Below, piece after piece: positions 1 to 64,000 of a stretch of 64,000 nt of DNA (its first letter is position 1; each line of letters opens with the position of its first letter). The notes under the pieces were generated by a model. It was not told the DNA's origin. It made no database searches and was given only the letters and a program-made list of their open reading frames with translations. A program made the translations under genes and the position numbers. This DNA comes from Azorinus chamasolen (lineage: Eukaryota > Mollusca > Bivalvia > Cardiida > Solecurtidae), in contig OY755252.1 in assembly GCA_963576725.1 (NCBI GenBank), forward strand, positions 23,818,655 to 23,882,654, written 5' to 3'.

Positions 1-570
1 GTCGTTGTAGTGAAAGTAGTATTTGTTTTTTATAGTAGTGGTGGTTGTGATGTTGATGGCAGTCTATTCGTTTATGTATTTCTATATTTAAATCGCAATG
101 GAATTTTCCCAGACTACATTCTTATTCATGAAATTCTGATACGATATTTATTCTTGCCATTTCTTATATTCTGTATTTTTTTGTGCTCAATAAAGTGCCA
201 TTACAATCTGTATGGATAGTTTTCCTGTATGTTTATGTCTCTGAATAAATCTAAATTCTGTTTTCTTGAAAAGAAAATCTAAAATTCTCCTGCCTTGCAT
301 GAAAGAAGTGTTCTAATGGAAAAATGTTTCACGATATTAGTGTAGTTTTTAATACAGTTTATATTGTATAATATGAACATATAAATCAAGATTGTTATTT
401 CTTCAGAAAACATAGAACATACATATACGCGTCTTATTATTTAGCCGTTGAAATTCGCTGTGCATTTCTAAAGATAGGTATATACTGTATGTTTTATGTT
501 TTTTGTTAAGGTGTTCTGTTGATTTTTCGTTTTTCTGGGGGGTTTTTTGGTTGGTGGGGGGGTGTCGTAC
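1..570. other. AT-rich stretch, no gene seen
   Basis: No coding similarity was recognised. A plus-strand AATAAA lies near 189 and a second AATAAA near 244, so this could be the 3' end of a transcript entering from the left, but there is no coding sequence to support that. A G/T-rich tract at 535-562 precedes the fold-back element. Confidence 0.3.
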
Positions 571-2343
571 GATTTCTTTGTCTGCGATTTTCCTACGATA
601 TATTGTTCCATAGTAGAAGTCAACGGGCTGCGAAGTTGTCTACTATCATGGTACGATCATTTGTGTATACTGACCGGGTCTTATCCGCACGATGACTGAC
701 CGGCGACGGCTTGGTTAAGGCAATCGTACTGAGTCTTTATGCCTAGTTTATACCTAATTTACATTTGCCTTGCGATGAGTTTACGGCGTTCGTGAGTTTA
801 CGACTAATCGTAACGGCATTTCCGTATGGTCTCCGTACGGTTTCGTACGGATTCCCGGGCGTCAGCCCCAACGATTTGTCATAAAAAAGTTATTCATATT
901 TTCAAAAATCACAAGTCCGCAGCCCCTAAACACGTGGTTACAGGCATCATCGTACGACCCTCGAACGGGAATTGTACGGAGGCCGCGCGAGGTTCGTACG
1001 GAAAAAGACCTATTTTTGGTGGACATGTAGCCAAATAAAATCGTAAGGCGACCGTAAGGTCATCGCAAGAACACCACAAGGCTGCCAGTCGGTGTCCGTG
1101 CAAAACCCGTGAAATCGTACGTATATCGCAAAGTCATCCTTCCTGCGGCAACCTCACAGTGACCGTACGATGGCCTTGCGGCGATTTTGAGATTCATGAT
1201 GGGTGCATATTTATTTGACATTTCCCGCATCCATTTCCCGCACCCTGTCTAGCAACAGAAGATAAAAAACCCGCTGGTCTTCATATGGAACCCGCACAGG
1301 CTCGGTACGGGATCCGCACAATTGTCTTTTCCAAGTGGAGACAGCGCGGTGACTACACGGAGATCGCATGATCTTCGTACGGTCGCCGCTCAATCATCTT
1401 ACGGATAAGCCGCGATCCGTTTGCACAAACAATAATACGATGATCGTAGACAATGTAAACAAAAACTTCGCAGCCCTAAGACTTCAACGATGCAAAACAA
1501 TAATATAGGAAAATCGCAGACAAGGAAATTGCACGGCCCCGTGGCACATGTAACGCAAATGCCCTTACGACGGGTCTACGGGCGCCGTTAACTAATCGTA
1601 ATCTAATGTAAACTAGTCATTATAAGGGCATTTCAGTGCGGTCTCCGTAGGGAGGCAGGGGGTCACCGTACGATTTTAGTACAGATTCCCGGGCGTCGCA
1701 ACCCTACGATTTGTCATAAAAAAGTTATACATATTTTCAAAAATCGCAAGCCCGGAGGCCGTGCGAGGGGCGTGTCCGCAGCCCCTAAACACATGGTTAC
1801 AGGCATCGTACGATCCCCGCACGGGAATGGTACAGAGGCCGCGCGAGGTTCGTGCGGAAAACGAACTATTTTCGGTGGAAATGTAGCTAACAAAATCGTA
1901 CGGCGACCGTACGATCATCGCATGATCACCGCAAGACTGCCTCTCAGTGCCCTCGCAATACCAGTGAAATCGTACGTACATTGAACGGTCATCGAGCAGC
2001 AACCTCACAGCGACCGCACAATGGCCGTGCGTCGATTGTGAGATTTCTGATGGGTGTATATATTTCCCGCATTAATAGTTTGTCTACTATAGAAGATGGA
2101 ACAACCCCGCTGGTAATCGCATGGAACCCGCATAGGCACCGTGTGGACTCCGCACGGGCTCCTTACGATTGTCTTATCCAAGCGGAGACAGCGCAGTGAC
2201 TGCACGGAGATCACACGATCTCCGCACGGTCGCCGCTCAGTCATCCTACGGATAAGCCCCGATTAGTATACACAAAAACATCGCAGTCTGTAGACTTCAA
2301 CGATGCAAAATTCTATCGTAGGAAAATCGCAGACAAAGAAATC
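571..2343. mobile_element. CGTACG-rich fold-back element with long inverted ends
   Basis: The left end (from 571) and right end (to 2343) are inverted copies for about 120-145 bp; the outermost motif is GATTTCTTTGTCTGCGATTT. The interior holds two direct copies, about 835 bp apart, of a segment full of CGTACG and CGTACGATC motifs (about 850-1430 and 1690-2270). A third copy of the end motif sits near 1500-1530, at the join between the two copies. This is the structure of a non-autonomous DNA transposon that became a tandem dimer. No transposase was seen and no target-site duplication is clear. The short reading frames inside are not conserved between the two copies, so I do not call genes. 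Confidence 0.7.
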
Positions 2344-2348
2344 TTCAG

Positions 2349-2418
2349 CTAATAGATGTTCATGGTGTCATTATTTCTTACATGAATATTGAACTGGCAA
2401 AGGTTTAAGTAATTATTG
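2349..2418. repeat. Degraded end of a TTAA-bounded MITE (R type)
   Basis: The stretch carries the motif CATTATTTCTTACATGAATA and ends in AAAGGTTTAA. The same arm recurs near 7171, 10441, 11041 and 47480, usually running into GGGTTAA. Only one arm is present here. Confidence 0.4.
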
Positions 2419-2808
2419 TAAAGCCTTCCTGTGTTACGTTAAACACCTTTTTGAAACCACTTTGGAGATTTCAAACAGTTTAGATCTTGATGAAACACTT
2501 TATTACTAAACATCTGATCTAGATCCAAATTATCTGCAGAGGTAACTACAGAGTATTTCTCCCCAGAGTATTGTTAAAGTAGGATATGGTGTGGATATGA
2601 AGGATTTCTGTTTTCAGAACGTAGCGTTTTGCATGGATAATATATATATTATATAGTGGAATGTCCCATCATTAATTTAAGTATAGAGACCCTTCAATGT
2701 ATGCTTTTCAATGCCACACATGGCATACCTTTGTCCGATGGTTCCACTAGGAGTCATGTGATCTGAGCCTATTGCTTTTGTTAATGCAAATACAATCTAT
2801 GCCCACAT

Positions 2809-3054
2809 TTAACCCTTTCGGCGACAAACTTTTCGCTGTTGTCTGCAATCCAATTTTGTTAAATATGTCGGCAAAATACGGAAACAAGATAAATAAATGC
2901 AAATTTCAAAGGAATAAAGCACATATATAGAAATAGAGTTTGAGGCAAAAAGTGAAGTCCCTGATCAGCCGTCGCCTTGAAAAGGCGGCGTCTGATCTGG
3001 GACTGCACTATTTGTTGTGGTGCATTTATGCGACATTGGCGGTGAAAGGGTTAA
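2809..3054 (+). mobile_element. TTAA-bounded palindromic MITE, family H copy 1
   Basis: Starts TTAACCCTTTCGGCG and ends GTGAAAGGGTTAA, with TTAA intact on both sides. The centre is a hairpin (GTCCCTGATCAGCC against its complement around GGCGGCG). Copies lie at 11862-12113 and 51728-51892. TTAA ends followed by CCC are typical of piggyBac-type MITEs. No coding capacity. Confidence 0.75.
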
Positions 3055-3170
3055 CCGGAATCAAATAATAAGTTTCTGACATATTATGAAAACAAGTTTG
3101 CTTAGCATTCTACAACAAGCAGCATATTATGCCGCAGTAACTGTATCTACATGTATACATGTTTGTTGGT

Positions 3171-3706
3171 TCGTATTTTGCCTCCAGCTGACGATGCGAC
3201 ACCTGTCTATATAGCTCGTTGTGGTTCGTATTTGCCTCCAGCTGGCGATGAGACACCGGTCTATATAGCTCGTTGTGGTTCGTATTTGCCTCCAGCTGGC
3301 GATGCAACACCGGTCTATATAGCTCGTTGTGGTTCGTATTTGCCTCCAGCTGGCGATGCGACATCGGTCTATATAGCTCGTTGTGGTTCGTATCTGCCTC
3401 CAGCTGGCGATGCGACACCGGTCTATATAGCTCGTTGTGGTTCGTATTTGCCTCCAGCTGGCGATGCGACACCGGTCTATATAGCTCGTTGTGGTTCGTA
3501 TTTGCCTCCAGCTGGCGATGCGACACCGGTCTACATAGCTCGTTGTGGTTCGTATCTGCCTCCAGCTGTCAATGCGACACCGGTCTATATAGCTCGTTGT
3601 GGTTCGTATTTTGCCTCCAGCTGACGATGCGACACCGGTCTGTATAGCTCGTTGTGGTTCGTACATGTATCTGCCTCCAGCTGGCGATGCGACACCGGTC
3701 TATATA
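3171..3706. repeat. 54-bp tandem repeat, about ten units
   Basis: Ten units contain TTGCCTCCAGCTGGCGATG and CTCGTTGTGGTTCGTA at a steady 54-bp spacing. Because 54 is a multiple of three and the unit has few stops, long frames stay open on both strands (for example an 18-residue repeat containing GSYLPPAGDATPVY). Units differ by point changes, and edge units carry 1-bp insertions that break frame. I read it as a minisatellite next to a retrotransposon end, not a protein gene. Confidence 0.85.
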
Positions 3707-3708
3707 AC

Positions 3709-4236
3709 TCCCGTATAACACAATTACGCACTTCTTGCCATAAATTGAAAATTGAAACTGGTCGCTATGGTAGACATCGTATAGAACGGCAACAGAGACA
3801 CTGTGATATATGTGGCAGTAGATATATTGAAGACGAGTTTCATTTATAGGTGAAAAGTACAAGGTTGTTAGACAAAGATATATTTCAACTTATTGTAGAA
3901 CGAGGCCAAATATGTTAAAACTGACTCAGCTTTTAAGTTCCAACGATGAAGTTGAAATTTCAAAGCTAGTAACGTACGTTTCATGTGCACTTAAAATACG
4001 CAGTAACCTTCTTTCTGCTTAAAGTATTAGAAAACGTTCCAAATTTTTTACCCTCCGCGTAATGTCATACATGTATTAGCATGTATTTTATTAGGGGTTG
4101 AATGCTAAAATTCTGTTTTATGTGCTCAAGCGGGTGCTTGACTTTGATTATACCTTGTATTGTACAATGTATAGGGATGATAAACTCTATATGTTTAAAT
4201 CCAAAATAAAGTGTATTCTTATTCTGATTCTGATAT
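3709..4236 (+). pseudogene. Non-LTR retrotransposon 3' end with zinc-finger C-terminus
   Basis: The first part translates to HKLKIETGRYGRHRIERQQR and then CDICGSRYIEDEFHL. This is the Cys-rich segment commonly found after the reverse transcriptase of metazoan non-LTR retrotransposons. A stop or frameshift at about 3849 breaks it. A second frame from 3855 reads KYKVVRQRYISTYCRTRPNM and ends KIRSNLLSA-stop at 4022. The 3' part carries AATAAA near 4205 and an ATTCTGATTCTGAT tail, a short-repeat tail typical of such elements. The reverse transcriptase itself is absent, so this is a 5'-truncated dead copy. It abuts the 54-bp tandem repeat. Confidence 0.65.
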
Positions 4237-4324
4237 AACGCACTACATTCACTTGACCTTTTAGCCCAGATAGCGCATCAAATAAGTCATGTTACAATTA
4301 TCTCTCCTCACATATCTCGCTACC

Positions 4325-4503
4325 TGGGTCCATGCTTATAAAGCTTTTTAGCTGAGTCAGAGTTCGTTCTCAAGCTTTTGATTGGTCAGATTGGAGTTCT
4401 CAAGTTTTTGATTGGTCAGAGTTGAGCCAAAGGCTCAAGTCTGACCAATCAAAAACTTGAGAACGAACTCAGACTCGACTAAAAGTTTTATAAGCATGGA
4501 CCC
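4325..4503. mobile_element. Hairpin MITE, family A copy 1
   Basis: Nearly the whole element is an inverted repeat. It starts CTGGGTCCATGCTTATAAA and ends TTTATAAGCATGGACCC. Each arm carries GATTGGTCAG (an inverted CCAAT box), present several times. Other copies are at 37763, 39037, 45012 and 52598. No coding capacity and no clear target-site duplication. Confidence 0.75.
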
Positions 4504-4506
4504 TGG

Positions 4507-4580
4507 CTGACATATGCAAACAACTTGAATCCAGATGAGACACCCAGTAGCTCGGGATCTCATCTGTATCCACGCTGTTT
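4507..4580. repeat. Orphan palindromic core of G/D-type MITE
   Basis: CCAGATGAGAC faces GATCTCATCTG with GCAAACA and TGTTTGC outside. The same core, in the form GACGCCGAGTTACTCGGCGTC, lies in G and D copies elsewhere. The outer arms are not recognisable. Confidence 0.4.
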
Positions 4581-4635
4581 GCCACCAAGTCAACATATCC
4601 TCAAAGGCTTAAATGTATCGGAAGAAAGCCAAGCT

Positions 4636-4887
4636 TTAACCCTTTACCCAATAGCCTGTTTCTAGTTTTGAAGACATATGACCACTTAAAGCAGGTTGAA
4701 AGTAAAGCAGAATGCGCCTTAAGGCGCATTCTGCTTTACTTTCAGCCTGCTTTAAGCTACCACCTACTAGGATATAGAAAATGTTTATTATGCAATATGT
4801 TCATGACTGTATGAATTTGAACTATTTTCTTCAGCGGAGGAATAAATCAAACACGCTAAAAGCCGCTTCTATCAGGTAAAGGGTTAT
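4636..4887 (+). mobile_element. TTAA-bounded palindromic MITE, family B copy 1
   Basis: Starts TTAACCCTTTACCC and ends GGTAAAGGGTTAT, so the right TTAA has one change. The centre is a long hairpin around GCGCCTTAAGGCGC flanked by TTTACTTTCA and its complement. The other copy, 51905-52156, is in reverse orientation. Confidence 0.7.
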
Positions 4888-5347
4888 TATTATACTGCAA
4901 AGTGAAATCCTCACTTCTGATTGGTTAACTAGCCGTGTACATGAGTCCATGTACCCTGTGAGCTGACAGGGTACATGGAAATTCCCCATGGCGGGCCCCA
5001 CATATGATGATCAGAAACCAAATGACCGACTTCTCGACTCGGCTAAACAGTAGCAAAATTCATAATAGATAAGTATTGATACGTAAAGAAAAAAATGCAG
5101 AAATGAATTAAAAACACTTTTGGTTTGACATGACCAATAAAACAGTTTTTAGAGGAGTTATTATATCGTCCAGCCATCTGTTATAACACGAACGCCGATG
5201 AAATACAATACGCACACCACTTCGGATACCTTCGGGTAGAAATAATGTATTGGGGCGCTATTTGGGGAATGATCGTGTTTAGTGATTAAATATGCCAAAA
5301 TCGATTTATATAAATTATCCGAACCGTAAAACTTTGCAGTATAATAA
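4887..5347. mobile_element. Possible MITE with 17-bp inverted ends
   Basis: TTATTATACTGCAAAGT at the left (about 4886-4902) is matched by its exact complement at 5331-5347. Inside lies a short hairpin with CCATGTACCCTGT arms at 4947-4978. Only the ends and that hairpin are structured. No copy elsewhere in the window was noticed. Confidence 0.45.
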
Positions 5348-5351
5348 ATTC

Positions 5352-5492
5352 GTTATACAGTTCTTTCCCAGGGTACATGACGATTTATTCCCGGCTGGTA
5401 AAATCATGTAACCCTCGCCTAACGGCTCGGGCAACATGATTTTCCTCAGCCGGGAATAAATCGTCATGTACCCTGGGAAAGAACTGTATAAC
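5352..5492. repeat. Hairpin with perfect 46-bp arms
   Basis: Arms 5352-5397 and 5447-5492 are exact complements (outer motif GTTATACAGTTCTTTCCC). The pairing continues imperfectly inward through AAAATCATGT. The arms share the CAGGGTACATG motif with the small hairpin at 4947-4978, so the two may belong to one composite element. Confidence 0.7.
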
Positions 5493-5550
5493 TAATAATA
5501 TATTGGAGTGCAAGTGAGCATCGGTGTTGTACAGCCGGGAAAGGAAAGAG

Positions 5551-5738
5551 TTAAGCTTTAGCCTGCTGAGCAGAATTTTTACATGATTTTTCACCTACAA
5601 CATTTTCAAAACTTAAACTATACTCAGTTTGTCTACAAAAAATGCAACAGGGTGTTAAACAGTTTTTTGGATCCCGATAAGACACCGAGTAACTGTTTGC
5701 ATAGGTATTCACTCATCCACCGACAGGCTAAATGTTGA
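5551..5738 (+). mobile_element. TTAA-bounded MITE, family D copy 1 (degraded)
   Basis: Starts TTAAGCTTTAGCCTGCTGAG and ends CAGGCTAAATGTT. The interior follows the copy at 7992-8205 (TTTTTCACCTAC, then GATCCCGATAAGACACCGAGT). Confidence 0.5.
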
Positions 5739-7501
5739 GTGGTAGTATTGTCGTCAATGCATAAATAATCCTCCTCAGCTCTTCTTGAAAGCAAACAACA
5801 CCAATCAAATAGAAATTTACATAAGCAATTAATGACATGATAATGATCTGTGACTTTTTGCGCTCAAGTGGCATCAACTTGTGACTTACTCCAATCAAAA
5901 TGAAACGTTCATAAGCAATTAACACTTTACATGATGCATCGTCCTACAGGACACCCCGTTATTGGCGCGGGGAAATTAAGTCCCCGCGTCTATATGGAAC
6001 GTTTTCGGTGGAATTTCACTGGTAGGAGGGCTGATTTAACAAGACTTGTGAGAATACGGTGGAACTGTAATTCGTGGGTTATGAGTGTAAAAACAGTATG
6101 TTTGTAATAATACATTCAATAGAGTTGGAAACAGGTCGACTGATCTGTTTCCACTGTATGATTGTTTGTATTTTGGAAATGAAACTATTAGAAAATTATT
6201 TCTCCTATGGTCGGGGCTAATACAAAATGTAATACCGCAATGGCAAGATCATTAACGATAACCACCGAGGAAATGTCTAAGATGTTGCGAAACCGAGTAT
6301 GACTAAAACACGGAAGGAAGATATTTGGCGAAATGAGGCGAAAGCAGGCGAAAGGAGGATTAAAGATTAAATACGGCTACTGATTAGTTATTATAAGTGA
6401 TATGAACATATATTTTAAATATATTTGGCATTAATATACTGATATAAGCCTGAAGATATGAACACATCATTAACATATTGATGAAATTTACATGATTTAC
6501 CGGAAACACGGATTACTTGCTGCTTTCGCTACAGTACTAAATCCCGCGAAAGGAGCTCTTAAGTAATGTAATTGAATGTAGAACTGCGGTTTATCATTAG
6601 TGTTTTAATTAATATATACACCTATTTTATGCTAGAGCATGATTTAAGACACAGGCATAACCTTTTACTTCATAGATACACCTTTGCAAACAGGGTAAAC
6701 CTAGAGTAAACTCAAAATGGATGGCTCCTGCTGAATCTGCTCTGTTTACTTATGAACCAATATAGATCTGATGCAAAAGTTTCTGCCATGGTGAAAGCTT
6801 CCAGTGTTCAAATTTCATTCTGAACATGCCACTAATTAATCGTCATAATGGCACTTGCATGAAAAATCACTGTTACAGTACGTCAGACAATTTGGATCTT
6901 GATGAGATGGCCAGTTACTCTAGGTTCAAAGTGTCAAGGCTACAGTTACGTATGATGCTCTTTGGCATTTTATTTTGACATACAGTTGATATCTCGAATT
7001 GGATAATATACAGTACGGAGTTATTATGAAAAAAATACTATTATGTCTAAAATAGGAGTTTTCAGCATTACTCTAGGCATGCAATAAGCTTTGAACTTAA
7101 GAAATTGTTCAGATTAGAAATTAGATATATGTGTGCTTAAGCCATTATAAAAAGTGGACTGATAAATATTCATGATATCATTATTTCTTACATGAATAAT
7201 TAACCTGAAAGGGGATAAAGGGTCCAGTGTGAGACTGAAAGAGTTATTGTATAATTAGGGCCACTCGACTAAAATAGCTACCGTTTCAAGGGCCCTTTGT
7301 GATGAAACTGAAGAATGTTGTTGCGTTACTAAGGCCATATGAGTAGCTCTAAACATTTAGACATTTTGTTGACATTACTTAAATATCATAAACATGTAAA
7401 CAGGTTTGATTATTATTCTGTAATACGCGACTTTTGATGCTTAGCATCAATGATTTTCTTGTGAATCTTATTGAATGCAATGTTTGTATTCATAATGCCA
7501 A
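5739..7501. other. No gene seen; scattered repeat remnants
   Basis: A short hairpin CGCGGGGAAATTAAGTCCCC lies at 5967-5989. An R-type MITE arm (ATATCATTATTTCTTACATG) is at about 7171-7226. A weak GCAAACAG...CTGCTCTGTTT core lies near 6686-6752. The rest is unstructured AT-rich sequence without recognisable coding similarity. Confidence 0.3.
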
Positions 7502-7730
7502 TTAACCCATTTCCTCATAGGCTATTTTTAGATACAACCTCTTTGAATAAATCTACCGAAAAGGAACATTAACTAGAGAAAAGGAAAATCTTAGAATGTT
7601 GTAGTTTAAAACCACTGTGATAAATAGAGCATTTGCTCCTATAGGAGCAAATGCTCTATTTATCACAATGGTTTCATAAAGTGACTTTTACAGAGTCGTC
7701 AAAAGTCGTCAATATAAGGGAATGGGTTAA
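7502..7730 (+). mobile_element. TTAA-bounded palindromic MITE, family E copy 1
   Basis: Starts TTAACCCATTTCCTCATAG and ends GGGAATGGGTTAA, with both TTAA present. The centre is a hairpin: GAGCATTTGCTCCTATAGG pairs with its complement, bounded by GTGATAAATA and TATTTATCAC. At least six relatives are at 21262, 41513, 45522, 48451, 48674 and 56116. Confidence 0.8.
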
Positions 7731-7991
7731 GGAAATAATTATCATATGTAGCCTATTAGCGAGCTGAAAATACCATGATCAAACGGCGGCTGTTAAAGGA
7801 GCCGGATCTACTCCGTTGGCTAAGGCGTGAAACTGTATCTCTGCGAGGTAAAGTGTTCATGAACCATAGGCTACAAACTAATGACATGATAATGTATAAT
7901 ATTTGCTGTAACTCTTTAGTATTTTTTTGCTTTGCTAAACGTTTGAAATGAAACAGAAGGAGTACTGTACCAAATATTTGCTTAGTAGATT

Positions 7992-8205
7992 TTAACCTTT
8001 AGCCAGCCGAGTAAATCATTTTTACATAATTTTTCACCTACTATATTTTCAAAATTCAAGTTATAATCAATTAGTCTACCAACATGCAATCAGGATGCCA
8101 AGCAATTTGGACCCCGATGAGACGCCGAGTTACTCGGCCTCTCTTCTCAATACAAACTGTTTGCAAAAGTATTCTCTCACCCGCCCATAGCAGGCTAAAG
8201 GTTAA
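7992..8205 (+). mobile_element. TTAA-bounded MITE, family D copy 2
   Basis: Starts TTAACCTTTAGCC and ends GGCTAAAGGTTAA, with TTAA on both sides. The core is GATGAGACGCCGAGTTACTC within AATTTGGACC and AACTGTTTGC. The core is shared with family G although the outer arms differ. Confidence 0.7.
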
Positions 8206-9583
8206 GAAATACTTATAATAACATTTCTACACTGGAATCCTGTTTACTCTACTCCAATGCTATGGTCTAGTTTTACAACACTGTGGACGAAAAGCGGATA
8301 GGGTCCGACTGAGGCAAATAATTATTCGGCACATAATCAGAAATGAGACTTTTGGTACTTTTGTAATGAACGATACAGCCATATTGTTAAAATGAGAGGG
8401 GCAGTAATATATAGAGGATTTTACATGAGTGTTCTTGATTATTGGATTTATTAAAAAGACGAATTTAATAAATCCAATTATCATGAACACGAATGCAAGA
8501 TCCTATTTATAACATAACAAACACAAATGTTTTTTGCAGCCAATATTTTTTCAGCAGTAACGTGGATTGTTATGAATTCTCCTTACATATAGAAATGATG
8601 AATGAAATGTGTTATTAGGTTCGCTAAATAACTGGGACAAAGTAGGTCCAAAATTTCCAACTGTTTTTTTGACTAACTGTCATATCAACCAGGATCTAAT
8701 TCAGACCTCTCTGATATTCAATTTAACTGTGATAGTTTATGATAACAAAACCTTACAGAAACACGTCAAAATAATTTTTGAGTTACAGTTTCGACATACA
8801 AACACGTCACATTATGACGTCACTGTACACAACATGTGTCTATGTAAAGTGCGCCATTTGCTAATAGTTTAAATAAAGACTACACACAGTCCGCCTACAC
8901 ATCTGACACTCACTGTCAATGAGATTAAAATGCGCCTTCGTTTTGGTATATTAAGCCCTTCATCAGTGTTGTATACACATGGACATGGATATTTCCACTG
9001 TGAAAAAGTTTATTGAAATGGATAAAAGATTCAGTTATTGAGTACGAGCTGCTGCATAAAATGTGTTGGAACAGGAGGAAGATTTTCGCGATCAGCTGAT
9101 TTGGAGTATAACATATTTGAAATATGTTTGTGCTGTGTTGGATTCAGATGACTATAGTTGTTGATTGATGTTTGTGCTGTGCTACATTCAGATGACTATA
9201 GTTGTTGATTGACGAGATATTTTTATGAGTAGAAATCTGTATAAACAAAAGGACATGCCGTGAAGAATTGGTAGAATGGATGGTTTGGGTAAGAGTAGCT
9301 GGTAGGTCTTTTTTGGCATACATTTTGTAGATATTTACTGACAGCGATTACAATTTGTATTATTTTATCGCAAGTGCCAACAGTTCTTTGCCATCTATCG
9401 TGACTCGATCGTCTAGGTCACCATCCGCCAGTTTGTTTGTTTGTTTTGACAGCGCGTATGAATACAGTTCGGTCGTTCGAATGTTATTCACTAGTGGATA
9501 TATGCCCGTGAATATCAAAATACATATGATAGTGTTACGTCACGCAGAAGCCACGAGTTATGTTATAAATATATATTAATGGA
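8206..9583. other. No gene seen; small hairpin and short direct duplication
   Basis: A hairpin lies at about 8430-8491 (GGATTTATTAA against TTAATAAATCC). A 45-bp direct duplication containing CAGATGACTATAGTTGTTG lies at about 9124-9212. No coding similarity was recognised. Confidence 0.3.
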
Positions 9584-10095
9584 AAAGTAGTAAAGTCAAG
9601 CAGGCAAAGCCACATGCAAGACGCAACCACCACCAAAACACCGATAGACAGCATGACACACACACACTTACAACCACACACCCAAACGCACACACACACA
9701 CACACACGAAATGAACACAGAAAACACCAAAAGACACACAAGAACCAGGGACAAACGTTCCACAACATGAACAAACCACAAGCACAAAGACGCAAGGCAA
9801 ACAAAAGGAAGGGTGACAAAGAGAGTACCGCCTTGGCACGGTCAGCAGCAAAAACACCACTGGGGGTTTAAACCGGTTTACGGACGTCCTAACCTCACAC
9901 TTCTCTCAAAGTCACCCTAGCTTTACAAATATTGTAAATAAAGGTATCCCCGCTGGACTTACCCACAACATAGACGACGGTGAACACAGGACAACATGTA
10001 AAACATAGCATAATAACTGTGACAATCCGTCAAATATGTACTCAATGACTTTGCTGAAGTCAGGGCACCTGCAGGTAAGCCGTTAAGGGCACGAC
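9584..10095 (+). repeat. N-family repeat, long copy with CA tract
   Basis: Begins near AGTAGTAAAGTCA, passes through a CA-rich tract (about 9655-9712), then the conserved core GTACCGCCTTGGCACGGTCA and TTTAAACCGGTTTACGG. It continues to ACTCAATGACTTTGCTGAAG. The 42757-43210 copy has the same order. The class is unknown: it has no clear terminal repeats and no coding domain that I recognise. Confidence 0.55.
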
Positions 10096-10173
10096 AGGGA
10101 AAAAGTAATACATGAGTCTGGTAAGCTCCTCCTGTATCCATAATATGCCTTTCCAAGCCTTTCAAAAAAAAGC

Positions 10174-10493
10174 CTTGCTCCCGTAGGAGCCATCTGATCT
10201 GGGTCTGCTCTGATTGTTTATGGTATGATATATATGACTCAACACATACTGTCATAGCCAAAGATCCCCGGTGTCCATTTGCTATTACAACATTTAACAC
10301 ATTCCCTATTTATCACAATGGTTTCAAAACTACACCATTCTAAAATATTCCTAATCTATAGTTAATATTTCTTTTTGGTAGATTTAATCAAAGAGGTTAG
10401 GTCTAAAAACAGCTAAGAATGAGTTAGTCTGAACAATATTGATATGACGTCATTATTTCTCACATGAATATTCATAGAGTAAAGGGTTAGAAA
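10174..10493. repeat. Partial MITE remnants (core, E arm, R arm)
   Basis: 10174-10222 is a GAGCCATCTGATCTGGGTC core. 10301-10430 is one arm of an E element in reverse (TTTATCACAATGGTTTC to AATCAAAGAGGTTAG). 10441-10493 is an R-type arm ending AAAGGGTTA. Confidence 0.45.
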
Positions 10494-10844
10494 TTACATG
10501 CGACATATTATACATTATAATTCATTAACACGTTTTACCGACAAAGCTGTTTATAAGGGGCATAATTAATAAATCTGAGTAAAATACTTTATAATTATGA
10601 ATGTAAGTAAAATATGTGACATGACGTCTAAATATAGTAGATTCCCCCTAAACCAAAATTCTAGACGTGAGCGTCCGGTGTAGAAGAGTTTGACTTCATA
10701 TGAAATCTAAGAACAAAGTTTTGTATTCCACAGCCAATTCTTATATGAGCTGCTGTAGGATAAGGGTTTGCTTTATTTCCTTATTAAGTACAACAGAACT
10801 GGTTCTACAAGACATGTCGTATGTATTTATACACAAAGTTCCAT

Positions 10845-11005
10845 ACAAGATGCGTAAATTAAAACATTTCAAGAAAAACTTCTTTATTTCTCCACCAAGC
10901 CCTATGTTGTAACCACTGTTTAGAATCGTCTCAAAGAGACGATTCTAAAGAGTGGTCACAACAAAGAGCTTGGTGGCAAATGATGAGTTTAGAATATGAG
11001 TATGC
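10845..11005. mobile_element. Hairpin MITE, family J copy 1
   Basis: The core AGAATCGTCTCAAAGAGACG pairs with itself, flanked by CACTNTTT and AAAGAGTGGTCACAAC. The arms carry CTTTATTTCTCCACCAA and TTGGTGG. Related copies are at 11513, 20815, 22630 and 24321. The same core sits inside K elements, which have quite different arms. Confidence 0.6.
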
Positions 11006-11112
11006 ACTGTTTACTGTAGATCTGCATGATATACCATGTTATTATTTAGATAAAATTATCCATGATGTAATTATTTCTTACATACATATTCATTAGGTAT
11101 GGGTTAACTGGT

Positions 11113-11350
11113 TTAACCCTTCTCTTGCTGAATTTTAAAATGTATTTCTCCTTCTTTACCGATGCCCTGTTGTATAATTACATATATCTTCACTGTGTAC
11201 ACGTATTTCGCTGTTCAATCACTGCTGTGGAGTGCACTGGTTGCACAATCAACTTGTAAATAGTGCAGACCCTGATGAGACAGCTCTCTCATCTGGGTCT
11301 TCACTATTTATAGGTAGGTATATTGACATGAATAGCAAGCGAAGGGTTAA
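11113..11350 (-). mobile_element. TTAA-bounded MITE, family F copy 1
   Basis: Bounded by TTAACCCTTCTCTTGC and AGCGAAGGGTTAA with TTAA on both sides. One end has an AT-rich arm (AATTTTAAAATGTATTTCTC) and the other GTATATTGACATGAATAGC. The core is GATGAGACAGCT facing TCATCTGGGTC. This is the most frequent family here, with seven further full-length and two partial copies. Confidence 0.8.
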
Positions 11351-11512
11351 TTTCCAAGTCAAAAGTTGACCATAATATAATCATGCAGGCTATTTTGTTT
11401 TACCTTTCACCAGTGAATTACTGCATCTACCCAGCCACCAGGGCTTGTATGCAAAATGGCGACCTTAACGGTTAAATGACTCTTTTGTGTTTGCATTAAG
11501 GGTAGACCAGAT

Positions 11513-11690
11513 AAAATGCGTAAAGTTTCATCTCAAGAATATCTCCGTTATTTCTCCGCCAAACCATATACTATGACCATTCTTTAGAGTCGTCTCTTCC
11601 AGACGATTCTAAAGAATGGTCACAGTATAGAGTTTGGTGGAGAAATGATGATTTTAGTATTGGGGAACGCGCCTTTATCTGCAGCTCTCG
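11513..11690. mobile_element. Hairpin MITE, family J copy 2
   Basis: GACCATTCTTTAGAGTCGTC pairs with GACGATTCTAAAGAATGGTC. Outside lie TTTCTCCGCCAAACCATA and GAGTTTGGTGGAGAAAT. A left GACCAGATAAAATGCG motif matches the outer edge of other J copies. Confidence 0.65.
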
Positions 11691-11795
11691 TGTAGACTCA
11701 AATCAGTCCCTGAACACGTACATGTAGTGGCCGGTACATGTACAATATCAGTATGGTTTTTCAACATTTTCATGTTGCAACATCTCATTGCATTA

Positions 11796-12236
11796 GAGTA
11801 AATCCCCTTTCAACCGGGATTCCATAGACATTAATTCAGATGCTTTTAGACAGGTGGCTGCTTAACACTTTCGGCGCCAAATTTCTAATTGTAGTCTGCA
11901 ATCCAATGTTGTAAATTATTCGGTAAAATCACGAAATAAGATGAATAAATGCAATTTCAAAGAAATAACGCCCATAATGTTTATATAGAAAGAGACTCTG
12001 AAACAAACAGTGAAGTCCCTGATCAGCCGCCGCGTTTAAAGGGTGGCATCTGATCTGGGACTGCACTATTTGTCGTAGATACATTTTTGCGACAGTGGTG
12101 GTGAAAGGGTTAATGCAGATTGAAAGTCACACAGAACACTTCTAGGGGACTTCCATTCTGCATTAAGCTGTCACCTGTTTCCAAGGCCGATATCTATACT
12201 AAATTGGCTGTTCTGTTTAGAGGGGTTTTATTAAAA
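11796..12236. mobile_element. L-family hairpin interrupted by H copy 2
   Basis: The left part (AATCCCCTTTCAACCGGGA to GGTGGCTGCTTAA) and right part (TTAATGCAGATTGAAAG to TTTAGAGGGGTTTTA) together form an L element like the uninterrupted copy at 63326-63507. An H element is inserted at its central TTAA. The CAGT/ACTG termini are eroded. Confidence 0.65.
11862..12113 (+). mobile_element. TTAA-bounded MITE, family H copy 2, nested in L
   Basis: Bounded by TTAACACTTTCGGCGCC and GGTGAAAGGGTTAA. Unbroken L copies read GACTGCTTAATGCAG at this point. Here the TTAA appears once on each side, which documents TTAA target duplication. Confidence 0.8.
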
Positions 12237-12410
12237 TGTGTTTGAAGATCTCGAAGATCTAGATGTTCCAGGCATAACCACTATACGTCATGAATACACA
12301 TAATATTATAATAAATGGTGACATGGTAAATATTAATTAGATTAATATTTAGAATGGCACATGGACACATATTGTTTTGGTAATGGTCGAAACTGTAGAA
12401 TCAGGTCTAC

Positions 12411-12799
12411 AACAGAACCCCTCTAATGCAACCACTTAATGAATAAATATTCACACTTTCGCTGCCAATGCCGGATCTGTGATTACCTATGCAAACAGTT
12501 TGGATCCAGATGAGAAGCCGCGTAACTCGGCGTCTCACCAGGATTCAAACTGTTTGTTACTGTTACCATGTGCTTTAAATAAAAATTAAGAAAATCAAAA
12601 GAATGAAAATTTGTAGCAGACGACAAAGTTAGCAGACGACAGAGTTTGGCAGCGAAAGGGTTAAGGTTTTTGTAAGCAGGTGTCTGCTTAATGCAGCAGG
12701 AGCTTTCTGCATAACTTTACCTGCATTAACCAGCCACCTGCCTCTGCCACCCAGAATTATGCCCATTTTTGGTGGTCGCATTAGAGGGGTTTTACTGTA
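12411..12799. mobile_element. L-family hairpin interrupted by G copy 1
   Basis: The left end ACAGAACCCCTCTAATGCAA and right end CATTAGAGGGGTTTTACTGT are inverted. The interior AGCAGGTGTCTGCTTAATGC is the usual L core. A G element (12450-12664) lies between the left arm and the core. Confidence 0.65.
12450..12664 (-). mobile_element. TTAA-type MITE, family G copy 1
   Basis: Left end CACTTTCGCTGCCAATGCCG (TTAA lost), right end GGCAGCGAAAGGGTTAA. The core is GATGAGAAGCCGCGTAACTC within GTTTGGATCC and AACTGTTTGT. The better preserved copy is at 56413-56627, in the opposite orientation. Confidence 0.7.
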
Positions 12800-13129
12800 T
12801 ATAATTTTATTATCTTCTACATGAGCCAGCCGATCTCAGTCCAAGGTGTTTCCAAAGGCGTGAAAAGGCATATGTATTTTAAGCGAATGGTATACCCGTA
12901 CCTGTAGTTCATTTCGTTTGGTGGACATTCCGTAACAGATTCCGTTACTTGTTATGCAAATAAAAATTGAGAATTGTGGAAAACGATGTAACGTAGCGGC
13001 GAAACGGTTATCTGTTTCTCTGAAGTATGCGTATTTGCGGGGTAGGAACTGGGCTGTATTTGCTTAAGAGATGATACAGAATTGATTCTACAAGTTATGT
13101 TATGGTTCACACTTCCCGTGTACATATCA

Positions 13130-14420
13130 CAACAAAGACCAAGCAAATTAATATCCAGTCTGTCATCATTACATACTGTCACACAAATGACCCAGCTAAT
13201 TAATACACAGTCTGTCATCATTACATACTATCACACAAATGCCCCAGCTAATTAATACACAGTCTGTCATCATTACACAAGGTCACCAAAATGACCCAGC
13301 TAATTAAAATCCAGTCTGTCATCATTACATTATGTCACAAAAATGCCCTGCTAATTATTACACAGTCTGTCATCATTACATAATGTCACCAAAAAGACAC
13401 AGCTAATTAATATCCAGTCTGTCATCATTACATACATGTAATGTCACAAAATGACCCAGCTAATTAATACACAGTCGGTCAGCATCACATAATATAAAAA
13501 GTGGCCCTGCTAATTACTATCCAGACTGTCATCGTTACATCATGTCACAAAAAGGACACAGCTAATTAATATCAAGTCTGTCAGCATTACATCATGTCAC
13601 AAAAATGACCCCGCTTATTATTATCTAGACTGGCATCATGATATAATGTCACAAAAACGACCCAGCTAACTAATATCCAGTCTGACATCATTACATAATG
13701 TCATAGACATGACTCAGCTATATAAAACACACTATGTCATCATTACGTAATGTCACAAAATTGCCAAGCTAATTAATACACAGTCTGTCATCATTACATA
13801 ATATCACAAAAATAACCCAACTAATTAATACACAGCTGGTCAGCATCACATAATATAAAACAGTGGTCCTGCTATTTACTTTCCAGACTGTCATCATTAC
13901 ATCATGTCACAAAAAGGACACATCTAATTAATATCCAGTCTGTCAGCATTACATCATGTCACAAAAATGATCCAGCTAACTAATATCCAGTCTGCAATCT
14001 TTATGTGATGTCATAGACATGACCGAGCTAAATAAAACAGTCTTGTCATCATTACATAATGTCATAAAATTGCCCAGCTAATTAATACACAGTCTGTAAT
14101 CATAACATATAGTCACAAAAATGGCCCAGCTAGTTAATATCCAGTCTGTCATCATTACATAATGTCACAAAAATGGCCCAGCTTATTAATACGCAGTCGG
14201 TCAGCATCACATAATATAAAAAGTGGCCCTGCTAATTACTTTCCAGGCTGTAATCATTACATAATGTCACAAATAGGACACAGCTAATTAATATCCAGCC
14301 TTACATCATTACATAATGTCATAGAAATGACCCAGCTAAATAAAACACAGTCTGCCATCATTACATAATGTCACAAATATTACCCAGCTAATTAATATCC
14401 AGTCTGTCATCATTGCACGC
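13130..14420. repeat. Satellite array, about 53-bp unit, roughly 24 copies
   Basis: Units follow the pattern CCAGCTAATTAATACACAGT, then CTGTCATCATTACATAATGT and CACAAAAATGA. Unit length drifts by a few bases (52-54). Some units alternate TATCCAG with ACACAG, and a variant with CATCACATAATATAAAA recurs three times (near 13480, 13845, 14205), about 360 bp apart. That suggests a higher-order period of about seven units. Non-coding. Confidence 0.85.
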
Positions 14421-14522
14421 AAATATATTCATCGGGTAAAGGCGGTGACTAAACAACAGTTGTTACACCGACATTTTTGTAAGGGATAATGACTGAAAGA
14501 CAATTACAGAACAGAACAGAAT

Positions 14523-14664
14523 TACAGTAGAACGTATCGAATGTGTGAGTATTAAAAAGCATGTACAGTACAACTACCATGCTTTAGGCAGTCACCTGCT
14601 TTCAACACAAAATACTTGATGTGATTTACTAAATTAGTGCCCGTTTTAGTGAGGTTTCACTGTA
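14523..14664. mobile_element. L-family MITE, short copy
   Basis: Starts TACAGTAGAACGTATCGAA and ends TAGTGAGGTTTCACTGTA. The interior has TTTAGGCAGTCACCTGCTTT. It is shorter than full copies of about 200 bp. Confidence 0.5.
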
Positions 14665-14675
14665 CTTGTTTAATG

Positions 14676-14812
14676 CAGGGAACATGTAATGCAGAAAGCT
14701 ACTATAGAAGATTTCTGCATAACATTGACCTGCTTTAAGCTACCACCTGCTTTACAGACCCAAAATTAGACCTTTTTGGATGGCCGCTTAAGACTACATG
14801 TAGTTCTACTGT
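14676..14812. repeat. L-like hairpin with TAATGCAG core
   Basis: GTAATGCAGAAAGCT faces ATTTCTGCATAACATTGACC, followed by TGCTTTAAGCTACCACCTGC. It ends TAGTTCTACTGTC. This is an L-type interior with a diverged left end. A similar core recurs near 15060-15125. Confidence 0.45.
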
Positions 14813-15279
14813 CAGATTTGCAAGAGTATAATACCGACTGATCAAACAGTTCCTACATTGTCTCCTTGTTTTCACTGTTTGAAAATGCCGAATGCATCAG
14901 ATAAAAATGTGTTTTGTGTCTGCGTTGTTTGCCTATGGAATTGTGAAAGATCTGACTTTATGGGCTTTAATCAAAGCAAACGATTCCCTGTTGCAGTATA
15001 AAAAAGTAAACGAATATTCACGAAGTCTCCAATACACACGTAAATGTTCATCAGGGAAAGTATTAATGCAGGTCAAAAATGGTTCTGCATACATATCGCC
15101 CTGCATTATGTTCCTACCTGCCATTAACACCAAACAGTAGACGTTTTGTTGAGTGTGGTTTAAGATAGGTTTCCTGCACATTTGAAATACGAATTTGCAT
15201 AAAACACTGTTTGACCTACGGTCTGTATTGTTCTAAAGAACGATGATACATTGTATTTGTGGGAAACACCATGCCAAGA

Positions 15280-15545
15280 AATTACAGCAAATATGCATGC
15301 CTATCAAAAGACAAAAAGAGACGCACAAAGACAGAACAAACAAACATTAGGTGGAGATGGAAGTACCCACTTGGAACGGCCAGTGACAATTGTTACTGAG
15401 GGTTAAAATCGGTTTAGGGGCGCCAACATAACACTCAGTCCGTCTTCATCTTAAAAGGCAAACGGTGTAAATAAATCATACCCCCTCTCTAACTAATCTA
15501 CAACAACTGCAATGGCTAAACCAGTGGTAACTTGCAAGTTGAAAG
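15280..15545 (+). repeat. N-family repeat, degraded copy
   Basis: AGAGACGCACAAAGACAGAA, then CTTGGAACGGCCAGTGACAA and TCGGTTTAGGGGCGCCAAC match the N core. It extends to CTAATCTACAACAAC, as in the 16227 copy. Confidence 0.5.
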
Positions 15546-16035
15546 TCGTGTAGAGGAGTAAGTGTTTTATCGCCGCCAAACACAAAGCGCGATTTCTGTA
15601 CTGTGTTAGAACAAGGTCAATAGCTGGAGTCATAACTCTACCTATGGTCACAAAGAATACTTATTATCGGTAATATTCCAGAAAAGCACGACCAAGCGCA
15701 TAATCAAACGGCGTTGAATATACGAGAGACTTGAATGTTAGTACCAGGCTTGAATATATTGGTGGTAAAACAAGTTGACCTGTAACAATGTCGCCAAATG
15801 TTGATGTACGGTAGACAACTGCATATAACTATATAAAAAAAGATTTATATTGGCCTATCGGTTGCCCATTAGCTTATTTTATGTACCAAATGGTCTTTTT
15901 TGCCATTATCGTTTTTGTGGTCAATATATTATGTCCCGCAATCTCAAGTAGATGTCAACAGAGACTTCAATGACACGTCTCGATATTTGGATGGTATTGT
16001 CAACATTGATAACACTTTCTTCGATGTTATGATCC

Positions 16036-16155
16036 TTAACCCTTCACTTGCGGTTCACGTCAATATACTTACATGTAAATGGTGAAGATCCAGATGAGAA
16101 AGCTCCTGCAGGAGCTGTCTCATCAGGGTATGCACTATTTACAAGTTGATTTGCC
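16036..16155 (+). repeat. Family F, left half only
   Basis: TTAACCCTTCACTTGCGGTT through the core GCTCCTGCAGGAGCTGTCTC to CTATTTACAAGTTGATT. The AT-rich right arm is missing. Confidence 0.6.
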
Positions 16156-16226
16156 TTGTTTTATCGAGACCTTACAATTGACAATGGCTTAGTTTTCTAA
16201 CATTTATGAAAATGAAGACGATTTTT

Positions 16227-16555
16227 AAAAGTACAAATATGAGTCATGCAGGAAACACCACATACAGAACAAACAGCCACCCAAACAGCAACAAAAGAAA
16301 ACACAGCAAGTGTATATAACTACCAAGCGCATAAAGCGACACATAAAGACAAAACAAGAGGAGGAAGATAGTAGTACCGCCTTGGAACGGCCAGTGACAA
16401 AGGTCACTGGTGTTTAAACTGGCATAGGAGCGCCAAACCTCACACTTATTCCATCCCAACTCTTAAAGACAAACTGTGTAAATATACGTATCCCCTCTCC
16501 GACTAATCTACAACAACCGCGATGGAAAATGCAGTGGTAAAGTGCATGTAAAACG
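16227..16555 (+). repeat. N-family repeat
   Basis: Starts AAAAGTACAAATATGAGTC and carries CCGCCTTGGAACGGCCAGTG and TTAAACTGGCATAGGAGCGC. It continues past TTATTCCATCCC to CTAATCTACAACAACCGCG. This suggests that shorter copies are truncated or that the family has long and short forms. Confidence 0.55.
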
Positions 16556-17242
16556 AAAACATATTCAAGTGAAACATACTGTATCCACCTATAGCTAGTG
16601 TACTCAGTGAATGAGCTGTAAACAGAGTAACTGTAGAAAAGTAATAAAGGGTATGACAAAAACAAAATATCCGACGTCCTCCTTCCGTTTCCGGATTTAA
16701 GAGGTCGGCGTACTTGATAGAGCACTAAACCTTTCTGGTCGGCGTACATTCAAAGAGAGCAGCGTGATTGCGAACTGTAAAATGGTTTACAACCAGACAA
16801 GCAGTATGTTGTAGTTTGAATTTTAATTAAGTTTAAGTTTAATTACGTTTTAATTTTGTTAATATCCCTCACCGTTCTCCCATGCTCCATACTCCGGGGA
16901 TATACCTGTTCGTTCGCTACAAGGTGTTATTCTGTTGACGATTTTAATTGTCTAAATCTCAGTTCCACTGAAATGTTTGGACATACCCATTCGTCAAATG
17001 CTTTAAATAAGGACATGCTACAACAACATACTCCATGCATGGTTGTCAACTCTTTTACAGTTGGCGAAAAGGTTGTCCTATCGTCAAGTACGCCGACAGG
17101 AAAGCTTTAGTACTCTATGAAGACATCCTCCGAAAGCAGAAAACGGAAGGAGGACATCGGATCCGTTTACTATCACGGTTTGGTAATACCTTTATTTTAT
17201 CTGCAGTTACTCTGATTGCCTCAGCCTGTCTCGAATTTTAAA

Positions 17243-17318
17243 AAGCAGGAGCTGTCTCATCTGGGTCTTGACTATTTACAGGTAGGTATATTGACGTGAA
17301 CAGCAAGCGAAGGGTTAA
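17243..17318 (-). repeat. Family F, one arm only
   Basis: From AGGAGCTGTCTCATCTGGG to AGCGAAGGGTTAA. This is the core plus one outer arm. Confidence 0.55.
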
Positions 17319-17404
17319 ATATGTTGTCGCTTTACCTACACTTTACCTTGTATTTGTCATCGCAGTTGTTGTAGATTAGTCGGAAAAGAATACGTTTATT
17401 AACA

Positions 17405-17600
17405 CTGTTTTGTCTTTTAGGGTAAGTGTGGAATAAGTGTGAGGGAGCGCGCCCAGTAACTAGTCAAAAACCCCAGTGAATCGCTGTCAATGACCGTTCC
17501 GATAGTATTTCCACCCCATATGGTTTCTTTGTTAGTACTTCCACCCTATATGGTTTCTTTGTTAGTACTTCCACCCCATATGGTTTCTTTGTTATATCTT
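17405..17600 (-). repeat. N-family repeat with internal 30-bp triplication
   Basis: GGAATAAGTGTGAGGGAGCGC and GACCGTTCCGATAGTATTTC are the N core in reverse. A 30-bp unit (CCATATGGTTTCTTTGTTAG) occurs three times in tandem at 17511-17594, a local expansion not seen in other N copies. Confidence 0.55.
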
Positions 17601-17650
17601 TGTGCATCTATATTTGTATTCATTAACCCTTTCCTGGATGACTTATACAC

Positions 17651-17763
17651 ATTACTATGCTAGTAGTTTGGAAGTTCAGCTGTATTTTGGCGAGTTGGAA
17701 AAGTTGTTAAATGCGAGCCTTGGCCAAAATACAGCTGAACTTCCAAACTACTAGCATAGTAAT
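17651..17763. repeat. Perfect 41-bp inverted repeat with 31-nt loop
   Basis: Arms 17651-17691 and 17723-17763 are exact complements (outer ATTACTATGCTAGTAGTTTG), separated by a 31-nt loop. A TTAACCCTTTCC motif lies just left (about 17624), but no matching right end was found. Absence of mismatches implies recent formation, recent transposition or conversion between the arms. A transcribed copy would make a long double-stranded hairpin, but nothing shows transcription. Confidence 0.8.
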
Positions 17764-18000
17764 TCTTTTATTATGCAACTCCAAGAAAAATTGAGAAAAT
17801 GAAGAAAAAGAAAGATTGCTAAAGCGGTTTCGTCCCCTGAATGAAAATACATGCAAGTACAAATTGCGTGACGTCATATTGGCATGCTGTGACGTCATCG
17901 GCATTTCCAACATAAACAAACCTGATTTATTTCTTTTATATGGACAGATAGTTGAAACAAAGTTGAGAAAATGTGTTAATTTGATGTTTATGTTTAATTA

Positions 18001-18071
18001 TAGTACAAAAATGAGTCATGCAGGAAACACCACATACAGAACAAACAGTCGCCCGAACAGCAACACAAGGA
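18001..18071 (+). repeat. N-family 5' end, truncated
   Basis: AGTACAAAAATGAGTCATGC to CGAACAGCAACACAAGGAAA, then an abrupt switch to LINE-like coding sequence at about 18072. Confidence 0.55.
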
Positions 18072-19022
<951 letters not shown>

Positions 19023-19269
19023 TCCTTCTGTATTCCTACTATTGGTTGAACTTGCATTTCAGTCGGGTCAGTACACATGCACTAAACCTCACAAAATACA
19101 GCTTCAACGTGGAAAATATTATGCTAATAGGAAGTGACTGTAGTTGGTGACTTTGCATGATAAATTATTTTTACTTTTTGTGTGTTCGTCTGGTGACTAT
19201 GTTGGTGCCTGTTTGGTGGTGACTGGGTGCCGTGCCTTTTCGTGTGTGGCGCTCCTTGTAGGACATTTT

Positions 19270-19460
19270 TTCTCATTTATAAGTGAATATCAATTCTGTT
19301 TTAGGAAAGTCCGTTCTACCACCGCTGCCATATTTGTTTTGAATGCTGTTATCAGTGAATTATTCAATAAAATTAAACGCTTTGCTTCCGCTTTAATTGA
19401 CTTGAAACAGTATTCGAAACGAAAATCTTTATACCATCTGTGCATCGTGGGACTAGAGGG
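19270..19460 (+). pseudogene. Reverse-transcriptase fragment of a LINE
   Basis: The frame reads SEYQFCFRKVRSTTAAIFVL, then NKIKRFASALIDLKQ and LYHLCIVGLEG. This matches the central reverse-transcriptase pattern QFGFR-x-ST-x-AIFVLN, then a FIDLKKAFD-type block. The catalytic Asp after the Phe of that block has been replaced or lost (LKQYSK in place of KKAFD). Flanking sequence on both sides does not continue the domain. The 142-residue frame that contains it (19144-19572) has a hydrophobic N-terminus that is probably chance. Confidence 0.55.
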
Positions 19461-20107
19461 TAACACAGATAAAAGGAAAAATAATTCTATTCATGAGACG
19501 TGGTCCATTTACGAAAAAATGAAAACTGAAAAGAGATTTCAGGCTCCAAACGCACTTCTTGTGTTTATATGAAAATGGTCATTGAGACCCTAATCCTCAG
19601 TGTCAGCTATTTAATGCATTTTGTATCATTGATCTAAACATATAGCTGTGACATTTTGGGTTAAAAAAAAAGACAGAACGTGTACATCTAAACTTCTGTC
19701 AATGTCTCCTGTATGTTGTTCAATCAATTACCCATATGTCAATATATGGAGAGCTTGGTCGCTATCCACTATGTATATTTAAATACACGCGTTTAATGAA
19801 ATATTCGGCTAAGATTAAGTCTTCTGATAAAATGATATATACCAGTCATTATTAGCGGATATAAAAAGGTAAACAATCAGAGGACATATATATTTTAACC
19901 ATGTCTTGAATAGCCCTGAGGGGCTAGACGTGAAATGTTATCTTTTAACAAGCGTTGCGAAGCTATACCATCCAGGCATTACTTACACCAATAAGTTACA
20001 GTTCTTTGTACCTTGTTAAACATTTATAAAATTGCTGCTGAATGTGATTGGGTTTCTTGACAAAGTATCAGCTAACTTCCGAATACCATCTACATTCATC
20101 TCTCCAG

Positions 20108-20356
20108 TTAACCCTTCGCTTGCTATTCACATCAATATACCTACCTGTAAATAGTGAAGACCCAGATGAGACAGCTCCTGCAGGAGCTGTCTCATCAGGG
20201 TCTGCACTATTTACAAGTTTGTTGTGCAACCAATGCACTCCACAGCAGTGATTGCACAGAGAAATAATTGTACACAGTGAAGATATATGTAATTATACAA
20301 CAGGGCATAGGTAAAGAAGAAACATGTATTTTAAAATTCAGCAAGCGAAGTGTTAA
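20108..20356 (+). mobile_element. TTAA-bounded MITE, family F copy 4
   Basis: TTAACCCTTCGCTTGCTATT to AGCGAAGTGTTAA, both TTAA intact. The core AGCTCCTGCAGGAGCT is perfectly palindromic. The right arm carries TAATTATACAACAGGGCAT. Confidence 0.85.
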
Positions 20357-20814
20357 GAATATAAACAGGCTATATGGAACTTATATGCTGTATTCAAGGA
20401 TGTTGTAACTCAAGGGATGCAAGGATGAATATCGATTACTTTTATCCGTAGCCTATAATGACATCTGTAAACAGTATACACCCAGTGCATAGAATACATT
20501 TAATTAATTAATGCTTTCCTCCTTAAAACCTGTATAAATATATATATGAAGCCTTTATAGATTTGCCAAAATATATTGTTAACAGACAGTTTGTAAACAT
20601 AAATATTTTACAGTAGAAATTATGAATACATATTTTGGTTACAAAGGACGTACCGTGCATTGATGAAATATTAAGATATTACATCCATCAAGCTATGTAA
20701 TCATTCTGTAACACCTTTACACGTTCAATATTTTGTCGTGCATAACAATTTCACAACGATTTATTTCTTTCTTTCATGTATATTACTTTATACCAGAGCA
20801 TCAGCTGAACATTA

Positions 20815-20955
20815 ATAAACCCTATGTTGTGACCCATTCTTTGGAATCGTCGCTTCGAGACAATTCTAAAGAATGGTCACGATAGAGGGGTTTTGTGGAG
20901 AAATAAAGGAGGCTATTCTTGCAAATGGTTTATTTTACTCATCTTATCTGGACTT
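20815..20955. mobile_element. Hairpin MITE, family J copy 3
   Basis: CCTATGTTGTGACCCATTCT and AGAATGGTCACGATAGAGG flank an imperfect GAATCGTCGCTTCGAGACAA core. The right arm has GGAGAAATAAAGGAGG and ends CATCTTATCTGGAC. Confidence 0.6.
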
Positions 20956-21261
20956 CTGGTTTATACTATTGCTCTATCATGTATAACAATGTCCAGCCTC
21001 AACATTTGTTGCGATATAGAGAATGTATTGTATATGTCCTTATGCTTTATATTTTCATATACACATATTTTATTTTATATTTGTAATCTTTAGCTACGAA
21101 TAGCATTGCTGTCAGATACACGATTACCTACAAAATTATTTGTATCATGTAACAAGAAACGTGTCAATTTTGACGTTACTAAAATGGTGGTATATATGTG
21201 TCAAAATGATACTCCGTCAATTATAGGGCTAAGTAGTTTCGTCCCTGGGTCAAAACTATTG

Positions 21262-21487
21262 AACAAAGTCCCTAATATGCTATTTGAAATCAAATCTCTC
21301 TGAATAAATCTACTTAAAAAGAGCATTTACTAGAGAAAACACACATTTTGGAATAGTGCAGTTATGAAACCATGGTATTAAATAAGGCATTTGCTCCTAT
21401 GGAGCAAGTGCTCTATTTATTACAATTGTTTTCAAAAAATACTTTTACAGACACGTCAAAAGGCGCCAATTTGAGGGAATAGGTTAC
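21262..21487 (+). mobile_element. Family E copy 2 (degraded)
   Basis: CCCTAATATGCTATTTGAA, AATAAATCTACTTAAAAAGA, core GCATTTGCTCCTATGGAGCA, end GAGGGAATAGGTTA. TTAA is lost at both ends. Confidence 0.65.
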
Positions 21488-22008
21488 TTATGATTTTGAT
21501 TAATGGAAACAAAATTCACCAAGACTTAATTATTACACAGTGGTATGCCTGCATTTATATTTCTTTATTAATATTGTATTCAACAAAAGAAATTAAGGAT
21601 TTTAACCATTTAGCTCCCGCAATCCTATAGACGAAACGTAGGCAAATGGTATTTTACCAAGATAAATGTCTTCTAGATGACTCCTCTGTTATCTGAATAC
21701 GTGGTTGTCAAGTTGTTAGCAGTATGTTCTTGGTTTATGATGATCCCATAAGGATAACGAATAGACGGACTCCAATTTCTGATGTGGGCGAGTCGGATGT
21801 AGGTAATAGGAGACTTGGCCCTTTACTTCATAAATACGGCTTTCTACGCCTATGCAAACAGAGCGTCCGATCAGAATATTTACGTCCTCTCTGCTTATGA
21901 TGTAATATAGATAAGATTCTTCAGTTTCTTTCATGGCAACATCATTCCCTAGACCATTTGTTTTTATAACAATTAATCTAAGTAATAGTCATAATATCAT
22001 CGTTTCCA

Positions 22009-22263
22009 TTTAATCCTTTCCTTCATATAATTGCATTTTCTCGCATCTGCAAACAAAGTGAGTGGACACAGGTCAGGCGGCTCTTATAAGAACCGTCTGT
22101 TTATGGTCTGCTCTGTTTGCTAATTGAATGTGACATATCTGTCTTTTTACTTTATAAAATGGCTACAATGCTCCACCTTCCATACTTTATTTTAACTATT
22201 TTGTACATGAATATTCAGTAGGTATAGAACTTTTGAATACATATATAACAGGGAAAGGGTTAA
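22009..22263 (+). mobile_element. TTAA-bounded MITE, family I copy 1
   Basis: TTAATCCTTTCCTTCATATA to ACAGGGAAAGGGTTAA. The core GCGGCTCTTATAAGAACCGT lies between GCAAACAAAG and CTCTGTTTGC. The right arm has CATGAATATTCAGTAGG. The second copy is at 62961-63204. Confidence 0.7.
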
Positions 22264-22629
22264 ACATCTATAGGGTTAACGGTTAAAACCAGCGAATACG
22301 GTTGAATACTTGATGCCCATCACTGTCAACTAATGCCGCCTTGTGTCAAAGTAGCATTTGAGCTCAATTATCTCGTCGAAAGCGAAGGCACGTGTTGTAT
22401 CTGTATATCCCAGTAAGAATTTCGCCTTATACGTCTTGAACTGAAATAAACAGAGTGATAGAAATCTAGGTAGATTTATACTATTTATATCATCAGGTTT
22501 GGTTTTAATTCAGACAGAGTATAATTTATATTGAAATATTCAAATGAGGCAGTTCGCAACAACAGGACAAATACCATGATTACCCCATGTGTTATTTATG
22601 TGCGAATTGCCTTCCTATTATAAACCAGA

Positions 22630-22815
22630 ACTCCAGATAAGATGCGTAATTTTAAACATTTTCAAGAATAACTTCTTTATATCTCCACCAAACCTATACA
22701 GCGACCACTCTTTAGAATCGCCTCGAAGAAACTAGTCCAAAGAGTGGTCACAGTATAGGGTTTGGTGGTAACATTACGATTTCTGTATTTGGGTACGCAC
22801 TTTTATCTGTAGCTC
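22630..22815. mobile_element. Hairpin MITE, family J copy 4
   Basis: CCAGATAAGATGCGTAATTT, TCTCCACCAAACCTATAC, GACCACTCTTTAGAATCG and AAAGAGTGGTCACAGTATAG in order. The core is partly scrambled. Confidence 0.6.
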
Positions 22816-22850
22816 TGTATAAACTCAGAAAGTAAGAGATCATTTTTGCG

Positions 22851-23374
22851 GTGCATCTGTGGACGAGTGGTTATGGTCTTCGACTGACAATCGCTTAGCC
22901 CCTCACCACTGTGGCTTTCAGGTTGGGAATGGAATAAGTGTGAGGTTGGGCGCCCATAAACCGGTTTAATCCCCCATTGACTTTTGTCACACCGTTCCAA
23001 GGCGGTACTTCCATCTTCCACCTATTGTATGTTTGTTTTGTCTTTGTGCGTCTCTTGATGTTTTTATAGTTATGTACATTTGCTGTTTCCTTGTGTTGCT
23101 GTTCGTGTTCGGGCGACTGTTTGTTCTGTATGTGGTGTTTCCTGCATGACTCATTTTTGTACTTTTGAATCCTGATCTGGGCATTTGGGTTTTTCATGTG
23201 AGGAAGCCTCCCAGCTGGCTTGCAGAAGTTCGGTTGTTCTACTCGAGTACAAAATAATTTGTTACGTGCAAAGAAGAATCTCTGGGGTCTTCCTCCACCT
23301 GGAATTCGATGGACGTCGTGATTTGACTGAAATACTGTTAAAGCGACGTAAAAATCGATAAAACTAAATCGAGA
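22851..23374 (+). mobile_element. tRNA-headed SINE split by an N insertion
   Basis: The 5' part (22851-22922) has a tRNA-like A-box region, GACGAGTGGTTATGGTCTT. The 3' part (23167-23374) resumes at GAATCCTGATCTGGG and continues AGCCTCCCAGCTGGCTTGCA, CTCTGGGGTCTTCCTCCACC and GTTAAAGCGACGTAAAAATC. This order (tRNA head, conserved middle, CGACGTAAA tail) resembles the molluscan V-SINE RUDI. The B box is cut at GGTT by the inserted N element, giving a near-exact insertion site. Confidence 0.65.
22923..23166 (-). mobile_element. N-family repeat inserted in a SINE
   Basis: In reverse it runs from AAAAGTACAAAAATGAGTC to CACACTTATTCCATTCC, about 244 bp. Because it interrupts a recognisable SINE, both boundaries are defined to within a few bases. 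This is the clearest delimitation of the short form of N. Confidence 0.7.
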
Positions 23375-23382
23375 TAATTCGA

Positions 23383-24250
23383 AAGCAAACGTAGCAATGT
23401 GAAAGGAGAAACTTGCAGACCCGCTTAATTGGGTGTGTCCATTAAAATTGCAACACTACCAATGCCCCCTCTAGCATCGGCTTAGCGGTATTCAATTATT
23501 TAAAATAAAAGCACCGAAGGACCAGAAATATTAAAACATTGAGTATGACTTTTTACGGCAGACACACGAGCACTTAACACTTGCTGTTGTGAAGTACATA
23601 TATTCTAAAGGAAAGAGATCATTTAAAAGCAAAAGTAGCAATGTGAAAAGGGAAATTTGAAGCCTCAGTTTTATTAAGTCTGTTCAAAAGCAGATATTAA
23701 AAGAACAGCATAACTATTGCATGCCCCTTACCAACGGCTTCAACGGTATTCAATTTTCATGACAAAAAGCATTGAACTGATGATCCCGAAGGAACAGAAA
23801 TATACAAACACCGAGTGAAGTACGGCATGACCTTTCGCAGCAGCCACACGAACACTTAACATCTGATGTTATTAAGTACAGTAAAACCTCTCTATAACGA
23901 TCACTAAATTGTGTTAATTAATTGGTATTTTGGGCAGGTTGTTGCTTAAAACAATGTGAAAGATTATTTTACTTTCATCTTGCTTTAAGCATTCTCCTGC
24001 CTTTAACACAAATTGCTTGATGTAATTTAGTGGTCGTTATGGTGTTTTACTGCACTCCCCTTTTCCCCTTTTGGAATAGTTTCTTCAATAGCAATGTTAA
24101 AAGGGGAAATTGCAGACTCAGTTGTATTGAGTCAGTTCATGAACAGTACAACATTACTCTTGCCTCTTAGCACCAGTTTCAACGGTGTTTAATTTTCATA
24201 ACTAAAGTCACTTAACTGATGATTCCAAATGACTAGTATAACATAACATA
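23383..24250 (-). repeat. Tandem array of three P units
   Basis: Units begin near 23385, 23628 and 24085 with AGCAA(A)AGTAGCAATGTG-like sequence. Each is followed by a GCAGACTCAGTTTTATTGAG-type block, a CCCCTTAGCACCGGCTTCAA-type block and a CGAAGGACCAGAAATA-type block. Unit size is about 240-280 bp once the L element in the second unit is removed. The same unit occurs singly inside a BEL/Pao relic (26396) and a LINE (29051), there in the opposite orientation. Confidence 0.65.
23877..24053. mobile_element. L-family MITE inserted in the P array
   Basis: TACAGTAAAACCTCTCTATA to TCGTTATGGTGTTTTACTG. The interior has AGATTATTTTACTTTCATCT and TTGCTTTAAGC. The termini are of pogo/Tigger type (CAGTAAAACCTCT). 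Confidence 0.7.
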
Positions 24251-24320
24251 TATAACAACCATTATCACAGCAAAGGATAAACGTCAAGTACTTTAATCGT
24301 CATTTCTGTACCAAATTCTA

Positions 24321-24473
24321 TGTTGCAGGAGTATTTCTTCACCAAAACTTATGTTGTGGCCACTCCATAGAATCGTCTCGAAGAGTGGTCACAATATGGG
24401 GTTTGGTGGACAAATAAAGGAGTTGTTCGTGAAAATGTTTTAATTTGCGCATCTTATCTGGACAGCTGCATTG
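24321..24473. mobile_element. Hairpin MITE, family J copy 5
   Basis: CACCAAAACTTATGTTGTGG, CACTCCATAGAATCGTCTCG and AGAGTGGTCACAATATGGGG, then GGACAAATAAAGGAGTTG and GCGCATCTTATCTGGAC. Confidence 0.6.
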
Positions 24474-24641
24474 CAATGCGTGAACTAATAAAACTAATAT
24501 TTGCAACAAAGAATATAACACGTGTGTCACAGATTATGGAACAAATGCACCTCCAGAATCGGCATGTGGCAGCCCAATGTCAATTCTGAACGTATTTGCT
24601 TGAAACGTCAGCATTATATAGTCAATATAGCTCTGCCATGG

Positions 24642-24880
24642 ACGGGGCCTCCGTTGCCGCCGAGTGGTTATGGTTTTCGACTGACAATCTCTAAGCACCT
24701 AATAACCGCTGTTGGTTCGAATCCTGACCAGTACAGTATGATTTCTCATTGATGCTCTTCTTTGCACGAAATAATGCAATTTGTTCCCTGAAAAGAAGAA
24801 CCTCTGGAGACCCTCCTCCACTTGTAATTATCTAGACGTCGTGATATGACAGGCATACTTCCAAAAGGACATAAAACGCG
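24642..24880 (+). mobile_element. tRNA-derived SINE
   Basis: The head GCCGAGTGGTTATGGTTTTC resembles an A-box region of a Leu/Ser-type tRNA. A perfect B box, GGTTCGAATCC, is at 24714-24724. The body carries GAACCTCTGGAGACCCTCCT and CTAGACGTCGTGATATGAC, and the tail is AAAAGGACATAAAACGCG. RNA polymerase III promoter elements therefore look preserved. It resembles the split SINE at 22851 and the molluscan RUDI type; the family name is a comparison from memory. Confidence 0.65.
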
Positions 24881-25165
24881 GGAAAAAAACATTTCTGCCA
24901 TGGTAAACAAATCAGGTTTTCAACCTATATCATAACAAATCAGCTTTATAATGTCCATGATGACATTACCAAAGCAATAGATAAACGTACGTACTCAAGT
25001 ACCAATGTGACAGGACGAAAAATGTATGGTGTTTTATCATCAACTTAAGAGCATGTTATACAATGCTGGAATTCAATATTTCTTACATGTATGGCCTGAA
25101 TGAGCATCGCACATGATTTCTTAAATAGGCGTGAAACTTTGATAACTTAAAGGGGATGTCCTACA
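24880..25165. repeat. S repeat, copy 1
   Basis: TCAGGTTTTCAACCTATATC, TAAGAGCATGTTATACAATG and GAATGAGCATCGCACATG recur at 33010-33400, although there the two blocks are in the opposite order. Class unknown. Confidence 0.5.
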
Positions 25166-25633
25166 TTTGACGCGTTTCATAAACACTTAAAGTTTACAAA
25201 ACTCATTTGTTTATATGCTGAAAAGTAGTATATCGCAAAAAGCCCCATCCATTTACCTCTTATAATGACAAAACATCTATGTGTTTGATATCGCCGATCC
25301 CGGTTTTACTCCCCGATGTTTCAGTTTTATTCGGGTTGGGTTTTAGTTTCGTAACTGTTCGCCCTATTCGCGATTCTCCGACCACTTCCGAGAAAGCTAT
25401 TACGTGAACAATGGAGGGATCGGGTGATCATCGGCAAAACACGGAAGAATTTAACGGAAAAGGCCGATACTATTGTATTGTATAACAAAAATTATCAGTA
25501 ATGATGAAATCGGTTTTTATTTGAATCACAGGGGCATTTTTCGATACAAGTTCAAATTGGGAACCTTCATAATAATGATAGAGCATAACAAATACAAGGT
25601 TTTATGATATTATTGCCAATATGCGATCATTGT
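25166..25633. other. No gene seen
   Basis: A GC-richer patch at 25289-25410 (GATATCGCCGATCCCGGTTT, GACCACTTCCGAGAAAGC) stands out from its AT-rich surroundings. It has no recognised coding similarity and might be part of another repeat. Confidence 0.25.
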
Positions 25634-25985
25634 AGGGACTTCCTCTTTAGCAAGAGGGCCATGGTGGCCCTGACACTCAGAGGAGAAGATTTTCAAAGTT
25701 TTCGCTTTGTGATTCTATAGAAAACTGGCCATCCCTGGGGCGGGGCCAATTTATATAACTTTTGTAGAGGACCTGAAAATGATGCTATGTGCCAAATATG
25801 AAAGCTGAGAACCTTTTAGTTCCAGGGGAGAAGCTTTTCAAAGTTTTCACTATATGCTTCTATTGAAAACTGGACACCCCTGAGGCGGGGCTAATTTTGA
25901 CCCCAGGGGCATCATTTGTATAACTTTTTGTAGATGACCTGGACATGACGCTATATGCCAACTATGAAAGCTGAGAACCTTCCTC
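25634..25985. repeat. Two-unit direct repeat of about 148 bp
   Basis: GAAGATTTTCAAAGTTTTCG at about 25684 and GAAGCTTTTCAAAGTTTTCA at about 25832 start similar blocks. Both contain AAAACTGGCCATCCCTGGGG-type sequence, a GGCGGGGC block and CTATGAAAGCTGAGAACCTT. This looks like a fragment of a larger tandem repeat. Confidence 0.55.
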
Positions 25986-26329
25986 CATATGAAAAAATAG
26001 CTATATGCGTTAGATATCTATTTTATGTACCATAACACAAAATGTTTCTGGGTCAATAACAGCAATAAAATCACAAATAAGACTAGAAGGTTGATGACAA
26101 ACTTGATGAAATGACACTCATCACTTTTGAATTTGCACTGGACATAGATAAGTAAAGGTAACAAAAATACAAAGACCGACTTGGTGTATGATTACTCACT
26201 GCATTAAACTATCGATAGCAATACATCAGTGCTTCTGAGTTACTCCAAGAATAACTCCAATAGCACAAACTTTAACACAACTGGCACTTCTGTCTCTGAT
26301 TTAAAACACTTTACTACTGTTTACTATTG

Positions 26330-27400
26330 TTTAAGGTGACATTCTCTGCGATTGGCCTCACGAACAGTTTGGCCCTGCCGTAAAACGTCGCCCCGTACTT
26401 CATTCTCAGTGTTGTTATACCTTCTGATCCTTCGAGATCATGAATTTCAGTACTTCTTGGTCTGAAAATTGAATACCGCTTAAGCCGGTGCTAGGGGGCG
26501 TGAGCAGTGTTGCACTCTCAATTACTGCTCATGAACAGACTCAATAAAACCGAGTCTGCAATTTTTCTCTTTTTGTGTTGCAATTTTTGCTTTCGGGGGA
26601 TCACCTCCCTTCAGAATTTTTTTTCAAATCCTAACTGTCCTTAATATGTTTCTCTGAAACAACTCCGTAACTATTCCCATTAGCCAGTTGTTTCGTGAGC
26701 ATTTCCTTTCCATAACTAAAACCACATCAACAACTCTAATATTCATCAGTGTGTCCGACCACTTCTTGTTGTGCTGGAGAGATTGCAGGCATTCACTCCT
26801 CTTCCAAAATTTATTTGACTAATACTGGACGCGGCGCAACTGTGCTTCATACGTGTATTTCACATTTATTTCAGTTCAGTATTGACGTTGATATGCAGGT
26901 ATTTAAGTTAGCAGCATTGCAGGTTTAAAATCTACTGAATTTTCTGGATCACTAGACACTTGTACTAATGACCTTGCATTTTTGATTGCACATATTTCTG
27001 TCATGAAAGTAGTAAGAACTTCATGTATAAGATCTCCGGATAGGTCCGGATGATCGAGATAATTAATCTCATGACACCTATTATTCCGAAACCTCCTGAC
27101 CTAACTGCACTCTCTGTCAAATGCGAACCTCGATGTTGCACTTTCTCATGAAAACCTTTAACTATGAATCTTGTAATGAAATGTCTCTTAGACAAGGTAT
27201 TTTTATCAGCAAATTTAAGACGGCCTGCTTGCTTTCTGCAGTCTACCACCAACACGTATGATATTTGTCGTCCAACATGGGTTTGAGATTACGAATGTCG
27301 TTGTTCTTTGGCAATCTCTGATCAGTAGCTAATGAGTCACGTTCTTGGCTAAATGATTCCCTTTGCAATTGTTTTAAGACATTTCAGTATCTTGGATATG
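26330..27400 (-). pseudogene. BEL/Pao LTR-retrotransposon integrase region
   Basis: On the minus strand about 27400-27000 reads RESFSQERDSLATDQRLP, IRNLKPMLDD, AGRLKFADKNTLSKRHFITR and KGFHEKVQHRGSHLTE. This is the linker and integrase zinc-binding region of BEL/Pao polyproteins (LKPFLD, then GGRL, then HE-x-H-x-G-x-LTE). From about 27000 to 26640 it jumps to the integrase C-terminus (IKNARSLVQVSSDPENSVDF, RNNWLMGIVTELFQRNI). The catalytic core between them is missing. The final block, LFVRPIAENV, lies at 26330-26390, beyond an inserted P element. Several stops and frameshifts make it a pseudogene. The matching gag relic is at 31246-32995. Confidence 0.65.
26396..26630 (+). mobile_element. 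P element inserted in the BEL/Pao relic
   Basis: TTCATTCTCAGTGTTGTTAT to GGGGGATCACCTCCCTTCAG. It separates RTVR from LFVRPI in the BEL/Pao C-terminus, so it is a genuine insertion. It contains AATAAAACCGAGTCTGC, a possible polyadenylation signal on the plus strand. Confidence 0.65.
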
Positions 27401-28149
27401 TTACATACCCTCACCATTGGCTTTCTCCTCCTTGCCTTAGTATTGAGTGTATAGTATATGCGACAAAGTGTGAAGGCTGCATTAATTTCGCTCTGATGTT
27501 TTGCGTAGTTTTAAAAGGAAACACTTCATAAGACTTTCCGAAACATCCCACAATTGTGCATGAAGGAAGTATGAATAGATTGATGTACTCTTTAGGTGAT
27601 TCTGTTGTGTGATTTGACAGAAAAAATGAATTTAATAAAACAATTTTGTGCCATATTAGATTTTTAAATTCAAATTTGTGAGCCCCAGGCATCAGGATAT
27701 ATAGGTGCTGATACGAAGAAGCGGATTACTACATCACAGCTATGCTACAACAGGTGTGATCTTTCCATTAAAGAGCAATTATCACCCAATTTAAAACCCA
27801 ACAACCTATTGGTGTCACGATTAAAACAGCTAGGACTGTTAGACTTCGGACAATTAGGCTTAGCTAAATTTAAGGGTTCTAGAGGGGACAACTGAAAACC
27901 AAATCGTATTTGGGATGTAAATAAAGGTAAACAAATTAAGGCAAATACCCACGAATTAATTCCAGTTGTTTCTGAGAACCGCCAAACCAAAAAGCAAGTT
28001 CCATCGGTTGGCGTAAATTTCTATCAATTGAAAGAGTTCCCCCAGATAATCAGACCCACTGTTTCAAAACCTTGCAGAAGCACTAGTAAATTCTCAGCAG
28101 TGCCCTTTTCCAAGGAAACACAAAATCTTGTACTTGCAAAACGCAAAAC
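27401..28149 (+). pseudogene. Probable 5' coding region of the LINE
   Basis: On the plus strand the frame KQVPSVGVNFYQLKEFPQII and VLAKRKTPTPVRIQTFVKV runs into the endonuclease start, interrupted by stops. It has no recognised domain. The part before about 27745 shows no similarity and may belong to the BEL/Pao element. Confidence 0.35.
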
Positions 28150-30994
28150 TCCGACACCAGTTAGAATTCAGACTTTTGTAAAAGTATGCAGTATAAACCC
28201 TTGATCAGTCCAAAACAAGGTTCTTTCTATTAGCGACTATATTGTCTCAAATGACTTAGATGTGGTAGCCGTTGCAGAATTTGGATCGGTAGTTCTGTAG
28301 ACAAATCGAACATGTCCCTCGCTGCCATGGCAACCGTGGCGGCGAGGTAGCGGTCATACATAAGGCTTCAGTAGGACGTCGCCTCCATGCACCATCAATA
28401 TATGGTGATTTCTCAATTTCGAGTACATGGACTGCACCTTAAGTATCCGAGATTTCACTCTACGCCTAGTAACCGTTTACAGACCACCACCATTGCCGGC
28501 AAATGGTCTATAAACCGGCGATTCTCTTGATAATGAATGTCCACTTTTCCTATCTAAATTTGCGACCTGTGAAAGACGAGTCATCATTGTAGGGGACTTA
28601 AACATCCATCTTGACAGTCAAAATGACAGGAACACAACTAATTTTGCTAGTACACTAGATTCAATATGGATTGCAACAGCATGTGGATGAAGCCTCTCAT
28701 ATTGGTGGACATACCCTTGATGGTGTTATCACGAGAAACGGTGATGACTGTGTGTCAAACATTGAAGTCACCGATCCATGAATATCTGACAGTACTGGTA
28801 CAATTTCGCCCGATCATTTTTCTGTAACTTTTGAAGCAAAGGCGGCTAAACTTCCTACAGTGAGAAAAACTATTGCATTTCGAAAGCTTAGGACAATTAA
28901 TGTCGACTCATTTAAAAGAAATCTCCTCAACTCAGATACCATCAACGCAAGTTTGCAAATGACAGATGTTGATGAGCTGGTTAACACATATACACAGACG
29001 CTAGCACCATTGTGTACTAAAACCATAACTCTGAGACCGTCATGTCCGTGGTATTTCATTCTCAGTGTTGTTATATTTTCTGGTCCTTCAGGATCATTAG
29101 TTTTGATGTTAATCGATTTGAAAACTGAATACTGCTTAAGCCGGTGCTAGGGGCGTGAGTAGTGTTGCACTTGTATTTACTACTCATGAACAGACTCAAT
29201 AAAACCGAGTCTGCATTTGTTGTCTTTTTGCATTTCTACTTTTGCTTTCGAAGGATCACCTATTTTCAGAAAATATTCCCAGGACCTGCACGATGCCAAA
29301 CATGTATGGTGCAAAATGGAGAAAACATGGAGAAAAGTCCAGACTCTCAAAATACTATCAGCTGTACACAGAACAGTGTGTCAAAGTAAACAAGCTGTTG
29401 GCAAAGTCAAATGTTGATTTCTACTCCAAGAAAGTAGAATCAAAGAGGCTTTTCAAAGTCACTAAGCACCTGCTAGGTACAGCTAGTGACATCACATTGC
29501 ATTCATCCACCGAACAACTTACACAAGACTTCAGTGACTTTTCTGTTGACAAAGTGGGCAAAATACGGGCACATATTGCATCAGACACTGTATCCAGAGC
29601 CCCAGTTATCACGGAAATGCAGCGTGCAACGAACGCTTTAGATTGTTTTGTTACAGCTTCAGAAGAAGAAGTAGAACAAATAATTAAGGTATCCTCCTGC
29701 AAGTACTGTGAACTGGCTGCAATACCTACTTGGCTGTTACAGTCATGCCTTGACGAAATTCTGCCGATTCTGACAATGTTTTTAAATTCCTCTTTAGATA
29801 CTGCCTACGTTCCGAAAAGTTTTAAGGTGTCACATGTCAAACCTCGTTTGAAGAAACCGGATCTCGATTCAAATGAACTTAGAAATTATAGGCCTGTATC
29901 GAATTTGCCATTTGTCTCCAAAGTGTTAGAAAAGTGGTCGACAAACGCATTGAATCCCACTTGACCTCAAATGAACTACATGGGCACCATCAGTCGGCAT
30001 ACCGAAAGCATCATTCAACAGAGACTGTTCTCCTGAAAGTTCTAAACGACATGCTTCAATCCCTAGTTAAAATGAAATTACAGTTCTGGTCATGCTTGAC
30101 TTATCGACTGCATTTGACACTTTCGATCATGAAACTCTGCTAAAACGCCTGGGAAAAAACTTCAGAATCACTGGGAAACCCCTTGAGTGGATAACCGCCT
30201 ACCTGAATGACCGCTATCAAATAGTCTCAGTAGATGGAGAACTGTCAATTCCAGTTAACATGAAAAATAGCGTGTCACAAGGATCGGTCTTATGACCAAA
30301 GCACTACATCATGTACACGAAACCTCAATCTGCAGAAACCATGAGCCTAACCACCATTTTTATGCCGATGACTCACAGTTATTCCTGTCCGTTAAGCCCA
30401 AGGGCATTTCCAGTCAAAAAGAAGCTTTATCGCGAGTTGAGGACTGTCTCAAAGAAATAGTCTTTTGGATGTACCAGAACATGCCGAAGCTCAATACTGA
30501 CAAAACTGAGGGCATCCTGTCATACAAAAACACAGAAGTACTTGCAGATGTTGATGTGCAAGTAGGACCTTCAAAGGTCTTTGTGTATAAAGAATCTCGG
30601 TGCATGGCTCGATTCACAAATTGATATGACACCACATTTCAATACTGTGTGCAGGTCTAGTTATGCACAGCTCCGGCAAGGCCAAATTCGAAGGTACCTC
30701 TCAACTAATGCTACCAAGACCTCTCTTGTTACATCAAAAATAGACTACTGCAATTCACTGCTGCATGGAATTTCAAACAACTCACTCGGAAATGTCAAAG
30801 AGTACTAAGCACAGCCGCCCGCATTATAACAAGAACTCCTCGATATAATCATATCACACCGCTTCTGAAGGAACTTCACTGGCTTCCGGTTCATCATCGG
30901 ATTGAATTCAAAGTTTTAACACTTACATATAAAGTCATGCACTATGAATCTCCCAAGTACATTGTCGACATGCTTGACGTGTACAGGCCATGCT
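28150..30994 (+). pseudogene. CR1/jockey-type LINE, endonuclease and reverse transcriptase
   Basis: Non-LTR retrotransposon polyprotein, broken by many frameshifts and stops. The AP-endonuclease part has VVAVAE near 28270, VTVYRPP near 28475 and VGDLNIHLDSQND at 28589 (the GDLN motif). The reverse transcriptase has KSFKVSHVKPRLKKPDLD and NYRPVSNLPFVSKVLEK (29815-29935), HGHHQSAYRKHHSTETVLLK, LDLSTAFDTFDHETLL (30095) and FYADDSQLFLS with the catalytic YADD at 30361-30372. The downstream SKIDYCNSLLHG and ITPLLKELHWLPVHHRIEFK blocks are present. A P element interrupts it between RPSCPW and the next block, and the 3' end is replaced by an N element at 30995. Confidence 0.8.
29051..29272 (+). mobile_element. 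P element inserted in the LINE
   Basis: TTCATTCTCAGTGTTGTTAT to AAGGATCACCTATTTTCAG, about 222 bp. It lies between the LINE motifs RPSCPW and DLHDAKHVWCKMEKTWRK, so both edges are known to within about ten bases. AATAAAACCGAGTCTGCA is present, as in the BEL copy. Confidence 0.7.
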
Positions 30995-31245
30995 TTAAAA
31001 GTACAAAAATGAGTCATGCCGGAAACACCACATACAGAACAAACAGTCGCCCTAACAGCAACACAAGGAAACAGCAAATGTACATAACAATAAAAACAAC
31101 AAGAGACGCACAAAGACAAAACAAACATACAATAGGAGGAAGATAGAAGTACCGCCTTGGAACAGTCAGTGACAAAAGTCACTGGGGGGTTAAACCGGTT
31201 TATGGGCGCCCAACCTCACACTTATTCCATCCCCACCCTTAAAAT
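30995..31245 (+). mobile_element. N-family repeat truncating the LINE
   Basis: AAAAGTACAAAAATGAGTC to CACACTTATTCCATCCC. It replaces the LINE C-terminus just after SPKYIVDMLDVYRP. N contains an open frame (STKMSHAGNTTYRTNS) that is similar in the 23166 copy, but also many frame breaks in other copies. Confidence 0.65.
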
Positions 31246-32995
31246 TTTCTGACGTTTCAACTTCTCCCACCATGCGAAGTTACATCTATGTCTAATGCTG
31301 TGACATGAGAACCTTTGCACTGACTGCATAAGACATTTTGTTTACAATCTTTGGCTATGTGGTTTGAGTCGGCACAGCATTTGAATCAAAGTCGTCGATC
31401 ACACTATTGTGCATGTACAACATGAATTCAAGGAATGTCCATTGACATAGTGATAGTGACATCAATTTGTTCCAGTAGATAGCTGACACGCAGATGATGC
31501 AAAATGCAAAAACTCTCTGTCTTGAATGAAGCTTTTCCCCCCTTGGTTGCATTGAGCTACTACTCTTGGTATCATACATGAATCCGCCATCATTTCTCGC
31601 CTTGCTCATTTCTCGAAAACAATCCATGAAACTCAAGAAATGTTGAAAGGGAACATTATTGTCTGCCTTGAATTTGCTGCCATGGAAATCCGCTGTTCTT
31701 GTAAGTTGATTGGTAACTCTTGTTCACTATTGGAATGACAACACGGGATGTGTTGAAACGGGACAACAACGCATTGTACATTGGATCAAACATGGGATTT
31801 TGGATTTCACCCAAAATGACGACTAGTTTTCATCCTAAGAGAAGCTTCAACTATTTCTGGAATTCAAAATCTGTCATTAAGTCTGTCCCACAGCTTTCTC
31901 ATTCATGTCTCTGGGTCATATGTACTTGACGATATTGCACTAATTGCATATTTAACAGAATCTGGGCCTAACCTCTTCACCGGCAAACCGAGTTCTTCCC
32001 TTTCCCCAACCACAAATCCCCGATGACGCTTTAAAATGTAGCCTTCCAGACTTGACTGTTTTCTGGTCTTTCATCAAACTTTGTTAGGCGTGAAAATAGC
32101 AAGTCCTTCAGGAACTGCAGGAGCTGAAAGGCATCTGATGCAGTATTCATTTCAATTCTTTGGGCACAATCGCTGGATCTCTTGGATCCAGCTTTCACTT
32201 GGTTCTACTGTTCGGTCAGGTCTCCCTTCTTTTGGACTGTTGAAGTTCTACAAACTGATAAGTTCTATCCGTTTTAACATTAAGGAATTGGTCAGGGCAC
32301 TCACTCGTAGTGTACAGTTCATCAGTCATTGATTCACTCTCATAAGCTTTAATCTCTTTATCTGCAACTTTCAGTTTCTTCCTGTTTAAAAGATTTAAGT
32401 TCACTCTCAATATAAATTTCCTTGGTTTTGAGCTGATGTTCAATGTCAATCTGTTTCAATAGTAATGATTTCTCTATTACAATCATTGACTTTCATACAC
32501 TCACAGATCTCGACTTAGATATCTCTTATGCTGTCAAAGAAGCGGTAAAAATAAGACTGAACACTTGATGTAGCCTTGTCGCTGTTCCCAGAATTTGTTG
32601 AGATTTATCTTATCTCCATCATTATACATCATATGTCCCTTTCAGCTGGTCCAATACATTGTTAACTTGTATGCCATAATGTTTATCAGTTTCAACAGGT
32701 TTTTCTAGAAGACAAATACTGTCTTGGATATGACGTTCCGGTAGTCACTGCCGGGTGATAAGTCTATACTCCCCATATGCTAGGCAGACAGTTCTCTGAA
32801 ATGTTATCAATTCTTCAAGTGATTCTAAGTACATTTGTCTGTTCATATGAGAATTTACTATTTCCCAAGTTCTATTTACATGTATACTGTCTTGGTATAA
32901 TTGTACTTTCTTGGCATATTCGTTGTTTGCTTTCTCTGCAATATAGTTCTTCATTTGGCCGTTCACCATATTGGTGTTCTTGTTTGGAAGCAATT
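31246..32995 (-). pseudogene. BEL/Pao gag relic
   Basis: On the minus strand near 31300-31400 one frame reads FKCCADSNHIAKDCKQNVLC followed by SQCKGSHVTALD. These are paired CCHC-like zinc knuckles of the kind at the end of BEL/Pao gag. Upstream (31400-32990) are fragmentary frames such as NEYAKKVQLYQDSIHVNRTW and YRLITRQ that fit a degraded helical gag. Many stops are present. Orientation and order agree with the integrase relic at 26330-27400, suggesting one element opened by the LINE. The protease and RT part was not found. Confidence 0.5.
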
Positions 32996-33009
32996 ACCAA
33001 CGAGTGATT

Positions 33010-33400
33010 AACTATTCAACAGTCCGAGGTTTTATCATCATATTAAGAGCATATTATGAATACAGTACTAGCATTCAATATTCCTTTAATGTATTGCCGG
33101 AATGAGCATCGCACATGGTTTCTTCAGGCGTGAAACTTTTGAAACTTAAAAAAGAAAAGTCACTAATCAATAATAGGCGTCCACAGCCGCAACATAACAA
33201 TCACTTACAAAAACGGTCTAAAGCGGTTTCGTAACAACTATACCCGTGGCCAACGTTGGTGGAGAAACAAAGGAGTTATTCGTGTAACTGTCAATATATA
33301 GGTCAGTATATATATGCTGTGGTAAGCAATTCAGGTTTTCATATGTTAGCATAGCAAATCAGTTCTATAATGTCAATTATAACATTTCTTACATAAATAC
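33010..33400. repeat. S repeat, copy 2
   Basis: TAAGAGCATATTATGAATAC, GAATGAGCATCGCACATGG and, further right, TCAGGTTTTCATATGTTAGC and AGTTCTATAATGTCAATTA match 24880-25165. A J-like fragment (GGTGGAGAAACAAAGGAGTT) lies inside near 33258. Confidence 0.45.
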
Positions 33401-33409
33401 AGTATTTAA

Positions 33410-33966
33410 TGTATTCTATGAAATGCGGGTCGGGACATGCCAATTGCCAATTTGCCAAATGCTTTTTTGCTAAATGCCAATTTGCCAAATGCTAATTGCT
33501 TTTTGCCAGTTGCTAATTGCCATTTATTCTAGTTTCTTTTCTCTGAAGAGTGGTTGCTGGTACCCGGAAAATTTGATGATACATTTAGTAGGTCAAAAAC
33601 CGCCACCGCATTGCATTTTCGGGATCCAGATCAGCGGTATGGAATGCGGATCGAGCCATTCCAATTATTAAATACCAATTGCTAATTTGCCAGTTGCTAA
33701 ATGCCAGTTTGCCAAATGCCAATTGCTAATTGTAATATTGTCATTAGTTCTAGTTTCTTTTCTATGAAGAGTGATTGGCGGATCCAAGGATTAGACAGAT
33801 CAGCGGGCTTCGTTCTACAAGGTGTTGTGTATCCTTATCAAATCAGTAATATACCCAATTTATGTTCATCTGTACGCGAGTAAACGTTTGTATTTTTTTT
33901 CATTTGACAAATGTCAGTTAAGCAAATGGCAACTGGCATCTCCCAACCCGCATTCCATAGTATTCA
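33410..33966. mobile_element. TIR element built on GCCAATTTGCCAAATGC repeats
   Basis: Left TATTCTATGAAATGCGGGTC and right ACCCGCATTCCATAGTATTC are inverted for about 30 bp. Just inside are runs of AATGCCAATTTGCCAAATGC-type repeats (33437-33528, 33660-33735, 33905-33937). An internal copy of the end (TATGGAATGCGGATCGAGCC) lies at about 33638. Non-coding, about 557 bp. Confidence 0.6.
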
Positions 33967-34914
33967 TTAGTTAAAGTCCCATTATATTTATTCCAGCAGT
34001 TCAACACTAGATATATCATGCAACGTCACCAAATATAGCCACTTCTTCTAGCATGATATTTCCACGCCGATGCTGTATTTTGTGGGGTAGCTTTGTTTTT
34101 ATATAAATTATTATTGTGTAAATCGCATAGGTATAGGCGGTCATGGTAGCCAAGTGTTGCTAAGTGTTATAAATATAACTATAGACTTTTCTTCTACCGT
34201 TAATTAGAAATACTCGGCATACGGCTCATGTAAGATCAAAGAAATACGTATTTCCCATGTCACGTGAAACCTGAACTACTTTTTTCACGACGGTTTGTGC
34301 GGCATGCTTTGCCACCAACGATCTGGGACAGAGAAATCTTTATTTGGTGGGAGAAAACAAATCCACAATTCGTTAAAGACGATGTCGGTAGTAAGTTATG
34401 CGCAACCTTTTGCGCTGAATACTATCTACAAAGGAAACAACCGGTACTGGTATTCTGGATGACACTAATTTCGAACGACTGATTCCGACCAACATTTACA
34501 AACCTCAATAATTTAGATTACGTGGAAAAATTGCTAAAATATAATTAGCTGAACGTATAAAAACTTAAGATCAAACAGGAAAAAATCGGTACGGGAGTAA
34601 TTTTCATGGGAGAACACCACCACTAGGTGCTCAGTTGAGTAATTACTTAAAAACGAAGTCTGCAACCCACATATTTCTTTTTGATTTCATGTTAAGGGTA
34701 CCATCAAGCACAAAACGTGAAATTTTGAAAAACATACTTGGATAAGTTTAGAAATTTAGGAACATATCACTGATGTCATAATTTGTGCACTGTCCCATAT
34801 GTAAAAGGCTGAAAACACGCTTATGTCTATTTCATGGTAATTACTCAAAAATTAAGTCTGAAACCCCTTCTTCTCTTTTTTATTTTAATTCAGCATACTT
34901 TAAACAATAAAATG
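33967..34914. other. No gene recognised
   Basis: A plus-strand frame at 34264-34482 (72 residues, REIFIWWEKTNPQFVKDDVG) has balanced composition but no family I recognise. It has no splice or repeat support, so I leave it as a curiosity. Confidence 0.25.
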
Positions 34915-35480
34915 GAAAAATAGTCAAACAGGGAGAGTCACACACGAAATGACACCGCACCAAACACCATCAAACAAGAAACGGTAAAGCCACAAGACAA
35001 AACATAACAGGACGCATATCAAGACGAAAAACATTAAACATTAAGCATATTAAACAACAAAATTGACCATAGGCTGAAAGCAGGAGTGCCGCCTTGGAAC
35101 GGCCAGTAACCAAAATAAGCTACTGGGGGACTTAAACCTGGTTTACGGGAACCCAACCTCGTCCTTATCCCACTTCATCAAAGTCAAAATGTAAATAAAA
35201 TTCCCCCTCCAGACAACTCCACAACATGCATAACGATGTCTAAAATGAAATAAACGTTAGAGGCAAACAAGCGACGTCATCATTTAAATGACGTCATACT
35301 TTAAAAGTACGGGAAAACTATATGAAACACTTCTACACCGACATTTTATAAAAAATAAATCGCAAGAAGATATAAATACTAGTGGATATTAAACATGCAC
35401 AACTGATTTGTTTGAAAACGAATAAACTTGACATCGTAGACATGTACTCGATGACTATTTAGAGGTCAGAGCAGCTGTGG
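34915..35480 (+). repeat. N-family repeat, long diverged copy
   Basis: CCGCCTTGGAACGGCCAGTA, TTAAACCTGGTTTACGGGA, CACAACATGCATAACGATG and finally GTACTCGATGACTATTTAG. The order matches the 9584 and 42757 copies. A symmetric GACGTCATCATTTAAATGAC motif lies near 35274. Confidence 0.5.
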
Positions 35481-36009
35481 AGAAGTCATTTGGGGTACGA
35501 CTGAACTGGCAAAATGTAAAAAATATATATTTAAAAACAATCTTGGAATGAAACAAACTGTAGAAATCGTCCTTAAATTTCTGACCCTCAAGTGAGATAT
35601 TTCTATCCTTCATAAATACTAAAGGTGGATTATTATATTCCGATATAGTGCTAGTACCTTAACCATATAGCATTACAAAATATAACGTGATTTACAGTAA
35701 TCAAAATTCCTCAGGTAAAAGGTTAAGATAATTTTACTGAAGCAGGAGGTTGGATAACCCTTTGACCTTTCCTTCTTGACTATTCTTGTAAAATAGAAGA
35801 AACCATTGATGCAAAGCAGATTTGGATAACAGCAAAGGAGAAATAAAACATGGCATTTACAGTCTGTACTTGCAATTCTATTAAAGTATGCCCAAAAATC
35901 CAAAATTAATTTGTTCATACATGGAAAAGCAGGATATGGAAACACCATGGAGAAGACAGATAATGTAATAGTGTTTATTCGTATGGGGGTTATTGTAACT
36001 GTTAAAAAG
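35481..36009. other. No gene recognised
   Basis: AT-rich sequence. The reading frame at 35673-35948 (minus) has no recognisable similarity. Confidence 0.25.
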
Positions 36010-36375
36010 TACAGTGCTCCCTCTCTTCAACGACAGTACGAAGATTGGTACGAAGATTTTATGTGTTGTTCAGAGGGAGTTGTTATAGGGAGGGAAAATC
36101 AAACAATTAGCATGTTGGCAGATACCCAGATAAGGTGTATATCTAGAACTAAAACTGTTATGCCTCAATCAACCCTATGTTGTGACCACTCTTTAGAATC
36201 GTCACAAAGTGACGATTCTAAAAAGTGGTCACAACATAGGGTTTGATGGAGGTATAAACAAAATACGATGGGAAAAAGTTGTTTCTGGGGCCTTGTTGTT
36301 TCGGAAACAGTGACATGCGTTGTTGTAAGGAGGGAATCGTTATTGAGAGGGCCGTTGTAGGGAGGGAGCACTGTA
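36010..36375 (+). mobile_element. TA-bounded MITE, family K copy 1
   Basis: TACAGTGCTCCCTC at the left and GGGAGGGAGCACTGTA at the right, both flanked by TA. The arms carry AGGGAGTTGTTATAGGGAGG and GTTGTAGGGAGG. The centre is the J core (GACCACTCTTTAGAATCGTC and its complement). TA plus CAGT ends are typical of pogo/Tc1-mariner elements. Confidence 0.8.
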
Positions 36376-37089
36376 TTGAAGAAAACTGTATATTTTGTAT
36401 CACAAAGTCAATCTTTGTTAGAAGTTCAAATAGACAATGTTCATAAGAATAGTTGAACTCAACACATACTATTCTTTATGATGATATATAAACTTCTAGG
36501 GATAAGCACATTTTAAATGTGGAAATTGAACTTTGTGAAATAGGGCAATTCATTAAGATAACACAAGTAAATCAAATATGAACTTTATTAATACTGAACA
36601 ACTAACTTGGCTAGCATAAATGGGACTGGTAAAAAATAACATTTAGAATATCATGGAAATCTTTATAAAACCTGAGCAATTTGAAATGCTTGTAGAAAAA
36701 TGTGATACACATATCACATGTGACCATATCGCATGTACATTCACATAAGATGAACAACACAAGTAAAAATGCTAGCCTTCGTCACTAAATCAATTGCTAT
36801 CAATTTGTCTATTTTGTTATAGATCAAACATATTAACCTTATACTTTGGTGTTTTAAGTGTGCGTCATTTGCAATCAACTTTTACGAACACAAAGAGGGT
36901 ACAAAACTGATGAATCCTTCATTAGAGGAACACATCCATTGCAGTTGTCAAACTGTCCCCAGGAACGGAATTCTACTGTGTAGATATTGTTGATATTATC
37001 AGGGTGCGGTGAACATTTATTACACATGACATACAGCTCACCTGCACTATGTGCTCTTCATCTAAAGTTGATTCGAAGTTGGTGCTTCT
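36376..37089. other. No gene recognised
   Basis: AT-rich; no element or coding similarity seen. It may include the 3' flank of the pogo-like transposase that begins near 37090 on the minus strand. Confidence 0.25.
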
Positions 37090-37762
37090 ATCAAAAGGCT
37101 GTGGCATTTCTTGCAGGATTTAGTCCGGGTGTTCCTGGCTGAGGTGAAGATTCTGTAATGGAAATGTTCTTGTTTTTCTTTGCTGATATTGTTAAACATT
37201 TGTTTACCATTTTGGTCAGTTTTGATGGACATTCCTTACGGGCAGTTTTTGTCAAAATATATTAGTTGGATGGAGACATCGTGTTCCCTTGTCAACTTGT
37301 TGGATATTTTCTTGTCTATAACAGTTACGTTTGTAACCTTTTTTGTTTTCATGTTCATCTTGTGTTCCTTTGTTGTTCCATCAGCACTGTAAATTGATGA
37401 TGAAAATGTCTTTTCAGAGCTAAACCGAATTCTCTGTAAGGGATAGATACCCGACTTTCTAAATGAAGAAAACCAACATTGCAGATGGCATTCATTTGTT
37501 ATAAACAATGCTTGGCACTAATTCACTATTTAATCTATTGATATGAACCCCGGGTGTTTTTCTCATGGCTGCCTGGCTCACTGTTATAAACTCGCTTTAA
37601 CGGTCCAAAGCAGCCTACGTCCAGTGGCTGGGTTACATGCGAGTTGTGTGGTAGTATCACAAAGAGTACATCAGGTGTATCTCCACATTCATTTAGGGTT
37701 ATATTGATGTGTGATTTGAAGTCATCATATAAAAGGAGATGGATGAAACCATTGTTTTGACC

Positions 37763-37943
37763 ATGGTCTATGCTTATAAAGCTTTTTAGTTGATTCTGAG
37801 TTCGTTCTCTAGCTTTTGATTGATAAGATTTGAGTTTTCAAACGTTTGATTGGTCAGATTTGAGCCAAAGACTCCAATCTGACCAATCAAAAACTTGGGA
37901 ACGAACTCAGACTCAACTAAAAGTTTTATAAGCATGGACCCTG
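37763..37943. mobile_element. Hairpin MITE, family A copy 2, inside the transposase
   Basis: GGTCTATGCTTATAAAGC to TTTATAAGCATGGACC. It interrupts the transposase between the block ending GLNRHYIKP and LLLYDD, so it landed after that gene was in place. Confidence 0.75.
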
Positions 37944-38022
37944 GTTTTATATAATGTCTATTAAGACCATTCCATTTCTGTAATTGTGTAAACAGCACCT
38001 GGACAGGCATCATCAAGAAGAC

Positions 38023-38390
38023 TACAGTGCTCCTCCCTACAACGACAGCCTTTGGGATACGAAGATTGTATGTGTTGTTCAGAGGGAGTTGTTATAGGGA
38101 GGGAAAATCAAACATAATTAGCTTGTTTGCAGATCCACAGATAAGGTGTATTTCGAGAACTAAAACCGTTATGCCGCCTCTATCAAACCCTATGTTGTGA
38201 CCACTCTTTAGAATCGTCACAAAGTGACGATTCTAAAGAGTGGTCACAACATAGGGTTTGATGGAGGCATAAAGAAAATACGATGGAAAAAAGTTGTTTC
38301 TGGAGTCTTGTTGTTTCGGAAACAGTGACATGCGTTGTTGTAAGGAGTGAATCGTTATTGAGAGGGCCGTTGTAGGGAGGGAGCACTGTA
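38023..38390 (+). mobile_element. TA-bounded MITE, family K copy 2, inside the transposase
   Basis: TACAGTGCTCCTCCCTACAA to GGGAGGGAGCACTGTA, TA on both sides. The perfect J core is at about 38189-38260. Removing the element and one TA leaves the transposase frame continuous across the site. Confidence 0.85.
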
Positions 38391-39036
38391 TCATTTAAAC
38401 GCCTCCCTGCGAAAACATTAAAATAGAGATATGCAGCTATCAACAGCATTTCCAGTAGCAAATATAGTGTTAGATGTGATGGTTTGAGACGCTGTTCCTT
38501 TTCCACAGATGTCATTAGATGGACTGTGCTCCATCATAAGGCTTGTTTCATCTATGTTCCAAATATGTTCAGGCTTAGCCAATAGTTTGCTTTCAGATAT
38601 TGTGTAAAGTTGAAAAGTGTTTATCAAGAACATCATCTGATATATTCTTGGCACATATTGATAAGAACTTCTGTAGTCTGGCTAAAGGTATCTCTGGATG
38701 AAGTGTTTTGAACCCATCATACCATGACTGGGAAAACTGAGAACCACTGAAGGCATTCTTCCTGGGACTAATGGTATAATCGTATGCTAGAGTTATGAAC
38801 CTTGAATATATGTGGCCAGCATTGGCCATGTGAATGAAACGGCATGTTTCACAATGCGTTTGCCTCCTCAAATGTGAGAGTTGTAGAAGGCCCTGGATTA
38901 ACATTGACTTTTACTCTCACGAGCTGGCTGATATGGTTCGCGTGAAGCTGTTGTGTGAAATTCCATACATATTTGCAGCTTTATGGACTAATGGTCATTT
39001 GGAAGACATCTCTGCATAGGCTGGGCGAAGTAGCAT

Positions 39037-39218
39037 CTGGGTCCATGCTTATAAAGCTTTTAGTTGAGTCTGAGTTTCGTTCTCAAGCTTTTGATTGGTC
39101 AGATTTGAGTTCTCAAGCTTTTGATTGGTCAGATTTGAGCCAGAGGCTCAAATCTGACCAATCAAAAGCTTGAGAACGTACTCAGACTCAACTAAAAGTT
39201 TTATAAGCAGGGACCCTG
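39037..39218. mobile_element. Hairpin MITE, family A copy 3
   Basis: CTGGGTCCATGCTTATAAAG to TTATAAGCAGGGACCC. It lies immediately upstream of the transposase start. Confidence 0.75.
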
Positions 39219-40258
39219 GTCACACTGTCTCTTTTGTCCTGCTTTCTTTACTTTACCAAATATTTGGGAGCTGAAAAATGCGCATGTTGGTGTTTTTTAT
39301 TGTAAATCCGATAGAGAAAATATATTGGTTAGAAGTTCAATCCAGTAGATTTGTTCCTGTACCGGTTTGTGACGTCATATCTCACCTTTAATCTGCAAAA
39401 ACCAAAGTAGAACTATAAAAGTTCATTTTCGGAATAAAAATGAAAGAATGTGAATTTGAAATGAACCATGTGTGTAAATTTCAAATCAATATTCAGGAAT
39501 ATGTAACAGAAAAATCGAACTTACCCGTAAGAACATTATTCGCTGTTATACTTGTTTGATAGATGCCGATAGTTAATGTAAACAAACCGCACACGAAACG
39601 CATGTTGGAAGCTTGCGTATTTCAGGGAGATGTGCATAATTGTCTAACTGTGTAGGAGATGAGTCCTCTATGTTAAAAGAAAAAAATACTATTCAAATTA
39701 TCAGTGGTTTTTTAATTACTAAATAGAGTAATTGAGGATATGATAGAACTGATATATAAATATTTGAATAAAAAATTAAATGTCACAATAAAAGACAAAC
39801 GCTTAATTTTCATTTAAAAACAGTGTAAACAACATTACAACAAAAGTATACCGATTAACATGGCATACTATTTACTTACTCCCTATTACATGGACGTAAA
39901 TGTTAAATCGAAAATACAAATAGACTATGCATGTTTGAATAACAATAAACACAATGAATAAAATATGCAAATGGAATAATCAATGTTGAAATATCAATAA
40001 GCATAATGAAAATCAATAAGCATAATAACGGACCTGGTGGATATCCCCTTCCATACGTTACAAACAACAGTTTACTTACCATGTTAATGTTAAATTGGTT
40101 TAAAGTCACAAAGTCTCAGACTCAAAGTTTGTAGTTTGATTCGCAAAAGTTTCAAACATATTAGCAGAACACACTTTAAGATTATCTCATAATAACATAT
40201 ATTGTAATTTGAGGTTTGCTTAGTTAATATGTTCTGGAGTTTGTTTGGTTTGTTGGAA
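39219..40258. other. No gene recognised
   Basis: AT-rich, without palindromic elements. No coding similarity. It is one of the few kilobase-scale stretches free of MITEs. Confidence 0.3.
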
Positions 40259-40664
40259 TACAGTAAAACCCCTCTAAACCGGATATTAGATTTAATATAA
40301 ATATCGGTCTAGGAGATACGTGGCACCTTAACCCTTCTCTTGCTGAATTTTAAAATACATTTCTCCTTCTTTACCCATGCCCTGTTGTATAATTACATAT
40401 ATCTTCACTGCTGTGGAGTGCACTGGTTACACAATCAACGTGTAAATATCGCAAACAGACAGCTCCTGCAGGAGCTGTCTCATCTTGGTCTTCACTATTT
40501 ACAGGTAGGTATATTGACGTGAATAGCAGGCGAAGGGTTAATGCATGGTGAAAGTCATGCAGAAAGCTTTCTTCATGACTTTCACCTTGCATTAAGCAGC
40601 AACCTGCATAAAATTATCTAATTTCTTCTCTACTAGGATTCTGGTTTAGAGGTGTTTACTGTGC
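40259..40664. mobile_element. L-family element interrupted by F copy 5
   Basis: TACAGTAAAACCCCTCTAAA to GGTTTAGAGGTGTTTACTG. The interior reads TTAATGCATGGTGAAAGTCA next to the inserted F element, then the mirrored half. Confidence 0.7.
40328..40541 (-). mobile_element. TTAA-bounded MITE, family F copy 5, nested in L
   Basis: TTAACCCTTCTCTTGCTGAA to AGGCGAAGGGTTAA, TTAA on both sides. It occupies the same internal TTAA of an L element that H copy 2 uses at 11862. This copy lacks about 35 bp of the usual arm. Confidence 0.8.
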
Positions 40665-40887
40665 TTTAGCAGTCAGCGGGAATATAATACATAAGCTTAA
40701 AAAGGAGACCATGTGGGAATTAAACTTTCTACTAAGGAGCTTATAATAATGAAGTTATATTTTGATTGTTTCTAGACATAGGAATGTAGAACTTGAAGTG
40801 GACTGTTTTTCTGGGCTATTTAGTTATAACCAGAATTAAAAGGATAAATGAATATTTATCTGCAACTTTTGTTTTTCAAGTAGCGCA

Positions 40888-41089
40888 TACAGTAAAACCC
40901 CTCTAGTGCAACCACTTAATGAATAAACATGGCTGTCTTATTAAGCAGGTGGTTGCTTAATGCAGAACGAAGGTTACGCAGAAAACTCCTATAAGAGCTT
41001 TTTGCATAACATTCGTTCTGAATTAAGCTACTACCTGCCTTTGCCATTGTGAATTATGCCCTTATGTCGCATTAGAGGGGTGTACTGTA
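40888..41089. mobile_element. TA-bounded MITE, family L, uninterrupted
   Basis: TACAGTAAAACCCCTCTAGT to ATTAGAGGGGTGTACTGTA. The interior GGTGGTTGCTTAATGCAGAA folds back on TTCTGAATTAAGCTACTACC. The core is GAAAACTCCTATAAGAGC. Confidence 0.75.
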
Positions 41090-41103
41090 TAGGATAGAAT
41101 GTA

Positions 41104-41265
41104 TCTAAACCGGAATTCCAGAAAAGAAGCATTTTATACTTCTAGGCATGTAGCTGCTTAATGCTGGGTGAAAGTCATTCAGAAAGCTCCTAGCGGAACC
41201 ACCTGTATCTAAAGCCGATATTTATACCGAATCTGAAGTCCGATTTTGAGAGGTTTAACGGTAGT
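41104..41265. repeat. L-family element, eroded
   Basis: AAACCGGAATTCCAGAAAAG, GCTGCTTAATGCTGGGTGAA, AGAAAGCTCCTAGCGG and GATTTTGAGAGGTTTAACGG. Half of the central stem is missing. Confidence 0.5.
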
Positions 41266-41512
41266 AACCATACATGAATAAATGTGTTATTGGCTAAGGT
41301 GTGTTGCTGGCTTTTTGTCTCTTGGTCCTTAACATTGTCTATGTAATCGACATCACAAACAGGATGTATCCTGATCAGATGGCTCCTGCAGGGTCTGCTC
41401 TATTTGCTTAAGAATTGTCTACCAATAGCAAAATATCATGTGCTCATATGCGAGTATTCAAGTTCGGCAGATAGATATATATCAATTACATGAATATTCA
41501 ACTGGTCAATGA

Positions 41513-41715
41513 TTAACCCATTCCCTCATATTAACGACGTTTGACGACTCTATAAAATGTCACTTTGTGAAACCATAGCAAATGCTCTATTTGTATCACA
41601 ATTGTTTCAAACTAAAAACAATCTAACGTTTTCCTTTTCTCTAGATCATACTCTTTTTCGGTAGATTTATTCAAAGAGGTTGTATCATAAAATAGCCTAT
41701 CAGGTAAAGGGTTAA
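41513..41715 (-). mobile_element. TTAA-bounded MITE, family E copy 3
   Basis: TTAACCCATTCCCTCATATT to CAGGTAAAGGGTTAA. The core hairpin is reduced (GCAAATGCTCTATTTGTATC only). The right end carries the AGGTAAAGGG of family B, so the copy looks chimeric. It abuts the candidate exon. Confidence 0.65.
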
Positions 41716-41986
41716 AGGGTGAAACGTACGTCTTTATAGATGAGTTGGTCACAATCCCTATGCTTGGCAATGTCCTCTTTACTGATGGTAAGCCTGAACA
41801 CTTCATTTAGCTTAACACCGTTGTGGTGGTCTGGATAACGCTTCAGTGTTCCATTCAGGCCACAGTGCTTATCCTCGCTATCGCTATCGCTACTTTTCCA
41901 ATCGTCTAACCACACACCGCCATCATATACTTTCTCAAACGTAAACTCGTATGTGATTGATCCGTCCTTGTTACAGGTTGCCTTTG
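41712..41986 (-). CDS. Candidate terminal exon, unknown protein
   Basis: On the minus strand a pyrimidine-rich stretch ending TTCTTTCAG (41995-41987) looks like a splice acceptor. After it, an open frame of about 91 residues runs to a TAA whose bases are the TTAA at the edge of the E MITE. The peptide starts KATCNKDGSITYEFTFEKVY and includes GGVWLDDW, an acidic SSDSDSED run, HHNGVKLNEVFRLTISKED and DQLIYKDVRFTL. Composition is that of a soluble protein with two cysteines. It is not repeated in the window and does not look transposon-derived. Upstream exons are not in view; the frame also extends 5' to a Met at 42056. I do not recognise the family. It could be a real last exon or a chance frame. 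Confidence 0.4.
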
Positions 41987-42056
41987 CTGAAAGAATCCGG
42001 GAAAGAATGCCATTGGTATGTTGCGTAGCCAGCGATACGCACTTACGCACGTGCAT

Positions 42057-42756
42057 AATCTCAATCTAAAAGGGGAATACATTATCATGATCAAAATTGA
42101 ACACAAGCGAAGGCTGAGGAGAACGACTTTGATACACATTATGTCTTATCATGAAAGCTTTAACGCATTCCCACATACCGTTTTGAACCCTGTGTTAAAG
42201 TTGCATTTAAATCCACTGTGATAAAAAGAGTTATTGTGAAACATGGCATTCGGAAACTTCCGACAGAAAAGCTATATAGGCGACTTTATCTTTATCGAAT
42301 CTGATCCATGTGCGAATATAATGAACATTACATTACAGCGCCCAAACCAGTTATATGTCATGTGGTAGATACATGTACCTCTACTTAATCATAAACATAT
42401 AATTAATGAAAGTCGGACAGAACTTGCTAAAAGACACCCCCCCCCCCCCTCCGCCGAACAGCTCATTGACTATCTACAGAATAATTCTCTGTTAACGCCA
42501 TGTAATATCCCTTGTAAAAGATAAGTTGAACTTACTAATGCAATGAAATAAACCAGAAAATGTGTAAAAGTAAAATGTCAACAACAGATCCCAATATAAT
42601 GACATCAACGACCAAGTGTATATGAAAATGAATTCGTATCGCGTAATTGCCATTTGGTTTTACGCTTTGTATGCCAAAAATGTCCTCATATCATATGCAA
42701 CCAAAGTTGTCTTTTGTCTCACCATATTTTCGTGGAATTATACATAACAATGAAAA
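42057..42756. other. No gene recognised
   Basis: Contains a poly-C tract at about 42438-42450. If the exon at 41712-41986 is real, this is intron sequence to its left in transcription order. Confidence 0.25.
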
Positions 42757-43210
42757 AGTAGTAAAGTCAGGCACACACACATACACACACACACATGCGC
42801 GCACTCATACATATACACACACGAGACGAAGACATCAAACACGAACAAAAGCATAAACACAAAGGCACAAAGACACCCAACAAACATTAAGGCAAGGGTG
42901 ACAAAGAGAGTACCGCATTAGAGCGGTCACTGGGAAAGCTGCCACTGGAGGTTTAAACCGATTCACGAACGTTCGTACCTCACACCTGTCTCAAAGTCAC
43001 CCTACTAGGTCATGGATAAGCTAGTAGCTTAACAAATACATGTAGTGTAATTAAAGGTATCCCCGCCGGACTTCCCCACAACATAGAAAACGGTAAATAC
43101 AGGACAATATGTATAACATACAGTACTGTAGCATGGCAACAACTGTGAAAGTCCGTCAAATATGTACTCAATGACTTTGCTGAAGTCAGGGCAACTGCAA
43201 GGAAACAGTT
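42757..43210 (+). repeat. N-family repeat, long copy with CA tract
   Basis: AGTAGTAAAGTCAGGCACAC, a CA-rich tract at 42771-42830, GAGTACCGCATTAGAGCGGT, TTTAAACCGATTCACGAACG, GGTATCCCCGCCGGACTTCC and ACTCAATGACTTTGCTGAAG. Same block order as 9584-10095, about 450 bp. Confidence 0.55.
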
Positions 43211-43514
43211 AAAGGGCAATAGATGAGTGTGGTAAGCTCATCCCGTTTCTGGGTTTAAGAGTATACCATCATAGAGTACTACCCTCAGTCTGCAAGCAAA
43301 AAGGGAAACGTAGCTACCGGTTGTAAAGGGGTCAGTACGTTGCAACAAAATGGGGTCATAACCTTTCTTCCTAAATGTTTTAATGCTTATAAAAAACAAA
43401 TCATGAAAATGGATATGACCCAGAATTTCCCTAAGTTTGTAGATAACATCGCCATAGAATTCTTGATGAGAAAGTCCTTGTTATAGTAACGTCTGTATAT
43501 CCTAATTATATTTA

Positions 43515-43640
43515 ATTATAGTCCTTCGGACGAGACTATAAACCGCGGTCTGATGTATCAGTGCTTTACGCTGGGCATCTAAAAGAACCAGAGAAACTCA
43601 GTCGATAATAAGAGTAGGGCATCGCGCCCGGGTTTCTCTG
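43515..43640. repeat. Dispersed repeat with CCTTCGGACGAGAC motif
   Basis: AGTCCTTCGGACGAGACTAT, ACCGCGGTCTGATGTATCAG and GGGCATCTAAAAGAACC resemble a repeat frequent in marine invertebrate genomes. A CT microsatellite follows (43652-43670). Classification is from memory. Confidence 0.35.
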
Positions 43641-43764
43641 TATCCTCTCCCCTCTCTCTCTCTCTCTCTGGGGGATCTAATTAGCCCATATTGAGCAGAA
43701 ACGGACGTAAATCAACACAAACAAACAAATATTTACTAATGAGAGGTAAATTTCGATAATAAAA

Positions 43765-44016
43765 TTAACCACTCGCTTGCTATTTATGTCAATATACCTA
43801 CCTGTAAAGAGTGAAGACCCAGATGAGACAGCTCCTTCAGGAGCTGTCTCATCAGGGTATGCACTATTTACAAGTTGATTGTGCAACCAAATGCACTCGA
43901 CAGCCGTGATTGCATGTGCGAAATACTTGTACACAGTGAAGCTATATGTAATTATACAACGTGGCATGGGTAAAGAAGGAGAAATATATTTTAAAATTCA
44001 GCAAGACAATGGTTAA
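43765..44016 (+). mobile_element. TTAA-bounded MITE, family F copy 6
   Basis: TTAACCACTCGCTTGCTATT to AGCAAGACAATGGTTAA, TTAA on both sides. The core AGCTCCTTCAGGAGCT is nearly perfect. Confidence 0.8.
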
Positions 44017-44585
44017 GAAAAGGCGTTCCTTATTTTATTATATCTGTAGTCTTGCTTAAGAAGTGTATCATTTAATTAAATGACGATTATTGAAATATTC
44101 TAGCAAAGACCAGGCTCGGGCAAAGCGAATAAGTTGAGAAATATAAACCCATAAGATGTAGATCGGGGCACATCTCAATCTACAAATGGATGATTAACAT
44201 TTTTGAAATTAAAGTCAATTCCCCCTTTATCGTATATGTTGGATGAATCATTTATGATGGAAATTTTCAAATATAAAACGGAAGCAATAGAGTCGGATCG
44301 ATGTGCTGTTTAAAGTTATTTTGGGTAAATAGATGAAATCATGGTTTCAGCATAAGGATTATCAAAATTCCAAATATCGTCTAACTAGCTAGAAGTTTTA
44401 TCAATTAAAATCATTAACAATATCAGCTTGTGTACCAGATTTTAAGCTTAGTATAAAATTCCTCTCATAGCAATAAAAAAAACTAAATCTGCAACAAGAT
44501 GGCACATTTTTTATAGGTCGATTTCGTGCACTGAGCCGTGCCTGCACTTTTCTATTGATAGAAGTTGCAACCATTCTAATGTATA
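44017..44585. other. No gene recognised
   Basis: AT-rich sequence without clear repeats or coding similarity. Confidence 0.25.
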
Positions 44586-44798
44586 TACAGTAAAACCTCG
44601 ATTATCCGAATTTTCGGTATAGAAGAATTTAGACCCTTTTAGGCAGGTGACTGCTTAATGCATGGTGAAAGTCATGCAGAAAAGAAAGCTCCTAGAGGAG
44701 CTTTCTGCATGACGTTCACCATGCATTAAGCTGCCACCTGTCTTAAAGGTCGATAATAATACGTATTTTAGTGTTCGAATAATCGAAGTTTTACTGTA
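44586..44798. mobile_element. TA-bounded MITE, family L, uninterrupted
   Basis: TACAGTAAAACCTCGATTAT to ATAATCGAAGTTTTACTGTA, 15-20 bp inverted ends. The interior GGTGACTGCTTAATGCATGG folds on CCATGCATTAAGCTGCCACC around GCTCCTAGAGGAGC. The terminus CAGTAAAACCTCGATTATCC is strongly Tigger/pogo-like. Confidence 0.8.
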
Positions 44799-45011
44799 AC
44801 AAGATTATCAATGCGCACTATACTTATTATACTGTAAAAGGTATGTACATGTAACTACGGAAAAAATGCATGTTTTGTGATGCGTTTTACCTCTATAGAT
44901 GGACTCGTCCTATAAATCACAGCTCAGGGGTCAAAATCGAGATATATGTTCAACTTCTAAATTCGAAAAGAACAACGTTGCGCATTACAAGCACGGAACG
45001 TTTTATTTTCT

Positions 45012-45218
45012 CTGGGTCCATGCTTATAAAGCTTTTAGTTGAGTCTGAGTTTCGTTCTCAAGCTTTTGATTGGTCAGATTTGAGTTCTCAAGCTTTTGAT
45101 TGGTCAGATTTGAGCCAAAGGCTCAAATCTGACCAATCATCTTTGGCTCAAATCTGACCAATCAAAAACTTGAGAACGAACTCAGACTCAACTAAACGTT
45201 TTATAAGCATGGACCCTG
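45012..45218. mobile_element. Hairpin MITE, family A copy 4
   Basis: CTGGGTCCATGCTTATAAAG to TTATAAGCATGGACCC. The right arm carries an extra TTGGCTCAAATCTGACCAAT block, a short internal duplication. Confidence 0.75.
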
Positions 45219-45521
45219 GCAAACATCTGTTAATTTAATCAGTTTATCATTTGTAAGATGGTGAGGTAGAGTAGCAGAAAATGTAGAGAAATCCTAAGAG
45301 TTCAATGAAGAAATGTTGTACTGTTCATTTTCAAGTTTAGATAAAAAAAAATTGTGGACCAAAAAACAATAATTCCAGAATGTTCATATATTTTATCACA
45401 CTAACGGTTTACATGTTATGTTGTTTTATGTTAGGGTCATATTTAAAAGTATTGTACATTTTAGTATGTTCCTAGACTATATCTTTTCAAAGGGTTTGAG
45501 CAGTAATATACGAGTATGTCT

Positions 45522-45752
45522 GTAACCCATTACCTCTTAGGTTATTTTAGTTACAACCTCTTTGAATAAATCTACCGAAAAGGAGCATTAACTAGAGAAT
45601 AGTATTTCTTTTAGAATTTTGTAGTTTGAAACAATTGTGATAAATATAGAGCATTTGCTCCTATCGGAGCAAATGTTCTATTTATCACAATGGTTTCACA
45701 AAGTGACTTTTACAGAGTCGTCAAAAGTCGTCAATATGCGGGAATGGGTTAA
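45522..45752 (+). mobile_element. Family E copy 4
   Basis: GTAACCCATTACCTCTTAGG to GGGAATGGGTTAA (left TTAA mutated to TGTAA). The core GAGCATTTGCTCCTATCGGA pairs with its complement. Confidence 0.75.
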
Positions 45753-45773
45753 AACATAAACACAATACAATTT

Positions 45774-46300
45774 TCAAATAATGCTCACATTATTTGATGC
45801 CTTGTAAGCAGGAGCAAGAGCATAATTTGAATGAAATTTCGAAATTGTTTCCTTCGAATATCGATATGTAACCCGAGGTCGGGAGGGTAATAGCTGGTAA
45901 TTTAATTTGTAAAAAAGTAACACGTGTATCAATAATGTCAAAATATGTTTCTTCCAATCCGAAAGCACATTAACATCTGTATGTTCTCGTCGACACCATT
46001 TAATGCAGAATTCTTGAATAGCTTCCGCATTATGAGTACGACAAGCGTCTAAATTAATATGGGAAGGTATTCTATATGTAGGTCCTTTAGTAAGGAGGGC
46101 CCTGAGACGTTTATCTTTAATGGCATCAAAATTACCAGTTATGACATGGTCAACTGGTTTATAGCATAACATTGAATTGCTACAGTCTCAATAAGTAGTG
46201 GTATTGGCATAAATATTTAAATCTAAGACAATGTTGTTGTAGTTGAAAATAACGTTCCGTATAGGTTTATTATATTAATGACAGACGATAGGTGATTCAG
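45774..46300 (-). pseudogene. Retroelement N-terminal fragment, possibly Penelope-like
   Basis: The minus frame reads CYKPVDHVITGNFDAIKDKR, LLTKGPTYRIPSHINLDACR, CIKWCRREHTDVNVLSDWKK and SNYALAPAYKASNNVSII. Upstream, about 46172-46250, IRNVIFNYNNIV fits the same family in another frame. I know this arrangement (HVITGDL, KGPKYREP, then FVVVPADKASNN) as the region before the reverse transcriptase in a group of metazoan retroelements that I believe are Penelope-like. The clade assignment is uncertain. The reverse transcriptase is missing and the frame is broken, so it is a relic. It directly abuts family E copy 4. Confidence 0.5.
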
Positions 46301-47096
46301 AATTTGTGAATTATTTGGGAATATTATCGATTACATTATTATCACGAAATATTCTTTGAATATCAATAGAATCGATGCCTTCGCTTATGAATTGAAGTTT
46401 CAGAAAATGCCTTTTATGTTCAGATTCTTTATGAATATGAGGACGAAGAACATGCTGGGTATAGCTTTACATAAGTGGGGCAGTCTTAATGAGAGGATAT
46501 GTACGCATATCAACTTTATCAGCTTCTTCGTCTATTGACCTAATACATGAAAATGGCAAACACCTTAATCAAGAAAGTAAAGCGTGTTTTTCAGTTTATC
46601 TAAACATGTAAATCATGAATATACATATTAATACGTAATGAAGCATTGGAAGCAATGCCATAGTCCTCTACCGATTGAAATCTTTGCAAAGTACGTTTGT
46701 GCTGCTCATACAATAATCTGTATATCATACCTATTGAGGGAAATATACTTCTAGCGCATATAATGTAAGTCAAAAAGGGAAATTACTCATAGTACTTAGA
46801 GTTATGACTTCTGCCAGTCAATGTCATATCTAATCCGTATGATCTCAGATTCAAGCAAAAACTTTTATAACATCGGGGCCTGGTCTGGATCTGTTCTGAT
46901 TGCAAAGGTGTAGAAGGGTGTATGTATGGCGTAAAGAGTTAATATCTCAAACCACTTCCAAAACAGGTCTGGACAATTGAAATGTTCAAAAAAGAAAACA
47001 TTAAATCATGGGCCATAACTCATAGGAAGCTGTAACTCATCCAGATTTAGCATTATATCAAATATAAAGTTAACACCTCAAACCCGGAACAATGAT
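46301..47096. other. No gene recognised
   Basis: AT-rich. A faint MITE core (GGCCTGGTCTGGATCTGTTC) with a GTAAAGAGTTAA end lies near 46880-46942. Confidence 0.25.
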
Positions 47097-47343
47097 TTAC
47101 CCTTCGATTGCTGAATTTTAAATTTTAAAATACATATCTTCTTCTTTACCCATGCCCTGTTGTATAATTACATATATCTTTACTGTCTACAAGTATTTCG
47201 CTGTGCAATCGCTGCTGTGGAGTGCACTGGTTGTGCAATCAACTTGTAAATAGTGCAGACCCTGATGAGACAGGAGCTGTCTCATCTGGATTTTCACTAT
47301 TTACAGGTAGGCATATTGACGTGTATAGCAAGCGAAGGGTTGA
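47097..47343 (-). mobile_element. Family F copy 7
   Basis: TTACCCTTCGATTGCTGAAT to AAGCGAAGGGTTGA. Both TTAA ends carry one change and one half of the core is shortened (GATGAGACAGGAGCTGTC). Confidence 0.7.
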
Positions 47344-47463
47344 AACAGAATGACAATCGGATTAATGTACGGACGGAAAGACGAAACCTAAAATTATAGT
47401 TCCATCCGGCTTTCGCTAGTAAGAGACTAATAAATACATCCTCCTCCTATGGGTTAACATGTC

Positions 47464-47525
47464 TCAACCCTTTACTCCGTGAATATTCATGTAAGACATT
47501 ATGACATCATGAATATTAATTAGAA
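47464..47525 (+). repeat. R-type MITE arm
   Basis: CAACCCTTTACTCCGTGAAT, then TCATGTAAGACATTATGACA. Matches other R arms in reverse orientation. No partner arm was located. Confidence 0.35.
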
Positions 47526-48043
47526 TAAAAATCAGATAAATCAAACATTTCAAAAATGGTTTATTTAACAGAAATCAAACAGCAAATACTTTATAGAGTA
47601 AAGTGGAAAAATCTTTTAAACATAAACTTATCCCTTAAAATTTGCCAAAAGGTGCAAATTACATGAAATGATACCTGTGTTATGCCTTGTAATGTCCGAC
47701 ACTTAGATGATCATGTCTCATTTGCATAGGAGGATTCGAATGTAAATTAGGTAATTGATAAAATGGCGTATCTACTCAATAAATGACAGCTCTATCTGTG
47801 ACTTTCTATGTACAATTATCACAAAATACTGTGTCATGAAATGATGAATGAACTGGAACATTGGGATCTATACTGGTAAAATCAAGTATGACCTTTTTCC
47901 AGTTTCTACATATTCAAAATAATAATATAATAGCACATTGACGCATTGAGGTGTTGCCCTTGGCAGAAACTGTTGAATCGTATACAAGACGCCAATTTCT
48001 TATAAGCGATGCACCATATAACTGTTTTACACCTGCCTTAAAG
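47526..48043. other. No gene recognised
   Basis: AT-rich sequence between an R arm and an L element. Parts may be an internal segment of a degraded TTAA element. Confidence 0.25.
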
Positions 48044-48251
48044 TACAGTAGAACCTCTCTATAACTGCCACTAAATTACATCAAGTATTTTGTGTTAAAT
48101 GCAGGTGGCTGCTTAAAGCAAGGTGAAAGTAAAACAGGACGCTCCAACAGGAGCGTTCTGTTTTACTTTCGCCTTGCTTTAAGCGGCCATCCGCCCTAAA
48201 TACCAAATCATTAACACAAATTAGTATCCGTTATAGAGAGGTTTTACTGTA
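48044..48251. mobile_element. TA-bounded MITE, family L, well preserved
   Basis: TACAGTAGAACCTCTCTATA to TATAGAGAGGTTTTACTGTA, 208 bp with TA at both ends. The central hairpin is GGACGCTCCAACAGGAGCGT flanked by AAAGCAAGGTGAAAGTAAAA. Nearly the entire element is self-complementary. Confidence 0.85.
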
Positions 48252-48450
48252 TGTAAATATTCGTCTCTACTAGAATTCCGGTTTAGAGGGGGTTGACTAT
48301 AATTCAATAAGCAAACAAATCATACTCTGATCATTTAGCTTCTACAGGAGATGTTTGATCTTTATCTTCTCTCTTTACAAAAGTCATTTTACCCATTCTG
48401 TCCTACTGATGCATTTTTTTGCGCCTCTGTTAAACTCATATTTTTAGGTC

Positions 48451-48596
48451 AGTGTGATAAAGAGTATTTGCATCATAGGAGCAAATGCTCTAAATATCAC
48501 AATGGTTCCAAACCTACACAATCTAACAGTCTCCTTTCTAGAGTTAATGTTCCTTTTCGGTAGATTAATTCAAAGCGGTTGGTCTAAAATAAGAAG
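48451..48596 (-). repeat. Family E, partial
   Basis: GTGATAAAGAGTATTTGCAT, GGAGCAAATGCTCTAAATAT, TTAATGTTCCTTTTCGGTAG and AATTCAAAGCGGTTGG. Only the core and one arm remain. Confidence 0.55.
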
Positions 48597-48673
48597 GGAA
48601 ATCATCAAAGGCACCTGTAGTGAGTTATTAGTTAACTGTCATTATAATGTTATACATATGGCTAGCTGTGCAG

Positions 48674-48891
48674 TTAATCCATTACCTCATAGGCTATTTT
48701 AGCTCCAACCTCTTTGAATAAATATACCGACAAGGAGTATTAACTAGAGAAAAGGACAATTTTAGAATTGTGTAGTTCGAAACCACTGTGATAAATAGAG
48801 CATTTGCTCCTATTGGAGCAACTGCTCTATTTATCACAATGGTTTTACAAAGTGACTTTTACAGAGTCGTCAATATGAGGGAAAGGGTTAA
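48674..48891 (+). mobile_element. TTAA-bounded MITE, family E copy 6
   Basis: TTAATCCATTACCTCATAGG to GAGGGAAAGGGTTAA, TTAA on both sides. The core GAGCATTTGCTCCTATTGGA is near-palindromic. It is followed at once by AACCTCTCTAAAACGACTCC, an eroded L end. Confidence 0.75.
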
Positions 48892-48953
48892 ACCTCTCTA
48901 AAACGACTCCTTTAAACCATGTATGAATAAATGACACAACGGATACAGTGCTC

Positions 48954-49261
48954 CCTCCCTACAACGACCCTCTCAATAACAAGTCCCTCCTTACAACAAC
49001 GCATGTTACTGTTTCCGAAACAACAAGGCTCCAGAAACAGCCTTTCCATCGTATTTTATTTATGCCTCATTCAAACCCTATGTTGTGACAACATAGGGTT
49101 TAATTGAGGCATAACGGTTTTAGTTCTCGAAATATACCTTATCTGGGGATCTGCAAACAAGCTAATTATCTTTGATTTTCCCTCCCTATAACAACTCCCT
49201 CTGAACAACACATACAATATCCGTATCCAAAAGGGTGTCGTTATACATAGGGAGCACTGTA
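48954..49261 (-). mobile_element. TA-bounded MITE, family K copy 3
   Basis: TACAGTGCTCCCTCCCTAC to ATAGGGAGCACTGTA, TA on both sides. The J core is shortened to AACCCTATGTTGTGACAACA with its complement, a deletion that removed the whole inner stem symmetrically. Confidence 0.8.
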
Positions 49262-49327
49262 CCAATAAAATTATATTTAAAATAGCACATAGGAATACTT
49301 GAAAATATAGCTGAAACTATAGAATCA

Positions 49328-49651
49328 TACAGTTAAACTTCGATATCTCGAACTCGGATAACTCGAACTTCGCGATAACTCGAGCTAAAAGTTCGGTCCT
49401 TCCAAAATCTTACAATACAGAATTGCTCTAAAATGTATCACTACGCATATCTAGAAACACATTGCACAGCTTAATGCAGTTCTACAGTAATGCTGAAAGC
49501 TCCTGCAGGAGTTTTCAGCATTACTGTAGACCTGCATTAAGCTATGAACATGAGAAATTGTCCAGATAACAAATCGGATAACTCGAACTTCTGTTATCTC
49601 GAACTAATTCATATAGTCCCTTGAAGTTCGAGATATCGCAGTTCAACTGTA
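49328..49651. mobile_element. TA-bounded MITE, family L variant with ATCTCGAACT ends
   Basis: TACAGTTAAACTTCGATATC to GATATCGCAGTTCAACTGTA. TCGAACTCGGATAACTCGAA is repeated near both ends. The interior TAATGCTGAAAGCTCCTGCA folds on its complement. CAGTTAAACTTCGATA is a Tigger-like end. Confidence 0.75.
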
Positions 49652-49664
49652 CCTTCATTGTATC

Positions 49665-49790
49665 ATAAGCGAACAGAGCAGACCCTGATCAGACCGCTCC
49701 TATCGGAGTCCTCTTATCGGGATCTACTCTGTTTGCAAATGCCTTGAAAACCGTATTTATGGAGTAAACGGGTAAATAAAGTGTAGCCCA
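49665..49790. repeat. Q-type MITE core
   Basis: AACAGAGCAGACCCTGATCA folds on ATCTACTCTGTTTGC around GCTCCTATCGGAG. It ends GGAGTAAACGGGTAA. A relative is at 50220-50445, and a looser copy (CTGATCATACGACTCCTACA) at 49940-50041. Confidence 0.5.
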
Positions 49791-50051
49791 ATGTATTTAG
49801 AAGTGATTTTAACCATGTCTCTGAATTCTTCATGTCGTGGATAGCCATGGGCAGAATCAATGCATTTGAAACAGGATTATTTCACTGTTCTAGAAACTGC
49901 ATACTGGGAATCAGATTTATAAATTAACATAAGCAAATGCAGTATACCCTGATCATACGACTCCTACAGGAGCTACCTGATCCGAATCTACCCTGTTTGC
50001 AAATTAATGTGTGACAACGCGTATGTAGGAGGGAAAGGGTCGATGCTTGCT

Positions 50052-50500
50052 ACCTAAAAATTGAACATATGAGTCTCTAACACATGTGGTTGCTCAATGT
50101 AGGGCAGGGCAAATATAATACAGAAAGCTCCTATAGAATATGTCTGCATTACTTTAGACCTGCATTAAGCTACTGCCTGCCTTAAAGATCCACAAGTAGA
50201 CTTCTTTTTTATGACCGCTTACCCGTTCCCTGTTGTATATTCATGTAAGGAATAATGTCGTCATAAATATTTATTAGATTATTTTATAGTGGCATATGGA
50301 CACAAGACGCTTTGGCTCAGGCAGAATCTGTAGGATCAGATCTACAGAGCAGACCCTGATAAGACGGCTCCTTCAGGAGTCTTCTAATCTGGGACTACTC
50401 TGTTTGCAGGTCAAAATGCGCTTACATAAGGGAAATGGTTAAGACCTGCCCTACATTGAGCAACCACATGTGTTAAAGACTCATATGTTCAAATTTAGGT
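50052..50500. mobile_element. Composite: L-like hairpin with 56-bp inverted flank and nested Q element
   Basis: TGAACATATGAGTCTCTAAC at 50052-50108 is matched by its complement (TTAAAGACTCATATGTTCA) at 50444-50500 for about 56 bp with few differences. Between them are an L-type core (CAGAAAGCTCCTATAGAAT) and a Q element (50220-50445) with the core AGACGGCTCCTTCAGGAGTC. The Q ends are TTACCCGTTCCC and GAAATGGTTAA. Confidence 0.55.
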
Positions 50501-50592
50501 AGGAGGCAACAACCGTATTAGGTGAGTTTATCTCACCCCTTTAATGATACATTCCATAATTTCGCGCGCTCAAAATTGTCTCCGTCTGAGTT

Positions 50593-50842
50593 TTAACCCT
50601 TCTCTTGCTGAATTTTAAAATACATTTCTCCTTCTTTACCAATACCCTGTTGTATGATTACATATACCTTCACTGTGTACAAGTATTTCGCTGTGCAATC
50701 ACTGCTCTGGAGTGCACTGGTTGCACAATCAACTTGTAAATAGTACAGACCCTGATGAGACAGCTCCTGCTTGAACTGTCTCATCTGGGTCTTCACTATT
50801 TACAGGTAGGTATATTGACGTGAATAGCAAGGGAAGGATTAA
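50593..50842 (-). mobile_element. TTAA-bounded MITE, family F copy 8
   Basis: TTAACCCTTCTCTTGCTGAA to AGGGAAGGATTAA, TTAA on both sides. The 67-residue frame here recurs in copies 9 and 10 because the element is repeated, not because it codes. Confidence 0.8.
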
Positions 50843-51053
50843 GAGCTTTATGTAATACTCTCGTCCTGCATTAATGCCCGTTGGCATGACAGATATTTAG
50901 AAAATGACGTCATGTTTATTTTTACATCATAATTATGCTGAATTGGCTAACTTTAGCCAATGGTATGAGGCTATGGGTTAATCGAAGATCACTAGATCAA
51001 GTATTAAACCAATCAAACAAATAAAAAAAATAATGATAATGAAAGTAATTATG

Positions 51054-51062
51054 ATACTACTA

Positions 51063-51097
<35 letters not shown>

Positions 51098-51127
51098 ATT
51101 ACTACTTCTAACTAACTACTACTACTA

Positions 51128-51177
<50 letters not shown>

Positions 51178-51240
51178 ACTACTACTACTATTACTGTTGA
51201 TGCTGCTGCTTCTACTACTACAACTACTACTATTACTATT
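51054..51240. repeat. CTA/CTG trinucleotide microsatellite
   Basis: Alternating blocks of CTA and CTG repeats with interruptions (TTCTAACTAA), followed by a GTT-rich tract. Confidence 0.95.
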
Positions 51241-51360
51241 AATAGTGTGTTGTAGTATTGTTTTTAGTACTGTTGTTTTTGTTGTTGTTGTTGGTTGTTA
51301 TTGTAAAACTTCAAGCAGTACAACACTTGTACATCGACAGTTATAACTATTAAACTGACA

Positions 51361-51362
<2 letters not shown>

Positions 51363-51426
<64 letters not shown>
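51363..51426. repeat. GAT microsatellite
   Basis: About 21 uninterrupted trinucleotides, ending TGATGTAATT. Confidence 0.95.
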
Positions 51427-51727
51427 TAATTAAAACGGAGGTGTAATTTCAACGGTGAGAATAAAATAGAGTAAGACGTCCAAAACTATGACAATGAAGT
51501 ATCGAAAAAGGAGACTAAAGAGGCTAAAAAGAAAATTTCCATTACCGTCCTTCATGAAGCATGATGGGCAATTGGGGTTACTGCATTTCTCTTTCTCTAT
51601 TTCACACGCTCGATCTGAAAAAGAGCAAGTAAATAGAATTAGTATTTTTAGCTGACGTTTATGTAACATCATTGCGTTCAGTAGCTTTCCAACTAGTTAG
51701 ATGCCCTGTAGGCTAACTTTAAACCTT

Positions 51728-51892
51728 AGATGAGATCTCAGAATTTCAAAAGAATAAAGCACAATTATAGAAATAGAGATTGAGACAAAAAGTGAAGTCT
51801 CTAATCAGACGCCGCCTTGAAAATGCGGCGTCTGATCAGGGACTGCACTATTTGCCGTGGTGCATTTATGCGAACTGGCTGTGAACGGGTAA
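51728..51892 (+). repeat. Family H copy 3, left end lost
   Basis: TTTCAAAAGAATAAAGCACA, core AGACGCCGCCTTGAAAATGC with GCGGCGTCTGATCAGGGAC, end GCTGTGAACGGGTAA. Confidence 0.6.
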
Positions 51893-51904
51893 ACACTGAC
51901 GACT

Positions 51905-52156
51905 TTAACCCTTTACCTGATAGAAGCGGCTTTAAGCGAGTTTAATATATTCCTCCGCTGAAGAAAATAGTTCCAATTTTTAAAATAATGAACATATAGC
52001 ATCATACATAGTTTCTATATTCTAGGAGGTGGTAGCTTAAAGCAGGCTGAAAGTAAAGCAGAATGCGCATTAAGGCGCATTCTGCTTTACTTTCAATCTG
52101 CTTTAAGTGGTCACCTGTCTTCAAAACTAGAAATAGGCTATTGGGTAAAGGGTTAA
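51905..52156 (-). mobile_element. TTAA-bounded MITE, family B copy 2
   Basis: TTAACCCTTTACCTGATAGA to TTGGGTAAAGGGTTAA, TTAA on both sides. The core GAATGCGCATTAAGGCGCAT lies within TTTACTTTCA arms. It is the reverse orientation of 4636-4887. Confidence 0.75.
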
Positions 52157-52191
52157 GTTACATTCTGCTGAACTTACTGGTACAATGAGGA

Positions 52192-52370
52192 CCTTTCTAC
52201 AGCGGCAATAAAAAGGACAATTTATGGGTTTGTAAGGCATGTGGTAGCTTAAAATAGGTCAATGGTAATACAGAAAGATCATAGATCAAGAACTTTCTGC
52301 ATTACTATTGCCGTGCATTAAGCAACCAACTGCGTTTAAATACCCCTGCTGTTTTGAAAAATGTCTACTG
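52192..52370. repeat. L-like hairpin
   Basis: GTAATACAGAAAGATCATAG faces CTTTCTGCATTACTATTGCC. The outer stem CAGCGGCAATAAAAAGG pairs loosely with CCCCTGCTG. CAGT-type ends are not preserved. Confidence 0.4.
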
Positions 52371-52597
52371 TACACAAGCACATCCGTATAACGACCCAAG
52401 GTGTGTTCGTTTAACAGTTACCGATACAGTGATAAGTTATGCCACTTTTATAGAGACCGAAATGCTGCGGATTACTCCTTACATTACAGGTTTTGGCAAC
52501 ATATCGGTCTTAAAATTTGCGAATAGTTGCATAAAATGTAACGGTTACGTTTAGCCGAACGCACCACTGCTGTTGTTTCAAAGATGAATTTAAAAAC

Positions 52598-52770
52598 CTG
52601 GGTCCATGCTTATAAAACTTTTAGTTGAGTCTGAGTTCGTTCTCATGTTTTTGATTGATCAGATTGGCTCAAATCTGACCAATCAAAAGCTTGAGCACTC
52701 AACTCTGACCAATCAAAAGCTTGTGAACAAACTCAGACTCAACTAAAAAGCTTTATAAGCATGGACCCAG
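52598..52770. mobile_element. Hairpin MITE, family A copy 5
   Basis: CTGGGTCCATGCTTATAAAA to TTATAAGCATGGACCCAG. One GATTGGTCAG is reduced to GATTGATCAG. The extended outer AACCTGGG/CCCAGGTT pairing is unique to this copy. Confidence 0.75.
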
Positions 52771-53401
52771 GTTTCATCTTGATGCACAAGTAGGTTCAAA
52801 GGGCTACAGAGAGAGCTTCTGCGTCGCATGTATGACAAGGGGTAGAATGCTTTCATTGAGTCGCCGTGAACGGCGACCTGCTGTCTGTATTTTGTTTTGG
52901 AAAAGTCTTTTGGAGGAGAAGACATTGACTGAGTAAAAAGACCATATGATTGGTGTCCGAAATACAACAATAAAATTGTTCATGACTTTTTTGTTTGTCT
53001 TTAACTTCAACAAGATTTTATAATATACATAAAGTATGTATTAAAGCAATACAAAACAATCGCAAAAGCAATAAAATCAGCGGGCACACAAAATTTGCTA
53101 GTCCCTCCGACCGAATTATTGGGAATATACTGTCTACATGTACCATCTTATTTCAGTAACAACGTGTGATGCGGGGTATTAGTGTTTATAGTTGGCAAGA
53201 CCAGAGTATTAAAAATAACGCTAATTAGTATTTGTTTGTAACTTACAAACATATTTAGAGAAAAAAAATCATGTACATACGGTACAATGAAAACCTAAAA
53301 ATATGCAGTATTTCATACCGGTGCGTTAAAGATATGCAGCCAGTCTATGCCCGCCACGGTGGATTACAGATAAAATGATAAATCTGCGCCATTTATAAAC
53401 A
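52771..53401. other. No gene recognised
   Basis: Short minus-strand frames at 52743-53013 show no family likeness. AT-rich. Confidence 0.25.
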
Positions 53402-53500
53402 CGGTCCCTATAGTGTAGTGGGTAAATGCGTTCGGTAATAGGTTGAAATGCACTTTTGGATGATCCGGCGTGGGTTCGAATCCACCTTTGGCCACACTAT
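53402..53500 (+). other. tRNA-like sequence, probably a SINE head or tRNA pseudogene
   Basis: TATAGTGTAGTGGGTAAATGC resembles an A box with D arm. GTGGGTTCGAATCCAC forms a good T arm with a perfect B box. The acceptor ends do not pair, and about 45 nt separate the CGTTCGG and CCGG pieces, too many for a standard anticodon arm. RNA polymerase III elements are therefore present without a credible tRNA fold. An ATT microsatellite follows. Confidence 0.4.
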
Positions 53501-53619
53501 TACATTTCTGTTTCTCTTTTTTTCTCTTATTTTCTCTTGTTTATATAATTCTGTGCCGTCAACATATTCCGTCAGCACATTTACCTACAGAAAATTAAAA
53601 TATTTCCTTGGTTATAGAA

Positions 53620-53622
<3 letters not shown>

Positions 53623-53675
<53 letters not shown>

Positions 53676-53690
53676 ATTATTATTATTATA
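53623..53690. repeat. ATT microsatellite
   Basis: About 22 trinucleotides. Just right lies ATATTTATATAGCACTCTTT and AAAAGTGCTTTACAATT, a motif common at repeat tails in invertebrate genomes (from memory). Confidence 0.9.
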
Positions 53691-53829
53691 CCATATTTAT
53701 ATAGCACTCTTTTCATATCTAAATACGTTCAAAAGTGCTTTACAATTAAAAAATGTATACATACTAAAGCAGAAATTAAAGAAAATATAATAAGATATGA
53801 AATAGAAATAAAAACATAGTAAACAAAAC

Positions 53830-54535
53830 AAAAACATTTACAGTGTATTTCTAAGGTATATAAAGCAAAGTTGATGGCATACTATTTCTATAGTTAAAAC
53901 ATGCAACCGCTTGATAATTTTCATTAAAACTGGTAAAAGTTCATTGAGACATAATTTTAATAACCATGTTGGTATCTGGTCTAATTCACAGGATTTATTT
54001 GGAGACTGTAATATGATTTGTTTCACCTCCTTTGATGTAGCAGGAGTAAATGTTGTCAGATGTTCTACTGGAACCGTAACAGGTTCAATATTCGCGTAAT
54101 CATGCTCTACTTGCTTTTTTGAACATGCATTTTTCAATGGAGCCCTATCGGATTCAGTATTCGGGTAGTCACACTCAGTCTGCGTTTTTGAAGATATGTC
54201 ACACCTATAATGGCCTCTATTTTGTTAGTGAAAAAGTCAGAAAAATCCTCTGCCAGTTTCTGTGGCGATTTGAAGAAAGGTAAACCAATATCGTTTGAAG
54301 AACCTAACAGATGTTTAGTCACCTTAAACAGACTTTTCTGGTCGTGTCCACAGGAGTTGACTTTGTCAGAATAATAATTGACTCTAGCCTGACTAAATAA
54401 TTTATTATTATTTTTGCACATTGGTTTCTGTAGATTTCATGGTGAACTTTTAATTTGGTTTTACGCCATTGTCGTTCAAGTTTACGTTTCAAGTGTTTAG
54501 CAACGTGTAGATTATGCCTTAGAAACGTCTATTAA
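53830..54535 (-). pseudogene. CR1/jockey-type LINE fragment
   Basis: Minus frames read HLKRKLERQWRKTKLKVHHE, FSQARVNYYSDKVNSCGHDQ, SLFKVTKHLLGSSNDIGLPF and LAEDFSDFFTNKIEAI. After a frameshift come TTFTPATSKEVKQIILQSPN and LDQIPTWLLKLCLNELLPVL. This is the segment between the endonuclease and the reverse-transcriptase core. It is clearly related to the LINE at 28150-30994 (the same RLFKVTKHLLG and IPTWLL blocks). Both ends are truncated and no catalytic residues are included. Confidence 0.75.
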
Positions 54536-54540
54536 TCTAA

Positions 54541-54790
54541 TTAACCCTTCGCTTGCTAATCGCGTCAATATACCTACCTGTAAATAGTGAAGACCCAGAT
54601 GAGACAGCTCCTGCAGGAGCTGTCTCATCAGGGTCTGTACTATTTACAAGTTGATTGTGCAACCAGTGCACTTCGCAGCAGTGACTGCACAGCGAAATAC
54701 TTGTACACAGTGGAGGTATATGTAATTATACAACAATGCATGGGTAAAGAAGGAGAAATGTATTTTAAAATTCAGCAAGCGAAGGGTTAA
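54541..54790 (+). mobile_element. TTAA-bounded MITE, family F copy 9
   Basis: TTAACCCTTCGCTTGCTAAT to GCAAGCGAAGGGTTAA, 250 bp with TTAA on both sides and a perfect AGCTCCTGCAGGAGCT core. It sits at the upstream edge of the LINE fragment. Confidence 0.9.
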
Positions 54791-55288
54791 CCTTCTACTA
54801 ACCTAGTAACCCTTAGATTATCTGCACATCTTTTATTACGTCAGTCACAAGGGAAGCTTGGTGACTGTATAAAATGGATTCTATTTTCATTGGATAAGAC
54901 AGTCTTAAATGTCCGTTGGAAGGATAAAAACCGGATAAGAACAAAATAAAGTTGATTGATAATTGTTGAAAAGATATCTGTTTCTTTTATAACTATTTTT
55001 ATATACCACTCATGGTCTATAAAGACCAACTAGTACGTGAATTGCTGCATACGTCGATATAGTACACCACATACCTCGGTGATATTATATTAATCTACAA
55101 CAATAGTATGTGCATTAAATTGATTATCGTTTAAAATTTTCTGAATGTATTTTTCTTTGCATAATTTAATCAAAGACTTTTAATTTGTAGCTTACTTGAT
55201 TAGGTCCCGACTTGACCCAGACTGAGTTGACCCGATGCCGACTTGACCCGGATTCTAGATTTTATGTTCACCGTACTATATTGCATAT
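54791..55288. other. No gene recognised
   Basis: A short CGACTTGACCCAGACTGAGT / GACTTGACCCGGATTC near-repeat lies at 55205-55252. No coding similarity. Confidence 0.25.
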
Positions 55289-55453
55289 AAACCTTTAGCC
55301 TGGTCAGGACGGATCAATTTTTCTTTTGCAAACAATTTGGACCCAGATGAGACAGGTTTCTATTATTAAATAAAAGATTGATAAATCGTGACGACTGAAG
55401 GAAAAACTGAAATTCTCTAATGAAATAAATTTGCTCACCGGGCTAAAGTTTAA
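55289..55453 (+). repeat. Family D copy 3, core deleted
   Basis: AACCTTTAGCCTGGTCAGGA to CACCGGGCTAAAGTTTAA. TTTGGACCCAGATGAGACAG is present but the mirrored half of the core is missing. Confidence 0.5.
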
Positions 55454-56115
55454 AGGTCCCGAAATGCAGTACCACATACGCTAGTCATGTGTATAAGAAC
55501 GTTTCAGAGAGATAACTGTTGAAACAACGTTTAACCCTTTATCTGATGGAGATTTAAACATATTGACCCACTTTCACATAGATAAACATTTTCATGGCTA
55601 CTCTTTAAAAAGATTTAGATTCATACCCGGTCTTTCTCTCACTGTCCTTCATATCCATAGGATATAAAAAAAACAACGTATCATTGGGATATAAAAGCCA
55701 TTATGACTATATATTCGGCAAAAAATAAATATTTGAAGCATTTGAAAAAATATATATAAAATAAAATGTACTTTTGAGACTCATATCCACTTTTTCTCTG
55801 TGCTCCTCAGCATGATGAATGTTTTGTTGAAGATTTTCTTCAACAGAAGGCTTGAATGCACGAAATGAAATTTCATTAAAGAGTCATAATAAGAAAAAAC
55901 TGCCATTTCCTCGTCTTAGCCTTAAATAAGTACACACAGTTTGCTGTACAAAGATTGCACTGCTCTTTGCACAACATGGAGCTGAAACATAATTGTGGCG
56001 ACATTGATGCTCTGCATCAACTATTTATCTTGTAATAGATGTATTATTCTGTTTAGTGAACAGAATAACTACCACCTCACCCTGTGGGGTGAATTCGCTT
56101 TGCAAGCATAATCAT
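55454..56115. other. No gene recognised
   Basis: A left-end motif TTTAACCCTTTATCTGATGG lies near 55530 without a matching right end. AT-rich, with many ATAAAA tracts. Confidence 0.25.
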
Positions 56116-56340
56116 TTAACCCATTCCCTCATAGGCTATTTTAGATACAACCTTTTTGAATAAATCTACCGAAAAGGAGCATTAACTAGAGAAAAGGACA
56201 AATTTAGAATTTTGTAGTTTCAAACAATTGTGATAAATATATATGCTCCTATAGCAGCAAATGCTCTATTTATCACAATGGTTTCACAAAGTGACTTTTA
56301 CAGAGTCGTCAAAAGTCGTCAATATGAGGGAATGGGTTAA
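56116..56340 (+). mobile_element. TTAA-bounded MITE, family E copy 7
   Basis: TTAACCCATTCCCTCATAGG to GAGGGAATGGGTTAA, TTAA on both sides. The core has lost part of its left half (ATATATGCTCCTATAGCAGC). Confidence 0.8.
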
Positions 56341-56412
56341 AACACCTCAATGATGAATGTGTTTTAGTAGAACCTATGTTTGGCGGTCATTCGATTATTG
56401 AATATAGGAGTC

Positions 56413-56627
56413 TTAACCCTTTCGCTGTCAAACTCTGTCGTCTGCTAACTTTGTCGTCTGCTACAAATTTTCATTTTTTTGATTTTCTTCATTTTTATTC
56501 CAAAAATATAGTAACAGTAACAAACAGTTTGGATCCTGATGAGACGCCGAGTTACTCGGCGTCTCATCTGGATCCAAACTGTTTGCATAGTTAATCACAT
56601 ATCCGGCATTGGTAGCGAAAGGGTTAA
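56413..56627 (+). mobile_element. TTAA-bounded MITE, family G copy 2, best preserved
   Basis: TTAACCCTTTCGCTGTCAAA to GGTAGCGAAAGGGTTAA, TTAA on both sides. The core GAGACGCCGAGTTACTCGGC is perfectly palindromic and extends through GTTTGGATCC. GTCGTCTGCTAACTTTGTCG is characteristic of the left arm. Confidence 0.85.
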
Positions 56628-56925
56628 AAAGTAGAGGGTTGCTGAATGTAGGATAAAAGCAGTGCAAAAAGCTCATACAACCTTCATTATCTTACCTCCT
56701 ACTAAATTCTTTTCGTTCCATTGGTCAATACAGGTCACGAGAAAACCCCATAGATTCCTTATAGGCTGGGTCCTAGTAGTGGTTACCGTAGCACCCTCCC
56801 CCCCCCCTAGACTTTTTTTTCATGGGTACCAAATTGTTCGTTGGGGTCCTCAGAACACATTTTGAGCATGCCCCCCCCCCCCCCCAAAAAAAAAAAAATA
56901 AGTTTGTCCCAGCTATGTTTTATTT

Positions 56926-58575
56926 AACGGTTTCCATGGTAACCCGAGGTAATTTTCGAAACTACCTTGGTTCAGAAAATGCGTAATAACTTTGCTTTTA
57001 GAAGCAATAGGAGGACAAAACAAGTACCAAAGTAAAGCAGAGACATATAGCTTTAATATGATATATGATTATAATATTCATAAATGCATTCTTACGAATA
57101 TTAATGAGGAAGTAAAAAATATGCGGTTTTTTAGAAAAAAAGGAGTTTGTTGTTTAGTCTGAGAGGCTTATTAATGCACAGAAATTATTGAATTTAGGTT
57201 TAAATTGTTTGTTTGGGTCCTCAGAACACATTTTGAGTATTTCCCCAAATAATTTTGTCCCATCTATGTTTTATTTAACGGTTTCCATGGTAACCAGTGG
57301 TAAATTTCGAAACATCCTTGGTTCAGAAAAGGCGTAATAATTTGCTTATAAAGGCGATAGAAGGACAAAACAAGTACCAAAGTAAAGCAGAGACATATAG
57401 CTTGAATGTGATATATGATTTTATTAATATTCATAAATGCTTTCTTATGAATATTAATGAGAAATTAACAAAATGCGGGGGGGTTAGAAAAAAAGGAGTT
57501 TGTTGTTTAGTCTGATGGGCTTATTAATGCACATAAATTATTGAATTCAGGTTTAAATTGTTCGTTGGGGTCATCAAAACACATTGTGAGCATTCCCCCA
57601 AAGTAACTTTGTCCCATATATGTTTTATTTAACGGTTTCCATGGTAACCCGTGGTCAATTTCGAAACATCATTGGTTCAGAAAATGCGTAATAATGTTGC
57701 CTTTAGAGGCAATAGAAGGACAAAACAAGTACCAAAGTAAAGCAGAGACATATAACTTGATTATGATATATAATTTTAATAATATTCATATATGATTGCT
57801 TATGAATATTAATGAGGAAGTATAAAAATCCCCCTTTTTTAGAAAAGGAGTTTGTTGTTTAGTCTTAGATGCCTATTAATGCACAAAAACTATTGAATTC
57901 AGGTTTAGATTGTTCTTTGGGGTCCGCAAAACACACTGTGAGCATTTCCCCAAAAACATTGTGTACCAGCTATGTTTTTAACGGTTTCCATGGTAACCCG
58001 AGGTAAATTTCGAAACACCCGTGGTTAAAACAATGCGTCATAACTTTGCTTTTAGAGGCAAAACAGGATAAAATAAGAACCTAAATAAAGCAAAGACATA
58101 TAACTTGAATATGATATGTAATTTAACTAATTTTCATAAATGTATTCTTATGAATATTAACGAGGAAGTAAAACAATCCGGGTTTTGTTTAGAAAAAAAG
58201 GAGTTTATTGTTTAGTCTGAGTGGCCTATTAATAAACAAGAGTTATTGAATTCATGTTTGAATGTTTTCATGTGATCATACAAGGAACATAAACTATCTT
58301 TGTTGCAGGTAATATTTCTATAACGCATACATATTTCAGCTGTTTTGCATATAATGTGCGTAAAGGAATAAGCAATTTTCTCTGAGCATTGTATTTAGTA
58401 TTATTTTGAGTATAATATCGTTTCTGTGATTTATTTTACGTAAAATACCAAACAAATTGTACCAAAACAGACGAGAGTAGAGGATCATTACTTTGTGTAT
58501 ATAATTGATTTGTTCATGTCTTTTGACTATAAATGCCATATTTATGAATATTAATGAGATGTAAAAAGAAATACA
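56926..58575 (+). repeat. Left arm: four tandem units of about 350 bp
   Basis: Units begin AACGGTTTCCATGGTAACC at 56926, 57277, 57631 and 57980. Each runs through GAAAATGCGTAATAACTTTG, GGACAAAACAAGTACCAAAG, AATATTAATGAGGAAGTA, AGGAGTTTGTTGTTTAGTCT and TTCGTTGGGGTCCTCAGAAC. Beyond 58260 an inner segment (GCATATAATGTGCGTAAAG, TATTTTACGTAAAATACC) pairs with the right arm. Homopolymer C and A tracts near 56870-56900 mark the first unit. Confidence 0.85.
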
Positions 58576-58639
58576 CTTAAATTAGCCGTTCTTATCTGTT
58601 ATTTAATTAAAATCTAAAAATTTAAAGTTATTTAGTAGA

Positions 58640-60590
58640 ATCCCCTCTCTCTGGAGAGAGGAGGCTGTCGACCCAGAGGGACACGATAGCCCTCCTCTAC
58701 AATAGAGAGGGCCAAAGGGTCCTGAGTGATAGTGCGCCACATTGATGAAGGATCGGATTGGAAAGGGGCAGAAAGCGCGTGTCCCTAGGGCTGGGGTCTA
58801 GAAGGCCCAGAACCCTGAGATACCAATCCTGAGTTAGGAAGAAAAGGGAAGGGTCCTAACCGGCCCTTGGCCGGACTCGCTGAAAGACAGAATACGGTCT
58901 GGTTGTCTTACCTTTCTTGGGAGGTCCCGCAAGAGGCTTACCTTCAACCTTAGGATTTTTTAAAAAAAAAACCAGACCCAAAGCGGGGGGGGGGGGGGGG
59001 GGTCCTGGTAGAAGCCCTGTCAGCTCTTTCTCCTTAACGTTGCCACCGGAAAGTAGTTCGGAGGCAAAGAGTCCTACATACTAGAGGAAGGTGTCACGGC
59101 GACCGCGGGGCATATTCGCTGTCGATGAGGGCCATTGACCTAAGGCCAGTTGAGAGAGAGAGAGAGAGTGTGTGGGGGGGGGGGGGAGGGAGGCCTAGTG
59201 CCTGCCCTTGGGCTGTCGGAACCAAGTGATGGGATCTGATAAAACATCCCAGGTCGATTTTCAATTGAAGCCAGGGAGCCCTTGGCCGTAAGAGTTTAGC
59301 GGACATGATCCACCCAGTTGCCGGGCTGGCACAAAAGTCTTCGTCCAGGTCAGGCAAACGGGAAAGAAGTCCCCTGGAAGGAGAAAGAGACTCCCTAGAT
59401 TTAATTAGGTTAGGGAGGTCCACTTTTTCGACTGACACTAGCACGGAAGAGGATAGAAGACCCCTGTGAATAGGATTCAGGGGTCTAAGGCAGACAGAGG
59501 GTGGGAGGATTCTAAATCAATCTTCACACACCTTCTCAATAGAAATGTATTGATGTTCAGAATCATCAAAAGAAGAAGAGAACTAAGCCCCGTCTACATC
59601 TGAGTGAGAGGCTTCCACAGATTCTGATTCCCTTAAAAATAGGATTATTCCTAGGAGCCATAATGGACAAAGTGTCTTCCTGCTCTCCCTCAAAATCCGC
59701 CCTGGTGAACGCCACGGATGGCAGCACCCGGGAGGAGTGGGACCCGCCACAGACATAGAAGTGTGGACTGTGGGATGTACTCACAACATGCCCGGAGTGG
59801 GATGTAAGCCAGAACGAGCTTGTGTGTGGGGGGGGGGGCCGAGAGGAAAGGGGAATGGGTATCACTGATGGGGAGTCCCATGACTTTGCTGGTCAGGTCG
59901 CCAGTAAGGTGAAGCTTGCTGGTTCCCAGAATGAGTGTCGGCTGGCGAGAGCGACCAGCAGGCGAATCTGAGGAGGAAGAGCGATGTCTTCGCATAGAAG
60001 AGTAATGATAAGACCTCGATCTGCGCCTGCGATGAGAGCGGAGTGAATGCTGGTTCCCATTAGAAGAATAAGAAGGTTTTTACGCCTCCTACGGGGTGGG
60101 GTGGGATGGGGCGGGGGAGTACGAAGTGTATTCAGAAGATGAAGAGTAATTGCAGGGTCTAAATGACCAAGAACGTTTAGACTTAGCCAGAGCAGCTTCC
60201 TGTTGACTTTCACCACTGTAATGCGGTGTACAGACAGAATACCCAGTAGAAAACTATCAACTGGGGAATCGACTGCACCAAACGGACTGTTGACGAAAGA
60301 GATTTTAAAGAAAAAGCAGGCTTCTTCTGGGCTTTAGAAGACAGTGATTTGTCTGTTGCTAGGGAGTCGCTGACCAACGAGAAGAATACTTCTTCCATCG
60401 GGCAGCAAGCTCCCACGTCTCCAATGTCCAGAGGGATGAAACTGGACAGGGAGCTGAAACGGAGCATCCGCAGCAGGCCAGACACACTTACTGAGTTGTC
60501 CAGCCTGCCGCGAAATGCCCACAAGAAGCCTTGCGTTGCTCTGGCATGCCATCCTGTGGTAAATAATCAAGCAAATGCATAAGACATCGC
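58640..60590 (-). pseudogene. DIRS-like retrotransposon fragment: gag and start of RT
   Basis: On the minus strand from the right: a Cys-rich segment (ASCGHFAAGWTTQ, VCLACCGCSVSAPC, LWTLETWELAARWKK) near 60400-60540. Next is an Arg/Ser-rich stretch (HRRRRSRSYHYSSMRRHRSS) near 59960-60050, then PPDL/LPDLDEDFCA-like blocks near 59340. The last blocks are KPLAGPPKKGKTTRPYSVF (about 58880-58930) and WRTITQDPLALSIVEEGYRV (about 58690-58750). DIRS-type elements carry a Cys-containing, SR-rich gag, and their RT opens with a block like SDPWVLSVVRxGYxxPF, which the last segment resembles. Stops, frameshifts and G/C homopolymers break it. The RT catalytic part and tyrosine recombinase are absent. Confidence 0.5.
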
Positions 60591-60964
60591 GAGTAAGTTC
60601 GAAGTCATGCAAGGCTAATATGGGCAAACATAAGCTGATGATTGCAGCCGAGATGCTATATATATTTTCTATTGTATTGCAAAACACTCATAAAAGTAAT
60701 ATTCTTCATAAAACATGCATGAAGCTCAATTCCTCCGCTGTATTTTCTTACAAGAAATGTGTTGTTCACATATATATATATTGCAATATCATAGAAAAAC
60801 TTACTTTCCTACAACAGTTCACATTCTCATTAATATCCATGATTTTGAAAATAATATTCATTATCTACATATTTATATACATGAACATCAATATCTCTGT
60901 TTCAGTCAGTATCAAGCTCTGTATAGGTTAACTAAAATAATCTCAGATAAAACGAACAGCTCAT
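60591..60964. other. AT-rich spacer inside the snap-back element
   Basis: Overlapping plus-strand frames (60575-61023) are AT-driven (runs of Ile, Tyr, His). No feature recognised. Confidence 0.3.
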
Positions 60965-62262
60965 TCAAGTGTGTTTATTTTTACATCTCATTAATATTCA
61001 TAAATATGCATAAATATTCATGAACCCAAAGTAATGACCTTCTGCTCTTGTCAATCTTTGTTCAATATCTGGTATTTTACGTAAAATAAATAATAGAAAA
61101 GATAGTACACTCGAAACAATGCTACATATAGTGCTTATGTTAAATTGCTTATTCTTTTACGCACGTTATATGCAAATTAGCTCAAATATACATGTTTTTT
61201 TTTAAGAAATATTACATGAACCAAGGATGTTTTTTCTTTGTATGATGATATTAAAACATTTAAACCTGCATTCAATAACTCTTTGTATATTATTAGGCCT
61301 CTCAGACTAAAAACAAACTCGTTTTACTAAAAAAGCATTTTTTACTTCCTCATTAATATTCATAAGAATGCATAATCAGTATTAATAGAATTACATATCG
61401 TAATCAAGCTATATGTCTCTGCTTTACTTTGGTTCTTGCTTTGTCCTTCTATTGCCTCTAAAAGCAAAGTTATGACGCATTTTCTTAATCAAGATAGTTT
61501 CGAAATTTACCTCGGGTTACCATGGAAACCGTTTAATAAAACATAGCTGGGTCACGATTATTTTGGGGGAATGCTCAAAAAGTGTTCTGAGGACCCAACG
61601 AACAATTTAAACCTGAATTCAATAATGTGTGTGCATTAATAGGTCTCTAAGACTAAACAACAAGCTCATTTTTCTAAAACAGCGGGGTTTTTTACTTCCT
61701 CATTAATATTCGTAAGAATGCATTTATGAATATTAATAAAATCATATATCATATTCAAGCTATATGTTTCTGCATTAATTTGATACTTGTTTTGTCCTTC
61801 TATTGCATCTAAAAGCAAAGTTATTACGCATTTTCTGAACCAAGGATTTTCGAAATTAACCTCGGGTTACCCTGGAAACCGTTTAATTAAACATAGATGG
61901 GACAAACAAATTTGGGAAAATACTCAAAATGTGTTCTGAGGACCCAAACAAACAATTTAAACCTAAATTCAATAATTTCTGTGCATTAATAAGCCTCTCG
62001 GACTAAACAACAAACTCCTTTTTTCTAAAAAAAACACCGCATTTTTTTTACTTCCTCATTAATATTCATAAGAATGCTTTTATGAATATTAATTAAATCA
62101 TATATCATATTAAAGCTATATGTCTCTGCTTTACTTTGGTACTTGTTTTGTCCTTCTATTGCATCTAAAAGCAAAGATATTACGCATTTTCTGAACCAAG
62201 GTAGTTTCGAAAATACCTTGGAAACCGTTAAATAAAACTTACTAGGACCCAGCCTATTATGG
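60965..62262 (-). repeat. Right arm: three tandem units, inverted
   Basis: GGAAACCGTTTAATAAAAC-type unit ends lie near 61527, 61877 and 62221, with units of 345-350 bp. The block order is the complement of the left arm. The inner part (GGTATTTTACGTAAAATA, TTCTTTTACGCACGTTATAT) pairs with 58320-58450. Confidence 0.85.
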
Positions 62263-62639
62263 GGGTACTAAACTCCTTATCATGGCTTTACAAGAGTTAT
62301 TTCCCTTACTTGACAACCATGTGCTTTTCTCTTACTTATAATAATCTTTTATGTTTATCCGTATAGTTTTAAAAAATGCATACATATAAGTTATGCCTTA
62401 ATTGGAGTTGAAATATAAACATTAATTAGTTTTACAGTGATAAAAAAGAAAAAACAAAATATATAAACGAGATTTAAGGCAAATAAAAAATATTTTCTTT
62501 AATTCTATTAAAGGGAGGTAATTTACTCTGCTCTTATTGTAATATCAAGTTTGCATGTTTCCCCACGGAAAGCCATACACGTAGGCCTATGATGCAAACA
62601 TGCGTTTAAATACTTGGAATTAAAGGTAGTCGGTAAGAT
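62263..62639. other. No gene recognised
   Basis: AT-rich flank of the snap-back element. Confidence 0.25.
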
Positions 62640-62765
62640 ATATTCGTTATGCAGTGCTTAGTATCCCTTATATGGTTATACACTGCCAGCAAATATTAAT
62701 ATGGGACTCGGCGATATTTGCTGGCAGTGTATAGTCCATATTAGGGACACTAAGCAGTGCATAAC
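62640..62765. repeat. Long imperfect hairpin
   Basis: TTATGCAGTGCTTAGTATCC and TATACACTGCCAGCAAATAT face ATATTTGCTGGCAGTGTATA and ACTAAGCAGTGCATAA. Loop about 18 nt. Possibly the centre of an otherwise eroded MITE. Confidence 0.65.
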
Positions 62766-62862
62766 TTATATTACAGACCCGTAATTAGACCTCCTTGCGA
62801 TGACCACTTTTGACAGGTTCTGTTTTATAATCTTGACACTGAAACAAACAAGGTTAACCTAT

Positions 62863-62945
62863 TCCGCTGCCAATGTCGCATTTTTGGTTCCTATGCAAAC
62901 AGGTTGGATCCAGATGAGATGCTGAGTAACTCTGATACATGTACA
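62863..62945 (+). repeat. Family G, partial
   Basis: CCGCTGCCAATGTCGCATTT, GCAAACAGGTTGGATCCAGA and GAGATGCTGAGTAACTC. This is one arm and half the core. Confidence 0.5.
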
Positions 62946-62960
62946 AACCATTCTCGATCT

Positions 62961-63204
62961 TTAACCCTTTCCCTCATATAAACGTATTTCACTCATCTGC
63001 AGACATATTAGACCCAGATCAGACAGCTCCAATAGGTCTGATCAAAGTTTACTCATTTTGCTAATATAATTTGATAGATCTGTTTCCTTACTTTCTAAAA
63101 TGGCTACTGTATCTCACCTTCCAAATATTATTATAATCAGTTTAGCCTTGAATATTGAATAGGTGTTGACATTTTACCTAAATATAAAATAGGGAAAGGG
63201 TGAA
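62961..63204 (+). mobile_element. Family I copy 2
   Basis: TTAACCCTTTCCCTCATATA to AATAGGGAAAGGGTGAA (right TTAA mutated). The core CAGATCAGACAGCTCCAATA is reduced on the right. The arm TTATAATCAGTTTAGCCTTG matches copy 1 loosely. Confidence 0.65.
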
Positions 63205-63229
63205 GACATGTAACAGCTCTGGGATATAC

Positions 63230-63327
63230 GGTATCTGCATGACTTCCACCCTGCACTGCGCACCCATCTGCCTAAAACGGTCTAAATTCTTCTCTACTTA
63301 ATTCAAAACTATCGAAGTTTTACTGTA
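63230..63327. repeat. L-family element, right half only
   Basis: CTGCATGACTTCCACCCTGC to ATCGAAGTTTTACTGTA. It shares its final TA with the next L element. Confidence 0.5.
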
Positions 63328-63507
63328 CAGTAAAACCTCTCTTAACCGGAATTCTAGTAGAGAAGAATTTAGATACTTTAAGTCAGGTGACTGCTTAATG
63401 CAGGGTGAGCTTTCTGCATGACTTTCACCCTTCATTAAGCTGTCACCTGTCTCCAAGACCGATATTTATACTAAACTTAACGTCCGGTTAAGAGAGGTTT
63501 TACTGTT
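63326..63507. mobile_element. L-family MITE, intact reference copy
   Basis: TACAGTAAAACCTCTCTTAA to TTAAGAGAGGTTTTACTGT. The interior CAGGTGACTGCTTAATGCAG is unbroken, which shows what the TTAA target looked like before H or F insertions elsewhere. Confidence 0.8.
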
Positions 63508-63624
63508 TATGAAAATATTATGCGTTGGTTATTGAAGAAACCGTTGACTTACATAAGCAAACAGAGCACATCTTTGTCCAACGGTTCCTATAGGAGATGT
63601 CCGGTCTAAGTTTGAAGAACATTC

Positions 63625-63874
63625 TTAACCCTTCGCTTGCTATTCACGTCAATATACGTACCTGTAAATTGTGAAGACCCAGATGAGACAGCTCCTGCTG
63701 GAGCTGTCTCATCAGGATCTGCACTATTTACAAGTTGATTGTGCAACCAGTGCACTTCACAGCAGTGATTGCACAGTGAAATACTTGTACACAGTAAAGA
63801 TATATGTAATTATTCAACAGGGTATGGGTAAAGAAGGAGAAATGTATTTTAAAATTCAGCAAGCGAAGGGTTAA
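63625..63874 (+). mobile_element. TTAA-bounded MITE, family F copy 10
   Basis: TTAACCCTTCGCTTGCTATT to GCAAGCGAAGGGTTAA, TTAA on both sides. The core AGCTCCTGCTGGAGCT has one change. Confidence 0.9.
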
Positions 63875-64000
63875 GTAATTACTTAGCTAAGACTCTTATC
63901 AAAAATGCAAAGACATATCTTTTCATAAATTGGTGATTTGTTTGGCTCAAAAACGAAAACGAATATTTCAGGAATTTATAATGGACTTACATGTAATAAT

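Follow-up and report, generated by a model that had tools for sequence, protein, structure and literature searches.

The closest described systems to the element reported here are transposons with composite long inverted repeats. In Tetris of Drosophila virilis, each long inverted repeat consists of a flanking domain, tandem units of ~220 bp and an inner domain, and the published account presents the element as apparently non-autonomous, with a middle lacking coding capacity (PMC4079207). Galileo subfamily F of Drosophila mojavensis has long inverted repeats with direct tandem repeats of ~210 bp, and its copies with the longest repeats are described as non-autonomous (PMC3573991); THAP-domain binding sites are reported within the tandem repeats of Galileo in a further study (PMC3688188). 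Tm1 of root-knot nematodes carries Foldback-like composite inverted repeats around varied interiors (PMC3169594). In these three, complete copies are scarce or the copies differ in structure, so that it is undecided whether the arms serve a function or are a by-product of recombination. As to target duplications, a survey gives 3 bp for Zator and 3-4 bp for AcademX (PMC10045372).

We analysed a stretch of 64,000 nucleotides of contig OY755252.1 from the bivalve Azorinus chamasolen, hereafter the window, and consider it very likely that an element within it belongs to a foldback-type family of DNA transposons that is present in high copy number and probably non-autonomous. A preliminary description of the window was aware of no described family with this layout; Tetris (PMC4079207) and Galileo subfamily F (PMC3573991) share it. 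No published bivalve family with this layout was found in the literature that we covered, which lies mostly outside subscription papers and outside repeat databases such as Repbase, and a search with 12 bases of the terminus and their complement returned unrelated papers only.

Architecture of the window copy

The element had been placed at 56757-62262; it does lie there, and its exact bounds are 56762-62256, or 56759-62259 with the target duplication (Table 1). As proposed in the preliminary description, two inverted arms carry four and three tandem units, and we measure the unit at ~353 bp. Tandem Repeats Finder reports the left array at 56896-58263 (353 bp x 3.9, 84% matches) and the right array at 61254-62212 (356 bp x 2.7, 85% matches), and the two are inverted copies of each other in two registers, 81.4% alike over 1361 bp and 87.4% alike over 1016 bp. 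The arms are colinear in the alignment over ~1.35 kb, and the extra unit sits at the outer end of the left arm. Both arms also contain, in inverted orientation, an inner non-tandem domain with approximate boundaries, which was absent from the preliminary description.

Among the units of the window, L1 and R1 are 95.3% identical and pair in the tree with a support of 0.999, L4 pairs with R3 (support 0.998; 82.7% identity), and the identity of the other pairs is 75-88%. The right end is without the ~110-120 bp that two other copies, L031 and L032, have between the terminus and the first unit. The centre is GC-rich, as had been stated, with a GC content of 0.53 at 59001-60000, and is GC-richer than the arms.

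The matching 17-bp termini with TTA outside both are likewise present. The 17-mer TAGGCTGGGTCCTAGTA occurs on the plus strand at the left end (56762-56778) and on the minus strand at the right end with 0 mismatches; even with 3 mismatches allowed, the window gave no further match, and two matches appeared in none of 100 shuffles. In copies of the family the right end repeats the first 30 bp, TAGGCTGGGTCCTAGTAGTGGTTACCGTAG, in inverted orientation and nearly or wholly unchanged, and the 17-mer is free of mismatches in 27 of the 30 loci found by unit similarity, the window included.

The window contains other repeats. Two tandem arrays unrelated to the element lie at 3167-3710 (54 bp x 9.9, 93%) and 13127-14414 (52 bp x 24.8, with periods of 206 and 258 as well), and reverse-transcriptase gene fragments at 29203-31146 are LINE-like by eye. 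At about 56117-56343 and 56412-56627 lie two short elements with inverted repeats and TTAA at their ends (TTAACCCATTCCC and TTAACCCTTTCGC). We take them to be piggyBac-like from the motif, and both have further copies in the window. A dispersed repeat of ~250 bp has at least 7 copies in the 64 kb, 84-93% alike. Searches of the window for Rfam families (at the gathering score) and for tRNAs gave 0 matches.

Table 1 Parts of the element and copies of the ~250-bp dispersed repeat, in window coordinates. Units on the minus strand start at the higher coordinate.
Feature	Position	Strand	Basis
Left copy of the target duplication, TTA	56759..56761	.	
Left terminal domain; its outermost 17 bp equal the right end, its outer ~30 bp make up the family's terminal inverted repeat	56762..56830	+	
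Partial unit (profile positions 289-354)	56831..56916	+	nhmmer
Unit L1	56917..57266	+	
Unit L2	57268..57620	+	
Unit L3	57622..57972	+	
Unit L4, diverged, continues into the inner domain	about 57974..58299	+	
Inner non-tandem domain of the left arm	58264..58604	+	alignment
Centre, 2330 bp, partly GC-rich, common to other copies, without an intact recognisable gene	58605..60934	.	
Inner non-tandem domain of the right arm	60935..61254	-	alignment
Unit R3	61227..61542	-	
Unit R2	61544..61892	-	
Unit R1, 95% identical to L1	61894..62238	-	
Right terminal inverted repeat, 17 bp	62240..62256	-	
Right copy of the target duplication, TTA	62257..62259	.	
Copies of the ~250-bp dispersed repeat	54541-54790, 63625-63874, 50593-50842, 20108-20357, 11113-11350, 43765-44016, 47096-47341		

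Copies, target sites and arm units across the genome

The same termini are found at many other loci. The source genome, 137 contigs totalling 1.72 Gb, contains 830 + 837 matches to the terminus at up to one mismatch, as compared with 1 + 0 for the reversed control. Halving this count suggests ~830 copies, a figure that misses diverged copies and includes incomplete ones. The first 100 termini listed all lie on contig C1, and pairing by eye assigns 82 of them to 41 adjacent plus/minus pairs with a span of 3735-10183 bp and a median of 5667 bp; 34 of the 41 fall between 5053 and 6115 bp. The other 18 are unpaired; one of them (40441758) is the right end of the element of L012, whose left terminus has 3 mismatches.

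Each of the first 30 termini listed is followed inwards by a unit array, which starts after 61-70 bp and shows 3 or 4 units within the 1.5-kb pieces; these are too short for a fifth. A query with the unit gave 2049 first-look candidates in the genome, 40 of which were scored. The 29 other loci obtained by unit similarity mostly have four left units followed by the centre; L006, L014, L020, L021 and L026, among others, carry deletions or a smaller number of units; across copies, the number of units is mostly 3 or 4 per arm, with deletions in a few. A 37-mer of the arm had 0 exact matches in viral contigs.

Target duplications could be evaluated for 27 insertions: the window, L031, L032, 13 pairs on C1 and 11 insertions from a search for the right end, which was sought for 20, with 8 having none in the fetched piece and 1 being cut at its edge. 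The results show a 3-bp duplication in 24 of the 27. Among the 11 it is present in 9, that of L012 being part of a 6-bp match, and the exceptions are L015, which has TATA, and L021, which is without a duplication. The pairs, taken in order along C1, have 3 bp in 12 of 13 cases, and L061/L062 has 2 bp. In the 22 insertions with exact 17-mers at both ends the triplets are ATA (5), TTA (4), TTT (3), TAA (3) and ATT (2), with TGA, AAA, CAA, TCT and TAT once each; the remaining two of the 24 are ATA and TGA. Elements of the PIF/Harbinger group duplicate TWA. As TTA or TAA account for 7 of the 24 triplets, these are too varied for the Harbinger target to fit. The length of 3 bp agrees with Zator and AcademX, and it differs from the 8-10 bp of Mutator and the 7 bp of Galileo and other P-type elements, so that these latter assignments do not fit.

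We compared the joined flanks of the same 22 insertions with the window and the extracted loci. Six matched across the joint, L069/L070 and L082/L083 among them. Two of the six are clean: L064/L065 lies inside a dispersed repeat with uninterrupted copies at 30996-31242 and 22917-23166 of the window, each with one TGA, and L073/L074 has an uninterrupted relative in L074 with one TTA. For L024/L051 and L057/L058 the alignment has a gap at or near the joint, which is weaker proof of an empty site. Empty sites with a single target copy are therefore present for two other insertions of the family, in paralogous repeats. The family shares with the foldback class the long inverted arms, which contain tandem repeats and enclose a middle, and the movement as a unit with a target duplication (24 of 27, and two clean empty sites), and the initial reading of a snap-back transposon without a recognisable transposase holds.

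To follow the history of the arm units, we aligned 79 units taken from 14 elements; the numbering on the right side of L033 allows for a broken outer unit. Units at the same position in different elements are 94.5% (L2-L2), 94.5% (L3-L3), 95.0% (L4-L4) and 94.3% (R2-R2) identical, and neighbours within an element 90.2% (L1-L2), 85.5% (L2-L3), 78.3% (L3-L4) and 89.0% (R1-R2). Units thus group by position across elements, indicating that the array was assembled a single time, became fixed and only later spread with the family, with hardly any homogenisation afterwards as judged from the alignment. The exception is formed by L1 and R1, which are mixed in the tree (95.4% identity within elements, 94.4% between); this would fit an exchange between both ends, before or during amplification.

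Some loci have a more complex structure. At L019/L020 (contig C6, 36696352-36700293) two left arms stand face to face, and the outer flanks are identical inverted copies over the 60 of 60 bp compared; this has the appearance of a palindromic duplication with an element at its centre. The left flanks of L013/L017, L023/L027 and L025/L029 are identical for 76, 80 and 82 bp, respectively, before the first difference. Two of these are nearby pairs on C18 and one is a pair on C5 and C6, and all three were probably copied with their surroundings and not by transposition. In L033 the outer unit of the right arm is broken by an insertion, and Gypsy-like gag and polymerase frames, identified by eye, adjoin the broken arm (L033:6774-8999, reverse orientation).

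The centre of the element

The left part of the centre is matched in 26 of the 29 other loci, with no match in L019, L020 and L026. Identity to the window is 92.8-94.1% in L002-L005 and 82.5-87.4% in 22 loci, whose arms are 89.8-93.8% like those of the window. This recurrence indicates that the centre is not a local cargo. A query with the whole centre gave 1182 first-look candidates in the genome, 40 of which were scored. Some centres contain extra stretches, for example ~580 bp in L055, and in a longer copy (L088:2100-3350) the translation and GC content, viewed by eye, reveal an AT-rich, tandemly repeated stretch, a minisatellite.

Four centres were compared for traces of coding. Their 231 substituted columns are distributed 87/72/72 over the codon positions, only 16 of the 83 indels counted between pairs have a length divisible by 3, and all four share 57 minus-strand stop positions. 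The flat substitutions and mostly out-of-frame indels show no coding constraint in these centres, and intact coding is rejected for the four copies on the same grounds. On the other hand, the longest open frames were compared with dinucleotide shuffles of each copy's own sequence, in four copies that were not a random choice. The longest frame reaches 253 aa in L091 (equalled in 0 of 200 shuffles), 212 aa in L031 (3 of 200), 172 aa in L088 (5 of 200) and 146 aa in the window (26 of 200). Under mononucleotide shuffles of the window centre the frames look ordinary; under dinucleotide shuffles per copy, the comparison that we follow, those of three of the four copies are longer than chance, which makes it likely that the centre is a decayed coding sequence.

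An intact copy of the gene may exist elsewhere among the ~830. Five size-variant loci, L087-L091, have longer or rearranged interiors or deletions. In the hunt for an autonomous partner, 6 frames from L087, L088 and L091 gave no Pfam match, and neither a transposase nor an autonomous copy was found by Pfam and protein searches, the size variants included.

Proposed mode of movement and relation to known systems

In the mechanism that we propose, a transposase supplied in trans would recognise the ~62-bp terminal domain, of which the outer ~30 bp form the inverted repeat, would cut both ends at TAGG...CCTA, and would insert the element into an A/T-rich site with a 3-bp stagger. The arms, each composed of the terminal domain, a partial unit, 3-4 tandem units of ~353 bp and the inner domain, lie on either side of a centre at least ~2.3 kb long, and the whole moves as one block. 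We infer that mobilisation is of the cut-and-paste type and occurs in trans. The arms may help transposition, for instance by offering extra protein-binding sites, by analogy with Galileo. We looked for the terminal motif inside the units as additional transposase sites: 10 local-alignment tests with 500 shuffles each gave p values of 0.22-0.99, and an octamer common to terminus and units is attributable to chance. Matches to the terminal sequence within the units are thus no better than expected by chance, so a binding-site role has no support from the sequence.

The preliminary description had regarded the central piece as DIRS-like, and the element could accordingly be a DIRS-like retrotransposon or a derivative of one, with the arms as inverted terminal repeats, the centre as the first ORF and integration by a tyrosine recombinase. 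The inverted ends and the GC-rich centre with old coding traces would suit such an origin, as would the tyrosine recombinase matches at 148 places in the genome, suggesting that DIRS-like or Crypton-like elements are present in it. We nevertheless judge it unlikely. The 3-bp target duplications in 24 of 27 insertions and the empty sites speak against it, and target duplications are not known from DIRS elements. Pfam gave no match over the cut-off in 9 pieces of the window centre and 8 pieces of four other copies, and thus no reverse transcriptase together with a tyrosine recombinase inside the element in the pieces scanned; a Midasin AAA lid match (E 0.0084), below the Pfam cut-off, was discarded. 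Protein searches with the centre found no homolog among 7190 (E up to 1) and 6997 (E up to 10) word-sharing candidates, whereas a reverse-transcriptase fragment of the window found 11 proteins in the same database, the best named one from the clam Mercenaria mercenaria at 40% identity, which would suit a bivalve host. The core had no match in the rest of the window either, so that none of these three comparisons ties the piece to DIRS. A capture that took place earlier, in which the ancestor of a non-autonomous DNA transposon acquired a DIRS-like or other ORF piece before the family expanded, is a possibility of some weight, if not the one we would favour; it is the first option of the preliminary description, extended to the whole family. 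It is consistent with a centre GC-richer than the arms, with open frames beyond chance in three of four copies and with Arg/Ser-rich stretches in the frames, but the centre has no homolog in the Pfam, protein and window searches, the four centres share their 57 minus-strand stop positions, and a decayed transposase gene of the family itself would look alike.

The tandem ~353-bp units might also suggest ordinary satellite arrays that came to lie inverted by chance around unrelated sequence. This we find scarcely credible: the arrays are short, their start is the same at all of the first 30 listed termini, their units are position-specific in sequence, and 3-bp duplications surround the whole. 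The terminus counts, the paired spacing, the array at 30 of 30 termini, the duplications and the empty sites together argue for a transposon and not a satellite, and the suggestion that two arrays had inverted around a fragment is not supported, because arm, centre and arm recur together. The possession of its own terminal domain by each arm, and the 18 unpaired termini among the first 100 listed, would be compatible with a composite in which two one-armed elements, each mobile on its own, travel in pairs, but the other 82 stand in inverted pairs at a narrow distance, which makes such a composite very improbable.

Within the reading that we prefer, that of a foldback-type DNA transposon, we tentatively put forward a more specific history, in which a foldback family, belonging to a superfamily that makes 3-base staggers, formed its array once, froze it and spread it some hundreds of times with position-specific units. 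If so, the array would be a fixed component with a function at the ends, where the outermost units of both arms are kept alike, and not a by-product of ongoing repeat growth, and the family would show in a natural setting whether transposition gains from tandem arms. Long arms in inverted orientation also probably give rise to rearrangements; one palindromic copy (L019/L020) was seen.

By their descriptions, Tetris and Galileo differ from this family in duplication length, unit length, constancy of the array and copy number. Tetris makes 8-10-bp duplications of the Mutator kind, is represented by three structurally complete copies, and varies in unit number to the point of having grown into a satellite (PMC4079207), in contrast to the 3-4 units, 3 bp and hundreds of copies observed here. 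Galileo belongs to the P-element superfamily, with 7-bp duplications, arms of very variable length and known transposase relatives (PMC3573991), and Tm1 is of low copy number with 9-bp duplications and a Mutator-type transposase (PMC3169594). Zator and AcademX resemble the family in duplication length (PMC10045372), and there is no other tie to them. If duplication length is a fair guide, superfamilies other than Mutator and P would also seem to give rise to the foldback layout. The family comprises hundreds of copies that are much alike in length (~5.7 kb), keep a fixed array and show a clear 3-bp duplication, and it thereby offers the numbers for testing the function of the arms.
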